Positions 1 through 64,000 of a stretch of 64,000 bases of DNA are shown here, piece after piece. A model generated the notes under the pieces. It did no database searches. It saw nothing but the letters and a program-made list of their open reading frames with translations, and was not told the DNA's origin. Positions within the stretch are counted from its first letter, which is position 1. Each line of letters starts with the position of its first letter. This stretch comes from Terriglobia bacterium (GTDB lineage: Bacteria; Acidobacteriota; Terriglobia; UBA7540): the NCBI GenBank assembly GCA_020073545.1, contig JAIQEZ010000001.1, positions 33,430 through 97,429 on the forward strand. The letters run 5' to 3'. Both the position numbers and the translations under genes were made by a program.

Positions 1-303
1 TGGCAAATCCCCTCGCCCCTTGGAATTGCCCAGGTACATCGTATCCCCCCTGTGGGGTTGAAGTGTTTCGGTGAAAGGAGGAGGAGGGATACATATGATC
101 CGGTCTTCGAACGGGTGGTGGGCTTTGAGGCGGTGGTCTTGGACTAGCTTATCTAAACATTGCCGTACTTAACCCTGTGTGTGCAGCCGTTCTCTGAGCC
201 ATTCCATTGTCCGGGGAGTAGAGGATACGGTCGATTGGTTGACGCTTGCGCGGCGACCCCTGGCACGAGCGATTCCTTTGGTTGCGCGGTACCCGGGGCC
301 ATT

Positions 304-894
304 CTACGCTTCCGAAGCGGAAGGCTTGGCGCGCAGTTGAGCCAGTTCCTGCGCTAGGCGCTCCAGCCGCTCGAGGACTTCACGGTGACGAGTCTCCTCC
401 GGAGCCGGCTGCTTGGCGATGAAGGACAGCGTTCCGCCCGGCTCGAGGACGGCACGCTCGACGTCCGCCAGCGATGCGAAGCCCTGCCGGTGCGCCGCGG
501 CCTCCAGCTCCGGCAGAGTGATCAGTTCCTTCTTCAAACGCCGCTTGAGGACTCTCCCCTTTTCGACCAGCACGTCTTCATGGCCTTCCATGATGCGCTC
601 GAGTTTGCCGTGTCCGTACAGACCGCGCACCACAAAGTAGTTCACGACCAGCAGCGTAGCGGCGCCGATCACGCCGCCCGTGACCGTGTTGTCGTCACCG
701 ATGATGGCGTTCTGCACGGTATTCGAAAGTGTCAGCAGCACGACCAGGTCGAAAGGATTCAGTTGTGCGAGCTCGCGTTTGCCGGCCAGCCGCAACGCGA
801 CGATCAGAAATCCATAAACGATCAGCGGCCGCAGGATTTTTTCCAGGACCGGTAGCCCCAACACAAACATGTCAGACCAGAGTTTGGCGTGCAT
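304..894 (-). CDS. DUF421 (YetF-like) membrane protein
   Basis: N-terminal TM segments followed by DUF421-like 'GKRELAQLNPFDLVVLLTLSNTVQNAIIGDDNTVTGG'; start trimmed to MHAKLW. Confidence 0.8.
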   Translation of the reverse strand: MHAKLWSDMFVLGLPVLEKILRPLIVYGFLIVALRLAGKRELAQLNPFDLVVLLTLSNTVQNAIIGDDNTVTGGVIGAATLLVVNYFVVRGLYGHGKLERIMEGHEDVLVEKGRVLKRRLKKELITLPELEAAAHRQGFASLADVERAVLEPGGTLSFIAKQPAPEETRHREVLERLERLAQELAQLRAKPSASEA

Positions 895-1215
895 GGTTCG
901 CTCCTTGTGCGGTAGGACTGCAGCGTGGATCATCACGACCGGTTGCGGCCTCGGGAGAGTGCGGAGGATGACCCGCGAGCAGATTACCATGCTTCGTTGT
1001 CGCCGGCGAAACGGAGCCTCCAGGGCAGGCGCCGTCAGTCCGCGCAATACGCCATCCCGGCGCCGACGCCACTTGAGCGGGATCAATTTCTGCTGCCGGT
1101 TTCTCATTGACTAACGGCTGCGGCAGGTGCAAAATTTTGTTTGGGGTTGCCGGGGATAAAACCATTTCAGGATATCGGGAATCAATATCCCCGACTGCAG
1201 ACGGGCATCACAATT

Positions 1216-1695
1216 ATGCAAAACAAGAAGTGGAAGTTTGGGATCGGCATCGGCATTATTCTCGCTGTTGTGGCCTGGGAAGCCGTCTCCGGGTTCCAGC
1301 AAAGCAAGACCTACTATGTGACGGTGAACGAGCTCACCCAGGGACAAGCGGCGCGGCGCCACGTGCGGGTCGGAGGCTTGGTTGCGCAGGGGTCGATTGA
1401 GCGCCGGGGCGGAAAACTCACCTTCCGGCTCGCCCAGGATGCGAACTCCATTCCGGTGACCTATGTGGGAACCGAAACCCTGCCGGACACTTTCAAAGAC
1501 GACGCGCAAGCGATTATTGACGGGGATTATCTGGCCAGCGGCGAGTTCCGCGCCGAGAAAATCCAGGCCAAGTGCGCTTCCAAGTATCAGGCTGCACCGG
1601 GTTCCCAGGGAGCAAACAAGAGCCCGGTCGCCGCGCTCGGCCCCGATCATCAATTTGGAAAGAGCACGCTATCGGGGCTCGGCAGCTCACAATAA
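1216..1695 (+). CDS. ccmE: Cytochrome c maturation protein CcmE, CXXXY variant
   Basis: Single TM, OB-fold-like 'VRVGGLVAQGSIERRGGKLTFRL...VTYVGTETLPDTFKDDAQAIIDGDYLASGEFRAEKIQAKCASKY'; next to ccmF. Confidence 0.85.
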   Translation: MQNKKWKFGIGIGIILAVVAWEAVSGFQQSKTYYVTVNELTQGQAARRHVRVGGLVAQGSIERRGGKLTFRLAQDANSIPVTYVGTETLPDTFKDDAQAIIDGDYLASGEFRAEKIQAKCASKYQAAPGSQGANKSPVAALGPDHQFGKSTLSGLGSSQ

Positions 1696-1706
1696 GCCCC
1701 AGGGCT

Positions 1707-1871
1707 TAGCAGGTTGCTGAAGAATGCCACTCACCTGTCATTCTGGTCCCGCCTTGCGGGAGAAGAATCCCAGCAGTTCTGGGCATCCAGTATATGCGGG
1801 GATCCTTCGTCGTCCCGCAAGGCGGGACTCCTCAGGATGACAGTCATCGGGAGTTTTTCAGTAACCTGTTA
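1707..1871. repeat. MITE-like intergenic inverted repeat
   Basis: Ends tagcaggttgctgaagaa / ttttcagtaacctgtta form imperfect ~20 bp terminal inverted repeats; internal cccgccttgcggga / tcccgcaaggcggga arms. Confidence 0.7.
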
Positions 1872-1929
1872 GGACCAAATTCTATCGGCGGCTTTCGTCC
1901 CAACAAGAGCGGCCTTTCTCGGGGTTTCT

Positions 1930-3954
1930 ATGAACCAAGTAGGTAGCGTCGGCTTGATCGCCGCACTTGCGTTCGCGGCCTTTGCCTTGGTTGCCGGAGC
2001 CGTGGGGGGCAAGCTTCGGAGTCTGCTCGCCGCCCGGAGCGCCGAGCGTGCCACCCTGGCTTTCTTCGCGATGATCACGCTGGCGGTGGTGGCTCTGGAA
2101 TACATGATCCTGACCGACGACTTCCACAATGCCTACGTCGCCCAACACTCGAACCGTGATTTGCTCACCTACTACAAGGTCGCCGCACTCTGGGCCGGGC
2201 AGGAAGGTTCGCTGCTATTCTGGGCGTGGCTGCTCTCCATCTACAGCGCGCTGGCGGTCTGGCAGAACCGCAGGAAGAACCGCCAACTGATGCCCTACGT
2301 CGTATCCGTGCTGATGGGCACAGGCACATTCTTTTCTCTGCTCGTCTTTTTTGTGGCGAACCCTTTTCAGGAACTCTCGCTCGTGACGAGCACGGGCACG
2401 CAACCCTTCACCGCGCCGGATGGCAACGGACTGAATCCCCTCCTGCAGTACCACCCGATGGTGATTCATCCGCCCATGCTTTACTTGGGTTACGTCGGCA
2501 TGGTCGTGCCGTTCGCCTTCGCCATGGCGGCGCTCATCACCCGGCAATTGGGCGACAACTGGATTCGCACCACGCGGCGTTGGACGATGGTCCCGTGGAT
2601 GTTGCTCGGCTGCGGCATCCTGCTGGGCGGCAACTGGGCCTACGCCGTGCTCGGCTGGGGTGGCTACTGGGGCTGGGACCCGGTGGAGAACGCTTCGGTG
2701 CTGCCGTGGCTCTCGGGGACGGCCTTCCTGCATTCGGTGATGATCCAGGAAAAGCGCGGCATGCTGAAGGTTTGGAACGTGGTGCTGGTCATCCTGACGT
2801 TCTTCTTGAGCATCTTCGGCACGTTTCTGACGCGGAGCGGGATCGTTTCTTCCGTGCACGCTTTTGCGCAGTCGAACATCGGCCCATTCTTCGCCGTGTT
2901 CCTTGCCATCATTTTGTTTTTCTCGCTTACGTTGCTCTTCCTGCGCCTCGACCACCTGAAGAGCGAGAACAAGCTCGATTCGATCGTCTCCCGCGAGAGC
3001 GGTTTTCTCTTCAACAACTGGATTCTGCTGGCGTTGGTCTTCGCGGTGTTCTGGGGAACGCTGTTTCCGGTGATCTCGAAGGCCGTGCAAAATGTGACGG
3101 TGACGGTGGGTGCGCCCTTCTTCAATAAGGTCGCGATTCCCATGGGTTTGCTGCTCCTGTTGCTCACGGGCGCGGGCCCGCTACTGGCGTGGCGGAAGAC
3201 GTCGTTCCAAAGTCTGAAGCGTAACTTCACCCTGCCGCTGATTGTAGCGCTGGTGGCCGGCGGGGTGTTGCTGGCGGCCGGCGTCCGCGATTTTTACGCC
3301 TGGATGACGCTCTTTCTCTCCGTTTTCGTCGGTGTTTGCATTCTGGGAGAATTTTGGAAGGGTGCGCGCACGCGCATGAAAACCGCGCACGAGAACTTCG
3401 CCCTGGCGATCTACAACTTGACGATGCGCAACACGCGCCGCTATGGCGGATACGTTGTCCACCTGGGGATCGTGCTGCTCTTCATCGGCTTTGCGGGCCA
3501 GGCCTTCAAGGTGGAAACGAAAGGATTGATGCAGCAGGGTGACCTGCTGCGGGTGAAGAACTATCTGCTGCGCTGTGACGGCCTCACCACGGGCGATAAC
3601 CCCAACTACGAATACACGCGCGCACTCCTTACGGTGACGAAGGATGGCCGGGCATTCGCCTCGATGCATCCCGAGAAGCGTTTCTACAAGGCCAGCCAGC
3701 AGCCCACGAGCTACGTGGCCATTCACCCCACGCTCGCGGAAGATTTGTATGTGGTCTTGGCCGGGATGGATCCCGACACCGGCAAGGCGATCATCCAAGT
3801 TTTTGTCAATCCCCTGGTGATGTGGGTGTGGATCGGCGGCGTGGTGGTGTTGTTGGGCACGCTGCTGGCGCTCGTTCCCAGCCGCGTCGAGCGCGAGATG
3901 GCGGAGTTGCGGTCAGCTCACGAATTGACGGCACAGGCGAGCGATGCGTTCTAG
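1930..3954 (+). CDS. ccmF: Heme lyase CcmF/NrfE family
   Basis: Polytopic, WWD motif 'WGGYWGWDPVENASVLPWL', 'FLTRSGIVSSVHAFA'. Confidence 0.95.
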   Translation: MNQVGSVGLIAALAFAAFALVAGAVGGKLRSLLAARSAERATLAFFAMITLAVVALEYMILTDDFHNAYVAQHSNRDLLTYYKVAALWAGQEGSLLFWAWLLSIYSALAVWQNRRKNRQLMPYVVSVLMGTGTFFSLLVFFVANPFQELSLVTSTGTQPFTAPDGNGLNPLLQYHPMVIHPPMLYLGYVGMVVPFAFAMAALITRQLGDNWIRTTRRWTMVPWMLLGCGILLGGNWAYAVLGWGGYWGWDPVENASVLPWLSGTAFLHSVMIQEKRGMLKVWNVVLVILTFFLSIFGTFLTRSGIVSSVHAFAQSNIGPFFAVFLAIILFFSLTLLFLRLDHLKSENKLDSIVSRESGFLFNNWILLALVFAVFWGTLFPVISKAVQNVTVTVGAPFFNKVAIPMGLLLLLLTGAGPLLAWRKTSFQSLKRNFTLPLIVALVAGGVLLAAGVRDFYAWMTLFLSVFVGVCILGEFWKGARTRMKTAHENFALAIYNLTMRNTRRYGGYVVHLGIVLLFIGFAGQAFKVETKGLMQQGDLLRVKNYLLRCDGLTTGDNPNYEYTRALLTVTKDGRAFASMHPEKRFYKASQQPTSYVAIHPTLAEDLYVVLAGMDPDTGKAIIQVFVNPLVMWVWIGGVVVLLGTLLALVPSRVEREMAELRSAHELTAQASDAF

Positions 3955-4429
3955 ACTGACCACAGGTCTCTTAATCGGCGCTCTCGCCACCGCGTCGGTG
4001 GCACGCGGAGACAGTCCGCGTAAGCCAACTCTGGAATCGATCGGCAACCAAGTGATGTGCACCTGCGGCTGCAACGCGCCGCTGACCAAGTGCCCGCACA
4101 TCGATTGCAGCACCAAAGCCGAGATGGAAGCTTACATTCAGAAGGGAATTGCGGAAGGCAAAGGCGAAACAGCGATTCTGCAGGATCTGACTCTGCGCTA
4201 CGGCGTTCAGGTGCTGACGGCTCCTCCCGCCCGGGGATTCAATTTGGCCGTTTGGATTCTTCCAGGCATCGGCTTGCTCCTGGGGCTGACCGCGGTCGTG
4301 GTCATCGTGCGGCGTTGGCGGCGCAGGCCCACCGTCGTGCTGCCGACCACTTCCGGCTCCGCTGATCCGAATGTACTCGCGGCGGTGGAAGAGGAAATGA
4401 AATCAACGGGCCTGGGGGTTCGAGATTAG
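3944..4429 (+). CDS. ccmH: CcmH-like cytochrome c-type biogenesis protein with cysteine-rich N-terminus
   Basis: Signal peptide, 'QVMCTCGCNAPLTKCPHIDCSTKAEMEAYIQKGIAEGKGETAILQDLTLRYG', C-terminal TM; overlaps ccmF end. Confidence 0.8.
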   Translation: MRSRLTTGLLIGALATASVARGDSPRKPTLESIGNQVMCTCGCNAPLTKCPHIDCSTKAEMEAYIQKGIAEGKGETAILQDLTLRYGVQVLTAPPARGFNLAVWILPGIGLLLGLTAVVVIVRRWRRRPTVVLPTTSGSADPNVLAAVEEEMKSTGLGVRD

Positions 4430-4570
4430 GCGCTCGCACCGAAAGGTCACAAGAAGGGTTTGCGGTCCTCAGTCGGCGGTGCTGCGCCGGTTTGAATCTG
4501 ACCGTGTCAGGATACTCCTGACCCGTCCCGACCCATCGGGACCCCCTCTCCCCACCGACGGGGGCTGGAG

Positions 4571-5053
4571 GTGGAGGGGACGCCCCGGAGCATTAGGATC
4601 ATTATGTTGCTGGGTATTGCAGTTCTGATTGCGGTGGGGATGGCCACCTACATTGTCCTCCCCTTGCTGAGCGCAGAAACCGCAGGCGGGTCACTGCCCG
4701 TGGATGTGACGGTGCTCGGCGATCTGAAGCGCCGGCGCCTGGTGGTCTACGACAACTTGCAGGACCTGGAATTTGAATTTCAGTCCGGCAAGATCGCGCC
4801 CGGAGATTACGAGGCGCTGCGCGCGAATTATCTCGGCGAGGCCACGGTGCTGATGGCGGCAACGCAGGAAGCCGAGCAGCTCAAGGAGAACGATGCGGTA
4901 ATTGAGCGCGAAATCACCGCTCGGCGCACGCAGCGCGACGTCCAGATCAAAGCAGAGTACTCTTGCCCGGCCTGCGGCTATGAAAATCCCCTGCCGGTGA
5001 AATTCTGCGGCGAGTGCGGAGCGCGAGTACCTGCTCCCCGAAAAAAGGGCTGA
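4571..5053 (+). CDS. CcmI-like membrane protein with C-terminal zinc ribbon
   Basis: N-terminal TM, 'VVYDNLQDLEFEFQSGKIAPGDYEALRANYLGEA', zinc ribbon CPACGYENPLPVKFCGECGARV. Confidence 0.6.
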   Translation: MEGTPRSIRIIMLLGIAVLIAVGMATYIVLPLLSAETAGGSLPVDVTVLGDLKRRRLVVYDNLQDLEFEFQSGKIAPGDYEALRANYLGEATVLMAATQEAEQLKENDAVIEREITARRTQRDVQIKAEYSCPACGYENPLPVKFCGECGARVPAPRKKG

Positions 5054-5203
5054 GGCAGGTCTAACAGCGGCGCAGGCGCTTTCTAGCGCCCACCGGAACC
5101 GGTCCGGACAGCGGCGGAGGTCGGCATTATCGCTTCCCTCTTAACTTGCTGACCCCGCCTTGCGGGATCAGCGCTACAGCAAAGGTCTTCAGGTCAAGCG
5201 AAA

Positions 5204-6451
5204 GTGAACTTGTTTCAATCCAGGCTCATCAGAAGTTTGGCAGCTTGCCTTCTATTGCTGGGTTCAGGTCCTCCTCTGCTCGCCGCCGGTGGCACAATCC
5301 AGGGGCAAGTACTGAACGGCACGACCGGCAAGCCGGCCGCGAATCAGACTCTGCGTCTCCTGATGCCGCGCGGCGGGATGCAGCAAATCTCGAGCGCCGT
5401 CACCGACGCCCGCGGCCATTTCGTTTTTCCATCGAACGGTCTCGACGCCACTTCTTTCTACCTGTTGCAGGCGACTTATCAGGATGTCAATTATGATGCG
5501 CCGGTCAAGTTCGACACGGACGGCACGGCCCAGATAGACCTCACCGTTTATGACTCCACGCACAGCGCGCCGCCGCTGCGCATTCAGTCCGCGCGCCTCA
5601 TCGTGCGCGCCGAGAGCGGCAAAGTTCGCGTGCAGGAAATGTTCGCCGTTCGCAACTCCATTGACCCGCCGCGCAGCTACGTGAACCCTGACGGTACGTT
5701 CCGCTTTCGGCTTTCCAGAACTGCCGGCGAGCCCACGGCGGCAGTTGCCGGCTTAATGAACATGCCGTTGCCGCAAACCGTAAATCCCGGCAAAGCGCCA
5801 GGAGATTTCTATCTTCAGTATCCACTCAAGCCAGGCCTGACCGTGATGATGGTGGCCTACGATGCGGATTACGCTTCAAACAAACTGGAGCTGAAAGACT
5901 CCGTTGCCTATCCCATCGATCGTGCGGAGCTGCTCGTCTGGCCGCCGAGCCTCTCCTTGGACTCAGCACTGTTCGCGCCCGCCGGCGTCGACGCGGAAAC
6001 CGGAAGCCAGAGATATTCGGCGGAAAACCTGAAGGGCAACACCGTCCTCGCCGCCAGCGTCAGCGGTGAGGCGGCTGCAGGCGAATCCGAAGTCAGCCAA
6101 GCCGGTACGGAGGCGAAGAGCCTTCCTAACTCCATGACGCGGCTGGGCGGGCCGCTGCTCGCCTGCTTCCTGCTGGTCCTGCTGTGGGGGCTGGGCGTGC
6201 ATGTAGCCAAGGAGTGGCCCGAGTTGAAAGCCCGGCAGAGCGCCGACCAGCTTCAAAAGGAGCTTGAAGCCGAGGTGGAGGCGTTGTTTAATTCCCTGGC
6301 AGACTTGGACGAGCTCTTCGCGTCCGGAAAGATTGCGGAAAAGCCTTACTGGAAAGAGCGCCTGGAACTGAAAGCGCGATTGGTGGCGACCCTGAAGAAA
6401 GCTCCACCCGCGCTGCTCGAATCCTATGCCATCCGACACACCCGGCGTTAG
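5204..6451 (+). CDS. Carboxypeptidase regulatory-like domain membrane protein in ccm cluster
   Basis: Signal peptide, 'GTIQGQVLNGTTGKPAANQTLRLL' Ig-like fold, C-terminal TM and cytoplasmic tail; GTG start. Confidence 0.6.
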   Translation: MNLFQSRLIRSLAACLLLLGSGPPLLAAGGTIQGQVLNGTTGKPAANQTLRLLMPRGGMQQISSAVTDARGHFVFPSNGLDATSFYLLQATYQDVNYDAPVKFDTDGTAQIDLTVYDSTHSAPPLRIQSARLIVRAESGKVRVQEMFAVRNSIDPPRSYVNPDGTFRFRLSRTAGEPTAAVAGLMNMPLPQTVNPGKAPGDFYLQYPLKPGLTVMMVAYDADYASNKLELKDSVAYPIDRAELLVWPPSLSLDSALFAPAGVDAETGSQRYSAENLKGNTVLAASVSGEAAAGESEVSQAGTEAKSLPNSMTRLGGPLLACFLLVLLWGLGVHVAKEWPELKARQSADQLQKELEAEVEALFNSLADLDELFASGKIAEKPYWKERLELKARLVATLKKAPPALLESYAIRHTRR

Positions 6452-7154
6452 GCCCGCCCTCGAACTGAGCGACGTTTCCAAGCATTTCGGTGACCTTCGA
6501 GCTTTGACGGACGTGAGCCTGCGCATTGAGCCGGGCGACTGCGTGCTCGTCTATGGACCGAACGGCGCGGGCAAGACCACGCTGCTGCGCCTGCTGGCCA
6601 CGTTGGCGCGGCCAAGCGAAGGCAAAGTTCTGTACGACGGCGGCAACGTGCACCAAAACCCCGCAGCCGCGAAAGCGGCTATCGGATTCACCTCCCACGC
6701 CACCTTTCTTTACGGTGAGTTGAATACGCGCGAAAACCTGGAATTCGTCGGGAGGCTGTTCGGCCTAGCGAACTTGCAGCAGCGGATTGCCACCGTGCTC
6801 GACCTTTTCCATCTGCGCGAGCGGACCAAGACGCCGGTGCGCGAACTTTCGCGGGGATATCAGCAGCGCGTTTCTCTGGCGCGAGCCTTTCTGCACGATC
6901 CGCTATTTCTATTACTGGATGAGCCCTTCACGGGACTTGATGCGGCCTCGACCGAATCGTTGCAGGGTCTGATGCGGCGATTGCAGGAACAAGGTAAGGC
7001 AGTGGTTTTCTCCACGCACGATTTCGAGCAAGGCGCGGCGATCGCGCGCCGACTGGTGGCGCTCGAAGGCGGAAGGATTCGTTACGACGGCCTGGTCGGC
7101 ATGGCTCCGCTCACGGCTTTGCGAATTGCGCGGGAGGGAAGAAAAACTCTGTAG
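6426..7154 (+). CDS. ccmA: Heme exporter ATP-binding protein CcmA
   Basis: Walker A GPNGAGKTT, signature LSRGYQQR, Walker B LLLDEPFTGLD; overlaps previous CDS; followed by ccmB/ccmC. Confidence 0.9.
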   Translation: MPSDTPGVRPALELSDVSKHFGDLRALTDVSLRIEPGDCVLVYGPNGAGKTTLLRLLATLARPSEGKVLYDGGNVHQNPAAAKAAIGFTSHATFLYGELNTRENLEFVGRLFGLANLQQRIATVLDLFHLRERTKTPVRELSRGYQQRVSLARAFLHDPLFLLLDEPFTGLDAASTESLQGLMRRLQEQGKAVVFSTHDFEQGAAIARRLVALEGGRIRYDGLVGMAPLTALRIAREGRKTL

Positions 7155-7292
7155 GGAATTGTGAATGGTGAAACCGCGCCACGGATTTTGTACGACACCA
7201 TTGGACACGGGTCCTTGTAAGCGACTTGCATTCCTCAAGGCTTGAAGCTGATGGCTGACTGCTGAGCGCTGATTACTATCGATAGACCGCTA

Positions 7293-7970
7293 ATGGAAAC
7301 TCTCCGCGTCGTCTGGGCCATTTTCATGAAGGATTTGCGCGTCGAGTGGCGCCACCGCGGGACGCTCGCCTCGATGTGTATCTTCGGCATCCTGGTAGTG
7401 TTTCTGTTCAACTTTGCTTTCGAGCCGGCGCGCGAGGAGACGGTGCGCCTGCTGCCCGGCCTGCTGTGGATTGCGTTTGCCTTTGCGGGTGTACTGGGTT
7501 TCAATCGTTCGTTCGCGGCGGAGCGTGAGAACGCGGGGCTGGAGGGCATGCGGCTGGCGCCGGTCGATCCGGGAGCAATCTACCTTGGCAAAATGCTCGC
7601 GAACCTGTTCTTTCTCGGCGTTGCCGAAGTCGTCGTGGTGTTCGCCGCGAGCCTCTGGTATAACTTTTCCTTCGTCCCTGCAATCGGGTGGTTTGCGCTG
7701 ATCACGTTTTTCTGCACGCTGGGTTACGTCGCCGTGGGCACGACGTTCGGGGCAGTTGCCGCCAACACACGTATGCGCGAGGTGATGCTCCCCGTGCTGC
7801 AATTCCCGGTCGCCGTGCCGGTGTTCATCGCAGGAGTGGAGGCCTCGACCGGGGCGCTCAAGGGTGACCCAGTCGGCGACTATGCAGGCTGGATCAAGCT
7901 GGCGGCAGGATTCAGCGTGGTGTTTGTGGTGTTGTCGTATCTGTTGTTCGAGTATGTTTTGGAAGACTAG
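7293..7970 (+). CDS. ccmB: Heme exporter protein CcmB
   Basis: Six-TM protein with 'FMKDLRVEWR...' start typical of CcmB; position between ccmA and ccmC. Confidence 0.9.
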   Translation: METLRVVWAIFMKDLRVEWRHRGTLASMCIFGILVVFLFNFAFEPAREETVRLLPGLLWIAFAFAGVLGFNRSFAAERENAGLEGMRLAPVDPGAIYLGKMLANLFFLGVAEVVVVFAASLWYNFSFVPAIGWFALITFFCTLGYVAVGTTFGAVAANTRMREVMLPVLQFPVAVPVFIAGVEASTGALKGDPVGDYAGWIKLAAGFSVVFVVLSYLLFEYVLED

Positions 7971-8051
7971 TCCGTTGTCCGTTGCAGCCGGGGACCTCGG
8001 TGGGCTGTGGCCACTGACCACTGATTACGGCCAACGGCCTGCCGATAAGTT

Positions 8052-8747
8052 ATGAACAAAGCCTTCCCTCCACCTCTGCACTTGGTCGTGACGCTCGCAT
8101 GGCTGTGCGTGGCGGGCTACATGATTTTTCTTTACGCGCCGCAGGAACTCACCATGGGCGAAGTGCAGCGGATCTTCTATATTCACGTTGCGTCAGCCTG
8201 GACCGCACTACTGGCTTATTTCCTGATCTTTCTGGGCAGCGTGGGCTATTTGTGGAAGCGCTCGAGTTTTGCGGACGACTTTGCACACGCCGCGGGGGAA
8301 GTCGGCTTCGTGTTCTGCACTTGCGTGCTGGTGACCGGACCGCTGTGGGCCAAACCGGTTTGGGGCATCTGGTGGACGTGGGACGCGCGCCTGACGCTTA
8401 CGTTCGTCTTGTGGCTTCTGTTCGTGGCTTATCTGATGCTGCGGAGCTACGTCATTAACCCAGGGCGTGCCGGAGTGCTGGCCGCCGTGGTGGGCATTAT
8501 CGGCTTCGTCGATGTGCCGATCGACTACATGGCGATTCGATGGTGGCGGACGCAGCATCCGCAGCCGGTGATCGCGGGAGGCGAGGGTTCAGGCCTCGAC
8601 CCACGCATGTGGGTGACGTTGTTGGTAACCTGGGGTGCGCTCCTGTGCCTGTTTTCTTACCTGTTGCGACAACATGTGCGACTCGCGGGGCTGCGCCGCG
8701 AAATCGCTCATCTCCGGCGATCGCTGGGCTCATCCTTGGGGGGATAG
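8052..8747 (+). CDS. ccmC: Heme exporter protein CcmC (CcsA/CcmC family)
   Basis: WWD motif 'WGIWWTWDARLTLTFVLWLLFVAYLMLR'; conserved His residues. Confidence 0.92.
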   Translation: MNKAFPPPLHLVVTLAWLCVAGYMIFLYAPQELTMGEVQRIFYIHVASAWTALLAYFLIFLGSVGYLWKRSSFADDFAHAAGEVGFVFCTCVLVTGPLWAKPVWGIWWTWDARLTLTFVLWLLFVAYLMLRSYVINPGRAGVLAAVVGIIGFVDVPIDYMAIRWWRTQHPQPVIAGGEGSGLDPRMWVTLLVTWGALLCLFSYLLRQHVRLAGLRREIAHLRRSLGSSLGG

Positions 8748-8748
8748 C

Positions 8749-8910
8749 ATGTGCAACACCTATCTCGTTCTGGCATACGGCTTCCTCTGGTGCATCTTTA
8801 TGGTCTACGCCGGGACGATCCACCACCGCCAGCAACGGCTCGAAAAGGAATTGGAAGAGCTAAAGAACACTGTGCACGGACAGGATGCTTTCGGCTCCGG
8901 CAACTCCTGA
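8749..8910 (+). CDS. ccmD: CcmD-like small membrane protein (53 aa)
   Basis: MCNTYLVLAYGFLWCIFMVYAGTIHHRQQRLEKELEELK: single TM plus basic/coiled tail, immediately after ccmC. Confidence 0.65.
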   Translation: MCNTYLVLAYGFLWCIFMVYAGTIHHRQQRLEKELEELKNTVHGQDAFGSGNS

Positions 8911-9229
8911 TGGAGCGCAAAACCGCGACGCGGCGCTACTACACGCGCGGTTCAAGTTGTGATATCGTGGCGTTGCAGCAGAAAGAAACCCCAGTGCTTA
9001 CCGTGGAGGTTGCCCGGATGCAGGGCAGGCGCCTTCTTGTTGATGCAAGGTGGAGAAGTGCTTTCACCCGGAGCAGAGAGGAAGGCGGAGGCCTGCACTC
9101 GGCCCGGCGCCGGGATTCGGCGCAAGGATTCATTGGACTGCGCAGCATCCGTGGAGATTCCGCGGGGGAGATGCACGCGCTGCCGCGCCCGCGGTAAAGA
9201 TACTGCTCCGTCCGTAAGAAGAAAGAAGC

Positions 9230-11023
9230 ATGAAGAAGATCGGGCGATACGACGTCATTGGCGAGTTGGGCCGCGGCGCCATGGGGATCGTCTACAAGGC
9301 TGCCGACCCGACTATCGGCCGCCAGGTAGCCTTGAAGGTTCTTTCCTTCGACTCTTCCGCTGACGAGGGTACACACAGCCCCCAGGAAATGTTCATGCGC
9401 GAGGTGCGCGCGGCCGGCCGCCTGGCGCATCCCTCCATCGTCACCATCCACGACGCCTTTGAGGATGCAGAGACCAAATCAAGCTGCATCGTGATGGAAT
9501 TGGTCCCGGGCAAGACGCTGGAAAGCATCCTCCTCTCGGGCCACGTGAAGACGGTGGAGCAAACCCTCGACCTCGTCCGCCAGGTGGCAGAAGGGCTGGA
9601 TTACGCGCATCGGCATCAGGTGGTTCACCGCGACTTGAAGCCGGCCAACATCCTGGTGACCGAGGACGGGCGAATCAAGATCACGGACTTCGGCATCGCC
9701 AAAGTGCTGGCGCGCGAAGGCGTCGTGCGGACCGTGGGCGTGATGGGGACGCCTTCCTACATGTCGCCCGAGCAGGTGAAGGGCGGCGAGATCGACGCGC
9801 GCGCCGACTTGTTCTCCCTGGGCATCATCTTCTTCCTCATGCTGACGGGACAGAAACCCTTCATGGGCGATACAGCCGCGGTGATGTTCAAGATCGTGTA
9901 CGAAAATCCCGCGCTGCCCAGCAGCGTCGATCCCCTGCTGACGCCCGCGCACGATTACGTGGTTCTTAAGTGTTTGGCAAAGGACCGCGACAAGCGATAC
10001 TCCTCGGCGCGCGAGCTGCTGAATGACCTGGACGATCTTCAGCATGGACGCCAGCCGCGCTCGCAGGCGGCTGCCGTTCCCGCGCCAGTCCCTGCTTCTC
10101 AGGTTCCGACCGCGCCCCCGACCGTTGATCAAACCCTCGCGACGACCGTGCCGATCCTCGCGGCGACGGCGCCGCTGCAGCCGGCGCAACCGGTGTCGCC
10201 AGCATCACGGGCGCCAACCCCGCCGCCCGTAGCCGTGCGGCCGCCCCAACCCGTCGTGCCCCAACCGGTCCAGGAGGTTGAAGCCGAAGTTCCGGTCGCG
10301 CCCACGGCCAAGTCAAATACCCTCCCCATCATTCTGGGCGCTGTAGCAGTCGTGCTGGTCACCGCAGCGGCGCTAGGTTATTGGAAGTATCATCAGATCG
10401 TGAGCGCCGTCGTGCCGCCACCGCACATCGCATTGCTCCCGCCACCTCCGGCCCCCCCCGGTTCGATGACAGTGGAACCGGTGAGCCCTCCTGCGGAAAC
10501 TGAGAAGAAACCCGTCGTTAACAAGCCGAAGCAGGCGGCCAAGCCACGGCCGAAGGCAGCAGCGCCAGCGCCTGCTGCGCCACAGCCTGCACCCATCGCC
10601 GAGCCTCCTCCCAAGCCCGTGACTCCGACGCCTAGCGTAGAAGCAACCGCCAAAGCCGAGGCTGCCAAGCTCGCGACCGTTCCCCGTGTCGTTCAGCTTC
10701 ACTGCAAACATGATCTGAGAGAAGCCACGTTTACGGTCTCCGGCGGTGGTCAGACGCTTTTCCAGGGCAGCTTGAAGGGGAAGAAGAAGGGTGGTTTTCT
10801 GGCGATCAAAGGCGCTTACGAAGGGATTTTCTCACGAACGATCACGGTGCCCGCCGGCGCATCCGAAGTTTCCATTCACATCGTGACCAAGGATGGAGCG
10901 ACTGACCTCAGCAAGGCGATTCAGATGCTGCCACCTGGCGGCTTCGTTCCCACCCTCGACGTCGAAGTCGAGAACGACCACCTGACTCTCAACTGGGGGA
11001 ATTTCTCCAAACCTAAACCGTAA
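9230..11023 (+). CDS. Serine/threonine protein kinase (PknB-like) with Pro-rich linker, TM and C-terminal extracytoplasmic domain
   Basis: GRGAMGIVYKA, HRDLKPANILV, DFGIAK, APE-like SPEQ motifs. Confidence 0.95.
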   Translation: MKKIGRYDVIGELGRGAMGIVYKAADPTIGRQVALKVLSFDSSADEGTHSPQEMFMREVRAAGRLAHPSIVTIHDAFEDAETKSSCIVMELVPGKTLESILLSGHVKTVEQTLDLVRQVAEGLDYAHRHQVVHRDLKPANILVTEDGRIKITDFGIAKVLAREGVVRTVGVMGTPSYMSPEQVKGGEIDARADLFSLGIIFFLMLTGQKPFMGDTAAVMFKIVYENPALPSSVDPLLTPAHDYVVLKCLAKDRDKRYSSARELLNDLDDLQHGRQPRSQAAAVPAPVPASQVPTAPPTVDQTLATTVPILAATAPLQPAQPVSPASRAPTPPPVAVRPPQPVVPQPVQEVEAEVPVAPTAKSNTLPIILGAVAVVLVTAAALGYWKYHQIVSAVVPPPHIALLPPPPAPPGSMTVEPVSPPAETEKKPVVNKPKQAAKPRPKAAAPAPAAPQPAPIAEPPPKPVTPTPSVEATAKAEAAKLATVPRVVQLHCKHDLREATFTVSGGGQTLFQGSLKGKKKGGFLAIKGAYEGIFSRTITVPAGASEVSIHIVTKDGATDLSKAIQMLPPGGFVPTLDVEVENDHLTLNWGNFSKPKP

Positions 11024-11250
11024 CGCGCGGCGAATCGCTGCCACGCGATGACACCTTCTCGATCGCGAAGGTGCAGGCTGCGACGCGAAGGGTGTGTGCT
11101 CATCGCGACCGCCAGCATCGGGACATGCAAAGCGCTGCTCCCACGGGTCCTTTCTCAACATCTTTCAAAAGGGTCGACGGAGAACGAGGGCACGTGCTAC
11201 CATCATGCTGAGTTTGCTCGACGCAGCCGAGAGGTGCGTGTGCAAGACAT

Positions 11251-11358
11251 GTCAGACTTCGGGCTCTGTGCGACGGATGTTCGCGAACCCCGCCAGGTCC
11301 GGAAGGAAGCAACGGTAACGAACCTCTCCGTGTGCCGCAGATCAACCCGAAGTCTGGC
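11251..11358 (+). ncRNA. ffs: Small bacterial signal recognition particle RNA (4.5S-type)
   Basis: Core 'ccgccaggtccggaaggaagcaacgg' of SRP helix 8; closed by perfect 10-bp stem agacttcggg (11254-11263) / cccgaagtct (11346-11355); upstream of dnaX. Confidence 0.92.
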
Positions 11359-11492
11359 CCAAACTGTTTTGGCTTTGCGATTTTCGATTTTGGATTGACG
11401 AAGTCAGTTTCCCCTTGGTTAGGGGCGACTTTCATCTCCCCCGGACGCTGTCAATCCAAAACCCAAAATCGAAAATCCAAAATCCTCCTCCC

Positions 11493-13199
11493 ATGTCTTA
11501 CCAAGTCATCGCCCGCAAATACCGTCCCCAGGCTTTTGACGACGTGGTGGGCCAACACCTGGTGACCGACACGCTGAAAAACGCCATCCAGACGAATCGT
11601 GTCGCGCACGGATACATCTTCTCGGGCGCGCGCGGTGTGGGCAAGACGACCACGGCGCGCATCCTCGCTAAGGCGCTCAACTGCTTCAAGGGGCCAACGG
11701 TCGCGCCGGACGGCACGTGTCCCTCCTGCGTGGAAATTGCCGCTGGAAACTCCGTGGACGTGCAGGAAATCGACGCCGCATCGAACCGCGGCATCGACGA
11801 GATTCGTGAGCTGCGCGAGGCGGTGCGCTACCTGCCCGCGCGCGATCGCTACAAGATCTTCATCATCGACGAAGCGCACATGCTCACCACGGAGGCCTTC
11901 AATGCTCTGCTGAAGACGCTGGAAGAACCGCCCCCGCGCTCGCTCTTCATCCTGGCGACGACCGAGCCGCACAAGCTGCCCTCCACGATTCAGTCACGCT
12001 GCCAGCACTTTGCCTTTCGCCTGCTGGATTACGCGGAGATCTGCGCTCGACTCCGGGTGGTGGCGGAGGAGGAGAAGATTGCCGCCGACGACGGCGCGGT
12101 CTCCACGCTCGCCCAGGCCGCGGAAGGCAGCCTGCGCGATGCGCTCTCACTCCTCGACCAGGTGATCGCTGCATGCGGCGAGCGTCTGGATGAGAAGCGC
12201 GTGCGTCAGGTGCTGGGCGTGGTGCCCGCGGAGTTGCTGATGGATATCGTGAAAGCCGTCGACGCGGCGGACTCGCGTCAGGTGCTCGACCGCGTAGGGC
12301 AACTGGCTTCGGAAGGTTACGAGCTTGCGCATTTCTGCGGCGAGCTTACGCGCTTCATGCGCGACCTGATGATCGCGCGAACTTGCGGCGCAGAAAGCCC
12401 GCTGTTGCAGGTTCCCAACGACCAGCGGCGGCAGATCGGCGAACTCGCCGGGCTTTTCAGTGAGGAAGACCTTTCGCGTTTCTTCAACATCCTGCTGCGT
12501 GCTGAAAGCGAGATGCGTTACGCGCTCGCCCCGCGCTTCCACCTGGAGCTGGCACTGATGAAACTGGTGCACTCGCGGCGGCTGGCATCGATTGAATCGC
12601 TGCTGGGCGGGCTCAGTGGCTCCGGCCTATCGGGGAAAACTTCGAGCGCCCCGCGCGCCACAACGACCGCGCCCGCACGTTCCACTCCGGAACCGCCGCG
12701 CAAGGTCCGCGCGGAGAGTTCTGAAAGGCCCCCGGCGGACGAATCCTTGGCAGCGCCTGCGCGTGAAGCCGCTGCGCCCGTTGCGCCGGCGGAACGCCCC
12801 GCCTCGACCGTGCCCTCCGAGCACGCCGGCGAAGACGCACGTTTGGCGGCCATCAAGACTGTGGTGTACAGCCAGTCGAATTTTCTGGGCAGTTGTCTGG
12901 AACATCTGTCCGGCTTCCGAATCAAAGATGGCGAAGTGGACATCATCTTTGCCCAGAAGGATTCGTTTTATGCCGACCTCGTAAAGGCCCGGGAACAGCT
13001 TGAGACCCTTCGCTCCGCCTGCACCCAGGTGCTGGGCCAACCCGTAAAGATTTGTGTTAGACTTGGGGAGCAGGGAATCGTGGCTCGAGCAGAACGTCCC
13101 AGCGCCCGCGAACGCGCCGAGCGTGATCAGGGAGTGGAAGCTTTTCGCAAGAAGTTCGACGCCATCGTGGTGGACGTGAAGGACCTGAACCGGGAGTGA
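11493..13199 (+). CDS. dnaX: DNA polymerase III subunit gamma/tau
   Basis: MSYQVIARKYRPQAFDDVVGQ, GARGVGKTTTARILAKALNC, DEAHMLT, TLEEPP. Confidence 0.97.
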   Translation: MSYQVIARKYRPQAFDDVVGQHLVTDTLKNAIQTNRVAHGYIFSGARGVGKTTTARILAKALNCFKGPTVAPDGTCPSCVEIAAGNSVDVQEIDAASNRGIDEIRELREAVRYLPARDRYKIFIIDEAHMLTTEAFNALLKTLEEPPPRSLFILATTEPHKLPSTIQSRCQHFAFRLLDYAEICARLRVVAEEEKIAADDGAVSTLAQAAEGSLRDALSLLDQVIAACGERLDEKRVRQVLGVVPAELLMDIVKAVDAADSRQVLDRVGQLASEGYELAHFCGELTRFMRDLMIARTCGAESPLLQVPNDQRRQIGELAGLFSEEDLSRFFNILLRAESEMRYALAPRFHLELALMKLVHSRRLASIESLLGGLSGSGLSGKTSSAPRATTTAPARSTPEPPRKVRAESSERPPADESLAAPAREAAAPVAPAERPASTVPSEHAGEDARLAAIKTVVYSQSNFLGSCLEHLSGFRIKDGEVDIIFAQKDSFYADLVKAREQLETLRSACTQVLGQPVKICVRLGEQGIVARAERPSARERAERDQGVEAFRKKFDAIVVDVKDLNRE

Positions 13200-13202
13200 G
13201 CA

Positions 13203-13514
13203 ATGAAAAACCTGCAGCAGATGCAACAGATCCTGAAGCAAGTGCAGCAATTCCAGGAGCAATTGCAGAGGCAACTGGATGAGCTGGTGGTGGAAGCCTC
13301 GGCGGGCGGAGGCATGGTCTCCGTCAAGATGAATGGCCAGAAGCAACTCCACGAAGTGCGGATTGATCCGGACGTCTTTGCTTCGCAGGATCTGGAAATG
13401 TTGCAGGATTTGATCCTGGCAGCAGTCAATGAAGCCTCGCGAAAAGTGGACGAGCAACTGGCCAGCCAGATGGGGAACCTGGCCGGCGGGCTGAACCTTC
13501 CTGGCCTGACCTGA
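13203..13514 (+). CDS. YbaB/EbfC nucleoid-associated protein
   Basis: 'MKNLQQMQQILKQVQQFQEQLQRQLDELVVEASAGGGMVSVKMNG'; between dnaX and recR. Confidence 0.93.
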   Translation: MKNLQQMQQILKQVQQFQEQLQRQLDELVVEASAGGGMVSVKMNGQKQLHEVRIDPDVFASQDLEMLQDLILAAVNEASRKVDEQLASQMGNLAGGLNLPGLT

Positions 13515-13609
13515 TAAGAGCCGAAATCCGAAACTCGAAAATGGAAGCTGGCGGCGATGCATCGGACTAGCTCCGAATTTCGAGTTTCGATTTTCCAGTT
13601 TCGAAACCC

Positions 13610-14209
13610 ATGAAGGATTACGCCGAGCCGCTGGCTCGCCTGATCGACGAGTTGAAACGTCTACCTGGCATCGGGCAGAAGTCCGCCCAGCGCATCGCCT
13701 TCCATCTGGAACGCGCGCCGCGCGAGGACGTGGAGCGCCTGGCCGCGGCCATCCTTGACGCCAAGGACAAGATTCGTTTGTGCAGCGTGTGCAATAACCT
13801 GACGGAACTCGATCCGTGCGAGTACTGCACGGACCCACGGCGCGACGGGGAGGTGATCTGCGTGGTGGAGACTCCCTACAACGTCATCGGCGTGGAGAAG
13901 ACACGAGAATTCCGTGGGCAGTACCACGTGCTGCACGGTGTCCTCTCGCCGCTGCAGGGCATCGGGCCGGATCAACTCAAGCTGAAGAATCTGCTCGAGC
14001 GGCTGAGGAGCGGCAAGGTGAAGGAGATCATCGTCGCCACCAGTCCCACCGTCGAGGGCGAAGCGACCGCTGTCTATCTCTCCAAACTCATCAAGCCGCT
14101 GGGCGTGAAAGTGAGCCGCATCGCCATGGGAGTTCCCGTGGGCTCGGAATTGGAGTTCGCGGACGAGGTCACCATGCTGAAAGCCATCGAAGGCCGCCGC
14201 GAGATGTAG
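13610..14209 (+). CDS. recR: Recombination protein RecR
   Basis: '[23 protein letters not shown]', four-Cys zinc finger, TOPRIM '[26 protein letters not shown]'. Confidence 0.97.
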
Positions 14210-14322
14210 CCCGGGTTTTCTTATTTCCGCAAACAATCAACCACAGAGCGCTGGGCGCGGGGAGTTTCCCTAGGCGGCAGTCGTCCCACCAGAAACCGGG
14301 CGCGGTACGGGATCAAGCTTTC

Positions 14323-14421
14323 TAGTCCGGATTTTTCACCACACGATGCGTTTTCCCTGGCGGTGGGAAGGGCGGGGCTTCAGCCCCGCCCTCCCTCGTT
14401 CGTGGTGAGAAATTCGGGCTA
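14323..14421. repeat. TAG-ended palindromic intergenic repeat, copy 1
   Basis: tagtccggatttttcaccac ... gtggtgagaaattcgggcta terminal inverted repeats; core ggcggggcttcagccccgcc. Confidence 0.8.
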
Positions 14422-15024
14422 GTTCAATTGCGGATCGGAAGGCGATTCGAAACTGGGTTTGGGCAGAAGGCGGTCGCGATCGTAAGGCGGGTCTTCGTGG
14501 TCAGGCACGGGATCGTCGGGGAAATCCTCACGCCAATGGTTGCGCCACGCCTCGTCGGCGAAATACTTGAGATAGAGTTGCGTATCTTCTTCACTGCCGC
14601 TGCCCAGCATCTGAATATGACAAGCGGAGTCCTCGTCGAGCAGCATGTCCTTCGTTTCCTCCCGCAAGGCGTCACCCCAGAGTTTGGTATAGAGTTCGCG
14701 GTCGCTGAGATGGTCGGTGTCGTCCAAAAAGACGCGCAGTTCGGCGAGCTTATGGATCACTTCCCAAAGCTTGGCCGTCAACTCCTGGTCATTGAGAGTC
14801 TCCGGCGCGGGAAGGGACACGCCTGATTTCTCGAGTTGCTGGAAGTGTGTCGTCCACGGAGCTTCCTCGTAGGCGACCACGTGCTTCCAGAATCCTTCTT
14901 TGACATCGGGCAAGCACTCCTCAAACTCTCCGGTCTTCATTTCCCCGCCGGCGAGTTCTTGTGCGCGGCGTTTGAGTTCTTCGATCCTCTTCTGCCAGGC
15001 GCTGTCGGATTCATCGTTCGACAT
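14419..15024 (-). CDS. Hypothetical acidic protein
   Basis: Continuous 201-aa ORF with plausible composition; no recognised domain. Confidence 0.65.
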   Translation of the reverse strand: MSNDESDSAWQKRIEELKRRAQELAGGEMKTGEFEECLPDVKEGFWKHVVAYEEAPWTTHFQQLEKSGVSLPAPETLNDQELTAKLWEVIHKLAELRVFLDDTDHLSDRELYTKLWGDALREETKDMLLDEDSACHIQMLGSGSEEDTQLYLKYFADEAWRNHWREDFPDDPVPDHEDPPYDRDRLLPKPSFESPSDPQLN

Positions 15025-15252
15025 TGTACACTCCGTGGCGTGAAGATCTCCTTCTCCGTGCCTTAGGGGCGGTCAAACGCCAACTTATCGTACATGCGGC
15101 TGAGTGAGTTTTCTATTGGACCCGACACGCTCCCCTCGCGTCGCCTTTAGAGAACCCCGTTCCTGTATCTTCGGCCGTCCGCTATAATCTATTATCTAGA
15201 CCCTCCTGAATCTTGGGGACAAGATCAAGGAGTTTGCGTTTCCAGGTTACGG

Positions 15253-16998
15253 ATGCTCGAACGCCTCCGCCCACTCCGGCCGTACCTTGCCCGTTACAAA
15301 GGGCGCTACGTCGCGGGATTCGTCTGCCTGCTCGTCTCCCAGACAGTGGGCGTGCTTGTTCCCCTGCTCATCAAAACCGGTATTGACGATCTGGCGCGCA
15401 GCGTGGCGCTGCGGCGATTGCTGATGGTGGTTGGCCTGCTCGCGGCTGTATCCATCGTCAAAGCGGTCTTCCAGTTTTGGATGCGCTGGATTCTGATCGG
15501 CATCTCCCGCGACGCCGAATACGATCTGCGCAATGACTTGTTCCGCCACCTGATGCGCCTGTCGCCGAGGTATTACACCGAGCACCGCACGGGCGATCTG
15601 ATGTCAAAGCTTACGAACGACCTGAATGCGGTGCGCAACATGATCGGTCCGGGGATCATGTACTCGGCGAACACCGTGGTGGTAGGCGTCGCCACCATCA
15701 GCCTGATGATCCATCTCGACTGGCGGATGACGCTGATGGCGCTGGCGCCGCTGCCGTTCGTTTCGGCGGCCGTCAAGTTCTTCGGAGCGCGAATTCACGA
15801 GCGTTTCGAGAAGATCCAGGCGCTTTATTCGGAGCTCACGGAACGCGTACGCGAGAACATCTCGGGCATGCGGGTGGTTCGGGCGTTCTGCCAGGAAGAT
15901 GCAGAGATGGCCACGTTTGACGTGATGAACCGTGACTTCGTAGAGAAGAACAAAGGGCTGATCTGGATCACCAGCTTCTTGTGGCCGGTCATCGCCTTGA
16001 TGTTTGCGCTGGCGCTCTTGCTGGTGCTGGTGGTGGGCGGGCGGCACGTGCTGCAGGGGCTCATCACCGTGGGCACTTTTGCGGCATTCAATGTGTATCT
16101 GACCTATCTGATCTGGCCCATCATCGCGCTGGGTTGGGTGACGAACCTCGTGCAGCGTGGGCTGGCCTCGCTGGGGCGGCTGATGACGATTTTCGAGGCT
16201 CAGCCCGATATCGATGACCGCGCGGTGCCGAGGAATCCCGTTACTGAGCTGCGTGGGGACATCGAGTTTCGCAATCTGCGCTTCAGTTACAACGGTCACG
16301 CGATTCTAAAGAATATCAACCTGCGCATTCCCGCCGGCAAAACCGTGGCGGTGGTGGGCGCAACGGGCTCGGGGAAATCAACGCTGGTCGGCTTGATTCC
16401 TCGCCTCTACGATGCGCCGCCGGGAACGCTGTTAATCGACGGCGTTCCCATCCGCGAGATCCCTCTCCGGACCCTGCGCGAGCACATCGGGTTTGTGCCG
16501 CAGGAGACCTTCCTGTTCAGCGAGACGATCCACGAGAACGTCAAGCTGGGCACGCCGGACGCGACCGAGGCGCAGGTGGAGCGCGCGGCGGAGATTTCCA
16601 ATATCCTTCCGGAGATTCGCGGCTTCCCGAAAGAGTTTGACACCATGGTGGGCGAGCGCGGGCTGACGCTCTCCGGCGGGCAGAAGCAGCGCACGGCCAT
16701 TTCCCGCGCGGTCATTCGCGACCCGCGCATCCTGATTCTGGACGACGCGCTCTCCAGCGTGGACACCTACACGGAGGAAACCATCTTGCGGCAGCTCGCG
16801 GGTGTAATGGCAGGCCGCACGACGATCCTGATTTCGCACCGCGTCTCGACGATCCAGAACGCTGATGAAATTGTGGTGCTACACGAGGGGGAAATCGCGG
16901 AGCGCGGCACGCACGCGGAATTGCTCGCACTGAACGGCTATTACGCCGAGCTCTACAACAAGCAGTTGATTGAGGAAGAACTGGAGAAGGAAGCATGA
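15253..16998 (+). CDS. ABC transporter permease/ATP-binding protein (heterodimeric exporter subunit A)
   Basis: ABC TM domain; Walker A GATGSGKST; signature LSGGQKQR; Walker B ILILDDALSSVD. Confidence 0.95.
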   Translation: MLERLRPLRPYLARYKGRYVAGFVCLLVSQTVGVLVPLLIKTGIDDLARSVALRRLLMVVGLLAAVSIVKAVFQFWMRWILIGISRDAEYDLRNDLFRHLMRLSPRYYTEHRTGDLMSKLTNDLNAVRNMIGPGIMYSANTVVVGVATISLMIHLDWRMTLMALAPLPFVSAAVKFFGARIHERFEKIQALYSELTERVRENISGMRVVRAFCQEDAEMATFDVMNRDFVEKNKGLIWITSFLWPVIALMFALALLLVLVVGGRHVLQGLITVGTFAAFNVYLTYLIWPIIALGWVTNLVQRGLASLGRLMTIFEAQPDIDDRAVPRNPVTELRGDIEFRNLRFSYNGHAILKNINLRIPAGKTVAVVGATGSGKSTLVGLIPRLYDAPPGTLLIDGVPIREIPLRTLREHIGFVPQETFLFSETIHENVKLGTPDATEAQVERAAEISNILPEIRGFPKEFDTMVGERGLTLSGGQKQRTAISRAVIRDPRILILDDALSSVDTYTEETILRQLAGVMAGRTTILISHRVSTIQNADEIVVLHEGEIAERGTHAELLALNGYYAELYNKQLIEEELEKEA

Positions 16999-17134
16999 AG
17001 GAATTGAGGCATTGAGTGAATGGGTCATTGACTCATTGGCGTTCGTGGGGTGAATTGCCCGCCCTAAGATCCGGAGCAGTACAAGCATAACGCTTGAGGG
17101 CAATGGTCCAATGACTCAATGAATCAATCTTGAA

Positions 17135-19012
17135 ATGAGTAACACATTCCACGAAGAAGAAGTGCTGGGGAAAGCCTACGACTCGCGGCTGATGCGGCGG
17201 TTGCTCCAGTACCTTCGTCCCTACTGGCGGATGACGTTGTTCGCGCTGATCGCCATCCTGCTCTACGGAATGTTGCAGGCCGTCCCAGGGTATTTGTTAA
17301 AGGTGGAAGTGGACCGTTACCTTGACCCGACGGGGGGCCAGCACCTTCCGCCCGTCCTGGCGCGTTTCCTGAGCCGCAATCCGATGACGGGCATCGCGCA
17401 GATCGCTTTTGTGCTCTTCCTGCCCACGGTGTTCCTCAGCTTTTTCCTGGAGTTCTCGCAGTCGTTTGCCATGCAAATGGTGGGGCAGAAGGTGATGTAC
17501 GACTTGCGCAAGCAGATCTTCCTCCACTTGCAGCGGCTGCAGATGAGCTTCTTCGACCGCAATCCGGTGGGCCGCCTGGTGACGCGCGTGACGACGGACG
17601 TGGACGTGCTGAACGACCTGTTCGCTTCCGGCGTCGTGGCCATCTTCGGGGATTTCTTCACGCTGCTCAGCATCATGGTGGTGATGCTAGAACTGAACTG
17701 GAAGCTCGCCTTGCTGACGTTCTCGGTCTTGCCGGTCATCGTCATCATCACCGCGGCATTTCGGCGTGCCGTGCGGGAGTCGTATCGGCGCATTCGCGTG
17801 GCGATCGCGCGCATCAATGCATATCTGCAGGAGCACATTACCGGCATGTCCGTGCTGCAACTCTTCAATCGCGAGGAGCGCAGCTTCGACGAATTTGAAG
17901 AAATCAACCGGGCACACATGGAAGCCTACAAGGATTCCATCCTGGCTTACGGCCTCTTCTATCCCGCCGTGGAAGTGTTGGGGGCGGTTGCCGTCGGCAT
18001 CATTCTCTACATGGGCGGTGGGATGGCGTTGCGCGGCGTCTTGAGTGTAGGTACCGCTATTGCGTTTATTCAGTACTCGCAGCGCTTTTTCCGGCCCATC
18101 CAGGATCTGAGCGACAAGTACAACCTGCTGCAGGCGGCGATGGCGAGCTCGGAGCGCATCTTCAAGCTGCTGGACACGCCGGTGACGATCGAGGATCCTG
18201 CCGAGCCCAAGCCACTCGAGCATCCGCGCGGGCAGGTGGAATTCCAGCAGGTTGGGTTCGCTTACAAGGACAACCACAGGGTCTTGGAAAACGTCTGCTT
18301 CACGATTGAGCCCGGCGAGACGGTCGCCGTGGTGGGCCACACGGGCGCCGGCAAGACGACACTCACCAACCTGCTGCTGCGCTTCTACGACGTGCAGGAC
18401 GGCCGGGTCGCCTTCGACAGCCTCGATATCCGCGAAGTGCGCCTGCGTGACCTGCGCAAGAATTTTGGCATCGTGCTCCAAGACCCTTTTCTGTTTTCGG
18501 GAACCATCGCGAGCAACATTCGGCTGGGCAGCGAGTGGATCACCGACGCGCAGGTGCGCGCGGCAGCGCGACAGGTCAACCTGCTGGAGTTTATCGAGAG
18601 TCTGCCGGCGGGATTTGACGAACCCGTGAAGGAGCGCGGCGCTACGCTCTCCGTGGGTCAGAAGCAACTGCTCTCCTTTGCGCGCGCCCTCGCGCACAAT
18701 CCCCGGATTCTGATCCTGGACGAAGCTACCTCGAGCGTGGACCCCGAGACCGAGCATCTGCTGCGCGAAGGATTGCGGCGCCTGATCGAGAACCGCACCT
18801 CGCTGGTGATCGCGCACCGGCTCTCGACGATTCAGAACGCCAGCAAGATTGTCGTGATGCACAAGGGCCATGTGCGCGAGGTGGGCACGCACCAGGAATT
18901 GCTGCAGAAGCGTGGGATCTACTTCAAGCTTTACCAGCTTCAGTACAAGGACCAGGAGTTCCCTGTGGCCCGAGCCGTCCTCGGGGCGGAGTCCTTGCCA
19001 GAGCGCTCCTAA
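17135..19012 (+). CDS. ABC transporter permease/ATP-binding protein (heterodimeric exporter subunit B)
   Basis: ABC TM domain; Walker A GHTGAGKTT; signature LSVGQKQL; Walker B ILILDEATSSVD. Confidence 0.95.
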   Translation: MSNTFHEEEVLGKAYDSRLMRRLLQYLRPYWRMTLFALIAILLYGMLQAVPGYLLKVEVDRYLDPTGGQHLPPVLARFLSRNPMTGIAQIAFVLFLPTVFLSFFLEFSQSFAMQMVGQKVMYDLRKQIFLHLQRLQMSFFDRNPVGRLVTRVTTDVDVLNDLFASGVVAIFGDFFTLLSIMVVMLELNWKLALLTFSVLPVIVIITAAFRRAVRESYRRIRVAIARINAYLQEHITGMSVLQLFNREERSFDEFEEINRAHMEAYKDSILAYGLFYPAVEVLGAVAVGIILYMGGGMALRGVLSVGTAIAFIQYSQRFFRPIQDLSDKYNLLQAAMASSERIFKLLDTPVTIEDPAEPKPLEHPRGQVEFQQVGFAYKDNHRVLENVCFTIEPGETVAVVGHTGAGKTTLTNLLLRFYDVQDGRVAFDSLDIREVRLRDLRKNFGIVLQDPFLFSGTIASNIRLGSEWITDAQVRAAARQVNLLEFIESLPAGFDEPVKERGATLSVGQKQLLSFARALAHNPRILILDEATSSVDPETEHLLREGLRRLIENRTSLVIAHRLSTIQNASKIVVMHKGHVREVGTHQELLQKRGIYFKLYQLQYKDQEFPVARAVLGAESLPERS

Positions 19013-19143
19013 TCAACTACGCTGTGCGGCGTATGCAGCCGGTTCGGAGATTGCCACCGCAAGCTGGGCTACCATCCCCTTGCCTTGCAGGGCTCCTCGG
19101 AACGCACGCTTAAGCCCGGCACGGTGACCGTGCCGCAAGAAAA

Positions 19144-20313
19144 ATGCCTAAAGTTGCCATCATGATCGTGGCGGGAGAGCGCTCCGGCGACATCTATGGT
19201 GCAGGCTTGGCGCGCGCGCTACAGGCACGACTGCCCGGATTGGAAGTCTTCGGGTGCGGTGGCGATGCGCTCCGCCAAGCCGGAGCGGACACCGTTGTGG
19301 ATGCGCATCAGCTTTCCCTGGCGGGCATCACCGAAATCATCTCCGGAATTCCGCGCGTCTATCGGGCCTTTCGTCGGCTGCTGGAGGAGGTGGACCACCG
19401 CAAACCGCAACTTGCCATCCTGATTGATTTCCCTGACTTCAACCTGCGAATGGCGAGACAACTCAAAAAACGCAAAGTCCCGGTGGTTTACTTCGTGAGC
19501 CCGCAAGTATGGGCGTGGCGCAAGCGGCGCGTCCAGAAGCTGAAGGCGCGCATCGCGAAAATGATCGTCATCTTCGATTTTGAGGAAGAGATCTATCGAA
19601 GGGCAGACGTGCCGGTGGAGTACGTCGGGCATCCGCTGGTGGACATGGTACGGCCACACCTGACGCGCGAGCAGTTCTTCGCCAAAGTGGACCTGGATGC
19701 CTCCGTGCCGACGGTAGCACTCTTGCCGGGTAGCCGGAAGCAGGAAGTGACCGCAAACCTGCCGGTGATGCTGGATGCCGCCACGCGCCTGACGCTGCAT
19801 CACCAGTTGCAGTTCATCGTGGCCGTGGCCCCAACCATCGACCCGGGCTGGGTTGAAACGACCCGGCTGGAGTGTTACGTGGGTCGGGCTACGGTCCGCC
19901 CTGCCGTGCACGCCACCTACGATGCGTTACAACATGCGGACGTGGCCGTGGTGGCCAGCGGGACGGCGACGCTCGAAGCGGCCCTGCGCGAGCGCCCCAT
20001 GGTGGTTGTATACCGCGTCTCCCCGGTCACTTGGCTCGTGGGGAAGCTCCTGGTGAACGTGCCCTTCTACTGCATGGTAAACATCCTGGCGAAGAAAGAG
20101 ATTGTACCCGAACTGATGCAGCACGATTTCAGTGCCGCCAATGTCGCGGCGCGGGTAGAATATTTGCTGGAACATCCGGAAGCGCGCGAGGCCATGATCC
20201 AGGGGTTCCGGGCCCTGAGGCCGCGGTTGGGGCCGGGAGGGGCCATCGAACGTGCCGCCGATGCTGTGGTACGTTTACTGCAGTCGTTCGGGACAACCCG
20301 GATGGAGGGTTGA
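19144..20313 (+). CDS. lpxB: Lipid-A-disaccharide synthase
   Basis: 'AGERSGDIYGAGLARAL', 'IDFPDFNLRMARQLKKRKVPVVYFVSPQVWAWRKRRV', 'LLPGSRKQEV', 'ASGTATLEAAL'. Confidence 0.96.
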   Translation: MPKVAIMIVAGERSGDIYGAGLARALQARLPGLEVFGCGGDALRQAGADTVVDAHQLSLAGITEIISGIPRVYRAFRRLLEEVDHRKPQLAILIDFPDFNLRMARQLKKRKVPVVYFVSPQVWAWRKRRVQKLKARIAKMIVIFDFEEEIYRRADVPVEYVGHPLVDMVRPHLTREQFFAKVDLDASVPTVALLPGSRKQEVTANLPVMLDAATRLTLHHQLQFIVAVAPTIDPGWVETTRLECYVGRATVRPAVHATYDALQHADVAVVASGTATLEAALRERPMVVVYRVSPVTWLVGKLLVNVPFYCMVNILAKKEIVPELMQHDFSAANVAARVEYLLEHPEAREAMIQGFRALRPRLGPGGAIERAADAVVRLLQSFGTTRMEG

Positions 20314-20605
20314 GGCATCGACGGCCCGCCCAATTTGATCCTCGCGGGATGCAACGTGTAAGACCGCCGAATAATCCAATCGAATTGTTGTACCTCCGAA
20401 TGGCCGCGAGGGCGAAACCCATCAGGCGGTCTCTACGTCGAGGATAGTGCGGGGACACGGAGCGCCCGTCAGGCGTCAACAACATTGAATTGCGTTGCGG
20501 GCGAGGTGGCGCGAGAAAAACCAGGGCATGGCAGGGTTTCCTTCCCCGACATGGCAACGCCAGCCCGGAGCGCACAACGCGACGATTCCGCAAGAGGAGC
20601 CAAGC

Positions 20606-22705
20606 ATGACTCGAATCAGATCCGTGAATCCGCCTGCGTCTTCGGGTGCTGTATGCTTCAATCGCCAGTGGCTGCTGCAAGCCGGGCTTCTGGGTCTGGT
20701 TTTCGCGATGGTCGCGGCGTCGGGCCGGGCGCAAGGCCCCACGGCACGTTTCGAAGTCACTAATTACATCATCAATGCAGAGTTGTTTCCTTCCACACAC
20801 ATCCTGAGTGCGAAGGTGCGCGTGGACGTCCTCCCCCAGGCCGATCTCACTACGCTGACGTTCGAACTCCACAGCAATCTACGCGTCGAGAAGGTTTTGG
20901 ACGTCAAGGGCCAGGAGATCACTTTCAAACAGGACGGCCAAGCTCTGACCCTGTCGCTTTTGAACCCGTTACCTGAGGGCAAGCTGGCTTCCATCAGCGT
21001 GAACTACGCCGGGTCGCTCGCTTCCGACGCCGGCAGCCCGGTGGAAGGTCTGAAGTTGGCGTATGTGGGGACGGAGGGTTCTTACCTTCTCTACCCGGGC
21101 CGCTGGTTCCCCGTCAGCGGTTATGCCGTGAATCGTTTTGCCGCTACGATGAACATCACCGTCCCGTCGGACGAGACGGTGATCGCTTCCGGAAAAGCCT
21201 CTACGCCCGCGCGCGAAGCGGGGAAGGTGACTTATACCTTCGTGTTTGACCAAGCCTCATTCCCGGGGACAGTGATTGCGGGGCACTATTCGGTGCAACC
21301 TGCCACAGCCGTAGGGGCGGACATCGCCCTCTACCTCAAGCCCGGCCACGAGAGCCTTGCCGCCAGTTATGGCGACACGGCGGCCAAGGTCCTGGATTTC
21401 TACAGCGATGAGTTCGGCCCGCTGCCCCGTGCCCACTTGGCGATCGTGGAAATTGAAAACGGCACGGTGGGTGGGAACACCTCACCGGGCGTGGTGGCAC
21501 TCGCCTCACGCGCGTTCACGCACCCGGTTAATTACCGGCTGCTGGCGCACGAGATTTCACACTTGTGGTGGCCGTGCCTGGTCAGTCCCGCTTCCGTTAA
21601 TGACGCATTTCTCGACAATGGTCTAGCCACCTATTCGGAGGCCATGTACGTGCAGCAGGCAGCCGGGGACGCGGCCTTTGAAGATCTGATGCGAGAGACT
21701 GAGGTTGGCGCACTGACGCATGAGGAGGTGGCGCCCATCGCGCAGGCCGGACAACTTCACGAGTTCACGCCCGAGTACCAGTCGATCGTCTACCAGAAGG
21801 GGGCCATGGTGTTCCACATGCTCCGCTGGGTGGTGGGAGACGAAGCGTTTCGCAGGACGCTGCGGACGATGGCGCAGCAATACGCGTGGAAATCCCTCTC
21901 CACGGACCAGTTTCAGCGGCTGGTGGAGAGTGTCTCCAAGCAGGAGCTGACGTACTTCTTCGCGCAATGGGTCAGCTCGACCGGCGTGCCACAGTTTAAA
22001 CGGACCTGGGCTGTCTATAAGCTCCAAAAGGGATACCAGGTGGTAGGAAAGATTCAACAAGACCTGGACATCTTCCGGATGCCGGTCGAGGTCCGGGTCA
22101 TATGCCAGGGCTCCAAACCCGTTAACCAACGAGTCGAGATGGTGGGGACAACGGCGGACTTCACTATCGACGCGCGCACCAAGCCCGTTCGCGTCCTAGT
22201 CGACCCGGCCAGCCGCCTCCTGAAGTACGACGACAAGACCAAGTATCAGGTCGAGCTGGCACGGGGCGATCAACTCGTCCAACAGCAGGCATATCTGGAA
22301 GCCATCAAGCAGTATCAGGCCGTGCTGGACCTCAATAAGAACAGCTCACTGGCCCACTACCGCCTCGGTGAGGTGTTTTTCAAGTTGCGCAATTATAATG
22401 CCGCCATGGAGGAATTCCGGCGCGCGCTGGATGGCGATTTGGACCCCAAGTGGATCGAGGTATGGACGCATCTGGAATTGGGTAAGATCTTCGACGTGAC
22501 TGGCCAGCGCGACCGCGCGCTCAACGAATATCAACGCGCGCTGCAGACCAACGACAACACCCAGGGAGCGCTCGACGAGGCCAACCGCCATGTCCAGAAG
22601 GCCTACTCGGCGCAGCAGCAACAGCAAGAACAGCAGCCGCAGGCACAGCCACAGCCGCCACCACAGCGAGAACAACAAGAGCCACAGCTAAAGCGGCGGA
22701 ATTAG
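20606..22705 (+). CDS. M1-like peptidase domain protein with C-terminal TPRs
   Basis: 'LLAHEISHLWW' HExxH-like motif, aminopeptidase N-like fold, TPR repeats, Gln-rich tail. Confidence 0.8.
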   Translation: MTRIRSVNPPASSGAVCFNRQWLLQAGLLGLVFAMVAASGRAQGPTARFEVTNYIINAELFPSTHILSAKVRVDVLPQADLTTLTFELHSNLRVEKVLDVKGQEITFKQDGQALTLSLLNPLPEGKLASISVNYAGSLASDAGSPVEGLKLAYVGTEGSYLLYPGRWFPVSGYAVNRFAATMNITVPSDETVIASGKASTPAREAGKVTYTFVFDQASFPGTVIAGHYSVQPATAVGADIALYLKPGHESLAASYGDTAAKVLDFYSDEFGPLPRAHLAIVEIENGTVGGNTSPGVVALASRAFTHPVNYRLLAHEISHLWWPCLVSPASVNDAFLDNGLATYSEAMYVQQAAGDAAFEDLMRETEVGALTHEEVAPIAQAGQLHEFTPEYQSIVYQKGAMVFHMLRWVVGDEAFRRTLRTMAQQYAWKSLSTDQFQRLVESVSKQELTYFFAQWVSSTGVPQFKRTWAVYKLQKGYQVVGKIQQDLDIFRMPVEVRVICQGSKPVNQRVEMVGTTADFTIDARTKPVRVLVDPASRLLKYDDKTKYQVELARGDQLVQQQAYLEAIKQYQAVLDLNKNSSLAHYRLGEVFFKLRNYNAAMEEFRRALDGDLDPKWIEVWTHLELGKIFDVTGQRDRALNEYQRALQTNDNTQGALDEANRHVQKAYSAQQQQQEQQPQAQPQPPPQREQQEPQLKRRN

Positions 22706-22721
22706 AAAGCTGCCTGTATGC

Positions 22722-23867
22722 TCAGCCGGCCTCGCTGCGCGCGTACTTCAACCCCGTCAGTTGCGGCTTTGAAATGCCGCGGTGCTGAATCAGCACCTTG
22801 AAGACGTTTCCCATCCCTGCCGGGGAAATCAACCGCTTCAGCTTCAGCCGGGCCTGCAGCTTCTCGAGTCCCGTTTGACCCGGGTCGTAAACGTCCGCGA
22901 ACTCGTTGGCCTCGCCGAGCCCCAGCAGGAACCTCTCCTGCGTTGTGAGCTCCGTCAGGTCGAGCCCCGCGGCTCTTCCGGCATCGACCAGCGCGCTGAA
23001 GTTCACGTGCGTAGTCAAATCGCTCTCGCCCGGCGTGCCGAAGAAATCCTCTGATGCGGTGTGCCCTCGATAAGCCAGCAACGTTCCGCGTGGGCGTTCC
23101 GCTGTGTAGAGACGTTCCGCGGTGTCACCGTAATCGATGGTGACCACAAAACCTCGCGTCAGCTTTGCGGCAAGGACGCGAATCCACTCCATGGACTGCC
23201 GGTTCACCTCTACGCGATGGCCCTCCTCGAGCTGGTTCGCGTACCGAGCGACGTATGCAGCAATGGACGGGTCGCTGATGGGACCATGCTCCTCGCGCAT
23301 CTTTCCGCCTTCAGCGATGACGTAGATTTCCTTGAGATGTCCGCCCGTGCGTGTGACCACGCTGACGGGAAAAGCGTCGACGAGTTCGTTCGAGAAAAAA
23401 CACCCCGCGGTGGGCGCGAGTTCTTCGACATTCGTCAGGAGCCGAACCTCGCGCTCGAGTCCCAGGCTTGCCAGCCGCACTTGAATGCGCTGGCGCTCGC
23501 GCGGGCCCGGCTCGATGGCGACGTAATCGAGTGTTGCGGCAAATTCCGGCAGCGCGCGCTTGGCCCAACTCAGAAAATCGCACGCAAAGAGCCCACGCCC
23601 CGCACCCATCTCCACCCAGGTGAAGTGCTGCGGGCATCCCATGCAAACCCACATCTCGGCGGCCTGGCGCGCCAGCAGTCGTGCGAAAACGGGGTGTAGG
23701 TCGGAACTTGTGAAGTAGTCACCCTCCGCGCCGGTGCGCTCACGCCCCTGGGTGTAGTAGCCGAATTCGGGATGATAGAGACACAGCGCCATGTAACGCT
23801 CAAAGGTGATTGCGCCCGTGCGCCGCAGGGTATCGAGAAGCAGCCCTTCGAGAGGTGTGTCGCGCAA
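22722..23867 (-). CDS. SAM-dependent methyltransferase, MidA/NDUFAF7 family (DUF185)
   Basis: 'GAITFERYMALCLYHPEFGYYTQGRERTGAEGDYFTSSDLHPVFARLLARQ', 'VEMGAGRGLFACDFL'. Confidence 0.9.
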   Translation of the reverse strand: MRDTPLEGLLLDTLRRTGAITFERYMALCLYHPEFGYYTQGRERTGAEGDYFTSSDLHPVFARLLARQAAEMWVCMGCPQHFTWVEMGAGRGLFACDFLSWAKRALPEFAATLDYVAIEPGPRERQRIQVRLASLGLEREVRLLTNVEELAPTAGCFFSNELVDAFPVSVVTRTGGHLKEIYVIAEGGKMREEHGPISDPSIAAYVARYANQLEEGHRVEVNRQSMEWIRVLAAKLTRGFVVTIDYGDTAERLYTAERPRGTLLAYRGHTASEDFFGTPGESDLTTHVNFSALVDAGRAAGLDLTELTTQERFLLGLGEANEFADVYDPGQTGLEKLQARLKLKRLISPAGMGNVFKVLIQHRGISKPQLTGLKYARSEAG

Positions 23868-23876
23868 GCAGAACTC

Positions 23877-24003
23877 AGAAGTCAGGAGTCAGAAGCCAGG
23901 AGACGGCTTGAGGAATGGTCAATAGTGAATGGTAAACTGCAAAACCCATCCACCGATCATTCACTATTCACAATTCACTATTTGTATCTAACTCCTGACT
24001 TCT
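23877..24003. repeat. Intergenic simple-word inverted repeat island
   Basis: Perfect 13-bp arms agaagtcaggagt / actcctgacttct plus internal tagtgaatggt / attcacta words. Confidence 0.75.
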
Positions 24004-24004
24004 T

Positions 24005-24533
24005 TCACGTGGTTTTCGCGGTCGGCCGGCCGGTCAGCTTCTGGTAGGTTTCTTCAAACACCTTGAGCGCTGCGTGGTCGAACAGCACGAAGTAGATTTT
24101 CTCCAGGCTGGTGCGCATCGTGGTGTGGTCGAGCGCGACCTTCAGCATGATCGGCGCGCATTCCTCCACCGAGAAACCCGCCACGCCCGTTCCGATCGCG
24201 GGAAAAGCCATGCCGCGGATCGCCTTCTCCTCCGCCCGCATCAGGCTGGCGCGGGTGGCGAGGCGAATCGATTCCGCAGTGGCCTTTTCGCCCGGACGCA
24301 TACTCGCCGCATGAATCACGTAATGAGTTTTCAGATTTCCACCCGTGGTAACTGCCGCCTCGCCGAGGCGGATCGGCGCCAAGCGGTCACACTCCTCCTG
24401 GATGCGCTGTCCGGCCTTGCGTTGAATGACACCTGCCCCCCTCCAACGCGAGGTCGGTGTTTGCGGGGCTACCGACTGCGTCAACAGTCATTTCCGTGAT
24501 GTCGCCTTTCACGAAATGAATCTTGGTCGGCAT
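24005..24533 (-). pseudogene. Macro domain (ADP-ribose binding) protein, frame disrupted at a C6/G6 tract
   Basis: MPTKIHFVKGDITEMTVDAVGSPANTDLALEGG in one frame joins GAGVIQRKAGQRIQEECDRL...PAIGTGVAGFSVEECA in another at 24436-24441. Confidence 0.75.
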
Positions 24534-24688
24534 TGTCCCTTGCTCCTTGGGGCTTCGGACGAAGGCCTAAGCATAGCCCGCGCTGGTGCGTTTGGCTAGG
24601 GACAAGTGCGAGGAGCCTGTAGAGGTAGGGCCTGCCCTACCCTCCTTCCGCCCCATAAGGCTACAAAAGGGTGCGGCAACCCGTACCC

Positions 24689-24856
24689 CTACCAGTCCAT
24701 GATGGTACGAAAGGGCACGGCAGGCCGTACCGCTACGGGCCGCAGCAGACGACCTACATCTCCGGCTCTCACGGCGGCAATCCAGGCCGCCTTGACCTTC
24801 TCGATCTCTTCTGTCTCATACGTGGCTGGCATGTCGGGCTGCTCCTTTGCCGGCAT
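24689..24856 (-). CDS. Short ORF resembling the N-terminus of a DUF4440/SnoaL-like protein, possible remnant
   Basis: MPAKEQPDMPATYETEEIEKVKAAWIAAVRAGDVGRL then diverges into repeat sequence; overlaps amidotransferase 3' end. Confidence 0.35.
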   Translation of the reverse strand: MPAKEQPDMPATYETEEIEKVKAAWIAAVRAGDVGRLLRPVAVRPAVPFRTIMDW

Positions 24857-25548
24857 TTGGCTACGAACTGCACGAAGATTCCGCGCTGCTGCGCGGAGTG
24901 GTCAACCATCTCCTCCGGATGCCACTGTACAGCCACGAGGAAGGGATAGTCAGCGGCGGATTCCACGGCCTCGACGAAGCCGTCCTCCGAGCGTGTCGTC
25001 ACCTTCAGCCCGCGCCCCAGGCGCTTGACAGCCTGGTGATGCAGGCTGTTGACGGGGCAAGTCCCCTGAACGATCGCCCCCAGATTCGATTGGGGGTCGG
25101 TCACAAGCACGGTGTGGGTCGGTTCCTGACGCGTCTTGCCTTCATCTGTCTGCCGATGTTCAAACTGCGGCGCGGCGTCCTGGTTCATATCCTGGTAGAG
25201 CGTGCCGCCGAACCTTACGTTGATCATCTGTATACCGCGGCAAATGCCGAGGATGGGGAGACGGTGCGTCAAGGCGCGATCGAGCAGCCCGAATTCGAAT
25301 TCGTCGCGAGCGCGATCGCCATGGACGCTCTCGTATCGCCTCACCTCGTCGTAAAAGGACGGATCCACGTCATCCCCACCGGCAAACAAAATGCCGTCGT
25401 AATCTTCGGCGCGTACGCGGTGCGCGTCAGAAGCCGAAACCAATTCAATTTCGTCCGCCTTCACGCCCACCGCCAGGAGGGCCCTGTAATAAGGTGATTC
25501 CGAGCCTCTAGTTTTTTCCTTCTCCGAAACTGAAAGGGCAATTCTCAT
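24769..25548 (-). CDS. Class I glutamine amidotransferase-like (PuuD/peptidase C26 family)
   Basis: 'PILGICRGIQMINVRFGGTLYQDMN', 'HHQAVKRLGRGL', 'VQWHPEEM'. Confidence 0.88.
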   Translation of the reverse strand: MRIALSVSEKEKTRGSESPYYRALLAVGVKADEIELVSASDAHRVRAEDYDGILFAGGDDVDPSFYDEVRRYESVHGDRARDEFEFGLLDRALTHRLPILGICRGIQMINVRFGGTLYQDMNQDAAPQFEHRQTDEGKTRQEPTHTVLVTDPQSNLGAIVQGTCPVNSLHHQAVKRLGRGLKVTTRSEDGFVEAVESAADYPFLVAVQWHPEEMVDHSAQQRGIFVQFVAKCRQRSSPTCQPRMRQKRSRRSRRPGLPP

Positions 25549-25557
25549 GATTCATTC

Positions 25558-25625
25558 ATCGGGTCATTGAATCATTGCGCCATTTTTCTATCCAATTCAA
25601 TGGCCCGATGGCACAATGACCCGAT
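25558..25625. repeat. Intergenic simple-word inverted repeat
   Basis: Perfect 12-bp arms atcgggtcattg / caatgacccgat. Confidence 0.75.
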
Positions 25626-25837
25626 ATTCTCACCTCACCTTGGGATTCCGTGTACACCCCCGGACGTAAGCAGTCAAGCCCTCTTTTGCGTCCTCGCCCT
25701 GGAAGAGTTGCTGCTGCCGTTCGCCTCCCGGATGCCGAGTGGCAACGGAGTTCAGAGCTATGCCAATGCGGGGACCGCGTTCCCCGGTAGATATCCGAAT
25801 GGCTCTCGGTAATTAGAATGTATCTACGACATATCTA

Positions 25838-25865
25838 TTGACATTCACACCATCCGTGGTATCTT
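25838..25865 (+). promoter_or_regulatory. Candidate sigma70-type promoter
   Basis: TTGACA-N16-TATCTT upstream of structured leader. Confidence 0.5.
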
Positions 25866-26008
25866 CTGGTCAAGTTTAACTAAAACATCCCGGTGCGGCG
25901 GACGCCGGACCGGTTCACAGTACCGGATGGCCGCCGCCCCCCTGGGGCGACCGAGGGTGCTGCATTCGGGGAATCCCTGCCGGGTCGACCTGGCGTCGGA
26001 GGTGCAGC

Positions 26009-26553
26009 ATGCGGAAACATACTACCTGGATAAGCTGTGCCGCTTTTTTTCCTGTGCGTGCTTGTGGGCGGGCCAGGCCTTGCGGACGACGGTAAACGTG
26101 CCGCTTGCGGGCATCGCAGGCCGCATCACGGTCGACGAGGTGGTCGGGCGGAAGCTTCAATCCGACCCGGTGTTGAAGCTTAAACTCTACCTGCTCAAAG
26201 TTGAAGACAGCCGGCCGCTCCAGGATTTGCAGTTGCGCTGTCGACGCGCAGTTGCGCAGCCCAACGCAGACCCCCTGCGCGCCTATAACACCTGCGCCCA
26301 GAGCCTCGCCGAGGCTGTGGCCCTCGTACCCAAGCTACCCTATGTGGCAAGCACGGAGACGGACCGCGAAGGGTTTTATACGTTTGAAAACGTCCCCACC
26401 ACAGGACGCTACCAGGTGGTGGGCGTCAAGCAGGTGGAAGGTGGCGAGCCTCTCGTGATTGTGGGTATCACGAATAAATTAAAAGCGGGCGAGCGCGTTA
26501 CGCTGCACCTTTCGGCAAACGACCCCTGGACGAGGGCCACCGTGGCACACTGA
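26009..26553 (+). CDS. Secreted protein with CarboxypepD_reg-like domain; N-terminal frame uncertain
   Basis: 'AGIAGRITVDEVVGRK...ASTETDREGFYTFENVPTTGRYQVVGVKQ'; signal-peptide-like start at 26009 is in a different frame, joined at a T7 tract (26044-26050). Confidence 0.5.
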
Positions 26554-26619
26554 CCTCAGGATCGAGCGCGGCACGGCTACCTGCCGAGATTCCCCGTTGC
26601 AGAGGGCGCCCTGCTGCGA

Positions 26620-27087
26620 TCAAACCGTGGACTTCATAGTGCTCTTCGCGTGCGAGGAAGCCGCTTGGTGCTCATACGCCCTGACCGTGTAGTAGATCGC
26701 CTTGTCGAAAAAGTTTCCGACCAAGCGCTGGAGTTCCCTTTCCTGATGCAATTCCACGGCGGAATCCATGAGGCCCACGGAACGAACGTAGTCGTGCAGG
26801 TGATTCTTGGTGGAGATCAGCGCAAAGACGACTTCATGCAGGGGAACGCCTTCCGCGAAGCGCCGCTTCGCCAGGTCGGTGTAGCTGGCCTCAATCGGTT
26901 CCTCACTCTTGTGGCTGAGCCAATGGCCGAGATTCCGATAAACGGAGTAGGTCCGATAATGCAGCTCTTCGTAAGTTAGATGATGGTAATGAGGAGTTCG
27001 CGGATTGCTCTGAAGACTCGCAATGAGTCCCTGGGTCAACTCGTCCGCGTGGTCTTCGATCATCTGCACCAGGCGAACAGAAAGCAT
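26620..27087 (-). CDS. RsbRD-like N-terminal domain / RsbT co-antagonist-like protein
   Basis: 'LVQMIEDHADELTQGLIASLQSNPRTPHYHHLTYEELHYRTYSVYRNLGHWL...YTDLAKRRFAEGVPLHEVVFALISTKNHL'. Confidence 0.55.
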   Translation of the reverse strand: MLSVRLVQMIEDHADELTQGLIASLQSNPRTPHYHHLTYEELHYRTYSVYRNLGHWLSHKSEEPIEASYTDLAKRRFAEGVPLHEVVFALISTKNHLHDYVRSVGLMDSAVELHQERELQRLVGNFFDKAIYYTVRAYEHQAASSHAKSTMKSTV

Positions 27088-27383
27088 GGCGTACCTCCCG
27101 GTTAACCTGCCGCTAGCTTGAGAAGTGAAACACGTTCGAGTATGTCCGCGGCCACCCTTCGGACCTTCGCTCGCGAGGTTGGGATGGACTAACCCGACTT
27201 GAGAGTAACCCCCGGTGCGGGGATAGTCAAGAGCAGCAGGCATCGGTGTCCTGGGCTGGTTCTCGTGATCAGCGTGTTTCGCCAGCGTGGCCGGTGGGTT
27301 ACCATCGCAGCTTGTTCGGGGCTCCGGCAATTTGTAGCAGCGCCTTCAAAGGTCATCACAGCGTTGAAGACTCGGAGGCTTCC

Positions 27384-27935
27384 ATGCAGGTTCCGATTCA
27401 CTTGGCGATTTCCTGGCTGATTGGCCACCGTCTGCCGGAGCGCCGCGATCGTCGCTTGGTGACCTGGGCAGGTGTGGCGCCGGACCTGGACGCGCTCTCC
27501 CTCCTGGGGGGAGCGGCAACGTACAGTGAGTATCACCACGTGCTGACGCACAGTGTGGTTGCAGCGGTCGTCGGAACCGTGATATGGACTGCGTGCGCTC
27601 GCGAGCGCTGGAAAGTTCTACTGTTCTCGCTGCTAGCCTTCCACCTTCACCTGGTGTGCGATCTCGTAAGCAGCGGCCGCGACTGGCCGGTTGTCTACTT
27701 TTATCCCTTCAGTCGGCATGAATATTACACACCCTATGACTGGCCGCTGGCCTCCCCGCAAAACGCCCTGGTGTGGCTGGCGGCGGTGGCGCTCACGGTG
27801 TGGATCGGCATCACACGCGGCAGGACTTTTGCGGAAGCCTTTCTGCCGGCCCGCGCGGACGCCGCCGTGGCAAAGGCCCTGCGCGGCATGTACACGCGCT
27901 TTCGGCGACCTTCACACCTGCGTAGTGCGGAGTGA
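27384..27935 (+). CDS. Membrane-bound metal-dependent hydrolase-like (YdjM/DUF457 type)
   Basis: 'APDLDALSLL...HHVLTHSVV...HLHLVCDLVSS' metal-ligand pattern and TM segments. Confidence 0.7.
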   Translation: MQVPIHLAISWLIGHRLPERRDRRLVTWAGVAPDLDALSLLGGAATYSEYHHVLTHSVVAAVVGTVIWTACARERWKVLLFSLLAFHLHLVCDLVSSGRDWPVVYFYPFSRHEYYTPYDWPLASPQNALVWLAAVALTVWIGITRGRTFAEAFLPARADAAVAKALRGMYTRFRRPSHLRSAE

Positions 27936-27990
27936 ATGACGGCCTGGTTTCTTGTGAAACACCGTTCCCTTCCTGCTTGCTGGTGGTAAC

Positions 27991-28794
27991 ATGCGCGTGG
28001 AGGCCGCCATGGCTCCCTGCCGCCGCCGCCCGCCCCGGACGTTGAGGTCGTTCCTGCTGATCGTTCTTCTGCTCCCTTGCAGCTTTCCTTTCCCGCCGCT
28101 TGGCGGGTCGGAGCTGAGGAACGCGCGTTCCACTGCTGACTCCGCAGAGTCGCCGGCGACTCGCGAGGCGCGGGGGCGAATGGTGCAAGAGCAGATCATT
28201 GCCCGCGGGATTCGAGACCCGCGCCTGCTGGAGGCCTTGCGAAGGATTCCGCGTCACCGGTTCGTGCCGCCGGAAATGCAGCCCGTTGCTTACCAGGACA
28301 CGCCTCTGCCCATAGGCCTCGGCCAAACCATCTCTCAGCCCTATGTGGTGGCTTTCATGACGGAGGCCCTGGAATTGAAACCGCAGGATCGCGTGCTCGA
28401 GATTGGCACGGGTTCAGGCTACCAGGCGGCGGTGTTGTCGCTACTGGTACGCGAGGTTTATTCGATGGAGATCGTGGAGCGGCTGGGCAAGGAGGCGGAG
28501 GCGAGGCTGAAGGAAATGGGCTACAACAACGTGCGGGTTCGGATCGGCAATGGCTATCGCGGCTGGCCGGAAGCGGCGCCCTTCGACGCCATCATCGTGA
28601 CGGCTGCGCCGGAGGACGTGCCACCTGCCCTCGTCGAACAACTCCGCGTGGGAGGTCGCATGGTGGTTCCGGTCGGCCGCTTCGAGCAGGATTTGATCCG
28701 CATTCGCCGCGCTCCGAAAGGGCTCGAGCGGGAGAATCTGCTGCCGGTCCGTTTTGTTCCCATGGTGGGCGAAAGTGAAAGAGCGCCCAAGTAG
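27991..28794 (+). CDS. pcm: Protein-L-isoaspartate O-methyltransferase
   Basis: 'RHRFVPPEMQPVAYQDTPLPIGLGQTISQPYVVAFMTEALEL', 'VLEIGTGSGYQAAVLS'. Confidence 0.95.
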   Translation: MRVEAAMAPCRRRPPRTLRSFLLIVLLLPCSFPFPPLGGSELRNARSTADSAESPATREARGRMVQEQIIARGIRDPRLLEALRRIPRHRFVPPEMQPVAYQDTPLPIGLGQTISQPYVVAFMTEALELKPQDRVLEIGTGSGYQAAVLSLLVREVYSMEIVERLGKEAEARLKEMGYNNVRVRIGNGYRGWPEAAPFDAIIVTAAPEDVPPALVEQLRVGGRMVVPVGRFEQDLIRIRRAPKGLERENLLPVRFVPMVGESERAPK

Positions 28795-28920
28795 CGCGGT
28801 CGCTCGGTTCTGCGCCGGCATGATTCCGCGTGTTCCCGCTTGTTGATCCCGTGCAAAACATGGTGGGCGTGAAGCACGGAAGCCGGTAGGGCGCGCGGGG
28901 ACGGGGGGCTCTGCCGCTAC

Positions 28921-29652
28921 TCAGTCCCGCTTGATCAGGGCGGCAGCGTGGCGTTCCATCTCGGAGGCTGCGGTGACGTGCTCGGGATAGTTCACCACCT
29001 GAATTTCCGCCGTGAAGCGGTTGGTGGCGCCGGAAGCGTCCGCAAGGCCTTCGGAAAGCCGGTCGGCGGCTTGCTGGGCCACCGCTCGGCTGGTGTTGGG
29101 CAGGACGATAGCGAAAACGTCGACGGAGAGACGGTAAAGAGAGTCTTCCCCGCGCAGTTTTCGCCCGAGAACCTTAGCGGCGTCGCCGAGGGCCACCTGG
29201 GCCTGCGGGCCTTGGGCGAACGGCTTCGCAGGGTCCAGGCGCACGAGGATGAGAGAGAGCGGCTCGTTCGTCTGGTGGGTGCGGCGAAAGTCCATGGCGA
29301 GCCGATCCTGAAAATGGCTTAGTCCCAACAAGGTTCCCAGCAGTTCGGCGCTCGACTGCTCCTGGAGGCGCGCCATCTGTCCCCTTTCCTCGAAAAGTCT
29401 GGTGCGGAGCTGTTGGACCACGCGCTGCCGGTTCACCAGATAAGCCACCATGAGGATACACAGTACGCAAAAGCCAAAGAACAGAGCGCGCGAGGGCGGT
29501 GCAGCCGGCCCTGCGGTCTTGCCGAAGACCATGGGATACATCAGCAAGGCCATGCCCGCTCCCAGGATGAGGATCATCCCGAGCGCCAGCAAGAACAACT
29601 GCCGGTCGCGACGCTGAAGCGTCTGCTGATTGAGCTTGTCAAAGACATCCAT
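28921..29652 (-). CDS. Membrane-anchored degenerate GGDEF-like protein
   Basis: Two TM segments; 'LSLILVRLDPAKPFAQG...LYRLSVDVFAIVLPNTSRAVAQQAADRL' matches GGDEF layout without the motif. Confidence 0.6.
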   Translation of the reverse strand: MDVFDKLNQQTLQRRDRQLFLLALGMILILGAGMALLMYPMVFGKTAGPAAPPSRALFFGFCVLCILMVAYLVNRQRVVQQLRTRLFEERGQMARLQEQSSAELLGTLLGLSHFQDRLAMDFRRTHQTNEPLSLILVRLDPAKPFAQGPQAQVALGDAAKVLGRKLRGEDSLYRLSVDVFAIVLPNTSRAVAQQAADRLSEGLADASGATNRFTAEIQVVNYPEHVTAASEMERHAAALIKRD

Positions 29653-29923
29653 GGGTAGCTCCTCGCAAGAGGGAATGCGAAACAGCCCTCGTCGGCAGCA
29701 ATCCTTCAGCACCCAGCGCTGCTGACGTCGCGGATGCGTCCTATAACACTCCTCGGCTGCTGTGTCAATCGGGACCTGCAGTGTGTGCCAGGAGCGACGC
29801 AGCGCGCCGTGCACCAAGCAGCAGTCTCCCGGGTTGCGGCGCGGAAGGGCGTTCGGGCGTTGCGCAGTTCGGTACGACCGCATAGAATGTGCGGTCCTCA
29901 ACGCGGGGCGCAAGCTGGCAAGC

Positions 29924-30532
29924 ATGCTGAAGTCTCTCTCCACGAAACTCGGCCAAGTGCTGGTCCTCTACGGGGGTTGGGGATTGTTCGCGATGTCGTT
30001 TCTGGACTCTTCGTTCATTCCGTTTCCGGTCGTGAATGATTTGGCCCTCATGGTAATGGCCAGCAAGCAGCCTGCCCGGTGGCCTTTCTATGGGCTCCAG
30101 AGCACGCTGGGCTCGATCTGCGGGGCGTATCTCCTATACGGAATCGCCCGCAGGGGTGGAACCTTCTTCTGGCGCCAGACTACGCCGCAGGCCGTCACCC
30201 ACGTCCAAGGTTGGCTGCGACGAAACGATTTCGTGGCGATTCTGGTGGCGTCGTTGCTTCCTCCGCCGGCGCCGCTGAAAGTGTTCATCCTGACCGCCGG
30301 TCTGCTGCGTGTCAACGCGCTGCACTTCGGCTTGGCGCTGCTGGCGGGCCGCGGGCTGAGATTCGCCGCGGAGGCGTGGCTGGGCGCGCACTACGGCGTC
30401 CGGGCGCAGGATTACTTGCGTCACAATTTGGGCTGGGCGTCGCTGGCCACCGCGGTCATGGTGATTGGGATGGCGCTGCTCTATCGGTGGTGGAAGCGCC
30501 GGTTCGACGGGAACTCACCTCAGGCTGCATAG
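29924..30532 (+). CDS. VTT/DedA-like (SNARE-associated) membrane protein
   Basis: 'GLFAMSFLDSSFIPFPVVNDLALM', 'LQSTLGSICGAYLLYGIAR', 'LLPPPAPLKVFILTAGLLRV'. Confidence 0.8.
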   Translation: MLKSLSTKLGQVLVLYGGWGLFAMSFLDSSFIPFPVVNDLALMVMASKQPARWPFYGLQSTLGSICGAYLLYGIARRGGTFFWRQTTPQAVTHVQGWLRRNDFVAILVASLLPPPAPLKVFILTAGLLRVNALHFGLALLAGRGLRFAAEAWLGAHYGVRAQDYLRHNLGWASLATAVMVIGMALLYRWWKRRFDGNSPQAA

Positions 30533-30554
30533 CAGAATCATACTGCAACGCGAT

Positions 30555-31571
30555 TCAATCCTCGCCTGGCCGCACTGGCGAGGCGAAGCGGAAGGATTCC
30601 GAGCGGGTCTGCCGCGTGTTGTCCAGTTCGATCTCCGCCACGAAACTTCGAGACTGCGCAGAGCCGCGATAAAACCTCAAATCACGCAAGCTCACCAGAA
30701 AACCCTCGCCACTCTCATCGACCTTTCCCCACGGAAAACGGGCAAAGTCCATAAAGATGCGGCCGGTGCGAGTCTGCATGGCAGCTTCGAGCGCGGGTGA
30801 CGGCTCCGGCTTGTTGAATGTCCGGATTGTTTCCGGAGGGTTATCCGGATCCAACGCGTTCACGTGCAGGACGAGGAAGGACGTCTCGGTTTCGACCACA
30901 CCGGTCCATGCGAAAGGATTCCCCGGAGATGGGAAAGCTCCGAACCTCTGCGGGTTCTGATCGGAATAGGTGCGGCTGTCAAGGATGCTCAGCGCGCGCC
31001 GGTGGGCGAAGTCGCGCACCCCCCACAACAGCGTCATCGCGCAGAGGGAGAAGACCGCGCCACGCATCGGGCGCGGCTTGCGTGCGCCGACTTCTTCTGA
31101 AACCAGCCGCAGTACCCAGGGTACTCCCATCCCCAGGGCCAGCAAAACCAGCAAGGGCGGGTCGAAAATGAACATGATATCCGCCGCATACCAGCGTCCA
31201 CTGAAGGGCAGGAAGGGACGAACGCCATACGAGTTGGTGAAGTCGAGCAGCAGGTGGCTGGCGGTTCCCAGGAACGCTGCCAGCATCAGCCACCCGGCAT
31301 TCAGGGGAAGGTTGGGCCTGGGGCGAACCCTCTTGCCCATAAAGTACATAACACTTGATAGGATAATGGACAATACTATGATGCCCAGGAAAGAATGGGT
31401 AATACCTCGATGGTATTTCAGGTAAGTCGCACTATCCTTGAGGCGCGCCACCAGATCGATATCCGGAGCATTGGCGCCCAATATCACCGTGAGCGTGGCA
31501 AAACGCGTCTTCCGGTTGAGCCCCGTGTGGCTGATGGCTATCGCGGTCAGGGTGTGAGTCAGGTTATCCAC
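30555..31571 (-). CDS. Membrane-bound metal-dependent hydrolase (YdjM/DUF457 family)
   Basis: 'MDNLTHTLTAIAISHTGL...LGANAPDIDLVARL...YHRGITHSFLG...SHLLLDFTNSYGVRPFLPFS'. Confidence 0.88.
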   Translation of the reverse strand: MDNLTHTLTAIAISHTGLNRKTRFATLTVILGANAPDIDLVARLKDSATYLKYHRGITHSFLGIIVLSIILSSVMYFMGKRVRPRPNLPLNAGWLMLAAFLGTASHLLLDFTNSYGVRPFLPFSGRWYAADIMFIFDPPLLVLLALGMGVPWVLRLVSEEVGARKPRPMRGAVFSLCAMTLLWGVRDFAHRRALSILDSRTYSDQNPQRFGAFPSPGNPFAWTGVVETETSFLVLHVNALDPDNPPETIRTFNKPEPSPALEAAMQTRTGRIFMDFARFPWGKVDESGEGFLVSLRDLRFYRGSAQSRSFVAEIELDNTRQTRSESFRFASPVRPGED

Positions 31572-31652
31572 GTTTGCGTCCGGCTCCCCGAGAGAGAAGA
31601 CAAATGCTATATTACGCCTGACGCGCTTGCAGAATCGATCTCGGACTTCGCG

Positions 31653-32591
31653 TCACGGCACGAGGACGGTAAGCGCGTCCGGCACGATTTCGAACGTGGC
31701 GGGCAGCGCCCCCGCCAGTTCGCCATCGAGCTCGAAGCGAATGGTCGTGGCGGTGTCACCGGGAGTACAGACCACCTGGGCGCTTTGGTGGAGCTCGACA
31801 TCCCTCAGGCGCAAGTGCTGGCGTGCCAGCGTGGCCAAGGCGTAAAACAGATAGCGCGCGCGGCTGCGGCTCGAGAACGAACACACGGCGAAGCGCGGGG
31901 CAAAGAGGTCTGCGCTGGGCGCGAGATGGAGCCAGCCGGCATAGAGCCGGGTGCGATGAACGACCGCGAAAGTGCCCTGCTGCGCGTGGCCGTCCAGCCG
32001 GCAGGAAAACGTCGGGAAGGGATAGCGCAGGAGCTGGCGGAAGGCTTCCAGCACATAGCCGGCGACGCCAAAACCGAGCTTGAGTCGGGAAGAAAGCTTG
32101 TAGACGATGTGTGCGTCAAAGCCGACCCCCGCCACGCTGGCGTAATACCGGCAGAACACCTCCGTCGAGGAATTGCCGCCCTCCCGCGGAGACCGCGCAC
32201 CACCCCACCGAGCCCGCCCCAGGGCAATGCGCCGCGGTGACCATTGCGGAAGCTGGCGGGCCGCGCGCATGAGACTGTGGGGCAGCCGTAACTCCCTGGC
32301 GAGGATGTTCGCCGTACCGCTGGGTAGAATGCCCAGGGGAATCTGACTCGGCGCGAGGCCATTTATAACCTCGTTGATGGTGCCATCGCCGCCGCAGACG
32401 AGGACGAGGTCTACACCACGGATGACCGCACCGTGTGCCAACTCCTGTGCCATGGCTGGTCGCGTGGTGGGAGCCAGTTCGACTTCAATCCCCGCGTCGC
32501 GCAGCATGCCCGAAACCTGCCGGACTTCTCGCTCCCGCTTCGCAGGCTGCCGCCCGGCAATCGGATTGTAAATCAGTGTGGCTTTTTTCAA
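31653..32591 (-). CDS. Diacylglycerol/lipid kinase family protein (YegS/BmrU-like)
   Basis: 'ATLIYNPIAGRQ', 'LVLVCGGDGTINEVINGLAPSQIPLGILPSGTANILARELRLP'. Confidence 0.93.
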   Translation of the reverse strand: MKKATLIYNPIAGRQPAKREREVRQVSGMLRDAGIEVELAPTTRPAMAQELAHGAVIRGVDLVLVCGGDGTINEVINGLAPSQIPLGILPSGTANILARELRLPHSLMRAARQLPQWSPRRIALGRARWGGARSPREGGNSSTEVFCRYYASVAGVGFDAHIVYKLSSRLKLGFGVAGYVLEAFRQLLRYPFPTFSCRLDGHAQQGTFAVVHRTRLYAGWLHLAPSADLFAPRFAVCSFSSRSRARYLFYALATLARQHLRLRDVELHQSAQVVCTPGDTATTIRFELDGELAGALPATFEIVPDALTVLVP

Positions 32592-32684
32592 GGAGAGGCC
32601 AGTGACTGCGGAAGGGAGTATGTTCCTTCAGGCCGGCGGAATCCTGGCGCGTTACAGCCCGAGCCGAAAGGCATCCGGGGCTTT

Positions 32685-33077
32685 TCACGGCAGCGCCATG
32701 ACGTCAGCGCCGGTGACAACTTTCTTCGCGGTCAGGTCGCCGGTTTTCTTTTCCTTTTGAACATCCACCCAAACTTCGTCGCCCATTTTGAATTGGTCGA
32801 GCGAACTGGTTTTGCCGTCCCGGATGAACTTGGTTTTCTTTCCGAGTTTCAAGGTCTGGTCCGTGCCGAACTTGGTCTTCGTCAGGATCATCTCCTTCTC
32901 GTTCAGCTCCTTGATAACTCCGTAAAGAAAACCCTGATATATGCGCGCCGTGGATGAGGGATCCCCAAAACGTGCGTTGGACGCCTTGGGGGGCTCCTTT
33001 TCCTGCTGCGCTGCCGCCGGAGCGGCCAGCCGCGCAACTCCGAGAGCAATCGCCATCAGAATCGTTTGAAGCTTCAT
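32685..33077 (-). CDS. Hypothetical secreted protein
   Basis: Signal peptide MKLQTILMAIALGVARLAAPAAAQQ; 'IKELNEKEMILTKTKFGTDQTLKLGKKTKFIRDGKTSSLDQFKMGDEVWVDVQKEKK'. Confidence 0.65.
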   Translation of the reverse strand: MKLQTILMAIALGVARLAAPAAAQQEKEPPKASNARFGDPSSTARIYQGFLYGVIKELNEKEMILTKTKFGTDQTLKLGKKTKFIRDGKTSSLDQFKMGDEVWVDVQKEKKTGDLTAKKVVTGADVMALP

Positions 33078-33420
33078 GGACCCGGATACTCCGCCAGGTT
33101 CTTCCTTCCTCAAAACGACACTAGCAGCCGGATTGCAGGCGTGTCAAGGTGCGTCGCAGATTGCTCAAGCAAAGCGGGGGATTCGCGGAGCCCGACGGCA
33201 ATAAGCACCTGCCCCCTTTGGCGGGGGCTTTTCGACAACCGGGATCGATGATTCGCCCAGCCTTCTTGCGATTCTGGCCGAGTGGCGTCCACCCGCGGAA
33301 CCCCGGCCGTAGCGCCTTGGAGATAGCGCGTGGTTGTTCGGGCCCCGCCGCGCGATGCCCAGTTCCGGAGCGTGGTCTTTGTGGTATAGTCGCGTGGAAA
33401 TTTCGCAAGGAAAAGTTACT

Positions 33421-33870
33421 ATGTCTATCGTTGAAAAAACTGAAAGAGATTTGGTGGCGGCTCTCAAGGCGCAGGAGGCACTCAAGCTTTCCGTGCTGCG
33501 CATGATGAAAGCCGCTCTGGTGAACAAGAAAGTCGAGCTGGGCAAAGTGCTCGATGACCCGGAAGCGCTGGCCGTCCTGCGGACTCTCGTAAAGCAGCGC
33601 CACGAGTCTGCCGAGGCCTTCCGCAAAGGCGGAAGAGACGACTTGGCGGACAAGGAAGAGGCCGAGATCAAGATTGTCGAAGGCTATCTACCTGCCGCGG
33701 CGAGTGAGGAAGAAATCGATGCGGCCGTTGCCGCCGCCATCGCCGAGACCGGCGCCAGCACGGCGAAGGATCTCGGCAAGGCCATGAAGGCGGCCATGGC
33801 GAAGCTGGCAGGCAAGAATGTTGACGGCAGGCGCGTGAATGAAAAGGCCCGTGCCAGGCTGGGTGGATGA
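33421..33870 (+). CDS. GatB/YqeY domain-containing protein
   Basis: 'MSIVEKTERDLVAALKAQEALKLSVLRMMKAALVNKKVELG...YLPAAASEEEIDAAV...GKNVDGRRVNEKARARL'. Confidence 0.92.
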   Translation: MSIVEKTERDLVAALKAQEALKLSVLRMMKAALVNKKVELGKVLDDPEALAVLRTLVKQRHESAEAFRKGGRDDLADKEEAEIKIVEGYLPAAASEEEIDAAVAAAIAETGASTAKDLGKAMKAAMAKLAGKNVDGRRVNEKARARLGG

Positions 33871-33987
33871 CGGCGAGCCGTCCGCCCTCGTGCACGTGTC
33901 ACCTTGAACTTTGAGTGATCGCGGGAGTGAAATCATTGTCAGGGAGCGATCTAGCCCGAGGCTTAGCGACGTCGAGGAACAAAGACT

Positions 33988-36102
33988 ATGGCCACTGAAC
34001 CCGTGAGAAAACCTGAACCCACATCTTTTCGACCTTACGTTGCGGCAGACGCCGTCATTCCCGAATTCACAGCGCGCGCGGTCATCCTGGGCGCTCTACT
34101 GGGAATCGTCTTCGGTGCGGTCACTGTTTACCTGGCACTGCGGGCAGGGCTGACGGTGAGCGCCTCAATCCCCGTCGCGGTGCTTGCCATCAGCATCTTC
34201 AAGTGGCTGGGACGATCAACCATCCTCGAAAACAACATCGTGCAGACGGCGGGCTCCGCGGGCGAATCCATTGCGGCCGGTGTGGTTTTCACCTTGCCAG
34301 CGCTGATTTTCCTCGGCTATTCGCTCGGGGTCTCGGATGTCCCGCGCGTTCTGCTGCTGGCGCTCGTCGGAAGCGTGCTCGGCGTCCTTTTCATGATTCC
34401 CCTGCGATATCAGTTGAACGTGGTGGAGCACGGCGCGCTGACGTATCCCGAAGGAACGGCTTGCGCGGATGTGCTTATCGCGGGCGAGAAGGGCGGCAGT
34501 TTTGCGGGAAAAGTCTTCGCCGGCTTCGGCCTCGGGCTGGTTTACAAGTTTCTAAATGAAGCCCTGCTTTTCTGGCGGCCACGACCGATCTACCAGCCGG
34601 GCTGGTATCCCGGGGCCACCCTGGCCGCGGACGTCACGCCGGAATACCTCGGCGTGGGTTACATCATAGGCGCGCGGACGGCGGGAATGATTTTTGCGGG
34701 CGGCGTGCTTTCCTGGCTGGTCACAATTCCCATGATCAAGTTCTTTGGAGCCGGGCTGGGGGCGCCCATCTTCCCCGGCACCGTCCTGATCCGCGACATG
34801 GATTCCTTCGCGATCTGGCGCGCCTACATCCGGCCGATTGGCGCCGGCGCCGTGGCCACGGCGGGACTGTTCACCTTGGGCCGGACTCTGCCGACGATCT
34901 TCCGTGCGTTGCGCTCGACCCTACACCAGTTGAGAAAAGGCCAAGGCGGGGCGGAGCCCGTCGCGGCGATCCGGACGGAGAGAGAACTCCCCGGCACGGT
35001 GGTCTTCGGCGGGTCGCTGGCGATGATCCTGATCGTCTGGGCCGTGCTTGCTTTCCGGATCAACCCCGGCGTCAGCGGAAATTTGGTAGCGTCTATCCTG
35101 GTCGTGGTTTTTGGTTTCCTTTTCGTGACGGTGTCCGCGCGCATCGTGGGACTGATCGGGGCGTCCGCCAATCCGATTTCGGGCATGACCATCGCGACCC
35201 TGATGCTGACGGCCTTGCTCTTTGTTGCCGCGGGCTGGACTTCCGGCGCCTATCCTGCCGTGGCGATTTCCATCGGCGGCATCGTGTGCATCGCCGCAGC
35301 GGTGGGTGGAGCTACTTCGCAATCGTTGAAGTCAGGTTTCCTGGTGGGGGCAACTCCCCGGCGCGCGGAACTGGCCATGATCGTCGGCGCCCTCACCTCT
35401 GTCCTGGTGATCGGATTCACTTTGGTGCTGCTCAATCGGGCCTACACACGGATCGAGCCGCTCACCCTGCAAAACATCGAGATGACCACGGAGATGCGCG
35501 TGGTGGGCCAGGCTTCACAAAATGAGAAGAGCTATCAGGTGATCAACGTCATCGGCTCGCACGCCATTCCGGACGGTCGCTACTACTACGATCCCGTCGA
35601 CAAGCGGATTGACTTCCAGGAACGCGTGGGCATCGGCTCCGAACGGCTTCCCGCGCCCCAGGCGGTGCTGATGAGCACCGTCATCAATGGGATCCTGCGC
35701 CGCAGCCTCCCCTGGGGGCTGGTGCTGCTCGGCGTGTTCATCGTCGTGGTCATGGAGCTCTGCGGCGTACGCTCGCTGGCCTTTGCGGTCGGTTCGTATC
35801 TGCCGATTGCCACAACCGCCCCCATCTTTATGGGCGGCGTCGTGAGTTGGCTGCTCCAGATGATCACCAAGCGCCAAGAAGGCGAAGTTTCAAGCGGCGC
35901 CTTGTTTGCCGCCGGGCTGATCGCCGGCGGTTCCATCGGTGGCCTGATCCTCGCCGCCCTCGTGGGATTCGAGGTTGATCAAAAGGTTGCAATCGGAAGC
36001 AAGTATTGGCCCGGGCTTGCCGGCTCCAGTGTCTTCGGCCTGCTGATCTTCCTGGGGATGGCTGGGGCCTTGTTCGCTGTCGGACGCAAGAAGCTTGAAT
36101 AG
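33988..36102 (+). CDS. OPT family oligopeptide/metal transporter
   Basis: 'EFTARAVILGALLGIVFGAVTVYLALRAGLTVSASIPVAVLAI', 'ENNIVQTAGSAGESIAAGVVFTLPA'. Confidence 0.95.
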   Translation: MATEPVRKPEPTSFRPYVAADAVIPEFTARAVILGALLGIVFGAVTVYLALRAGLTVSASIPVAVLAISIFKWLGRSTILENNIVQTAGSAGESIAAGVVFTLPALIFLGYSLGVSDVPRVLLLALVGSVLGVLFMIPLRYQLNVVEHGALTYPEGTACADVLIAGEKGGSFAGKVFAGFGLGLVYKFLNEALLFWRPRPIYQPGWYPGATLAADVTPEYLGVGYIIGARTAGMIFAGGVLSWLVTIPMIKFFGAGLGAPIFPGTVLIRDMDSFAIWRAYIRPIGAGAVATAGLFTLGRTLPTIFRALRSTLHQLRKGQGGAEPVAAIRTERELPGTVVFGGSLAMILIVWAVLAFRINPGVSGNLVASILVVVFGFLFVTVSARIVGLIGASANPISGMTIATLMLTALLFVAAGWTSGAYPAVAISIGGIVCIAAAVGGATSQSLKSGFLVGATPRRAELAMIVGALTSVLVIGFTLVLLNRAYTRIEPLTLQNIEMTTEMRVVGQASQNEKSYQVINVIGSHAIPDGRYYYDPVDKRIDFQERVGIGSERLPAPQAVLMSTVINGILRRSLPWGLVLLGVFIVVVMELCGVRSLAFAVGSYLPIATTAPIFMGGVVSWLLQMITKRQEGEVSSGALFAAGLIAGGSIGGLILAALVGFEVDQKVAIGSKYWPGLAGSSVFGLLIFLGMAGALFAVGRKKLE

Positions 36103-36257
36103 CAGTGACCAGTGACCAGCGAAGACGATGGAGCGATCGACCCAGCGCGTGATTGTCAATGGCTCAATGACCCGATGGCCGGATGGACTCAAACCCTCGG
36201 TTTGCTTTTCACTTGTCACTCGTCACTTGTCCCCGTTCCTGTGGTACGCTTCTAGCG

Positions 36258-37007
36258 ATGCCTCGTTATCGGCAAGTCGCATACTCATTCGGCCCGCCGC
36301 TCACGCGGATGGTCAAGTGGCTGATCTTGGTCACGAGTGCAATTTTCGTTCTCACCTACATTCCGCTGCAGGTTCTTGGTCCGGATTACTTTGCCTATCC
36401 CTTTGTATGGTTCGCGCTGAGGTCGAGCGACGTGCTCCACAGGTTCTACCTTTGGGAGCTGGTGACCTATTTGTTCCTGCACGGCGGGTGGTTCCACATC
36501 ATCTTCAACATGTTCGCGCTGTGGATGTTTGGTTCGGACCTCGAAGTCCTGTGGGGAGGGAGAAGGTTTCTCTTCTACTATTTTCTGACCGGCGTCGGCG
36601 CGGGAATTCTCGATGTGACCTTGAGTGCGCTCTTCCCCCCTGCCATCCCTACGGCCACCATTGGCTGTTCCGGAGCCGTTTATGGGTTGCTGCTGGCGTA
36701 CGGAATGACCTTTCCTGACCGCCCCATCTACCTGTACATGATCATCCCCATCAAGGCCAAGTGGTTTGTGGCCATTATGGGAACGATCGAGTTTGTGAGC
36801 TCTTTCAGCACTCCTGGGTCCGGCGTGAGTCACGTGGCGCACCTGGGCGGGATGCTCTTTGGGTTCCTTTATCTGCGCGGCAGTTCGCTTCCCTATCGCT
36901 GGCAGCTCCGATTCCACGATTGGCGGCGTGCCCGGCTACGCAGGAAATTCGACGTGTACACGCGCAACCAAGAGAGGAAAGGCGGTCCTGGGCGGTGGGT
37001 GAACTAA
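36258..37007 (+). CDS. Rhomboid family intramembrane serine protease
   Basis: 'HGGWFHIIFNMFALWMFGSDLE', GCSGAVYG active-site Ser, 'SHVAHLGGMLFGFLYL' His. Confidence 0.93.
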   Translation: MPRYRQVAYSFGPPLTRMVKWLILVTSAIFVLTYIPLQVLGPDYFAYPFVWFALRSSDVLHRFYLWELVTYLFLHGGWFHIIFNMFALWMFGSDLEVLWGGRRFLFYYFLTGVGAGILDVTLSALFPPAIPTATIGCSGAVYGLLLAYGMTFPDRPIYLYMIIPIKAKWFVAIMGTIEFVSSFSTPGSGVSHVAHLGGMLFGFLYLRGSSLPYRWQLRFHDWRRARLRRKFDVYTRNQERKGGPGRWVN

Positions 37008-37077
37008 GAATGTTGAAACATTGACACCGCTCCATCACTCGTGCTAAGTTCGTTTGCGTTGTTGGTTCTTTGACAAC

Positions 37078-37263
37078 TTGGGTTCCTGCGGTGCCCCGTT
37101 TGGACGACGGGGAAAAGGAAAGGCCGTCGAAATCGGCCGCGGTCCCGCCACTGTGATCGGCGAGCCACATCCTCCCAGGCGAGGTTGCCAGCCACTGTTC
37201 TGCCCTGCGCAGAAGGGGAAGGCTGAGGATGCGGTGATGACCCGAAAGCCAGGAAACCTGCCC
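37078..37263 (+). promoter_or_regulatory. Cobalamin (AdoCbl) riboswitch
   Basis: 'ggggaaaaggaaaggccgtcgaaatcggccgcggtcccgccactgt' B12-box region and 3' 'gaaagccaggaaacctgcc'. Confidence 0.92.
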
Positions 37264-37319
37264 AGGAACTTTCACTCAGCCTAACTCTTCGACGGAAAGA
37301 GTCCTGGGGAAGACTGCGC

Positions 37320-37358
37320 AGCCTTCCGATTCTGCCTTGAGGGATGGGAAGGCTTTTT
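37320..37358 (+). terminator. Intrinsic terminator of riboswitch expression platform
   Basis: agccttcc ... ggaaggct followed by T run, between riboswitch and receptor gene. Confidence 0.8.
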
Positions 37359-37430
37359 ATGTTTGTGCCTTCTCGTCCGGACTCCTTCCGCGTGCCCCGC
37401 CGAGAGAGCGGGGAGAAGGAGCCTCCTGTG

Positions 37431-39749
37431 ATGCAGTCCGATTACAAGGGCCGGGAGTCGCGAGTCTTGGCTCTGGCCGTCCCCCCAAAGAACGAAGCCT
37501 CTCGGAACTTGGCCAGCAGGCCGTCGACCCTGGCCGGCTTGCTTTTTGTGTTTCTCTGCGCACGCGCAGCGTTGGCAGGATCGGTGGCGGGAACAGTTCT
37601 TGACCCCAGCGGAAGCGTGGTTCCGCAAGCGCGCGTAGCCTTGCTCAGATCCCTGGTTGTCGTGGACGAAAGACAAACCGATTCACACGGAGCGTTCGAG
37701 TTTGCGAACCTCGCCGATGGAAAGTACGAGTTGGAGGCGCATGCGCCGGGACTTGCTTCCCCAGCGTCGGAGGTGGAAGTTCTCGGGCCGGAACTCCGCA
37801 CCCTCGATCTGCACCTGCATTTGAGTGCCGTCCAGCAGCAGGTCGTGGTTTCGGCCTCGTTGGGAGGCTCGCTGACCTCGCAGGTCGGTTTTTCGGTTTC
37901 CGTGGTCACGGACCGGGATATCAGCGACCGCGCTGCCCAGAACGTGCTGGATGTCCTGAGCGGCATTCCGGGTGTGGAGGTGAGCCAGGCCGGCCGGCGC
38001 GGAGGTGTGACGGGAGTCTATATTCGCGGTGGGGATTCCAATTACAACCTGGTAATGGTGGACGGCATTCCGTTAAATGAATTCGGCGGCGACTTTGATT
38101 TGGCCCCGCTGCCGGCTGATGGCGTGGAGCGCCTCGAGGTGACGCGCGGTCCGGAAAGCGCGTTGTACGGCTCGAATGCCGTCACGGGAGTCATCAATAT
38201 AGTGACCCGGCACGGCGAGGGTCCGCCGCATTTCACCCTGCAGGCGGAAGGCGGGAGCTTTACAACGAGCCGCTTCGTAACGGACGGAAGCGGCCTCACC
38301 CGCGGCTTCAGTTGGGGCTACGACCTTTCCCGGCTGGACTCCCGAGGCATTGTCGCGAACGATCGATACCGCAACCAGACGGCCTTCCTCAGCCTCGGCT
38401 ATCACCGCAGCCCGCACCGGCGCGTGGATGTCCATTTCTTCGGCAACGCCAATGACGCCGGCGCGCCCGGGCCTTACGGGTCCGACCCCGACCACCTCTT
38501 TGCCGGGATCGATCGAATCTCACGGGACAAGCAAAACCTGTTCGGATATGGGGGAAGTTATTCCGAGCAATTCTCCTCTCGATTCCGCCAGGTCATAACC
38601 GCCAGCTTGGCCACGAATGACTACTACTTTCGTTCGCCCTACGGAGATTCCTACGGCAACAATCTGCGCGGCGTGGTGAACACCCGCAGTGAAGTCACAG
38701 TCTCCCATCAAGACTTCCTCGTAGCCGGGTTTGAGTTCAGCCGCGAACAGATCAAGAACACGTATATTACGGATTCAAGCGGCCAGGCGTTCCTGCTTCC
38801 CCGTACGAGTCTGGCGTACTTCGTGGAGAACCGCTGGAGTCCGACCAACCGTCTCTACCTGATCGCCGGGTTCCGTGTGGACGATTTGCGCACTCACGCC
38901 CTGCCTCCCGACGAATTCGGAAGTCGCCCGCTTCTGCCTGCCAATTCCCTTACGAAACTGAACCCGCGAGTTTCAGCAGCGTATATGGTTCACAAGTCCC
39001 GCGGCGGTTGGCTGGATGGGACTCGCCTGCACGGGAGCTTCGGCACGGGCATTCGCGCTGCCGATGGGTTCGAGCTGGCCTTCAGCAATAATCCTCATCT
39101 GAAACCCGAAAGGAGCCTCAGCTTCGATTCCGGTGTCGAGCAGCGATTCTTCGATGGCAAGGCGGTGCTGGATGTCACCTACTTCAACAACCACTTTGAA
39201 GACCAGATCGTGACGCTGGGAGGCTCGCTGACCAACCTCAGCACGTTCGTCTCGGATAACCTCGGCAATTCGCGCGCGCAGGGGATGGAACTCTCCTTCC
39301 GGATACATCCCATGAGATCACTGCAGATGTCTGCGGAATATAGCCTGGACAATACAGCGATTCTGGCGCTCACCGGATCAACACAGGTGACGGCACCGTT
39401 TCACGTTGGGCAGGAGTTGTTTCGCCGGCCGCGGAACTCGGGAGCCTACAACCTTACCTGGCATCGAGGACGACTGACGCTCAACACGAATGCGCAAATT
39501 CGCGGGCCGGTGCTGGACATCGAGCCGAACTTGGGGACCTATGCATGCACTATCGGCCTGCCCTGTCTGTTTGCCAACAAAGAGTACATCCGCGCCGACG
39601 GCGGGTTCTCCTATCGCCTGCCACACGGCGTAGAGATTTACGGCCGGCTCGACAATTTCCTGAACCGGAAGTACGAGGAAGTTCTGGGGTACCCGGCGTT
39701 GCCGCTGAATTTTCTCGCCGGTGTCAAGTTCAGTCTCCCCGCGGAGTGA
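37431..39749 (+). CDS. TonB-dependent receptor (BtuB-like) with N-terminal carboxypeptidase regulatory domain
   Basis: 'GSVAGTVLDPSGSVVPQARVALL', plug 'LDVLSGIPGVEVSQAGRRGGVTGVYIRGGDSNYNLVMVDGIPLNEFGG...VERLEVTRGPESALYGSNAVTGVINIVT'; downstream of B12 riboswitch. Confidence 0.93.
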   Translation: MQSDYKGRESRVLALAVPPKNEASRNLASRPSTLAGLLFVFLCARAALAGSVAGTVLDPSGSVVPQARVALLRSLVVVDERQTDSHGAFEFANLADGKYELEAHAPGLASPASEVEVLGPELRTLDLHLHLSAVQQQVVVSASLGGSLTSQVGFSVSVVTDRDISDRAAQNVLDVLSGIPGVEVSQAGRRGGVTGVYIRGGDSNYNLVMVDGIPLNEFGGDFDLAPLPADGVERLEVTRGPESALYGSNAVTGVINIVTRHGEGPPHFTLQAEGGSFTTSRFVTDGSGLTRGFSWGYDLSRLDSRGIVANDRYRNQTAFLSLGYHRSPHRRVDVHFFGNANDAGAPGPYGSDPDHLFAGIDRISRDKQNLFGYGGSYSEQFSSRFRQVITASLATNDYYFRSPYGDSYGNNLRGVVNTRSEVTVSHQDFLVAGFEFSREQIKNTYITDSSGQAFLLPRTSLAYFVENRWSPTNRLYLIAGFRVDDLRTHALPPDEFGSRPLLPANSLTKLNPRVSAAYMVHKSRGGWLDGTRLHGSFGTGIRAADGFELAFSNNPHLKPERSLSFDSGVEQRFFDGKAVLDVTYFNNHFEDQIVTLGGSLTNLSTFVSDNLGNSRAQGMELSFRIHPMRSLQMSAEYSLDNTAILALTGSTQVTAPFHVGQELFRRPRNSGAYNLTWHRGRLTLNTNAQIRGPVLDIEPNLGTYACTIGLPCLFANKEYIRADGGFSYRLPHGVEIYGRLDNFLNRKYEEVLGYPALPLNFLAGVKFSLPAE

Positions 39750-39842
39750 GGGGCGGGTCACCTCGTCGCACGCCAGACGACAGCCGCCAAGGGCGAGCGC
39801 CATCGACGGGAACGCGTCCTCCAGGCCTGGAGAGGTGCAACA

Positions 39843-40508
39843 GTGCCAAACAAGACTCTTCTCTCGTGGAGTGGTGGCAAGGACAGCGCCCTGTCGCTTT
39901 ACGAGATTCAGAAAGCAAGCGATTACAGCGTGGCGGCGTTGCTGACCACTATCACCGAAGACTACGACCGGATCAGCATGCACGGGGTGCGCCGGGTGCT
40001 GCTGGAACGCCAGGCGGAAGCCCTGGATTTACCTCTCCAGAAAATCTACATTCCCAAAGACGCTACGAACGGTGTGTATGAGTCCCGCCTGCGCGCGTTC
40101 CTCGAAGAGAGGCTGCGCGAGGGGATCGACACGGTCGCGTTCGGCGACATCTTCCTGCAGGACCTCAGGCAATACCGGGAAAAGAACCTGGCGCAGCTTG
40201 GCATGCAGGGCCTCTTTCCCATTTGGAAACGGGACTCGCATGAACTGGCCAGCTCGTTCCTCGAACTGGGATTCAAGGCGGTCGTGGTTTGCGTGGATAC
40301 GAGCGTTCTCGACGCGCCTTTCGCCGGAAGGGTTTTCGATGAGGAATTCCTGCGGGATCTTCCAGCGAATGTCGATCCCTGCGGCGAGAACGGAGAGTTC
40401 CATTCCTTTGTCGTTGACGGTCCCAACTTCACGCAGCCGATCGGCCACAGGCTGGGCGAGGTGGTTCGAAGAAATCGCTTCTGCTTTTGCGATTTACTGC
40501 CCGCCTGA
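39843..40508 (+). CDS. Dph6/COG2102-like PP-loop ATP pyrophosphatase (diphthine-ammonia ligase family)
   Basis: PP-loop 'LLSWSGGKDSALSLYEI', 'FGDIFLQDLRQYREKNLAQLGMQGLFPIW', 'DPCGENGEFHSFVVDGPNF'. Confidence 0.88.
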   Translation: MPNKTLLSWSGGKDSALSLYEIQKASDYSVAALLTTITEDYDRISMHGVRRVLLERQAEALDLPLQKIYIPKDATNGVYESRLRAFLEERLREGIDTVAFGDIFLQDLRQYREKNLAQLGMQGLFPIWKRDSHELASSFLELGFKAVVVCVDTSVLDAPFAGRVFDEEFLRDLPANVDPCGENGEFHSFVVDGPNFTQPIGHRLGEVVRRNRFCFCDLLPA

Positions 40509-40519
40509 GAAGGGCAATC

Positions 40520-42097
40520 TCATTGAAAGGCATGCGCCAGCATTCGCCGCGTCATCGGCTCGATCGGCGCGTGGTCGTCGGTGAAGACGAGTGTACCGGG
40601 AGGCGTTTGCAGTTCGCTGATTCCGGAAGCAGCGGCTTGTGCCATCCCGACGACTCCCGGATCACCATGGGCGCGCGCAAGTTCCGCCCGGACTGAGGCG
40701 AGAGGTCTTCTCTCCGGAAAGGCAAACAGCATAAAACTCTCGGGCAATCGCGAATACACCAGCACGGTGGGAAACACGCGTTGCAGTGTTGCACCTACGG
40801 AAAACAGGAGTTCGCGATCTGGGCCGCAGTCGTAGACGTTCATCATCAAGAGGCCGTCCGGCGACAGGTGGGCGCGCACCAGACGGAAAAACTCTTCGGT
40901 CGTGAGGTAGAAGGGTATGTAGGGGCTTCCCTGATAAAGGTCCACGTGCACCAGATTGTGGGTGGCGTGGTGGTGCGCAAGCCACGGACGCGCATCGGCA
41001 AGATGGACGCGCAGCCAGCTTGCGCGCGTCGGCAGACCGAAGAAGCGTTGCGCGGCATCGATCACGAGCGGGTCAATCTCAACTGCGTCCACCTGCGCGT
41101 TCGGATCAACCAGACGCGTCATTCGGATGGACCCCCCGGCCCCCATCCCAAGCACCAACAGATGGGTTTGATGCACCAGCACCGGGCCCAAAACGAAAAC
41201 GTCCAGGTAGGATCCCGACCAAACGCTATCATCCTTGAAAGTCGTATGGGCGTTGCGCAAATCGTTCAGCGTGAGCCACCGGTAACCTGCGTAATGGATG
41301 ACATGAACTTCGTTGTAGACTGATTCAGCCCTCCATATTTCGAAAAAGCACAGCTCCTCCTTGGGCGCTGCTGCCAGCAGCATCAGGATCAAAACCCCGA
41401 ACAGAACCGCGTGCCGCCGCACCGCCAGCCCCGCGACCCCGATCCCGACTGAAATCGCGCACAGGATTTGCAGCGTCGCGTGCGTTCCCCAAACGGGAAT
41501 CAAATAGTAAGTGGTGCCCAGCACTCCCACGATGCATCCGACCGTCGATAGGGCGTAGACCGTGCCCGCTGATGAACCGACCCGGCCGGCGCGGGCGAGG
41601 AGGCGAACGACGAAAGGCGAGGTTCCGGCCAGCGCGATCATGGGCGGGACAAAGATGATGAAACTGGCGACAATCGTGCCAGTAAAGACCCCGGCGTTCT
41701 CAAGCAATCGCAGGAAATACCCCGCCGTGTATACGATGAACAGTTGGTAGATTCCACTGGAGAGAATCATAATGTATAGGAGAGTGTCACTTCGGCTGCG
41801 GTCCGCCAACCAGCCCCCCAGAGCATAGCCGCCTGCCAGGGCCGCCATGATGACAGCGATCATGCTTCCCCACACGTAGATCGAATACCCGAAATGGGGG
41901 GCGTAAAGTCGGAAGCCCAGCAGCTCGAGCCCCATGATGACGCCGCCCGTGCAGGTGACGGTCAAAAGCCACAGCACGGTACGCGCCCGGCCCAAAGCGA
42001 GGGGTGCTTCCACTCCAGTCCCGGTATCTGTGACGGGCGATTCCGGCATCATGATGAAACCGCGGGGGAAGACATGCGGCGAGCGGCAGGATACCAC
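40520..42097 (-). CDS. Polytopic spermidine synthase-like fusion protein
   Basis: TM N-terminal half; C-terminal 'LGMGAGGSIRMTRLVDPNAQVDAVEIDPLVIDAAQRFFGLP...LVHVDLYQG'. Confidence 0.85.
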   Translation of the reverse strand: MVSCRSPHVFPRGFIMMPESPVTDTGTGVEAPLALGRARTVLWLLTVTCTGGVIMGLELLGFRLYAPHFGYSIYVWGSMIAVIMAALAGGYALGGWLADRSRSDTLLYIMILSSGIYQLFIVYTAGYFLRLLENAGVFTGTIVASFIIFVPPMIALAGTSPFVVRLLARAGRVGSSAGTVYALSTVGCIVGVLGTTYYLIPVWGTHATLQILCAISVGIGVAGLAVRRHAVLFGVLILMLLAAAPKEELCFFEIWRAESVYNEVHVIHYAGYRWLTLNDLRNAHTTFKDDSVWSGSYLDVFVLGPVLVHQTHLLVLGMGAGGSIRMTRLVDPNAQVDAVEIDPLVIDAAQRFFGLPTRASWLRVHLADARPWLAHHHATHNLVHVDLYQGSPYIPFYLTTEEFFRLVRAHLSPDGLLMMNVYDCGPDRELLFSVGATLQRVFPTVLVYSRLPESFMLFAFPERRPLASVRAELARAHGDPGVVGMAQAAASGISELQTPPGTLVFTDDHAPIEPMTRRMLAHAFQ

Positions 42098-42418
42098 CGT
42101 CCGCTGATGTTTGACAAACCCGTGCTGTCCCGCTGACGGTACGGCCTTCGGCCCGAAGGTCGATTACCTGTGCAGAGAACGGGTAGCGCCTCTGCCTCCC
42201 TTGAACGAGACCAGGCGCGGACAAATGGAGAAAGCGTTGCGGTTGTGGTTCTGGTCCCACAGCAGGGAACCGCGCCGCAGGATGACGAAGCGTCTCGGGA
42301 GCCGCTCATTGCGCGTGCCAGAAGATCTTTCGGAGGGTCAAACGAAGTTCGTCCCGCCGAGCGGAACGCGGGCGAGCGGCGGCCTGCCTACGCCTGCCTG
42401 CACAGGCAGTGACCAGCT

Positions 42419-42655
42419 TCAGATCAACCCGCCGTCCTTGTGGTGCGTTCGCCAGCAATAGAGCTGTTCGACGGCAACCGAGAGCACGCAGACGCCCCCC
42501 GCAATCGAAACGCTCACCTCGAGCAAGTACTGGAGCATGTCTTCGTGACTGGACGCACGAAACATGGCTACCAGGGCAACTCCATGACCGACTGCCCAGA
42601 GGCCAATGACTGCGCACAACACGAGGGTCACAACGCGAAGGGCGGTTTTGAGCAT
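42419..42655 (-). CDS. Small hypothetical membrane protein
   Basis: MLKTALRVVTLVLCAVIGLWAVGHGVALVAMF...VSIAGGVCVLSVAVEQLYC, two TM segments. Confidence 0.55.
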   Translation of the reverse strand: MLKTALRVVTLVLCAVIGLWAVGHGVALVAMFRASSHEDMLQYLLEVSVSIAGGVCVLSVAVEQLYCWRTHHKDGGLI

Positions 42656-42834
42656 AGCCACGCCCACTTTCTGCCCGAAGGGCACACGGATTGACCGCTA
42701 CGATTCATACACCCGTCTGACAGTGGGGTCAACACAAAGTGCGCCGGCAGCGCACGTAAACCAGCAGGATCGGAAAAGGAAACGGGCAGAAGTGCAGAGA
42801 GGGATCTCTCCTGCCCTCTATGGGAAGGGAAGAA

Positions 42835-43311
42835 CTAGAGGTTCAGGAGATACTCGGAAGCCGTCAGGTTTCCAAAGCGCACCGTGTTGACCCGCTCACC
42901 CACGACATTAGCAAAGTACTCAAGAATGGCAGTCAACTTCAAGGCGGCCGACGTTTCGCGCAACCTCAGCCAGTGGCGCGTGATGAGGGAAACAAAAACC
43001 AACTTGAAGTAAAGGATCAAGAGACGCTCTTCGTAGCTGTAGCGTTGGTTGACGTTGGCAGCGTTTTTCAGGAGATAAGTGAGAGCCAGGAAGTCACACT
43101 TGAGCGTCAACATGAGCCGTGGGTATTCAACCGGAACGCCGAAATCCTCCAGCGCCTTCCGAACCGACGGGAATTCCAATCGATTAGCGTTGACGATCGC
43201 TTGGAAATACTCCTGCGCAAACTGCCGCCGCAGTACCTTCTGGCAAACAGCCTGCATGTAAAAGAAAAAGAGCCCCGTCGACAGGATCAAGATCAGGGCG
43301 GCCATAAACAT
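42835..43311 (-). CDS. Membrane-anchored hypothetical protein (158 aa) in peptide/7TM cassette
   Basis: N-terminal TM MFMAALILILSTGLFFFYMQAV then soluble helical domain; 21 nt after 7TM-like gene. Confidence 0.65.
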   Translation of the reverse strand: MFMAALILILSTGLFFFYMQAVCQKVLRRQFAQEYFQAIVNANRLEFPSVRKALEDFGVPVEYPRLMLTLKCDFLALTYLLKNAANVNQRYSYEERLLILYFKLVFVSLITRHWLRLRETSAALKLTAILEYFANVVGERVNTVRFGNLTASEYLLNL

Positions 43312-43332
43312 GTTCCACCTCTACGCAGCTTG

Positions 43333-44067
43333 CTAGTCAGCAATAGCCTCAGCCAAGGCAGCATCCTCTCCAGCCCGCGAACGGGCCGGAGCTGCCTGCG
43401 GCGTCTTCCCGATGGCATAAACCCAGATCAATAACATTCCCAGCGTACATGCGGGGTTCAAGAAGTTGAAAAGCAGACGCGCGAAATTCTCCCCCAGAGT
43501 CACGTGGTACAGCGCCAAGGCAGCGGCCTCGCCCGCAAATTGGACACCGATTCCGCAAACCAGCAGTCCGAGTTCGTCGTCATCAATCGCGAGCTGCTGG
43601 ATCATCACGTAAAGCAGGGTATTCAGGACCAGGCAAGTAAAGTAGAGGTTCTGGCTGAACTCAATAATGAATGATGTGAAGAGTTGTGTATAATTGCGGG
43701 TAAGGGAAAGAGCCGAGATTGCCCCGACCAGGACGAAGACCAAGAAAAGCAGGAGGCGAACGAAGCGCCACAGCTTCTCCTCCCGCGCGCAGGCACGCTG
43801 GAAGAAGCTGCAGATCACCAAAAAAGCGCCCAGCGCCAGAACGACGTCCGTCAGCCAGTAGAAATAGGCGTATTGCACAGACGTCCGGCCGAAATAATTG
43901 AGCACGGCGGGGCGCGCGACCCCGTCCAGACCAAACAGCAGCGTCACGTATAAGAACAGGCCTTTGAGGTGCCGCCACCCTCCTCGCGCAGCGAGCAGCA
44001 CGCACACTCCCGCCTCCAGAATGTAGATTCCGTATTGAAGGCCGTGGATTAGGATCTGGTCGCTCAT
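43333..44067 (-). CDS. Hypothetical 7TM-like membrane protein
   Basis: About seven hydrophobic segments (GIYILEAGVCVLLAA; LFLYVTLLFGL; WLTDVVLALGAFLVICSFF; LLLFLVFVLVGAISAL; LYFTCLVLNTLLYVM; etc.). Confidence 0.7.
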   Translation of the reverse strand: MSDQILIHGLQYGIYILEAGVCVLLAARGGWRHLKGLFLYVTLLFGLDGVARPAVLNYFGRTSVQYAYFYWLTDVVLALGAFLVICSFFQRACAREEKLWRFVRLLLFLVFVLVGAISALSLTRNYTQLFTSFIIEFSQNLYFTCLVLNTLLYVMIQQLAIDDDELGLLVCGIGVQFAGEAAALALYHVTLGENFARLLFNFLNPACTLGMLLIWVYAIGKTPQAAPARSRAGEDAALAEAIAD

Positions 44068-44132
44068 GCGCGTCACGGAAACGTCCGAACTACTCGGTTG
44101 CTTCCGCGTCGTTCATCTCGACCGGAAGCAAC

Positions 44133-44297
44133 TTACTTCATCGGCGGCAATGGTGCCGGGGATCCGCCAATGCCTAGCGCTTTCATCGGGGGCAGCGGCG
44201 CCGGGGATCCACCAATGCCGGCGACACTCTGCCGGGTCGTAACAGTGCTCAGCATTACGAATAACGCCAATAAAAATGCTAGAAAGAAGTTCTTCAT
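44133..44297 (-). CDS. Unannotated 54-aa secreted-peptide-like precursor with two tandem GIGGSPAPLPPMK repeats
   Basis: MKNFFLAFLLALFVMLSTVTTRQSVAGIGGSPAPLPPMKALGIGGSPAPLPPMK*; RBS ggaggagag just upstream; six synonymous and zero non-synonymous differences between repeats. Confidence 0.75.
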   Translation of the reverse strand: MKNFFLAFLLALFVMLSTVTTRQSVAGIGGSPAPLPPMKALGIGGSPAPLPPMK

Positions 44298-44348
44298 GGG
44301 CTCTCCTCCAGTTGTGCAATCGTGAATGAGGGGCTAACTGGCGGGAGA

Positions 44349-44376
44349 GCCTATCGCATTACCTAGTGAGTGTCAA
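44349..44376 (-). promoter_or_regulatory. Candidate promoter for peptide/7TM cassette
   Basis: Minus-strand TTGACA-N16/17-TAGGCT ending about 50 nt before the ATG. Confidence 0.4.
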
Positions 44377-44750
44377 TATGTTTCTTTGCACTACTCCGTC
44401 CCCTTGCATTTTGGCCAACAGGGGCCAATTGTCAAGCGAAATCTACGAATTCCGGGTACCGCTCTTTACTTACACACCCACTCTAAAAGCCGCCCTGCAC
44501 TTTGGCAATAGTACGGGGGTACTAGTGGTCAGCACGCACCCCCGGCACCCCCGGCAGGGGCACCACCTCGAATCTGGCGCTGGTCAGGACTGTGGGCGAG
44601 GGAGGGCGGAGGCGTCGGGCTCGCGGGACTGCGTGGAAGGCCAGGCTTGACATGGCCCTCTACCAGATCTACCGCCCCCTCGTATTGACCCGACCGGGCA
44701 TGAGTGGCATTATACATACTCAGAGTTCAGGGCAACGCGGAGTGTGCGGC

Positions 44751-45878
44751 ATGACAAACAAGAAACGCTTTCTGCTACTTTCTGTGGCACTGGCGGTCGT
44801 CGCGGTGCTCGCCTTGGCGAGCTTTCCGTCCGCGTGGTTCGCCCAGTCCCAGCCACAATCGCAGTCGGAGCAGCAGCCAACCTCGGGACCGCAGCCGAAC
44901 GTGGGAGAGACCGTCCTGGTTCCCAAGAAGACCCAGCCCGCTCCGGTGCAGCCCGAGAAGAAACCCGAGAAGATCAATCCCAATGAGATCTACACGCTTT
45001 CGACGTCCACGAACCTGGTCAACGTGGATGTGATGGTGGTCGACAACAGTGGGAACCCCATCCCGAGCCTGGGGAAGAAAAACTTCCAGATTTCCGACGA
45101 CGGCGTGCCGCAAGCCATCACGAACTTCGGGACCGGCGAAGCCCCGATGACCGTCTGCATGCTGATTGAGTTCAGTAGCAGGTCGTGGGCCCTCCTCTAC
45201 GTGGCGCTCCAAAACGCTTACCCCTTTCTGAACTTCATCCAACCCAAGGATTGGGTGGCGGTCGTTTCCTTCGACATGAAACCCCAAATTGTGACGGATT
45301 TCACCCAGGACCGCGGGGAAGTAAGAGCGGGGCTGGATTCGCTGCGCATTCCAGGCTTCAGCGAATACAACCTTTACGATGCGCTGGCCTTTGTCCTGGA
45401 CCGAATGAAGGAGGTGCACGGGCGGAAGGCCATTCTGGCGATAGTCAGTGGCATGGATAGCTTCAGCAAACAGACCTACGACCAGTGCCTGAAGATCGTG
45501 AGGGCCTCGGACACGGCCATCTACCCCGTCAGCATCCTGGAGTTCCTAGCGGTTCGTTCTCCATACGGCGGCAACATCACAACTCTCCAAGCCCAGAATG
45601 CGCTCAACACGATTGCCAAGTACTCCGGCGGGCAGGCCTACTTCCCGCGCTTCGAAGGCGAACTGCCGGACATCTACCAGCAGATCGGACGGCAGCTTCG
45701 CATGCAATACAGCCTGGGTTTCGTTCCCACCAACCCGTCTAAAGACGGGAAGTTCCACAAGCTCAAGATTGATGTGGTGGACGATGGGGGGAACCCCCTG
45801 AGGATGGTCAATGAGAAGGGCAAGGTGGTGAAGTACCGAATTGTGGCCCGCGACGGTTACTACGCCCCGAAGTCTTGA
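44751..45878 (+). CDS. VWFA-related (Acidobacterial-type) domain protein
   Basis: 'NLVNVDVMVVDNSGNPIPSLGKKNFQISDDGVPQAITNF...LIEFSSRSW', 'KAILAIVSGMDSFSK', C-terminal 'YRIVARDGYYAPK'. Confidence 0.88.
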   Translation: MTNKKRFLLLSVALAVVAVLALASFPSAWFAQSQPQSQSEQQPTSGPQPNVGETVLVPKKTQPAPVQPEKKPEKINPNEIYTLSTSTNLVNVDVMVVDNSGNPIPSLGKKNFQISDDGVPQAITNFGTGEAPMTVCMLIEFSSRSWALLYVALQNAYPFLNFIQPKDWVAVVSFDMKPQIVTDFTQDRGEVRAGLDSLRIPGFSEYNLYDALAFVLDRMKEVHGRKAILAIVSGMDSFSKQTYDQCLKIVRASDTAIYPVSILEFLAVRSPYGGNITTLQAQNALNTIAKYSGGQAYFPRFEGELPDIYQQIGRQLRMQYSLGFVPTNPSKDGKFHKLKIDVVDDGGNPLRMVNEKGKVVKYRIVARDGYYAPKS

Positions 45879-46027
45879 CGGTGCAGTTGCGCCCGTCAAC
45901 AAGTTGCTCGTTCTCGCAAGAAGCAAGAACTTCAGGCCGCTTTTCCTCAGACCTCCGCGGCAGCTTAGACGGAGGTCGGCCTACCGCCAAACGAGTCTCA
46001 CCCGCACCGTTCTGCAGCCGCCAAGCG

Positions 46028-47581
46028 TCAATGCGAGAAGTGCCGCACCCCGGTTAAGACCATCGCCAGACGATGCAGGTTGGCCGCAGCGATGACTTCG
46101 TTGTCGCGAACCGAGCCGCCCGGCTGGACGATCGCCGTGACGCCCACCCGCGCCGCCTCCTCCACGCCATCCGGGAAGGGAAAGAAGGCATCGGACGCGA
46201 GCACTGTACCCTCGAGTGCGTGCTTCAACTCTCGCGCCTTGTTGGCTCCCAGCTTGACGGAGTCCACGCGGCTCATCTGACCCGCACCCACCCCCACCAA
46301 GACTCCGGCGCGTGCGTACACGATCGCGTTGGACTTGACGTGTTTGACGACTCGCCAGGCAAAGATCAGTGCCTCCATCTCTTCCGCTGTGGGCGGGCGT
46401 TCCGTGACACATTTCCATAAGGCGGGTTGTATCGGCAGGGTGTCCGGCGTCTGGACAAGCAACCCGCCTCCCACCACCTTGAGCTGAAGCCCGTAGTCGT
46501 CACCGGCTGTCGCCGACATGTCAAGGAGACGAAGATTCTTCTTGCTAGCCAACCGCTCGAGTGCGACCGCTTCAAAACCCGGGGCCACAACGGCTTCCAT
46601 AAACAACTTGGATAACTCCTCCGCGGCCGGTCCGTCCAGGGCGCGGTTGAAGGCGATCACCGAGCCGAAGGCCGAGACCGGGTCCACCTCCAGGGCGCGC
46701 CGGTAGCTCTCGACGAGCGTCTTGCCCATAGCTACACCGCAAGGGTTCGTGTGCTTGATGATGACGGTAGTCGGGGCCTCAAATTCCTGGACAAGACGCC
46801 AGGCCGCCTCCAGGTCCACCAAGTTATTGAAGGAAAGTTCCTTGCCTTGGAGTTGCGGTGCAGCAGCCAGGCCCCGTCCCGCCGCGTCGGGATGGCGATA
46901 GATCGCCGCCTTCTGATGCGGATTCTCCCCGTACCTCAAATCTGCCAGTTTCCGGTAGTCCAGGTGGAGCGCCTCGGGCAACTCTCCATCTGCCGATTTC
47001 TGCAGGGTTGTGGAGATGGCGCCGTCGTAAGCGGCCGTGGTCGCGAAGGCTTTTCGTGCCAGGCGGCCGCGGGTTTCCCGAGAAATGCTGCCGCCATTCT
47101 TCCGCAGCTCTTCCAGAACGGCTGGGTAGTCGGCAGCGTCCACGAGAACCGCAACGTCCTCGAAGTTTTTCGCTGCCGAGCGGATCATCGCGGGACCACC
47201 GATATCGATGTTCTCGATCAATTCCTCCAGGATCACGCCGGGCTTCGCCGCCGTCTTTTCGAACGGATAAAGATTCACGACGACCATATCGATGTACTCG
47301 ATGCCGTGCTCCTTGACTTGCGCCTGGTGCTGAGCGTTCGATCGGATGGCCAGGAGGCCACCGTGAACCTTGGGATGAAGGGTCTTAACGCGGCCGTCGA
47401 GCATTTCGGGGAATCCGGTCAAATCCGCGACGTCCCTCACCTTCAGGCCTTTCTCGCGGAGGAGTTTTGCGGTGCCGCCGGTGGAGAGCAGTTCGACGCC
47501 CAGTGAGGTAAGGCCGGCAGCCAATTCGGCGACGCGTGTCTTGTCGCTCACGCTGATCAGCGCCCGAGAAATCTTGCGCAT
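46028..47581 (-). CDS. purH: Bifunctional AICAR formyltransferase/IMP cyclohydrolase
   Basis: 'RALISVSDKTRVAELAAGLTSLGVELLSTGGTAKLL', 'VKTLHPKVHGGLLAIR', 'IIKHTNPCGVA', 'DAFFPFPDGVEEAA'. Confidence 0.97.
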   Translation of the reverse strand: MRKISRALISVSDKTRVAELAAGLTSLGVELLSTGGTAKLLREKGLKVRDVADLTGFPEMLDGRVKTLHPKVHGGLLAIRSNAQHQAQVKEHGIEYIDMVVVNLYPFEKTAAKPGVILEELIENIDIGGPAMIRSAAKNFEDVAVLVDAADYPAVLEELRKNGGSISRETRGRLARKAFATTAAYDGAISTTLQKSADGELPEALHLDYRKLADLRYGENPHQKAAIYRHPDAAGRGLAAAPQLQGKELSFNNLVDLEAAWRLVQEFEAPTTVIIKHTNPCGVAMGKTLVESYRRALEVDPVSAFGSVIAFNRALDGPAAEELSKLFMEAVVAPGFEAVALERLASKKNLRLLDMSATAGDDYGLQLKVVGGGLLVQTPDTLPIQPALWKCVTERPPTAEEMEALIFAWRVVKHVKSNAIVYARAGVLVGVGAGQMSRVDSVKLGANKARELKHALEGTVLASDAFFPFPDGVEEAARVGVTAIVQPGGSVRDNEVIAAANLHRLAMVLTGVRHFSH

Positions 47582-47746
47582 GAAGGCTCCTTTGAAACCG
47601 AGAGGATGAACTTACCCTCGCCGCCACGCCGACGGCTTGGCCGGCGATGGCCATCCGACGATGAGCGCATAACGCCGCTTCGAAAAGCGGCGACGGTAAT
47701 GATCCGGGAGCGAAGGGGAAAAGCCCCGGGGGTGCTGTACGACTCC

Positions 47747-48304
47747 TCAATCCGCCTTCGTGGCCTTGAACTTGACTTTGCCTTCCTCGATCGAGACCGA
47801 GAACTGCACCTTGTCGCAGTTCAGAGCTGCTTTGACTTGTTTGGTCTTCTCCTGGATGAATCTCCGAAAGGTGGCGGCATCGAGGCCGTCGGGGCGCTCC
47901 CCAACCTGCCGTTTGGCGGCGCGCATGGCGCGCAGGAGTTGCTCGACCTTCCCGGTCTCCGCCCCCGGATCAGAGCAGACCACGCGCACGACACCATCGC
48001 TCACCGGGGCTTCCACGGGGCGCCTCGGCATGCCCGTCAGGCTTCGGCCTTCTTCCTTTTCCTGAAGCTTGCGCCTGCAAAGCTGGTTGTTGACCGCATA
48101 TTTCTGCACGAGAGCAGAAAAGCGGAAACGCTGGCTGATATTCAGCTTGGACTGGTCGGTGGAGTAACGCTTGATGAGGTTCTCAACCCGGAACAGGGTG
48201 TCGTGAGGGGGGCGCGGAGCGCCGCCGTTGAAATAAACCTCGTATTCAACCTTGAGGCGGCGGATAGCGTCTTCCAGCTTGTTGAGTTCCTCGTCAACCG
48301 TCAC
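47747..48304 (-). CDS. MXAN_5187 C-terminal-like conserved protein
   Basis: 'LNKLEDAIRRLKVEYEVYFNGGAPRPPHDTLFRVENLIKRYSTDQSKLNISQRFRFSALVQKYAVNNQL'. Confidence 0.6.
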   Translation of the reverse strand: MTVDEELNKLEDAIRRLKVEYEVYFNGGAPRPPHDTLFRVENLIKRYSTDQSKLNISQRFRFSALVQKYAVNNQLCRRKLQEKEEGRSLTGMPRRPVEAPVSDGVVRVVCSDPGAETGKVEQLLRAMRAAKRQVGERPDGLDAATFRRFIQEKTKQVKAALNCDKVQFSVSIEEGKVKFKATKAD

Positions 48305-48468
48305 AGGAAAGCCTCAAGTCCCAGTCAGGGATGAAAATTATACCCCTTTGGAAACGCGGCGCGTCAATCGGAAAGTTGACGGTCATAGCCGACTGTGTTG
48401 AAATGTCGCGGACGACAGGATCGCGGGGTCCATGCCTGTTGCCTCAAGGGTTAAGGATTGAAACGGCT

Positions 48469-49872
48469 ATGAACTCCCCCAGGGACAGTTCCAGGCCAGA
48501 GGTCGGCAACTTGCTCCGCCAGATCCCGGCGGTGGATGAGCTGTTGAGTCGCGAAATGCTGCTCGAACTCGAAGGGCGGGTCGGCCACCGGCTGGTGGTG
48601 GAAGCCACGCGCAAAGTTCTCCAGAGCCTGCGCGAAAGGATCTTGAGCGGCAGCCTGGCCAGCGTTTCGGGCGAATGGCTGGAGAAGGAAATTCTGGGGG
48701 AAGCGGAAACCGCTGCCGGCTTTTCCCTTCAGCCGGTCGTCAACGCCACGGGCGTGATTCTCCACACCAATCTGGGACGCGCGCCGCTGGCGCGGGAAGC
48801 GCTCGATCACTTGGCGCAGGCCGCCGCGGGTTATTCCAACCTGGAGTACGACTTGGAACGCGGCGAACGAGGCAAACGCGACGCGCACACCGACCGGCTC
48901 TTCGGCCAACTGCTGGGCGCGGAGCGGGCGCTGGTGGTCAACAACAACGCCGCCGCGGTTTTCCTGGCGTTGAACACGCTGGCCGAGGGTTCGGAGGTCA
49001 TCGTCTCACGCGGCGAGCTGATCGAAATCGGAGGGTCATTCCGCATCCCGGACGTCTGCGCGAAGAGCGGCGCACTGTTGCGCGAGGTCGGCACAACCAA
49101 CCGCACGCGCTCGAGCGACTACGCCGCGGCCATCACCGAACGCACGCGGGTGCTATTGCGCGTCCACCCCAGCAACTTCCGTATCGTGGGTTTTACGGAA
49201 CGGCCCGGTTTGGATGAACTGGTAGAGTTGGCCCGTAAGCACCGCCTGCTCGTTATGGAAGATGTGGGCAGCGGCTGTGTGGTGGATCTCTCTCCCTGGG
49301 GCGTGCGGGATGAGCCCCCCGCAACCCTGAGCCTGAAAGCCGGAGTCGATGTGGTAACTTTCAGTGGCGACAAGCTGCTGGGAGGCCCGCAAGCGGGGAT
49401 CCTGGTGGGAAAGCGCGAGCCGCTCGAGCGCATCCGCAAGAATCCGCTCTTCCGCGCGCTGCGCGTGGACAAGCTGACGATCGCCGCGCTGGAGGCCACC
49501 GTCTCCCTATATTTGCGCGGCCAGCTTGGTTCGATTCCGGCGCTGCGGATGATGCGGCTCTCCAGAGTGGAGATCACCCCGCGGGCCGCGCGTCTTGCAG
49601 AAAGGGTCTCCGCGCGGCCAGGGTTCTGCGCCGTCGTCCACGAGGGGGACTCCGTGATGGGGGGCGGCTCAACACCCGGACAGGCACTGCCAACTGCACT
49701 CGTGGCAGTCACACATGCCCGGCACAGCGCTCAAGAACTGGAGCAAATGCTCCGCTGCCATAAGCCACCCATTATTGCTCGCGTGGAAGAGAACGCGTTG
49801 CTCCTTGACCTGCGCACCGTTTTCGAGGACCAGGAGGATGAAATCGCCCGGGCCTTCGAAACGATTTCGTAG
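48469..49872 (+). CDS. selA: L-seryl-tRNA(Sec) selenium transferase
   Basis: 'RQIPAVDELLSRE', 'PVVNATGVILHTNLGRAPLA', 'VNNNAAAVFLALNTLA', 'VVTFSGDKLLGGPQAGILVG'. Confidence 0.96.
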   Translation: MNSPRDSSRPEVGNLLRQIPAVDELLSREMLLELEGRVGHRLVVEATRKVLQSLRERILSGSLASVSGEWLEKEILGEAETAAGFSLQPVVNATGVILHTNLGRAPLAREALDHLAQAAAGYSNLEYDLERGERGKRDAHTDRLFGQLLGAERALVVNNNAAAVFLALNTLAEGSEVIVSRGELIEIGGSFRIPDVCAKSGALLREVGTTNRTRSSDYAAAITERTRVLLRVHPSNFRIVGFTERPGLDELVELARKHRLLVMEDVGSGCVVDLSPWGVRDEPPATLSLKAGVDVVTFSGDKLLGGPQAGILVGKREPLERIRKNPLFRALRVDKLTIAALEATVSLYLRGQLGSIPALRMMRLSRVEITPRAARLAERVSARPGFCAVVHEGDSVMGGGSTPGQALPTALVAVTHARHSAQELEQMLRCHKPPIIARVEENALLLDLRTVFEDQEDEIARAFETIS

Positions 49873-50004
49873 ATGCTATGACGTAACGGGGGATCCCATC
49901 TTGGGGCGAAGAGCCCCTCGCCCCCTTTCCCTCTGCTGCCGCGGCCGAAGGTCCACCGATCTTGATGGCGGGCGACCGAGGGGAGCATTGATTGGGTTTT
50001 ACTG

Positions 50005-51591
50005 CCCTCGCCCCCTTGGAGGCTGTCTCAAAACTCGATGGTGGCAGACGAAATGCTCAGCGAGAGGTCATGAGCCAAGCGATACGAGCCGACTACGAGC
50101 AGATGGATTTGTTGCCGCAATCTTTGGAAGAGTGGGTACCTGCGGATCATCCGGCGCGCTTCCTGCGGGAGTTTGTGGACGCTCTGGATTTGGCGGAGTT
50201 GGGCTTCCGGCCACGGGAGAGTGAGGAAGGCCGCCCGAACTACGCCGCCGATCTGCTGTTGAAGGTGTGGTTATACGGATACCTGGCGCGCATTCGGAGC
50301 ACGCGGGAGTTGGAGCGGGCGTGCCGCGAGCACCTGTCGCTGGTGTGGCTGACGGGGCGGCACGCACCCGATCACAACACGCTGTGGCGGTTCTGGCGGG
50401 AGAATTCGCGGGGCGCTGCGGCAAGTGTTTCGCGCCGGGGTACGGGTGGCGGCCGAGCAGGGTCTGGTGGGGATGATCTGCCACGCCGTGGATGGGACGA
50501 AGATTCGGGCGGTGGCGTCGCGGCGGACGGTCGAGCACCGTTCGGATCTGGAGCAGGCGTTGGGGCGTGTGGAGGCCTCGATCGCGGAGATGGAAGCGGC
50601 GGTGGAAGCGGCGGAGGAAGAAGCCACGGGCGAGTACCGGCTGCCGGAGCGGTTGCAGGAGGCGGAGCAATTGCGGGAAGCGATTCGGGCCTCGCTCGGA
50701 CGCATGGAGGAAGTGGAGCGCGAGCATCTGCATCCGGGCGAACCGGAGGCCCGGCTGATGCCCTGCGAAGGGCGCACCGAACCGGCCTACAACGCGCAGG
50801 CGGTGGTGGACGCGCAGGCGGGGATCATCGTAGCGGCAACGGCGGTGAATGCGGAATCCGACAACCAGCTGTTGGTGCCCATGCTGGAGGAGACGAAAAC
50901 GAACCTGGGCGCGGTGGCAGAGGAAAACGTGGCCGATGGAGGATACTCCTCGGCGGCACAGTTGGGAGAGGCGCAGGCGCGCGGTTATGAAGTGCTGGTG
51001 GCGCGGGGGGCGGAGACGGGCGGTCCGGATCGCGGGGCGTACGACAGCTCCCACTTCGAATATGACGCGGAGCGGGATGAAGTCATCTGCCCGCGCGGTG
51101 AGCGGCTGCAGTTCGAGGGTAGGGAGAACAAGGGTCCGCATCGTCCGGCGGTGCGCCGCTATCGTTGCCACAGTTATCAGGAGTGTCCGGTGCGGGCGCT
51201 GTGCAGTCGGGGCAAGAAGGGGCGGCGGATCGAATGGAGTGCGGAACACGAGGCGGTGAGGCGGCAACGGAGCAAGCGGCGCGATCCGGCCAAGCAGGCG
51301 CTGCTGCGGCAGCGCAAAGTCATCGTCGAGCCGGTGTTCGGAATCTTGAAACAGGTAGAGGGCTTCCGGCGCTGGACGGTGCGGGGACTGGAAAATGTTC
51401 GGACGCAGTGGGCGCTGCTGTGCACCGCTTATAACCTGAAGAAGCTTTGGAAGGCGGGCCGACGTTCGCAGGGCCCCTCAACCCGCACCCCGCGCGCCGG
51501 GAAACCCGCACCCCTGTCACGCTTAGGCCCAACACCTCTCCCTCACCTCAGCTACGCCTGAGTTCTGAGACGGACTCCAGAGGGGCGAGGG
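50005..51591 (+). mobile_element. IS1182-like insertion sequence (~1.6 kb)
   Basis: Imperfect terminal inverted repeats ccctcgcccccttggaggctgtctcaaaactc vs revcomp right end ccctcgcccctctggagtccgtctcagaactc; encloses transposase. Confidence 0.85.
50070..51561 (+). pseudogene. IS1182-family transposase, frame disrupted near 50410
   Basis: [31 protein letters not shown]...[15 protein letters not shown] in one frame continues as [34 protein letters not shown]... in +1 frame at a GGGG run. Confidence 0.85.
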
Positions 51592-51818
51592 TGGGGAAAA
51601 GCAAGTCCGGAGTCCGGGGGCTGAAGAACAGGGACTAGGTGCTGGGGGCTGGAGAAGAGCACGGGCGGAGGGCAAATGCGGATTCTTCGTCGTCCCGAAG
51701 AGCAGAAGTCAGGATCGAGGATTCAGGATTCAGGGGGAGGAAAGGCGCGGGCGGTCACCTGCGGCTCCGCCGCGTTGAATGCTCAAATGTTTCGCTAACG
51801 TACACAGCTACGGTCAAA

Positions 51819-51904
51819 GACCGCGGAGCTTGGTTTTCCATATACTTCGGCGCCGGCCCCCCAGGGGGAGCGCCGAAGTACATCGAAAACCCGGCCCGGC
51901 GGTC
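51819..51904. repeat. 86-bp near-perfect palindrome
   Basis: Inner perfect stem tacttcggcgc / gcgccgaagta; outer arms gttttccata / catcgaaaac and gaccgc / gcggtc. Confidence 0.75.
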
Positions 51905-52081
51905 AGAGACGCCGATGCAAGTCGAGTCATGAGACAGCCTTGAGGGTCATGGGCCGCGGTTTCCTCTAATTCCTAATCTAAACTACGATTTGACTCCAAG
52001 TACCTAGATTTGTTATATATAGAGATGGCAAAAGGTGGGGCGGTGTCTTCAGATACCCCGCCGACTGCCTAACATACTGAA

Positions 52082-52777
52082 ATGAAAACACTTAAGGCAG
52101 CTAAGAGAACCGCCCTGGGGAATTCGCCCAAGCGAGCGTCGCGGATGACTCATTCCGCCATGGGATCTCGGAACGGCTCCCGCCGTATTGTCCGATCGCG
52201 TGACCGTAGGCCGGTCAGGCCCACCTCGCACGCAAGGGCCAAGGCAGGACACAAGGGCATGTCGCCCGTCGATCCCGAAAGGCAGCGCATCGACGTCCAA
52301 TACCAGAGCGCCGTGCGGAATTTCGAAACCGCGGTGCGGGCCCTTCAGAGACAGAACTACGAGAAGGCTGCGGAGATCTTTGAGAAGCTGGTCAACAGCG
52401 AGGCCCGCGAGGTAGCCGAGCGCGCGCGGGTGCACTTGCGCCTTTGCCAGCACAGGTCGGGCCGGGCGGCGTCGGCTCCCAAGTCGGCCGAGGAGTACTA
52501 CACCTTGGGCGTGGCCTGTTTGAACACCCGCAACCTGGAACTCGCGATCGAGCGACTGAGCAAAGCCGACAAGCTGAAGCCCCGCCAGGATCACATCCGC
52601 TACGCGCTGGCGGCGGCGCATGCGCGACAAGGCAACACGGACGCGGCGTTCGAGCATCTCGGGGCGGCGGTGACCTTGCGTCCCGAAAACCGCATCCAGG
52701 CGCGTCACGACGAAGACTTCCACGGGCTGGTCTCCGATCCCCGCTTCCGGCGTCTGCTCTATCCGGCAGGTTCTTAA
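52082..52777 (+). CDS. TPR-repeat protein
   Basis: 'VRALQRQNYEKAAEIFEKLVNSE', 'YYTLGVACLNTRNLELAIERLSKADKLKP', 'IRYALAAAHARQGNTDAAFEHLGAAVTLRP'. Confidence 0.8.
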   Translation: MKTLKAAKRTALGNSPKRASRMTHSAMGSRNGSRRIVRSRDRRPVRPTSHARAKAGHKGMSPVDPERQRIDVQYQSAVRNFETAVRALQRQNYEKAAEIFEKLVNSEAREVAERARVHLRLCQHRSGRAASAPKSAEEYYTLGVACLNTRNLELAIERLSKADKLKPRQDHIRYALAAAHARQGNTDAAFEHLGAAVTLRPENRIQARHDEDFHGLVSDPRFRRLLYPAGS

Positions 52778-52828
52778 GCCCCCCGCTCGAACCTGCCACG
52801 CCGAGCTACACGCAAGGATACGTATCCC

Positions 52829-53836
52829 ATGTTGAGAGTCGTCGCCATCGGGGGGGGCACGGGTTTGTCAGCGGTCCTGCGCGGCCTCAAACACCACGTC
52901 ACCGAGCCTGCCCGCGTAGGCAGGCCCGCACGCCTCGCGCAGTTTCGGCCGGAGATCACTCAGCTCACCGCCGTCGTCACCGTCACCGACGAGGGTGGAA
53001 GCTCCGGGCGCCTGCGGCGCGATTTCCGTATCCTGCCGCCGGGCGACATCCGCAACTGCCTGGTGGCGCTGGCCGAAGACGAACAACTCCTCACCAAAGT
53101 TTTCAATTACCGCTTCGCGAGCGGCCAAGGCCTGCGCGGCCACAGCCTGGGCAATCTCTTTCTCGCCGCGCTTACTCACCTGACGCACGACTTCTCCAAG
53201 GCCGTGCGTCTGTCAAGCGAAGTCCTGGCCATTCGCGGTGAAATCTTTCCCGCTACGCTCTCCGACGTGCGTCTGAAGGCTGTGCGGGTGGATGGCGTGG
53301 TCATCCGTGGGGAGCGCAGCATCACCAAAACCCGCGTTCCCATCCGGCGCCTGCACATCGTCCCTAGCCGCTGCCGGCCGCTGCCGGAAACGCTCGCGGC
53401 GATTCGTGACGCCGACCTGATCACGCTCGGGCCGGGCTCGCTCTACACCTCACTCATCCCCAACCTGCTCGTGCACGGCATCCCCGAGCAGATCGCGCGC
53501 TCGCGCGCCGTGAAGGTGCTGGTCTGCAACTTGATGACGCAGCCCGGCGAATCGCGCGGCTACTCCGCCGCCGACCACGTGCGCGCCCTGCACGAGCACG
53601 CGGGACGCAAGCTCTTCGACCACGTCGTGCTTAACACGCGGCCGCTCTCGCGGGCGCTGCTGGAGCGCTACGCCGCCGAGCGCGCTGAGCCCGTCCAGCT
53701 CGACCTCGAGGCGGTGCGCGCGCTGGGCGTCAAGCCCCTGGGCGCGAACCTGCTGCTCGAAGACCGCGTCGCGCGCCACGACTCCCGCCGCCTGGCGCAA
53801 GTCCTGCTCTCGCTCGCCAGAAACCGAGGGCGCTAG
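52829..53836 (+). CDS. yvcK: YvcK/CofD-like gluconeogenesis factor
   Basis: 'VVAIGGGTGLSAVLRGLK...TAVVTVTDEGGSSGRLRRDFRILPPGDIRNCLVALA', 'GPGSLYTSLIPNLLVHGI', 'NLMTQPGES'. Confidence 0.93.
   Translation: MLRVVAIGGGTGLSAVLRGLKHHVTEPARVGRPARLAQFRPEITQLTAVVTVTDEGGSSGRLRRDFRILPPGDIRNCLVALAEDEQLLTKVFNYRFASGQGLRGHSLGNLFLAALTHLTHDFSKAVRLSSEVLAIRGEIFPATLSDVRLKAVRVDGVVIRGERSITKTRVPIRRLHIVPSRCRPLPETLAAIRDADLITLGPGSLYTSLIPNLLVHGIPEQIARSRAVKVLVCNLMTQPGESRGYSAADHVRALHEHAGRKLFDHVVLNTRPLSRALLERYAAERAEPVQLDLEAVRALGVKPLGANLLLEDRVARHDSRRLAQVLLSLARNRGR
52906..52925. repeat. Palindromic repeat gcctgcccgcgtaggcaggc inside yvcK
   Basis: Near-palindrome within coding sequence; shares gcctgcctacgc with intergenic repeat near 42385. 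Confidence 0.65.
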
Positions 53837-53935
53837 CTCGCATTTCTCACCACACTCTGCTGCTTTTCGTCCGGAGGCTGGAGGGGCGGGGTCTTAACCC
53901 CGCCCTTCCCCTCCGTGGTGAGAGATCCCGACCCG
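53834..53935. repeat. TAG-ended palindromic intergenic repeat, copy 2
   Basis: tagctcgcatttctcaccac ... gtggtgagagatcccgac; core ggcggggtcttaaccccgcc; related to 14323..14421. Confidence 0.8.
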
Positions 53936-54364
53936 CGCCCACCCCTTACCGCGTTGTTAGCCCGTCAATAACCGTTGACGGCTTGTGGCGTCTGTGGTAA
54001 AAATCGACATCCTCCCTCGTGTGTTTCCGGAGGTGTGCACGTGCACTCCCAGGCGTCTTGTTCAGCGGTTCGTGGAGCTCCTTACCGTCCTGCGGTTAAC
54101 TCTTCCAACTTCATCATCTGCTCCGGCAAGGCTCAGGCGCCGGATTACTCCCTCGGACACCGGTCGGGGAGATTCTGGCTAGCTCGCAGGAGTAGCGGGA
54201 GCCATAGGAGGCATCCGCGCCTTAGCCAGTGCTATCTACTCGACTAAGGAAGCACCGGAGCGTAGGGACAAGGCAAAGCTGGTCAGCAATATCCGGCGCC
54301 TGTGGGCCCCATGAGGTCACCGAGTGGGGCATCCCACAGAAGCCGGCGACCATAGGAGGCTGTG

Positions 54365-56260
54365 ATGAACTCGCGCAAGTCTAGCGACAAGATCTGGATG
54401 ACCCTGTTGGTGTTGCTCTTGGCTCTGCTCGTGGCGCCTGCACCCAGTGGGGCGGAGCAGGACAAGAAGGAGAAGGAAAATCACCCGAGCAAGACCAGTG
54501 CTCCCCCACCGAAACCTGTCCCGCCGCCCAGGCAGGTCCGACCCGTGACCCCTAACGTGCAGCGCACCAATCCGCCCCCCACGCACGTCCAGCCCCCGGC
54601 CAACGCTACCACGGTCAGGCCGTCCGGTGGCGCGGGCCCATCCACACGAACGAACCCCTCCGAGTTTAAGTTTGAGAAGCCCAAGGACAGACCGTCCGGT
54701 GGCATGGGTGCCAATCCGCCGACGGCAGTGCATGAAGGTCCCGCCACCACCTATCCAGCGGTCAGGCCCTCCGGCGGCGCGGGCCCATCCACACGAACGA
54801 ACCCCTCCGAGTCTAAGTTTGAGAAGCCCATGGTCAGGCCCTCCGGCGGCGCGGGCACCAATCCTCCGACGGCAGTGCACGAACGTCCCGGCGCGAGCTA
54901 TCCGGCGGTGAGGCCCTCCGGCGGCGTGGGTACCAATCCGCCGACGGCAGTACACAGAGGTCCCCTCGTCAACCGCCCCGCATTCCGGCCGCCCCCGAAC
55001 GCTACGCGAGCTGCGACCCCAGGCGGAGGTGCGACATACAGAGGCGGGAAGGGTCAGCAGTGGACGGTTGATAGGAACAATCATGTTACGGGCTTTTCGA
55101 GGCCAGGAATGCAGGCGAACTTCCGTCCCGACGGAAGGGTGCATTCCCTCCAGGTTACCCGCCCGGACCACAGCGTGATGACAGTCAATCACGGCCTGCG
55201 CGGCGGGCGCCAGACGGTCGCGGTGCGGCCTGGAGGCGTCCGAGTCGTCACGTATGGACGCAACCGGGGCTTCGTTGAGCGGCCGCTCACGCGACCCGGG
55301 GGCTACATTTCGCGAACCTACGTGGTCGGGGGCCGGCCCTATGTGCACGTCTACCGGCCGTATTACTACCACGGCGTCCACTACTACCGTTACGTGCCGG
55401 CCTACTACTACCGTCCGGTGTTTTACTGGTGGGCCTTCAATCCCTGGCCGAGGCCGGTGGTCTTCACCTGGGGTTGGGGGCCGGACCCATGGTACGGGTA
55501 CTACGGCGGCTACTTCGCTCCATCCCCTGTCTACCCGACCGCCGCGCTGTGGTTGACCGATTTCCTGCTCGCAGAGAACCTCAGGCTCGCTTACCAGGCC
55601 CGCAAGGATAAAGAAAGAGAATACCAGGAGCAGCGAGAGGAAGCCGCCACCCCGGAGGTCCAAACCAGTTCAACAGAGGTGACTCTTACTCCCGAGGTCA
55701 AGGCAGCGATTGCTGAGGAGGTCAGACAGCAGCTCGCGGCTGAACAGGCGGCTGCGGCCCAGCCCTCCCAACCCCCGGGGCCCAACGCTTTGCCGCCAAC
55801 GGCCGGCAATGAAGTGGCGCCTGCGGCGCTGGATCCCAATCAACGCATGTTCGTGGTATCCGAGAATCTGGACGTAATGGAGGGAGGCCAACCCTGCGCG
55901 CTGACCCCCGGGGACGTCATTTATCGCACCGGAGACAATTTGATCGATGGCGATAAGGTCGCGGTAAATGTCCTCACCAGCAAAGCAGGAGATTGCCCCG
56001 CCAATTCCGCCACGGAGATTGACGTGAGTGTGCTGCAAGAAATGCACAACCAGTTCCGGGAGCAGATTGATGCCGGCCTCCAGACTTTGGCGAAGAATCA
56101 GGGTCAAAATGGCTTGCCGTCGGGTCCACCTCCCGGTGCAGTTGCCGTGCCAGAAGGGACGGCACCGCCGGATCCCGACGCAGGATCTGAGTTGACGCAG
56201 CAACAGCAGGAAGCCGATCAGGCTGAGGGAGAGGCGCAAGAAGGATCGGACGGCAGCTAG
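54365..56260 (+). CDS. Secreted Pro-rich repeat protein with Tyr/Trp-rich central region
   Basis: Signal peptide; tandem 49-aa repeat VRPSGGAGPSTRTNPSE.KFEKP / NPPTAVHE; 'YRPYYYHGVHYYRYVPAYYYRPVFYWW'. Confidence 0.8.
   Translation: MNSRKSSDKIWMTLLVLLLALLVAPAPSGAEQDKKEKENHPSKTSAPPPKPVPPPRQVRPVTPNVQRTNPPPTHVQPPANATTVRPSGGAGPSTRTNPSEFKFEKPKDRPSGGMGANPPTAVHEGPATTYPAVRPSGGAGPSTRTNPSESKFEKPMVRPSGGAGTNPPTAVHERPGASYPAVRPSGGVGTNPPTAVHRGPLVNRPAFRPPPNATRAATPGGGATYRGGKGQQWTVDRNNHVTGFSRPGMQANFRPDGRVHSLQVTRPDHSVMTVNHGLRGGRQTVAVRPGGVRVVTYGRNRGFVERPLTRPGGYISRTYVVGGRPYVHVYRPYYYHGVHYYRYVPAYYYRPVFYWWAFNPWPRPVVFTWGWGPDPWYGYYGGYFAPSPVYPTAALWLTDFLLAENLRLAYQARKDKEREYQEQREEAATPEVQTSSTEVTLTPEVKAAIAEEVRQQLAAEQAAAAQPSQPPGPNALPPTAGNEVAPAALDPNQRMFVVSENLDVMEGGQPCALTPGDVIYRTGDNLIDGDKVAVNVLTSKAGDCPANSATEIDVSVLQEMHNQFREQIDAGLQTLAKNQGQNGLPSGPPPGAVAVPEGTAPPDPDAGSELTQQQQEADQAEGEAQEGSDGS
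54614..54830 (+). repeat. In-frame tandem repeat (147-nt period) in secreted protein gene
   Basis: gtcaggccgtccggtggcgcgggcccatccacacgaacgaacccctccgagtttaagtttgagaagccca repeated at 54761 with few changes. Confidence 0.85.
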
Positions 56261-56476
56261 AGCCGTCCCAACTTATCGCTCCTAAACAGGCGGCAGAAAG
56301 TGCATTTCCAAAAATCCACTTGCTGTCTCGGAGGAGTTAGCGCCAGATGGTTGGAACGGCACTGGAAGCAAGCTCTAGTCGCCCTGCGCGGCCGATACGA
56401 ACGAAGACAGACCATGGACCGCGCCAAGAAGTCCGCGAGGCCTCCTCAGTTCCCGCCGCGGGAGGTTCTTCGACTG

Positions 56477-58924
56477 TCAATCCACCGTCACGGAAATTGG
56501 CACGTTGTGGCTCGTGCTCGGACCGCTGCCCTGCACGATGACGACCCCGGTTTCCGGCGTGGGTGTGGGTGTGGGCGTGCCGCCGGAGCTCGGGCTGCCG
56601 CCGCTTCCGCAACTCAGGCTGGCCGCCCACAGGGCCGCGAGCATCACCCCGAGTGCCACCTGCCGGGGGGCCGCGCTCCACAGGAGGGACTGTGGTCCAC
56701 CCCGACGTGGTCTGGGCAGGACCATCAGTAGGAGGCAAGCCAGCGCCAAGATTGCCAGCAGCCATCCGCCGAACCGGTTGATGTGGGGAGGGGCCGGAAA
56801 GGTTGACGCTGAGGACGTAGTGGTTATCGTCACGGTCGTCGAACCGCCCGGACTCGCCGAGGTGGGGTTCACAGAGCAAGTTGTTCCCGCGAGCGTGCTC
56901 GACAATCTGCAGGTGAAACTCACGCTGCCCGAGAAGTTGTTAATCGGCGTCACCGCGATCGTGGCGGTGCCGCTGCTTCCGGCATGGATCGTCAGTTTGG
57001 ACGGTGTCACCCCGAGCCGAAAATCCTCGCTGTTGGTGGAGGAAAACGCACTCCACGCCGTGGCCAGGTTCAAGGCATCGATCGACCCGAGTCCGCTCGC
57101 CAAGTCGTATCCCACCGCAGCGCTATAGCCGATCGGGCCGCCGGCGGGGCAATCCGTAGTACCCGCCTGGCAGGGTTCCATGTTGTTTCCGGTCGTGATG
57201 TCATGAAACGCGTCTGGTGAACTCGCCGCCAGGGCATAGAGAACGGGGTTAACATTGCCCTGCGGAGAGTTTATCTGCTGGTTGATAAGGGCAACAAGGC
57301 CGGCGAAGGTGGGCGCGCCACCGGAGGTTCCCCCCGCCACGAGTAAGTTCTGGCTGCTGTTGCGGTATCCGTTGACGCAGCTCCCCTGGGAACAGAACAA
57401 GTATCCATCGTGGTCGGTGGAGGCGTTCAAGGAAACGTCCGGGACGTCGCGGGCGTTGTCGTCGGGCACGCCGTTCCCAGTCTGCCAGCTTGGCTTTAGG
57501 AAGATGGCACTCGCTCCGCCACCTCCGGCCAGGAGGCCGTTCGTTTGCGACGTGCTATTCCAAACGACCTCGGGAATATAGGAAAGGGCCGAAGGGGAGA
57601 CGTCCTGGGCGGGGGCCGGGAGCCAGTAAGTCCCCGAGCCTTCGTTGAATTCCGTCCCGCCCATTCCCGTTACTTCGGGAAGGCTGGCGGGCGCATCCAC
57701 GGCCAAGCCGTGTGTGGCAATCGTCACGGGGATATTCGGGTTGGTGGAGAAATCGCAGTCCGTCGCACCACTGTCCCCGCTGGCGGCCACAATGGTCATT
57801 CCTTGTGAGTTGGCCTGTTGGGCAAGCACCTCCGCGAACTGCAGGTTCGAGGAACCCCAGTCCTGTTCGCAGGCGCCATAGCTGATGCTGATGACCGGTG
57901 CAAGGTTCTGGTCAATGGTGTACTGCAGCGAGTCCAAAACGCCGTTGGCAGTGCCCGAGTTCACATAGAGGATGGTCGCGTTTTTGGCCACGGCTCCCGA
58001 CCATTCGACGTCCAGACTTGCCTCGGTGATGTCCGCTGAGACGACGCCCGGATCGGGTGAGCCGGGAATCAGAATGACCGTGGGGTCGTTCGCGGGCAGC
58101 CCCGAGGCTCTGCGAAACGCTTCGACATCACTCATCAGGATGTTGGTCTGCCCCATCACCGCGATCGACTGCCCCGTGCCATCGATTCCGCTGCTGTAAA
58201 GGCCGCTGACGTCGTAAATGATGGCAAAGTCGGCAGGCGCCAGGAAATTATTCCCGCTCACGCTGGAGGTGAAGTTCGGTCTGAGACTTGGATTCACCCT
58301 GCGGACGACGCTGCGCGGTTTGAGGCGGTAATTGTCCAGCGAGCGAAAGCCCAGGACCACCTCGGCGAGGGCGCTGGGCACGGCAGGAACCGAGGCATTG
58401 GCATAGTAGGTCCGCCCTTTCACCAGGTAGAGGTGGATCTCCGTGTGAAACGCTGCCTGGACCTGGGCTGCGGTGCCCGAGAAGGTCACCCAGTTGCGGC
58501 CCCGGGCCCTCTGGGTCACATTGAGTCCCCGTGCCTCGAGCCAAGTGACGACCTTCTCCAGGTCGTGCTGGCTCAACCCGAAGCGGTTGGCAAACTCTTC
58601 CGGGGCGAGCCACTTGTGAAAGTCTGGCGAAGAGGGATTCTGCTGTTGGTCGAGCAGCGCCGCCAAACTGGCCTGCTGGCTCGGGGTGGACTTGAATATC
58701 AGGGTGACATGTTCCAGCTTGAACGAGTCCTCCACGGGACCCTGGTCGTACTGCGGCTGGACCATGGGGTGGACGTTGCCGCGGAGCATCACCGGCGACG
58801 CGTCGTCAATCGCCCGCACAATGCGATCCTCCCCCGGCGATTGGGTGAACGAAAACCGGGTTAGAGAGAAAACCAGCCCCAAGACTGCAAGCCACTTCAC
58901 CAACAAGATTGCTTTGCGTCGCAT
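56477..58924 (-). CDS. S53 family (sedolisin/pro-kumamolisin) peptidase with C-terminal TM region
   Basis: Pro-domain 'DFHKWLAPEEFANRFG'; 'EASLDVEWSGA'; 'ASGDSGATDC'; 'GGTSGGAPTFAGLVALINQ'. Confidence 0.93.
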   Translation of the reverse strand: MRRKAILLVKWLAVLGLVFSLTRFSFTQSPGEDRIVRAIDDASPVMLRGNVHPMVQPQYDQGPVEDSFKLEHVTLIFKSTPSQQASLAALLDQQQNPSSPDFHKWLAPEEFANRFGLSQHDLEKVVTWLEARGLNVTQRARGRNWVTFSGTAAQVQAAFHTEIHLYLVKGRTYYANASVPAVPSALAEVVLGFRSLDNYRLKPRSVVRRVNPSLRPNFTSSVSGNNFLAPADFAIIYDVSGLYSSGIDGTGQSIAVMGQTNILMSDVEAFRRASGLPANDPTVILIPGSPDPGVVSADITEASLDVEWSGAVAKNATILYVNSGTANGVLDSLQYTIDQNLAPVISISYGACEQDWGSSNLQFAEVLAQQANSQGMTIVAASGDSGATDCDFSTNPNIPVTIATHGLAVDAPASLPEVTGMGGTEFNEGSGTYWLPAPAQDVSPSALSYIPEVVWNSTSQTNGLLAGGGGASAIFLKPSWQTGNGVPDDNARDVPDVSLNASTDHDGYLFCSQGSCVNGYRNSSQNLLVAGGTSGGAPTFAGLVALINQQINSPQGNVNPVLYALAASSPDAFHDITTGNNMEPCQAGTTDCPAGGPIGYSAAVGYDLASGLGSIDALNLATAWSAFSSTNSEDFRLGVTPSKLTIHAGSSGTATIAVTPINNFSGSVSFTCRLSSTLAGTTCSVNPTSASPGGSTTVTITTTSSASTFPAPPHINRFGGWLLAILALACLLLMVLPRPRRGGPQSLLWSAAPRQVALGVMLAALWAASLSCGSGGSPSSGGTPTPTPTPETGVVIVQGSGPSTSHNVPISVTVD

Positions 58925-59270
58925 AGACCTTCCATTCAGCGAGAGTCTGCGCTCCAGAAACGTGCAGCGCTATTGTAGTCCAGGAAGGGTAGTGGTCGGC
59001 TCTAAGCCCTGCCAGGAGTGTGCCGTGCGCTGGAGCGGAAGGACCCTCTCATTCTACGCTTCGGGAAGAGGGGGACCAGCGGAGTCTGCCGCTGGCCTGA
59101 ACAACCGCTCCACGTCACGTGCTGAGGGCGGTATGCCGTCGCGTAGTTCTCGTCAGCCATTCCGCCCGGTCCGGTTCCAACTTACTCTCCCAACCTGTGG
59201 CCTCTGCATTTTACGCGGTCCCAAAGATAACTCTTGGTAAGAATGCCAGGCAAGACAAGTTGGAACGGCT

Positions 59271-60539
59271 TCAGTACGCGTAGTATCCGAAGGTGGCGGA
59301 GACGCCGCTCGGCGGAGTCGCGCCCATGATCCCAACGAACACGTTCTTGCCATAGAAGAAGGGCATCCCAAAGTCGGCGTAGTCCGTCGAGGCGCCAGTC
59401 CCGCTATCGCCCCCCAGGTCGTTGAAAGCCGTGAAAGCCAGATTACCGAACAGCGTATCGGCGTTGCCAATGCTGAACGTGAGCGGCACCTCGACGCCAT
59501 TTGTTCCCGTGTTGTTGGTGACCGTGAGACTGACGGGCGAGCTTGGGCAGTACCAACCGGGAGCGTCCGCACACTCGATGATCCCCGTCGGGCCCAGGGT
59601 AGTGGCGTCCAGGAAGTAGACGCCCGTCGAGCCCGTGTCGAAAAACCCCGGGTAAGCGACGCTACTGTAAGTGGTTTGGATATTGCCGGAAGCGTCGGTC
59701 GCGTAGACTTGTGCGCTGCCGAGGGCGTTGTTGGTTTGGGTTCCGATTCCGAAAATCAGCGACCCGGAGACCGTGGCCTGTCCGCCCGCGGGAATGGCAG
59801 GCAGGGAAATCAACACGCCGTTGTCGTCCTGGGAAAAGAGCGCGACGGGGTTCCAAACCTGACTCGCCAGGGGCACGGTAGCAAACCCACAGACGCCGCC
59901 AGGGCACAAATAGTACGGATATCCGGCGAAGCTGTTGCCCCCAGCACAGTTGGGGCCGCAATCCTGTGGGAAGTTGCCGATGCCCAGGATACCGTTGCCG
60001 CCGAGCGCCGCGACCGTATTGAGATTCCCCGACGAACCCGGGTTGCCGAGGGAGAGGCAGTTCGAAGGCACCGCGATCGTCGGACTAGCGCTGATTAGCT
60101 GAATGGGAACTGACGATGCCTTTTCTCCGGCCATCTCAATGTCTGCCACCGCCACCGGTCCCCAGACGTATGTGGTGTCGGCAAACTGAATGCACTCTTG
60201 CAGGACATTGTTGCTGGAGTCCGTGATCGTCGGCAGCGAGAAGTTGACCGCGGATGAGAGGAGCCGCAGTCCGTAGGAACCCGTATCCACTTCAACGTTG
60301 GGGATCGTCTGGCAATTCGTGGTGCCCGGCATGCAGATGGTGACATCCGCAAAAGCCACGTTTACAGCATTGTTGGCAGGCCCCGAGTTCACCTCCAGAG
60401 CCACCGTGTTGGGCACGGGCGTCGGGGTGGTCCCGCCTCCTCCACCACCACTGTTGCCGCAACCCGCCAGAAAAATCCAGCCCGTAACGACTGCAAGAAA
60501 ACGGCCCAGCGTGGCCGTCGAACCATTCCTGAGGGTCAT
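59271..60539 (-). CDS. DUF3443 family protein
   Basis: 'NVAFADVTICMPGTTNCQTIPNVEVDTGSYGLRLLSSA', 'QECIQFADTTYVWGPVAVADIEMAGEKASSVPIQLI'. Confidence 0.85.
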   Translation of the reverse strand: MTLRNGSTATLGRFLAVVTGWIFLAGCGNSGGGGGGTTPTPVPNTVALEVNSGPANNAVNVAFADVTICMPGTTNCQTIPNVEVDTGSYGLRLLSSAVNFSLPTITDSSNNVLQECIQFADTTYVWGPVAVADIEMAGEKASSVPIQLISASPTIAVPSNCLSLGNPGSSGNLNTVAALGGNGILGIGNFPQDCGPNCAGGNSFAGYPYYLCPGGVCGFATVPLASQVWNPVALFSQDDNGVLISLPAIPAGGQATVSGSLIFGIGTQTNNALGSAQVYATDASGNIQTTYSSVAYPGFFDTGSTGVYFLDATTLGPTGIIECADAPGWYCPSSPVSLTVTNNTGTNGVEVPLTFSIGNADTLFGNLAFTAFNDLGGDSGTGASTDYADFGMPFFYGKNVFVGIMGATPPSGVSATFGYYAY

Positions 60540-60982
60540 CGCACCACCTCCGCGGAGATATTGTTGGGCAGAAGACTGGGTACGTAGGCGCGCCCGCGGA
60601 AAAACCGCATGTGACCGCCGCTCACGAACACGAGTTTGTCGGTCCGCACGACCAGCGGCCCGCCGCGCCGGCGCGCCCGGGATTGCACGGCCTGCTGGAC
60701 TTCGGTCGAGTAGGACCCCAACAACTGCTGCAGGTTGGGCATGAACGGCGCCTGCCAGGAGATCCCGAATACCTTGCCCTCCGGGGAGACATATTCCCTG
60801 ACGATGGTGCCGTTCGGCGAGGTGATTTGATGGAGTTTATAACCCTGGCGGACCTCCTCGCGAATCTCACCACGCAAAACCTGCTGGTCCAGACCCACCG
60901 ACGACTCGTACTCACCCAGGACCGCCCATGCCGGGGCAGTTCCCAGGACTAGCATCACCAAGACTCCGAAAGTGGTTTTCAT
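60536..60982 (-). CDS. DUF2844 family protein
   Basis: 'APAWAVLGEYESSV...YKLHQITSPNGTIVREYVSPEGKVFGISWQAPFMPNLQQLLGSY'; 4-nt overlap with the DUF3443 gene. Confidence 0.8.
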   Translation of the reverse strand: MKTTFGVLVMLVLGTAPAWAVLGEYESSVGLDQQVLRGEIREEVRQGYKLHQITSPNGTIVREYVSPEGKVFGISWQAPFMPNLQQLLGSYSTEVQQAVQSRARRRGGPLVVRTDKLVFVSGGHMRFFRGRAYVPSLLPNNISAEVVR

Positions 60983-61374
60983 ATATTCCCACCGGTGCCT
61001 TTCTTCAAGGTTTTCCATTTGCCCTTACTGCTTGGACGGCCTTCCCCCCACGAAAGGTTACACGTGGCACCTCAAATCGTGGCAGAGACTCCTTCCCTCG
61101 TCTTGCGCGTTGCGGTTCTCGGCCTCCTCAGGTGAGACGGCAGATCCCCCGCGAATTCGACTCGCCCCCGGACAGCCGAGTCCCGCGCATAATCAACGGA
61201 GAAAGAGGTGTGAGCCACGACGACGGCCCTCACCATCATGGCACAAGGGCGGGCACGCTGCCAAGCTCGCCCCCGGTCCGCCACCTTGATCCCCACCCTC
61301 CCCAAGGCTGTCGGAAAGAAGCCCCCACTCAGGCAAAGTGTTTGGATTGCGGAAGGTGGCAGAAAGGTTTTCCG

Positions 61375-61629
61375 CTAGTCTGCTAAATAATGCAAGAGAA
61401 CATCCGACCTAGGCCAAAGACCCAGAAATTGCTCGACAGTGCGTAAGGCTCGCGTCCGTTCCACGTCGAGCATGGCCGTCAGCCGCTGGGCGCCCAGCAA
61501 CGCGGCTCCTTCCGTGAGCTGAGCGCAATCTGCCGCCATGCGTGCTGCGCCGTGGGTCGGCCGAGTTTCCACCGCCTCAATCAGCTTGTCGGGTTGTCCC
61601 CCGGCCAAGTGCGAAGCCCGCCCCCGCAC
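61375..61629 (-). CDS. Possible Hpt-like fragment downstream of hybrid kinase
   Basis: 'THGAARMAADCAQLTEGAALLGAQRLTAMLDVERTRALRTVEQFL', loosely Hpt-like; GTG start. Confidence 0.3.
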   Translation of the reverse strand: MRGRASHLAGGQPDKLIEAVETRPTHGAARMAADCAQLTEGAALLGAQRLTAMLDVERTRALRTVEQFLGLWPRSDVLLHYLAD

Positions 61630-61657
61630 CTTTCACCCCGATCCCGAAATCAGGGTT

Positions 61658-63988
61658 TCACGCCGGTTTCATTTCCTGTCTGCGCAATTCCGTCATCAGC
61701 CGGTCGATCGCGCTTTCCAGGATCGCCAGCCCCGCCCCGGTGTTTCCGAGGTTTCCCTCCCGCGCCATCTGCTCAAAATTTCGGGCGGCGTCGAACGCCT
61801 GAAACGCCACCATGTCCCCCAGGGAACCCTTGAGCGCGTGGGCGGCCCGCTCCAGCGCGGATGCATCCTGCTGGGCGAACGCCTGGCGAATTCCCTTCAT
61901 GAGCTTGGGGCACTCTTCGAGAAACATTCCCACGACCTCCGCCCCCAGCATTTCGTCCCCCCCCAACCGGTCCAGAAAACGAACCTTATCAAACACTGGT
62001 TTGTGGTGTGGCTCCCCCTGCGCTCTCCGGGTGGACTCCGCAGCCGCGCCTGCACCAGTTGGCTGCGCGGCCACCCGCTGGATCATCGCGAAGAAGTCGT
62101 TGGCGCGGATGGGCTTGGCGATATAGCCGTCCATGCCGGCAGCCCGACAGCCTTCCTCCTCGCTCCCCAGAGCGAGGGCCGTCATGGCGAGGATCGGCAA
62201 GTGCCGGCCGGTGTTGAGCTCTTTCTCACGGATGGCCCGTGTGACCTCCAGCCCATTCATCCGGGGCATCTGCACATCCAGCAGCGCGAGATCGAAGCCC
62301 ACCGTGTTCGTGTTCTCCAGGGCGGCCAGAGCCTCAACGCCATCGACCGCCACCACGACTTCGTGGCCGCGCTTTTCCAGAAGACGCGTCACCAGTACTT
62401 GGCTCACCTCGTTGTTCTCCGTCAGCAAGATGCGTAAGACGCGCCCGAGCTCCTGCGCGGAGCCACGCACCTGGGCGTGCCCCTCTCCCGCCGACGCGGA
62501 CTTATCAAGCGCCCTGACCATTGCCTCTGCCAGTTCGGATTCCCGGACCGGCTTGGTGAGATAGTCCTTGATTCCGAGTTCCCGGCAACGGGCCGCCTCG
62601 CGCCCCGCGTCATGGGGAGGAAGCATCATCAAGATCGCCGGCGAAAAACCCGGGATGCGGCGCGCCTGCTCGGCCAAAGAAAGGCCGTCCCCGCCCGGCA
62701 TTTGCGCGTCGAGGAGCGCCCATCGGAACGGCGACTCCGAATCTTGCGCGCTGCGGATCACTGCCAGGGCGGTTTCCGTGCTTTCCGCGAGGGTGGGGAT
62801 CATCCCGAGGTGGCGCAGGATTTCCCCCACGATCTCGCGGCTGGCCGCATGGTCATCCACCACCAGCACGGGCAGTCCGCACAAAAGGTCGCGGGGCGCT
62901 TCTTCACGGGGGCAGGCGGCGCCTTCCACCCGACCCAGGCGCACGGTAAAGTGAAAGGTGCTTCCTTTCCCCAACTCGCTCTCCACCCAGATGCGGCCTC
63001 CCATCATCCCCACCAGCTCCGCACAGATCGCCAATCCCAACCCCGACCCCTCGAAGCGGCGGGTCATGGAGCCATCCACCTGCGTAAAGGCCTCGAAGAT
63101 CATCTCCAGCTTGTCGGCAGGAATCCCTACCCCCGTGTCGGCCACAGTGAAGTGCAGCCCAACAGCCTTGGCCTCCTGCGATTCCAGCCCCGCGCGGACC
63201 ACTACTTCGCCCTGCTTGGTGAATTTGATGGCGTTCCCCACCAGGTTCACCAGGACTTGCTTCAGGCGCACAGGGGCACCAAGTAGCGCCGACGGAATCC
63301 TGGGCGATACCCCGTAAGCCATCTCCAGCCCCTTGCGATACGCCTGAATCGACAGGGGGCGAAGAGCCTCATCCACCGCCTCCGCCAAGGAGAAGGGAGT
63401 GGATTCGAGTTCGAATTTGCGCCAGTCGATTTCGGAAAAGTCCAGAATATCGTTGATCAGCGCCAGCAGCGAGTTGGCCGACGACTCCACGAGTTCCAGA
63501 TAACGGCGCTGCTCGGAGTCCAAGCCCGTGGCGAGCGCAAGTTCCGTCAGGCCGATGACCGCATTCATGGGCGTGCGGAGCTCATGGCTTATGTTGGCCA
63601 GGAATTCGCTCTTGGCGCGATTGGCTTCCTCGGCCGCTTTCATGGCTTTCTGCATCTCCACCTCTACTTGCTTGCGCTCGGTGACGTCGCGGGAGACACC
63701 GAAAGTTCCGAGGATGTTCCCGGTGGCGTCCCGCAGGGGCATCTTCGTGGTGGAGACCCAGGTCTCCCGGCCATCCGGCCAGGTTTCCTTCTCCTCTTTG
63801 GCCAGAATCGGCTGGCCCGTTCTGATGATTTCCTGCTCGTCGGCAAAGGCTTGTTGCGCGTGTTCGTCGGTAAAGAAGTCGAAGTCGGTCTTGCCGATCG
63901 CTTGGGCAGGGTCGCTCAGCCCAAACACTTTGGCGTGCGCCTTGTTGATCCGGGTGAAGCGGCTCTCCCGATCCTTGAAGTAGATCAC
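61658..63988 (-). CDS. Hybrid sensor histidine kinase (PAS-HisKA-HATPase-REC-REC-Hpt), 5' end outside window
   Basis: '[19 protein letters not shown]', '[20 protein letters not shown]', two receiver domains, Hpt '[12 protein letters not shown]'; open at window edge. Confidence 0.93.
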
Positions 63989-64000
63989 ATCGGGGAGATT

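Follow-up and report, generated by a model that had tools for sequence, protein, structure and literature searches.

A conserved Terriglobia cassette pairs a repeat-peptide precursor with a seven-helix membrane protein: a candidate peptide-signaling system

The 64,000-nt stretch of Terriglobia DNA analyzed here (the window) raises a simple question: what is the role of a short repeated peptide encoded immediately ahead of two membrane protein genes? The Acidobacteriota rank among the most abundant bacteria in soil, and no peptide signal described for them turned up in our searches of the open-access literature.

A two-repeat peptide precursor precedes two membrane protein genes

The smallest gene of the cassette, which falls under many annotation length limits, is a 54-aa open reading frame (ORF) on the minus strand (44133 to 44297) that reads MKNFFLAFLLALFVMLSTVTTRQSVA-GIGGSPAPLPPMK-AL-GIGGSPAPLPPMK-stop. 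All cassette features given below are on the same strand. The hydrophobic leader, MKNFFLAFLLALFVMLSTVTTRQSVA (44220 to 44297), would serve as a signal peptide or membrane anchor; the S-V-A ahead of repeat 1 is compatible with a signal peptidase I site, and cleavage of the leader is predicted at this point. Peptide copy 1 (44181 to 44219) and copy 2 (44136 to 44174), both GIGGSPAPLPPMK, are 13-codon units that differ at six codons, all synonymously. The ATG is preceded by a ribosome-binding site, GGAGGAGAG (44301 to 44309), and a purine-rich element is kept at this position in precursor homologues. Beginning 65 nt downstream, an ORF for a 244-aa seven-transmembrane (7TM) protein runs from an ATG at 44067 to the end of its stop codon at 43333 (a GTG at 44076 is a possible start), and 21 nt past it begins the ORF for a 158-aa protein (43311 to 42835) with an N-terminal transmembrane (TM) helix followed by a helical soluble domain. 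A previous sequence-only reading of this locus had described exactly this arrangement, including the sequence ahead of the precursor ATG, both spacings, and the identity of the six codons, and each of these details was borne out. No second copy of the precursor was found in the draft genome from which the window comes (5.28 Mb in 261 contigs).

The precursor and 7TM genes form a conserved unit within the class

Homologues of the 7TM protein were present in 50 of 101 relatives and, by profile search, in 184 of 399 genomes of the class. Matches were few in a phylum-wide sample, with only three, all weak, outside the class, and when ~85,000 species genomes were scanned with a single conserved peptide pattern, matches came from Acidobacteriota only. 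The sequence-only reading had made its proposal depend on a small ORF being conserved upstream of 7TM homologues, and such an ORF was found there: by our own count, a leader and peptide precursor lie in front of the 7TM gene at ~75 of 80 Terriglobia loci with enough upstream sequence. A strict automatic precursor filter was passed by 60 of 92 7TM loci, and those that failed are mostly contig-end truncations or single-copy versions. Among ORFs of 30 to 260 aa from 90 unique loci, a background of 1.06 Mb of related loci rather than a whole genome, 59 of 10,839 combined a hydrophobic N terminus with an exact 9-aa internal repeat. All 59, including that of the window, stand in front of a 7TM homologue, ~1.1 kb upstream of it at one locus (L124) and at most 0.8 kb upstream at the others. 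The genes that flank the cassette vary by clade (purH, a VWA-domain protein, and selA in gp13; other sets elsewhere), and because they differ, the conserved unit is the cassette itself.

In the precursors upstream of the 7TM genes, the short Pro-rich peptide is present 1 to ~10 times, and several clades have a single copy. Examples are GIGGTPAPIPPM (three copies), IGTSPVPMPPN (three), IGSAPAPMPPHATMAL (five), NGGAPLPPTPWK (three), and NTSSPVPVTPW (four), and the repeats in the divergent family f5 include ISPLPPPDPWGDGLS (eight to nine), HGLTPPPKDYDGFE (five), and AAGPWPFPDDSAGGNI (three). Within this family, genome G260 carries a pair of cassettes whose peptides differ, HGPVRPPGGGTNIVA (L279) and HGPDGDPGGDGNF (L280). 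Leaders in family f5 resemble classical Sec signals. The gp13 leader is conserved as M[KR]NYxLxxLLALLVVL..V.LR.., in which the hydrophobic stretch is followed by basic residues; judging from this sequence, it could act as an uncleaved anchor.

Several loci depart from this organization. Five 7TM homologues (L271, L272, L273, L277, and L283) had no detected upstream precursor and are candidate solo receptors; two of the solo 7TM genes (in genomes G207 and G139) contain an in-frame stop. At L141, the leader upstream of the 7TM gene is intact and the frame then runs into non-peptide sequence, possibly reflecting a frameshift, a pseudogene, or an assembly error. Elsewhere in the window, an ORF on the plus strand (49992 to 50990) has an N-terminal part that by eye resembles an IS-element transposase.

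Peptide cores are held constant while their linkers drift

Repeat copies within each precursor were compared by a codon test based on the wildcard motif xGxxPxPxx, in which the variable positions are free to differ; we chose this motif over a codon count on exact repeats, which is biased. Across 49 precursors with 158 copies, the core had a pS of 0.491 and a pN of 0.014 (dN/dS of 0.018), compared with a pS of 0.476 and a pN of 0.201 (dN/dS of 0.31) for the linkers; some bias toward identity remains in these values because the precursors were first chosen for containing a repeat, and the contrast between core and linker is one within the same genes. The G and both P residues are imposed by the motif itself, and at the free core positions 3, 4, 6, and 8, we counted ~15 nonsynonymous versus ~173 synonymous differences. 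Linkers between exact copies differ in length too. Silent sites have thus diverged while amino acids stayed fixed, and the copies are therefore old and the spacers relaxed. This copy pattern is the one expected if identical core products are released, and it supports the earlier suggestion that the peptide product is under selection. Between species, the peptide changes rapidly, with 45 distinct cores among the 49 precursors.

The 7TM protein co-varies with the peptide

An AlphaFold2 model of the 7TM protein is a 7-helix bundle (pLDDT of 84.7, pTM of 0.78), and its loop charges suggest a topology with the N terminus outside and the C terminus inside. Its matches in the PDB are mostly GPCR or rhodopsin bundles and are nonsignificant (best Foldseek E value of 0.036, TM score of ~0.5); with no significant structural match and no Pfam match, the protein was assigned to neither the GPCRs nor the microbial rhodopsins. 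No histidine kinase domain was found on the 7TM protein, which has a short tail and no Pfam domain, or on the 158-aa protein. Near-invariant residues include G60, S63, Y66, Y70, D74, Q139, Y142, W215, and Y217, several of which would face the outer half of TM3 and TM5, where they could plausibly form a site for a PxP peptide. By our own averaging, variability in the outer halves of the helices exceeds that in the inner halves only slightly.

In partial Mantel tests, which can be anticonservative and were run in two clades, peptide distance was correlated with 7TM distance given the third protein (r = 0.40, n = 28; r = 0.36, n = 44; P = 0.0005 each). The reverse control, which related the third protein to the peptide given the 7TM protein, was not significant. 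Together with the conserved adjacency of the two genes, this correlation supports the dedicated membrane partner that the sequence-only reading had envisaged. In gp13, evolution of the 7TM protein outpaces that of the third protein (mean distance of 1.01 versus 0.58), which is not the case in the gp2-type clade.

A third, membrane-anchored protein is frequent in the cassette

The 158-aa protein is likely to be a partner or transducer of the 7TM protein. Its AlphaFold2 model has a pLDDT of 80.5, and a Foldseek search with this model returned no fold match. Nearly all gp13 cassettes have a protein of 157 to 163 aa downstream, in which a helical domain accompanies a single N-terminal TM helix. 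In gp2/Acidiferrales cassettes, a candidate equivalent of 132 to 139 aa has a similar layout, and its gene usually overlaps the 7TM stop codon by 1 to 4 nt, often as ATGA. The gp13 and gp2-type proteins are probably equivalent, and an hhalign comparison (probability of 47, E value of 2e-4) is only suggestive of homology. Since no third protein was found in family f5, we regard the gene as frequent and not universal.

Two paralogues of the 158-aa protein stand alone elsewhere in the window's own genome, at L203 (ORF at 139 to 616 nt downstream of the palindromic motif described below) and at L213 (at the locus end). Each lies ~140 nt downstream of the palindrome, which is exact in L203 and has one mismatch in L213, and neither has a precursor or 7TM gene within the stretch read.

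A palindromic promoter is linked to the cassette

Three promoter-like sites lie upstream of the precursor. A distal sigma-70-type promoter, TTGCCA-N17-TAGAGT (44480 to 44508), is directly downstream of an operator-like palindrome, GTAC-CCCC-GTAC (44511 to 44522), which is centered at about -43 of this promoter and belongs to an exact motif, RGTACNNNNGTACYRTTG, at 44506 to 44523. A middle site, TTGACA-N16-CAAAAT (44408 to 44435), is resembled by GCTTGACA...TGGCAnAAT at other gp13 loci. The proximal site, TTGACA-N17-TAGGCT (44348 to 44376), lies ~50 nt upstream of the precursor ATG and is kept in gp13 as TATTGACTT in 8 of 22 loci and as TAGGCTCTC in 8 of 22. On the plus strand of the window, a divergent promoter-like sequence, TTGACC-N17-CATTAT (44685 to 44713), faces the neighboring VWA-domain gene.

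GTAC-N4-GTAC occurs in 37 of 57 cassette upstream regions, compared with 0.5 expected. Alignment of 39 cassette sites gave the consensus RGTACN4GTACYRTTGACC-N17-TAnnnT, in which TTG is present in 37 of the 39 sites and the -10 positions T, A, and T are present in 31, 32, and 34, respectively; a palindrome centered near -43 occupies an activator-type position. In one gp2-type genus, 31 genomes contain 26 exact sites (a reversed-pattern control gave 1), of which 20 are at the cassette, or 21 when a truncated contig is counted. This linkage of motif and cassette suggests autoregulation.

In the window's own genome, we found 7 exact sites, whereas our own base counting gave an expectation of ~0.3. 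Besides the site at this cassette, there are sites ahead of a stand-alone 158-aa paralogue and of genes for N-methylated pseudopilins and M23 peptidases; for two sites, no clear target was evident. Across the gp13 family, 34 sites were listed, compared with 3 in controls, and these also precede genes for a CHASE3-PAS sensor, DUF4382 proteins, a subtilase, a pro-kumamolisin, and another pseudopilin. (Palindromic-promoter sites are at L203, L204, L205, L207, L208, and L209 in the window's own genome and at L215 to L240 in the family.) Because only some of these targets recur across species, a candidate gp13 regulon of exported and surface functions under the GTAC-N4-GTAC promoter is suggestive only. 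Loci of gp2/Acidiferrales (e.g., L114, L117, and L128) have another conserved element, GGGTGTGTACCGTTTAGACACA, downstream of the palindromic promoter and ahead of the precursor, which is a possible further regulatory site.

An Rfam scan of the cassette 5' leaders found no RNA family other than nearby tRNAs, and RNAalifold found no conserved structure besides the palindrome in 26 leaders. A riboswitch was dropped on these grounds. A hairpin after the 158-aa gene was no better than shuffled sequences and was rejected as a terminator.

Signaling, interference, and structural readings of the cassette

Taken as a whole, the cassette is probably the genetic unit for a peptide signal together with its membrane partner; the peptide would be exported, processed, and sensed by the 7TM protein. 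The hydrophobic leader would take the precursor into the membrane or periplasm, where proteolysis would free several identical peptides of ~10 to 12 residues from their variable linkers; the peptide released from the window's precursor would be I-G-G-S-P-A-P-L-P-P with short ends. The co-encoded seven-helix inner membrane protein, its N terminus in the periplasm, would then recognize the peptide, and this receptor would pass its state inward to a putative regulator, with the co-transcribed single-TM protein of 158 (or ~133) aa as the relay in many lineages. The predicted output includes activation of the GTAC-N4-GTAC operator promoter that drives the cassette itself, so that positive feedback of the quorum-sensing kind would arise. 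Other genes of subgroup 13, mostly for exported proteins, have this promoter as well, and pseudopilins, M23 murein hydrolases, and secreted proteases may be under its control. More tentatively, at slightly less than an even chance, we propose that this is a class-wide, autoregulated quorum-sensing system resembling yeast mating pheromones, consisting of a multicopy prepropeptide, a stand-alone, kinase-less 7TM receptor, a membrane-anchored partner, and the GTAC-N4-GTAC promoter.

A peptide-signal system is the most economical reading, and readings as immunity, accessory subunit, or arrest peptide carry lower weight. Sequence comparison itself establishes the conservation of the cassette, the selection on the peptide, its co-variation with the 7TM protein, and the promoter motif; export, cleavage, binding, and signal transfer are inferred from these. 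In favor of the signal reading, we also count the faster evolution of the 7TM protein in gp13, its receptor- or rhodopsin-like (nonsignificant) fold matches, the genome whose two cassettes encode different peptides, and the apparently orphan 7TM proteins. Against it, we count the lack of a dedicated exporter, processing protease, or DNA-binding regulator encoded within the conserved cassette, the anchor-like gp13 leader, the nonsignificance of the fold matches, the possible anticonservatism of the partial Mantel tests, the single-copy clades, the gp2-type 7TM protein that is not faster evolving, and the outer helix halves that are only slightly more variable.

The best placed of the alternatives, though an unlikely one, is that the peptide is an antimicrobial or interference agent, with the 7TM protein (together with the 158-aa protein) providing immunity or export. 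In keeping with toxin-immunity pairs, the peptides differ by species and co-vary with an adjacent, fast-changing membrane protein. Short, uncharged, Pro/Gly-rich cores are nevertheless atypical for membrane-active bacteriocins, as is generally known, and a comparison of clade neighborhoods, whose flanking genes vary, found no modifying enzyme, ABC exporter, maturase, or peptidase conserved beside the precursor. We favor signaling over export or immunity because the cassette-linked activator-type promoter points to autoregulation, which fits autoinduction better, although bacteriocins can be autoinduced too.

Ranking below this, and improbable, is a structural or accessory role in which the uncut precursor is a small Pro-rich periplasmic subunit of a 7TM complex. 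The gp13 leader could be a plain TM anchor, and both the variable copy number (1 to ~10) and the co-variation of the peptide with the 7TM protein would be compatible with such a subunit. Linkers that are free in sequence (dN/dS of 0.31) and in length while the cores are frozen argue against it, as do the classical-looking signal peptides of family f5, and many identical copies are hard to square with one stoichiometric subunit. A SecM/MifM-like nascent chain, in which a Pro-rich arrest peptide controls translation of the downstream membrane protein gene, is suggested by the position directly upstream of that gene, the hydrophobic N terminus, and the Pro-rich C terminus but is very unlikely, given that arrest motifs need one C-terminal copy with conserved key residues, that the precursors have up to ~10 copies whose variable core positions differ from one species to the next almost throughout, that the 7TM start lies tens of nucleotides off, and that no known RNA family is present.

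If the signaling reading is true, the cassettes predict a cell-cell language and directly supply, for many species, peptides that can be synthesized and the receptors that match them, along with a bacterial 7TM receptor that lacks any known output domain and a defined reporter promoter. Even as an immunity or accessory system, they would constitute a widespread gene family that has no database entry.

Comparison with known systems

Searches of Pfam, NCBIfam, and PADLOC with all three cassette proteins gave nothing above cutoff, so that no PADLOC model places the cassette among anti-phage defense systems. No relevant paper on such a cassette was found in the open-access literature, subscription journals and preprints being mostly outside this search. 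The earlier suggestion that the system is possibly undescribed thus holds, and we rate the cassette as new because there was no match in curated families or in this literature and because no tested family includes it.

The nearest membrane protein family, the MAB_1171c family putative transporters (NCBIfam NF042915), is also multipass, and 1 of 41 7TM homologues matches it weakly (E value of 0.005, far from family significance), whereas the other 40 have no match. Multicore RiPP precursors, for example of the cyanobactin type, likewise have a leader followed by several core copies, as is generally known, but the cassette has no conserved modification enzyme or protease nearby and no match to a RiPP family model.

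Closer in design are peptide pheromones. The cassette precursor is under selection for its peptide sequence, its export is predicted from the leaders, and it is encoded with a membrane partner that co-varies with it. Gram-positive peptide quorum-sensing systems (Agr, ComCDE, Phr/RRNPP, and ComX) similarly are known for a small precursor gene adjoining that of a polytopic membrane protein, a hypervariable peptide that co-varies with its partner, and an autoregulated promoter. Unlike them, the cassette lacks a histidine kinase domain, a response regulator, an AgrB-type protease, and an ABC exporter, its precursor is multicopy, and its hosts are Acidobacteriota rather than Firmicutes; its third protein is a single-TM helical protein with no match to a TPR or HTH family, which sets it apart from RRNPP members. 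In the fungal alpha-factor prepropheromone and its receptor Ste2, again from general knowledge, a leader precedes tandem identical Pro-containing peptides separated by variable processing spacers, and the peptide diverges between species along with its 7TM partner. The cassette differs in being bacterial, in having adjacent genes, and in showing no KEX2/STE13-type sites and no G proteins, and its 7TM protein is unrelated to Ste2 in sequence (no Pfam match), with weak fold resemblance only. The cassette belongs to none of the known families against which it was tested, and its proposed design resembles alpha-factor/Ste2 or Gram-positive quorum sensing; if signaling is confirmed, it would represent a new kind of system within peptide signaling.
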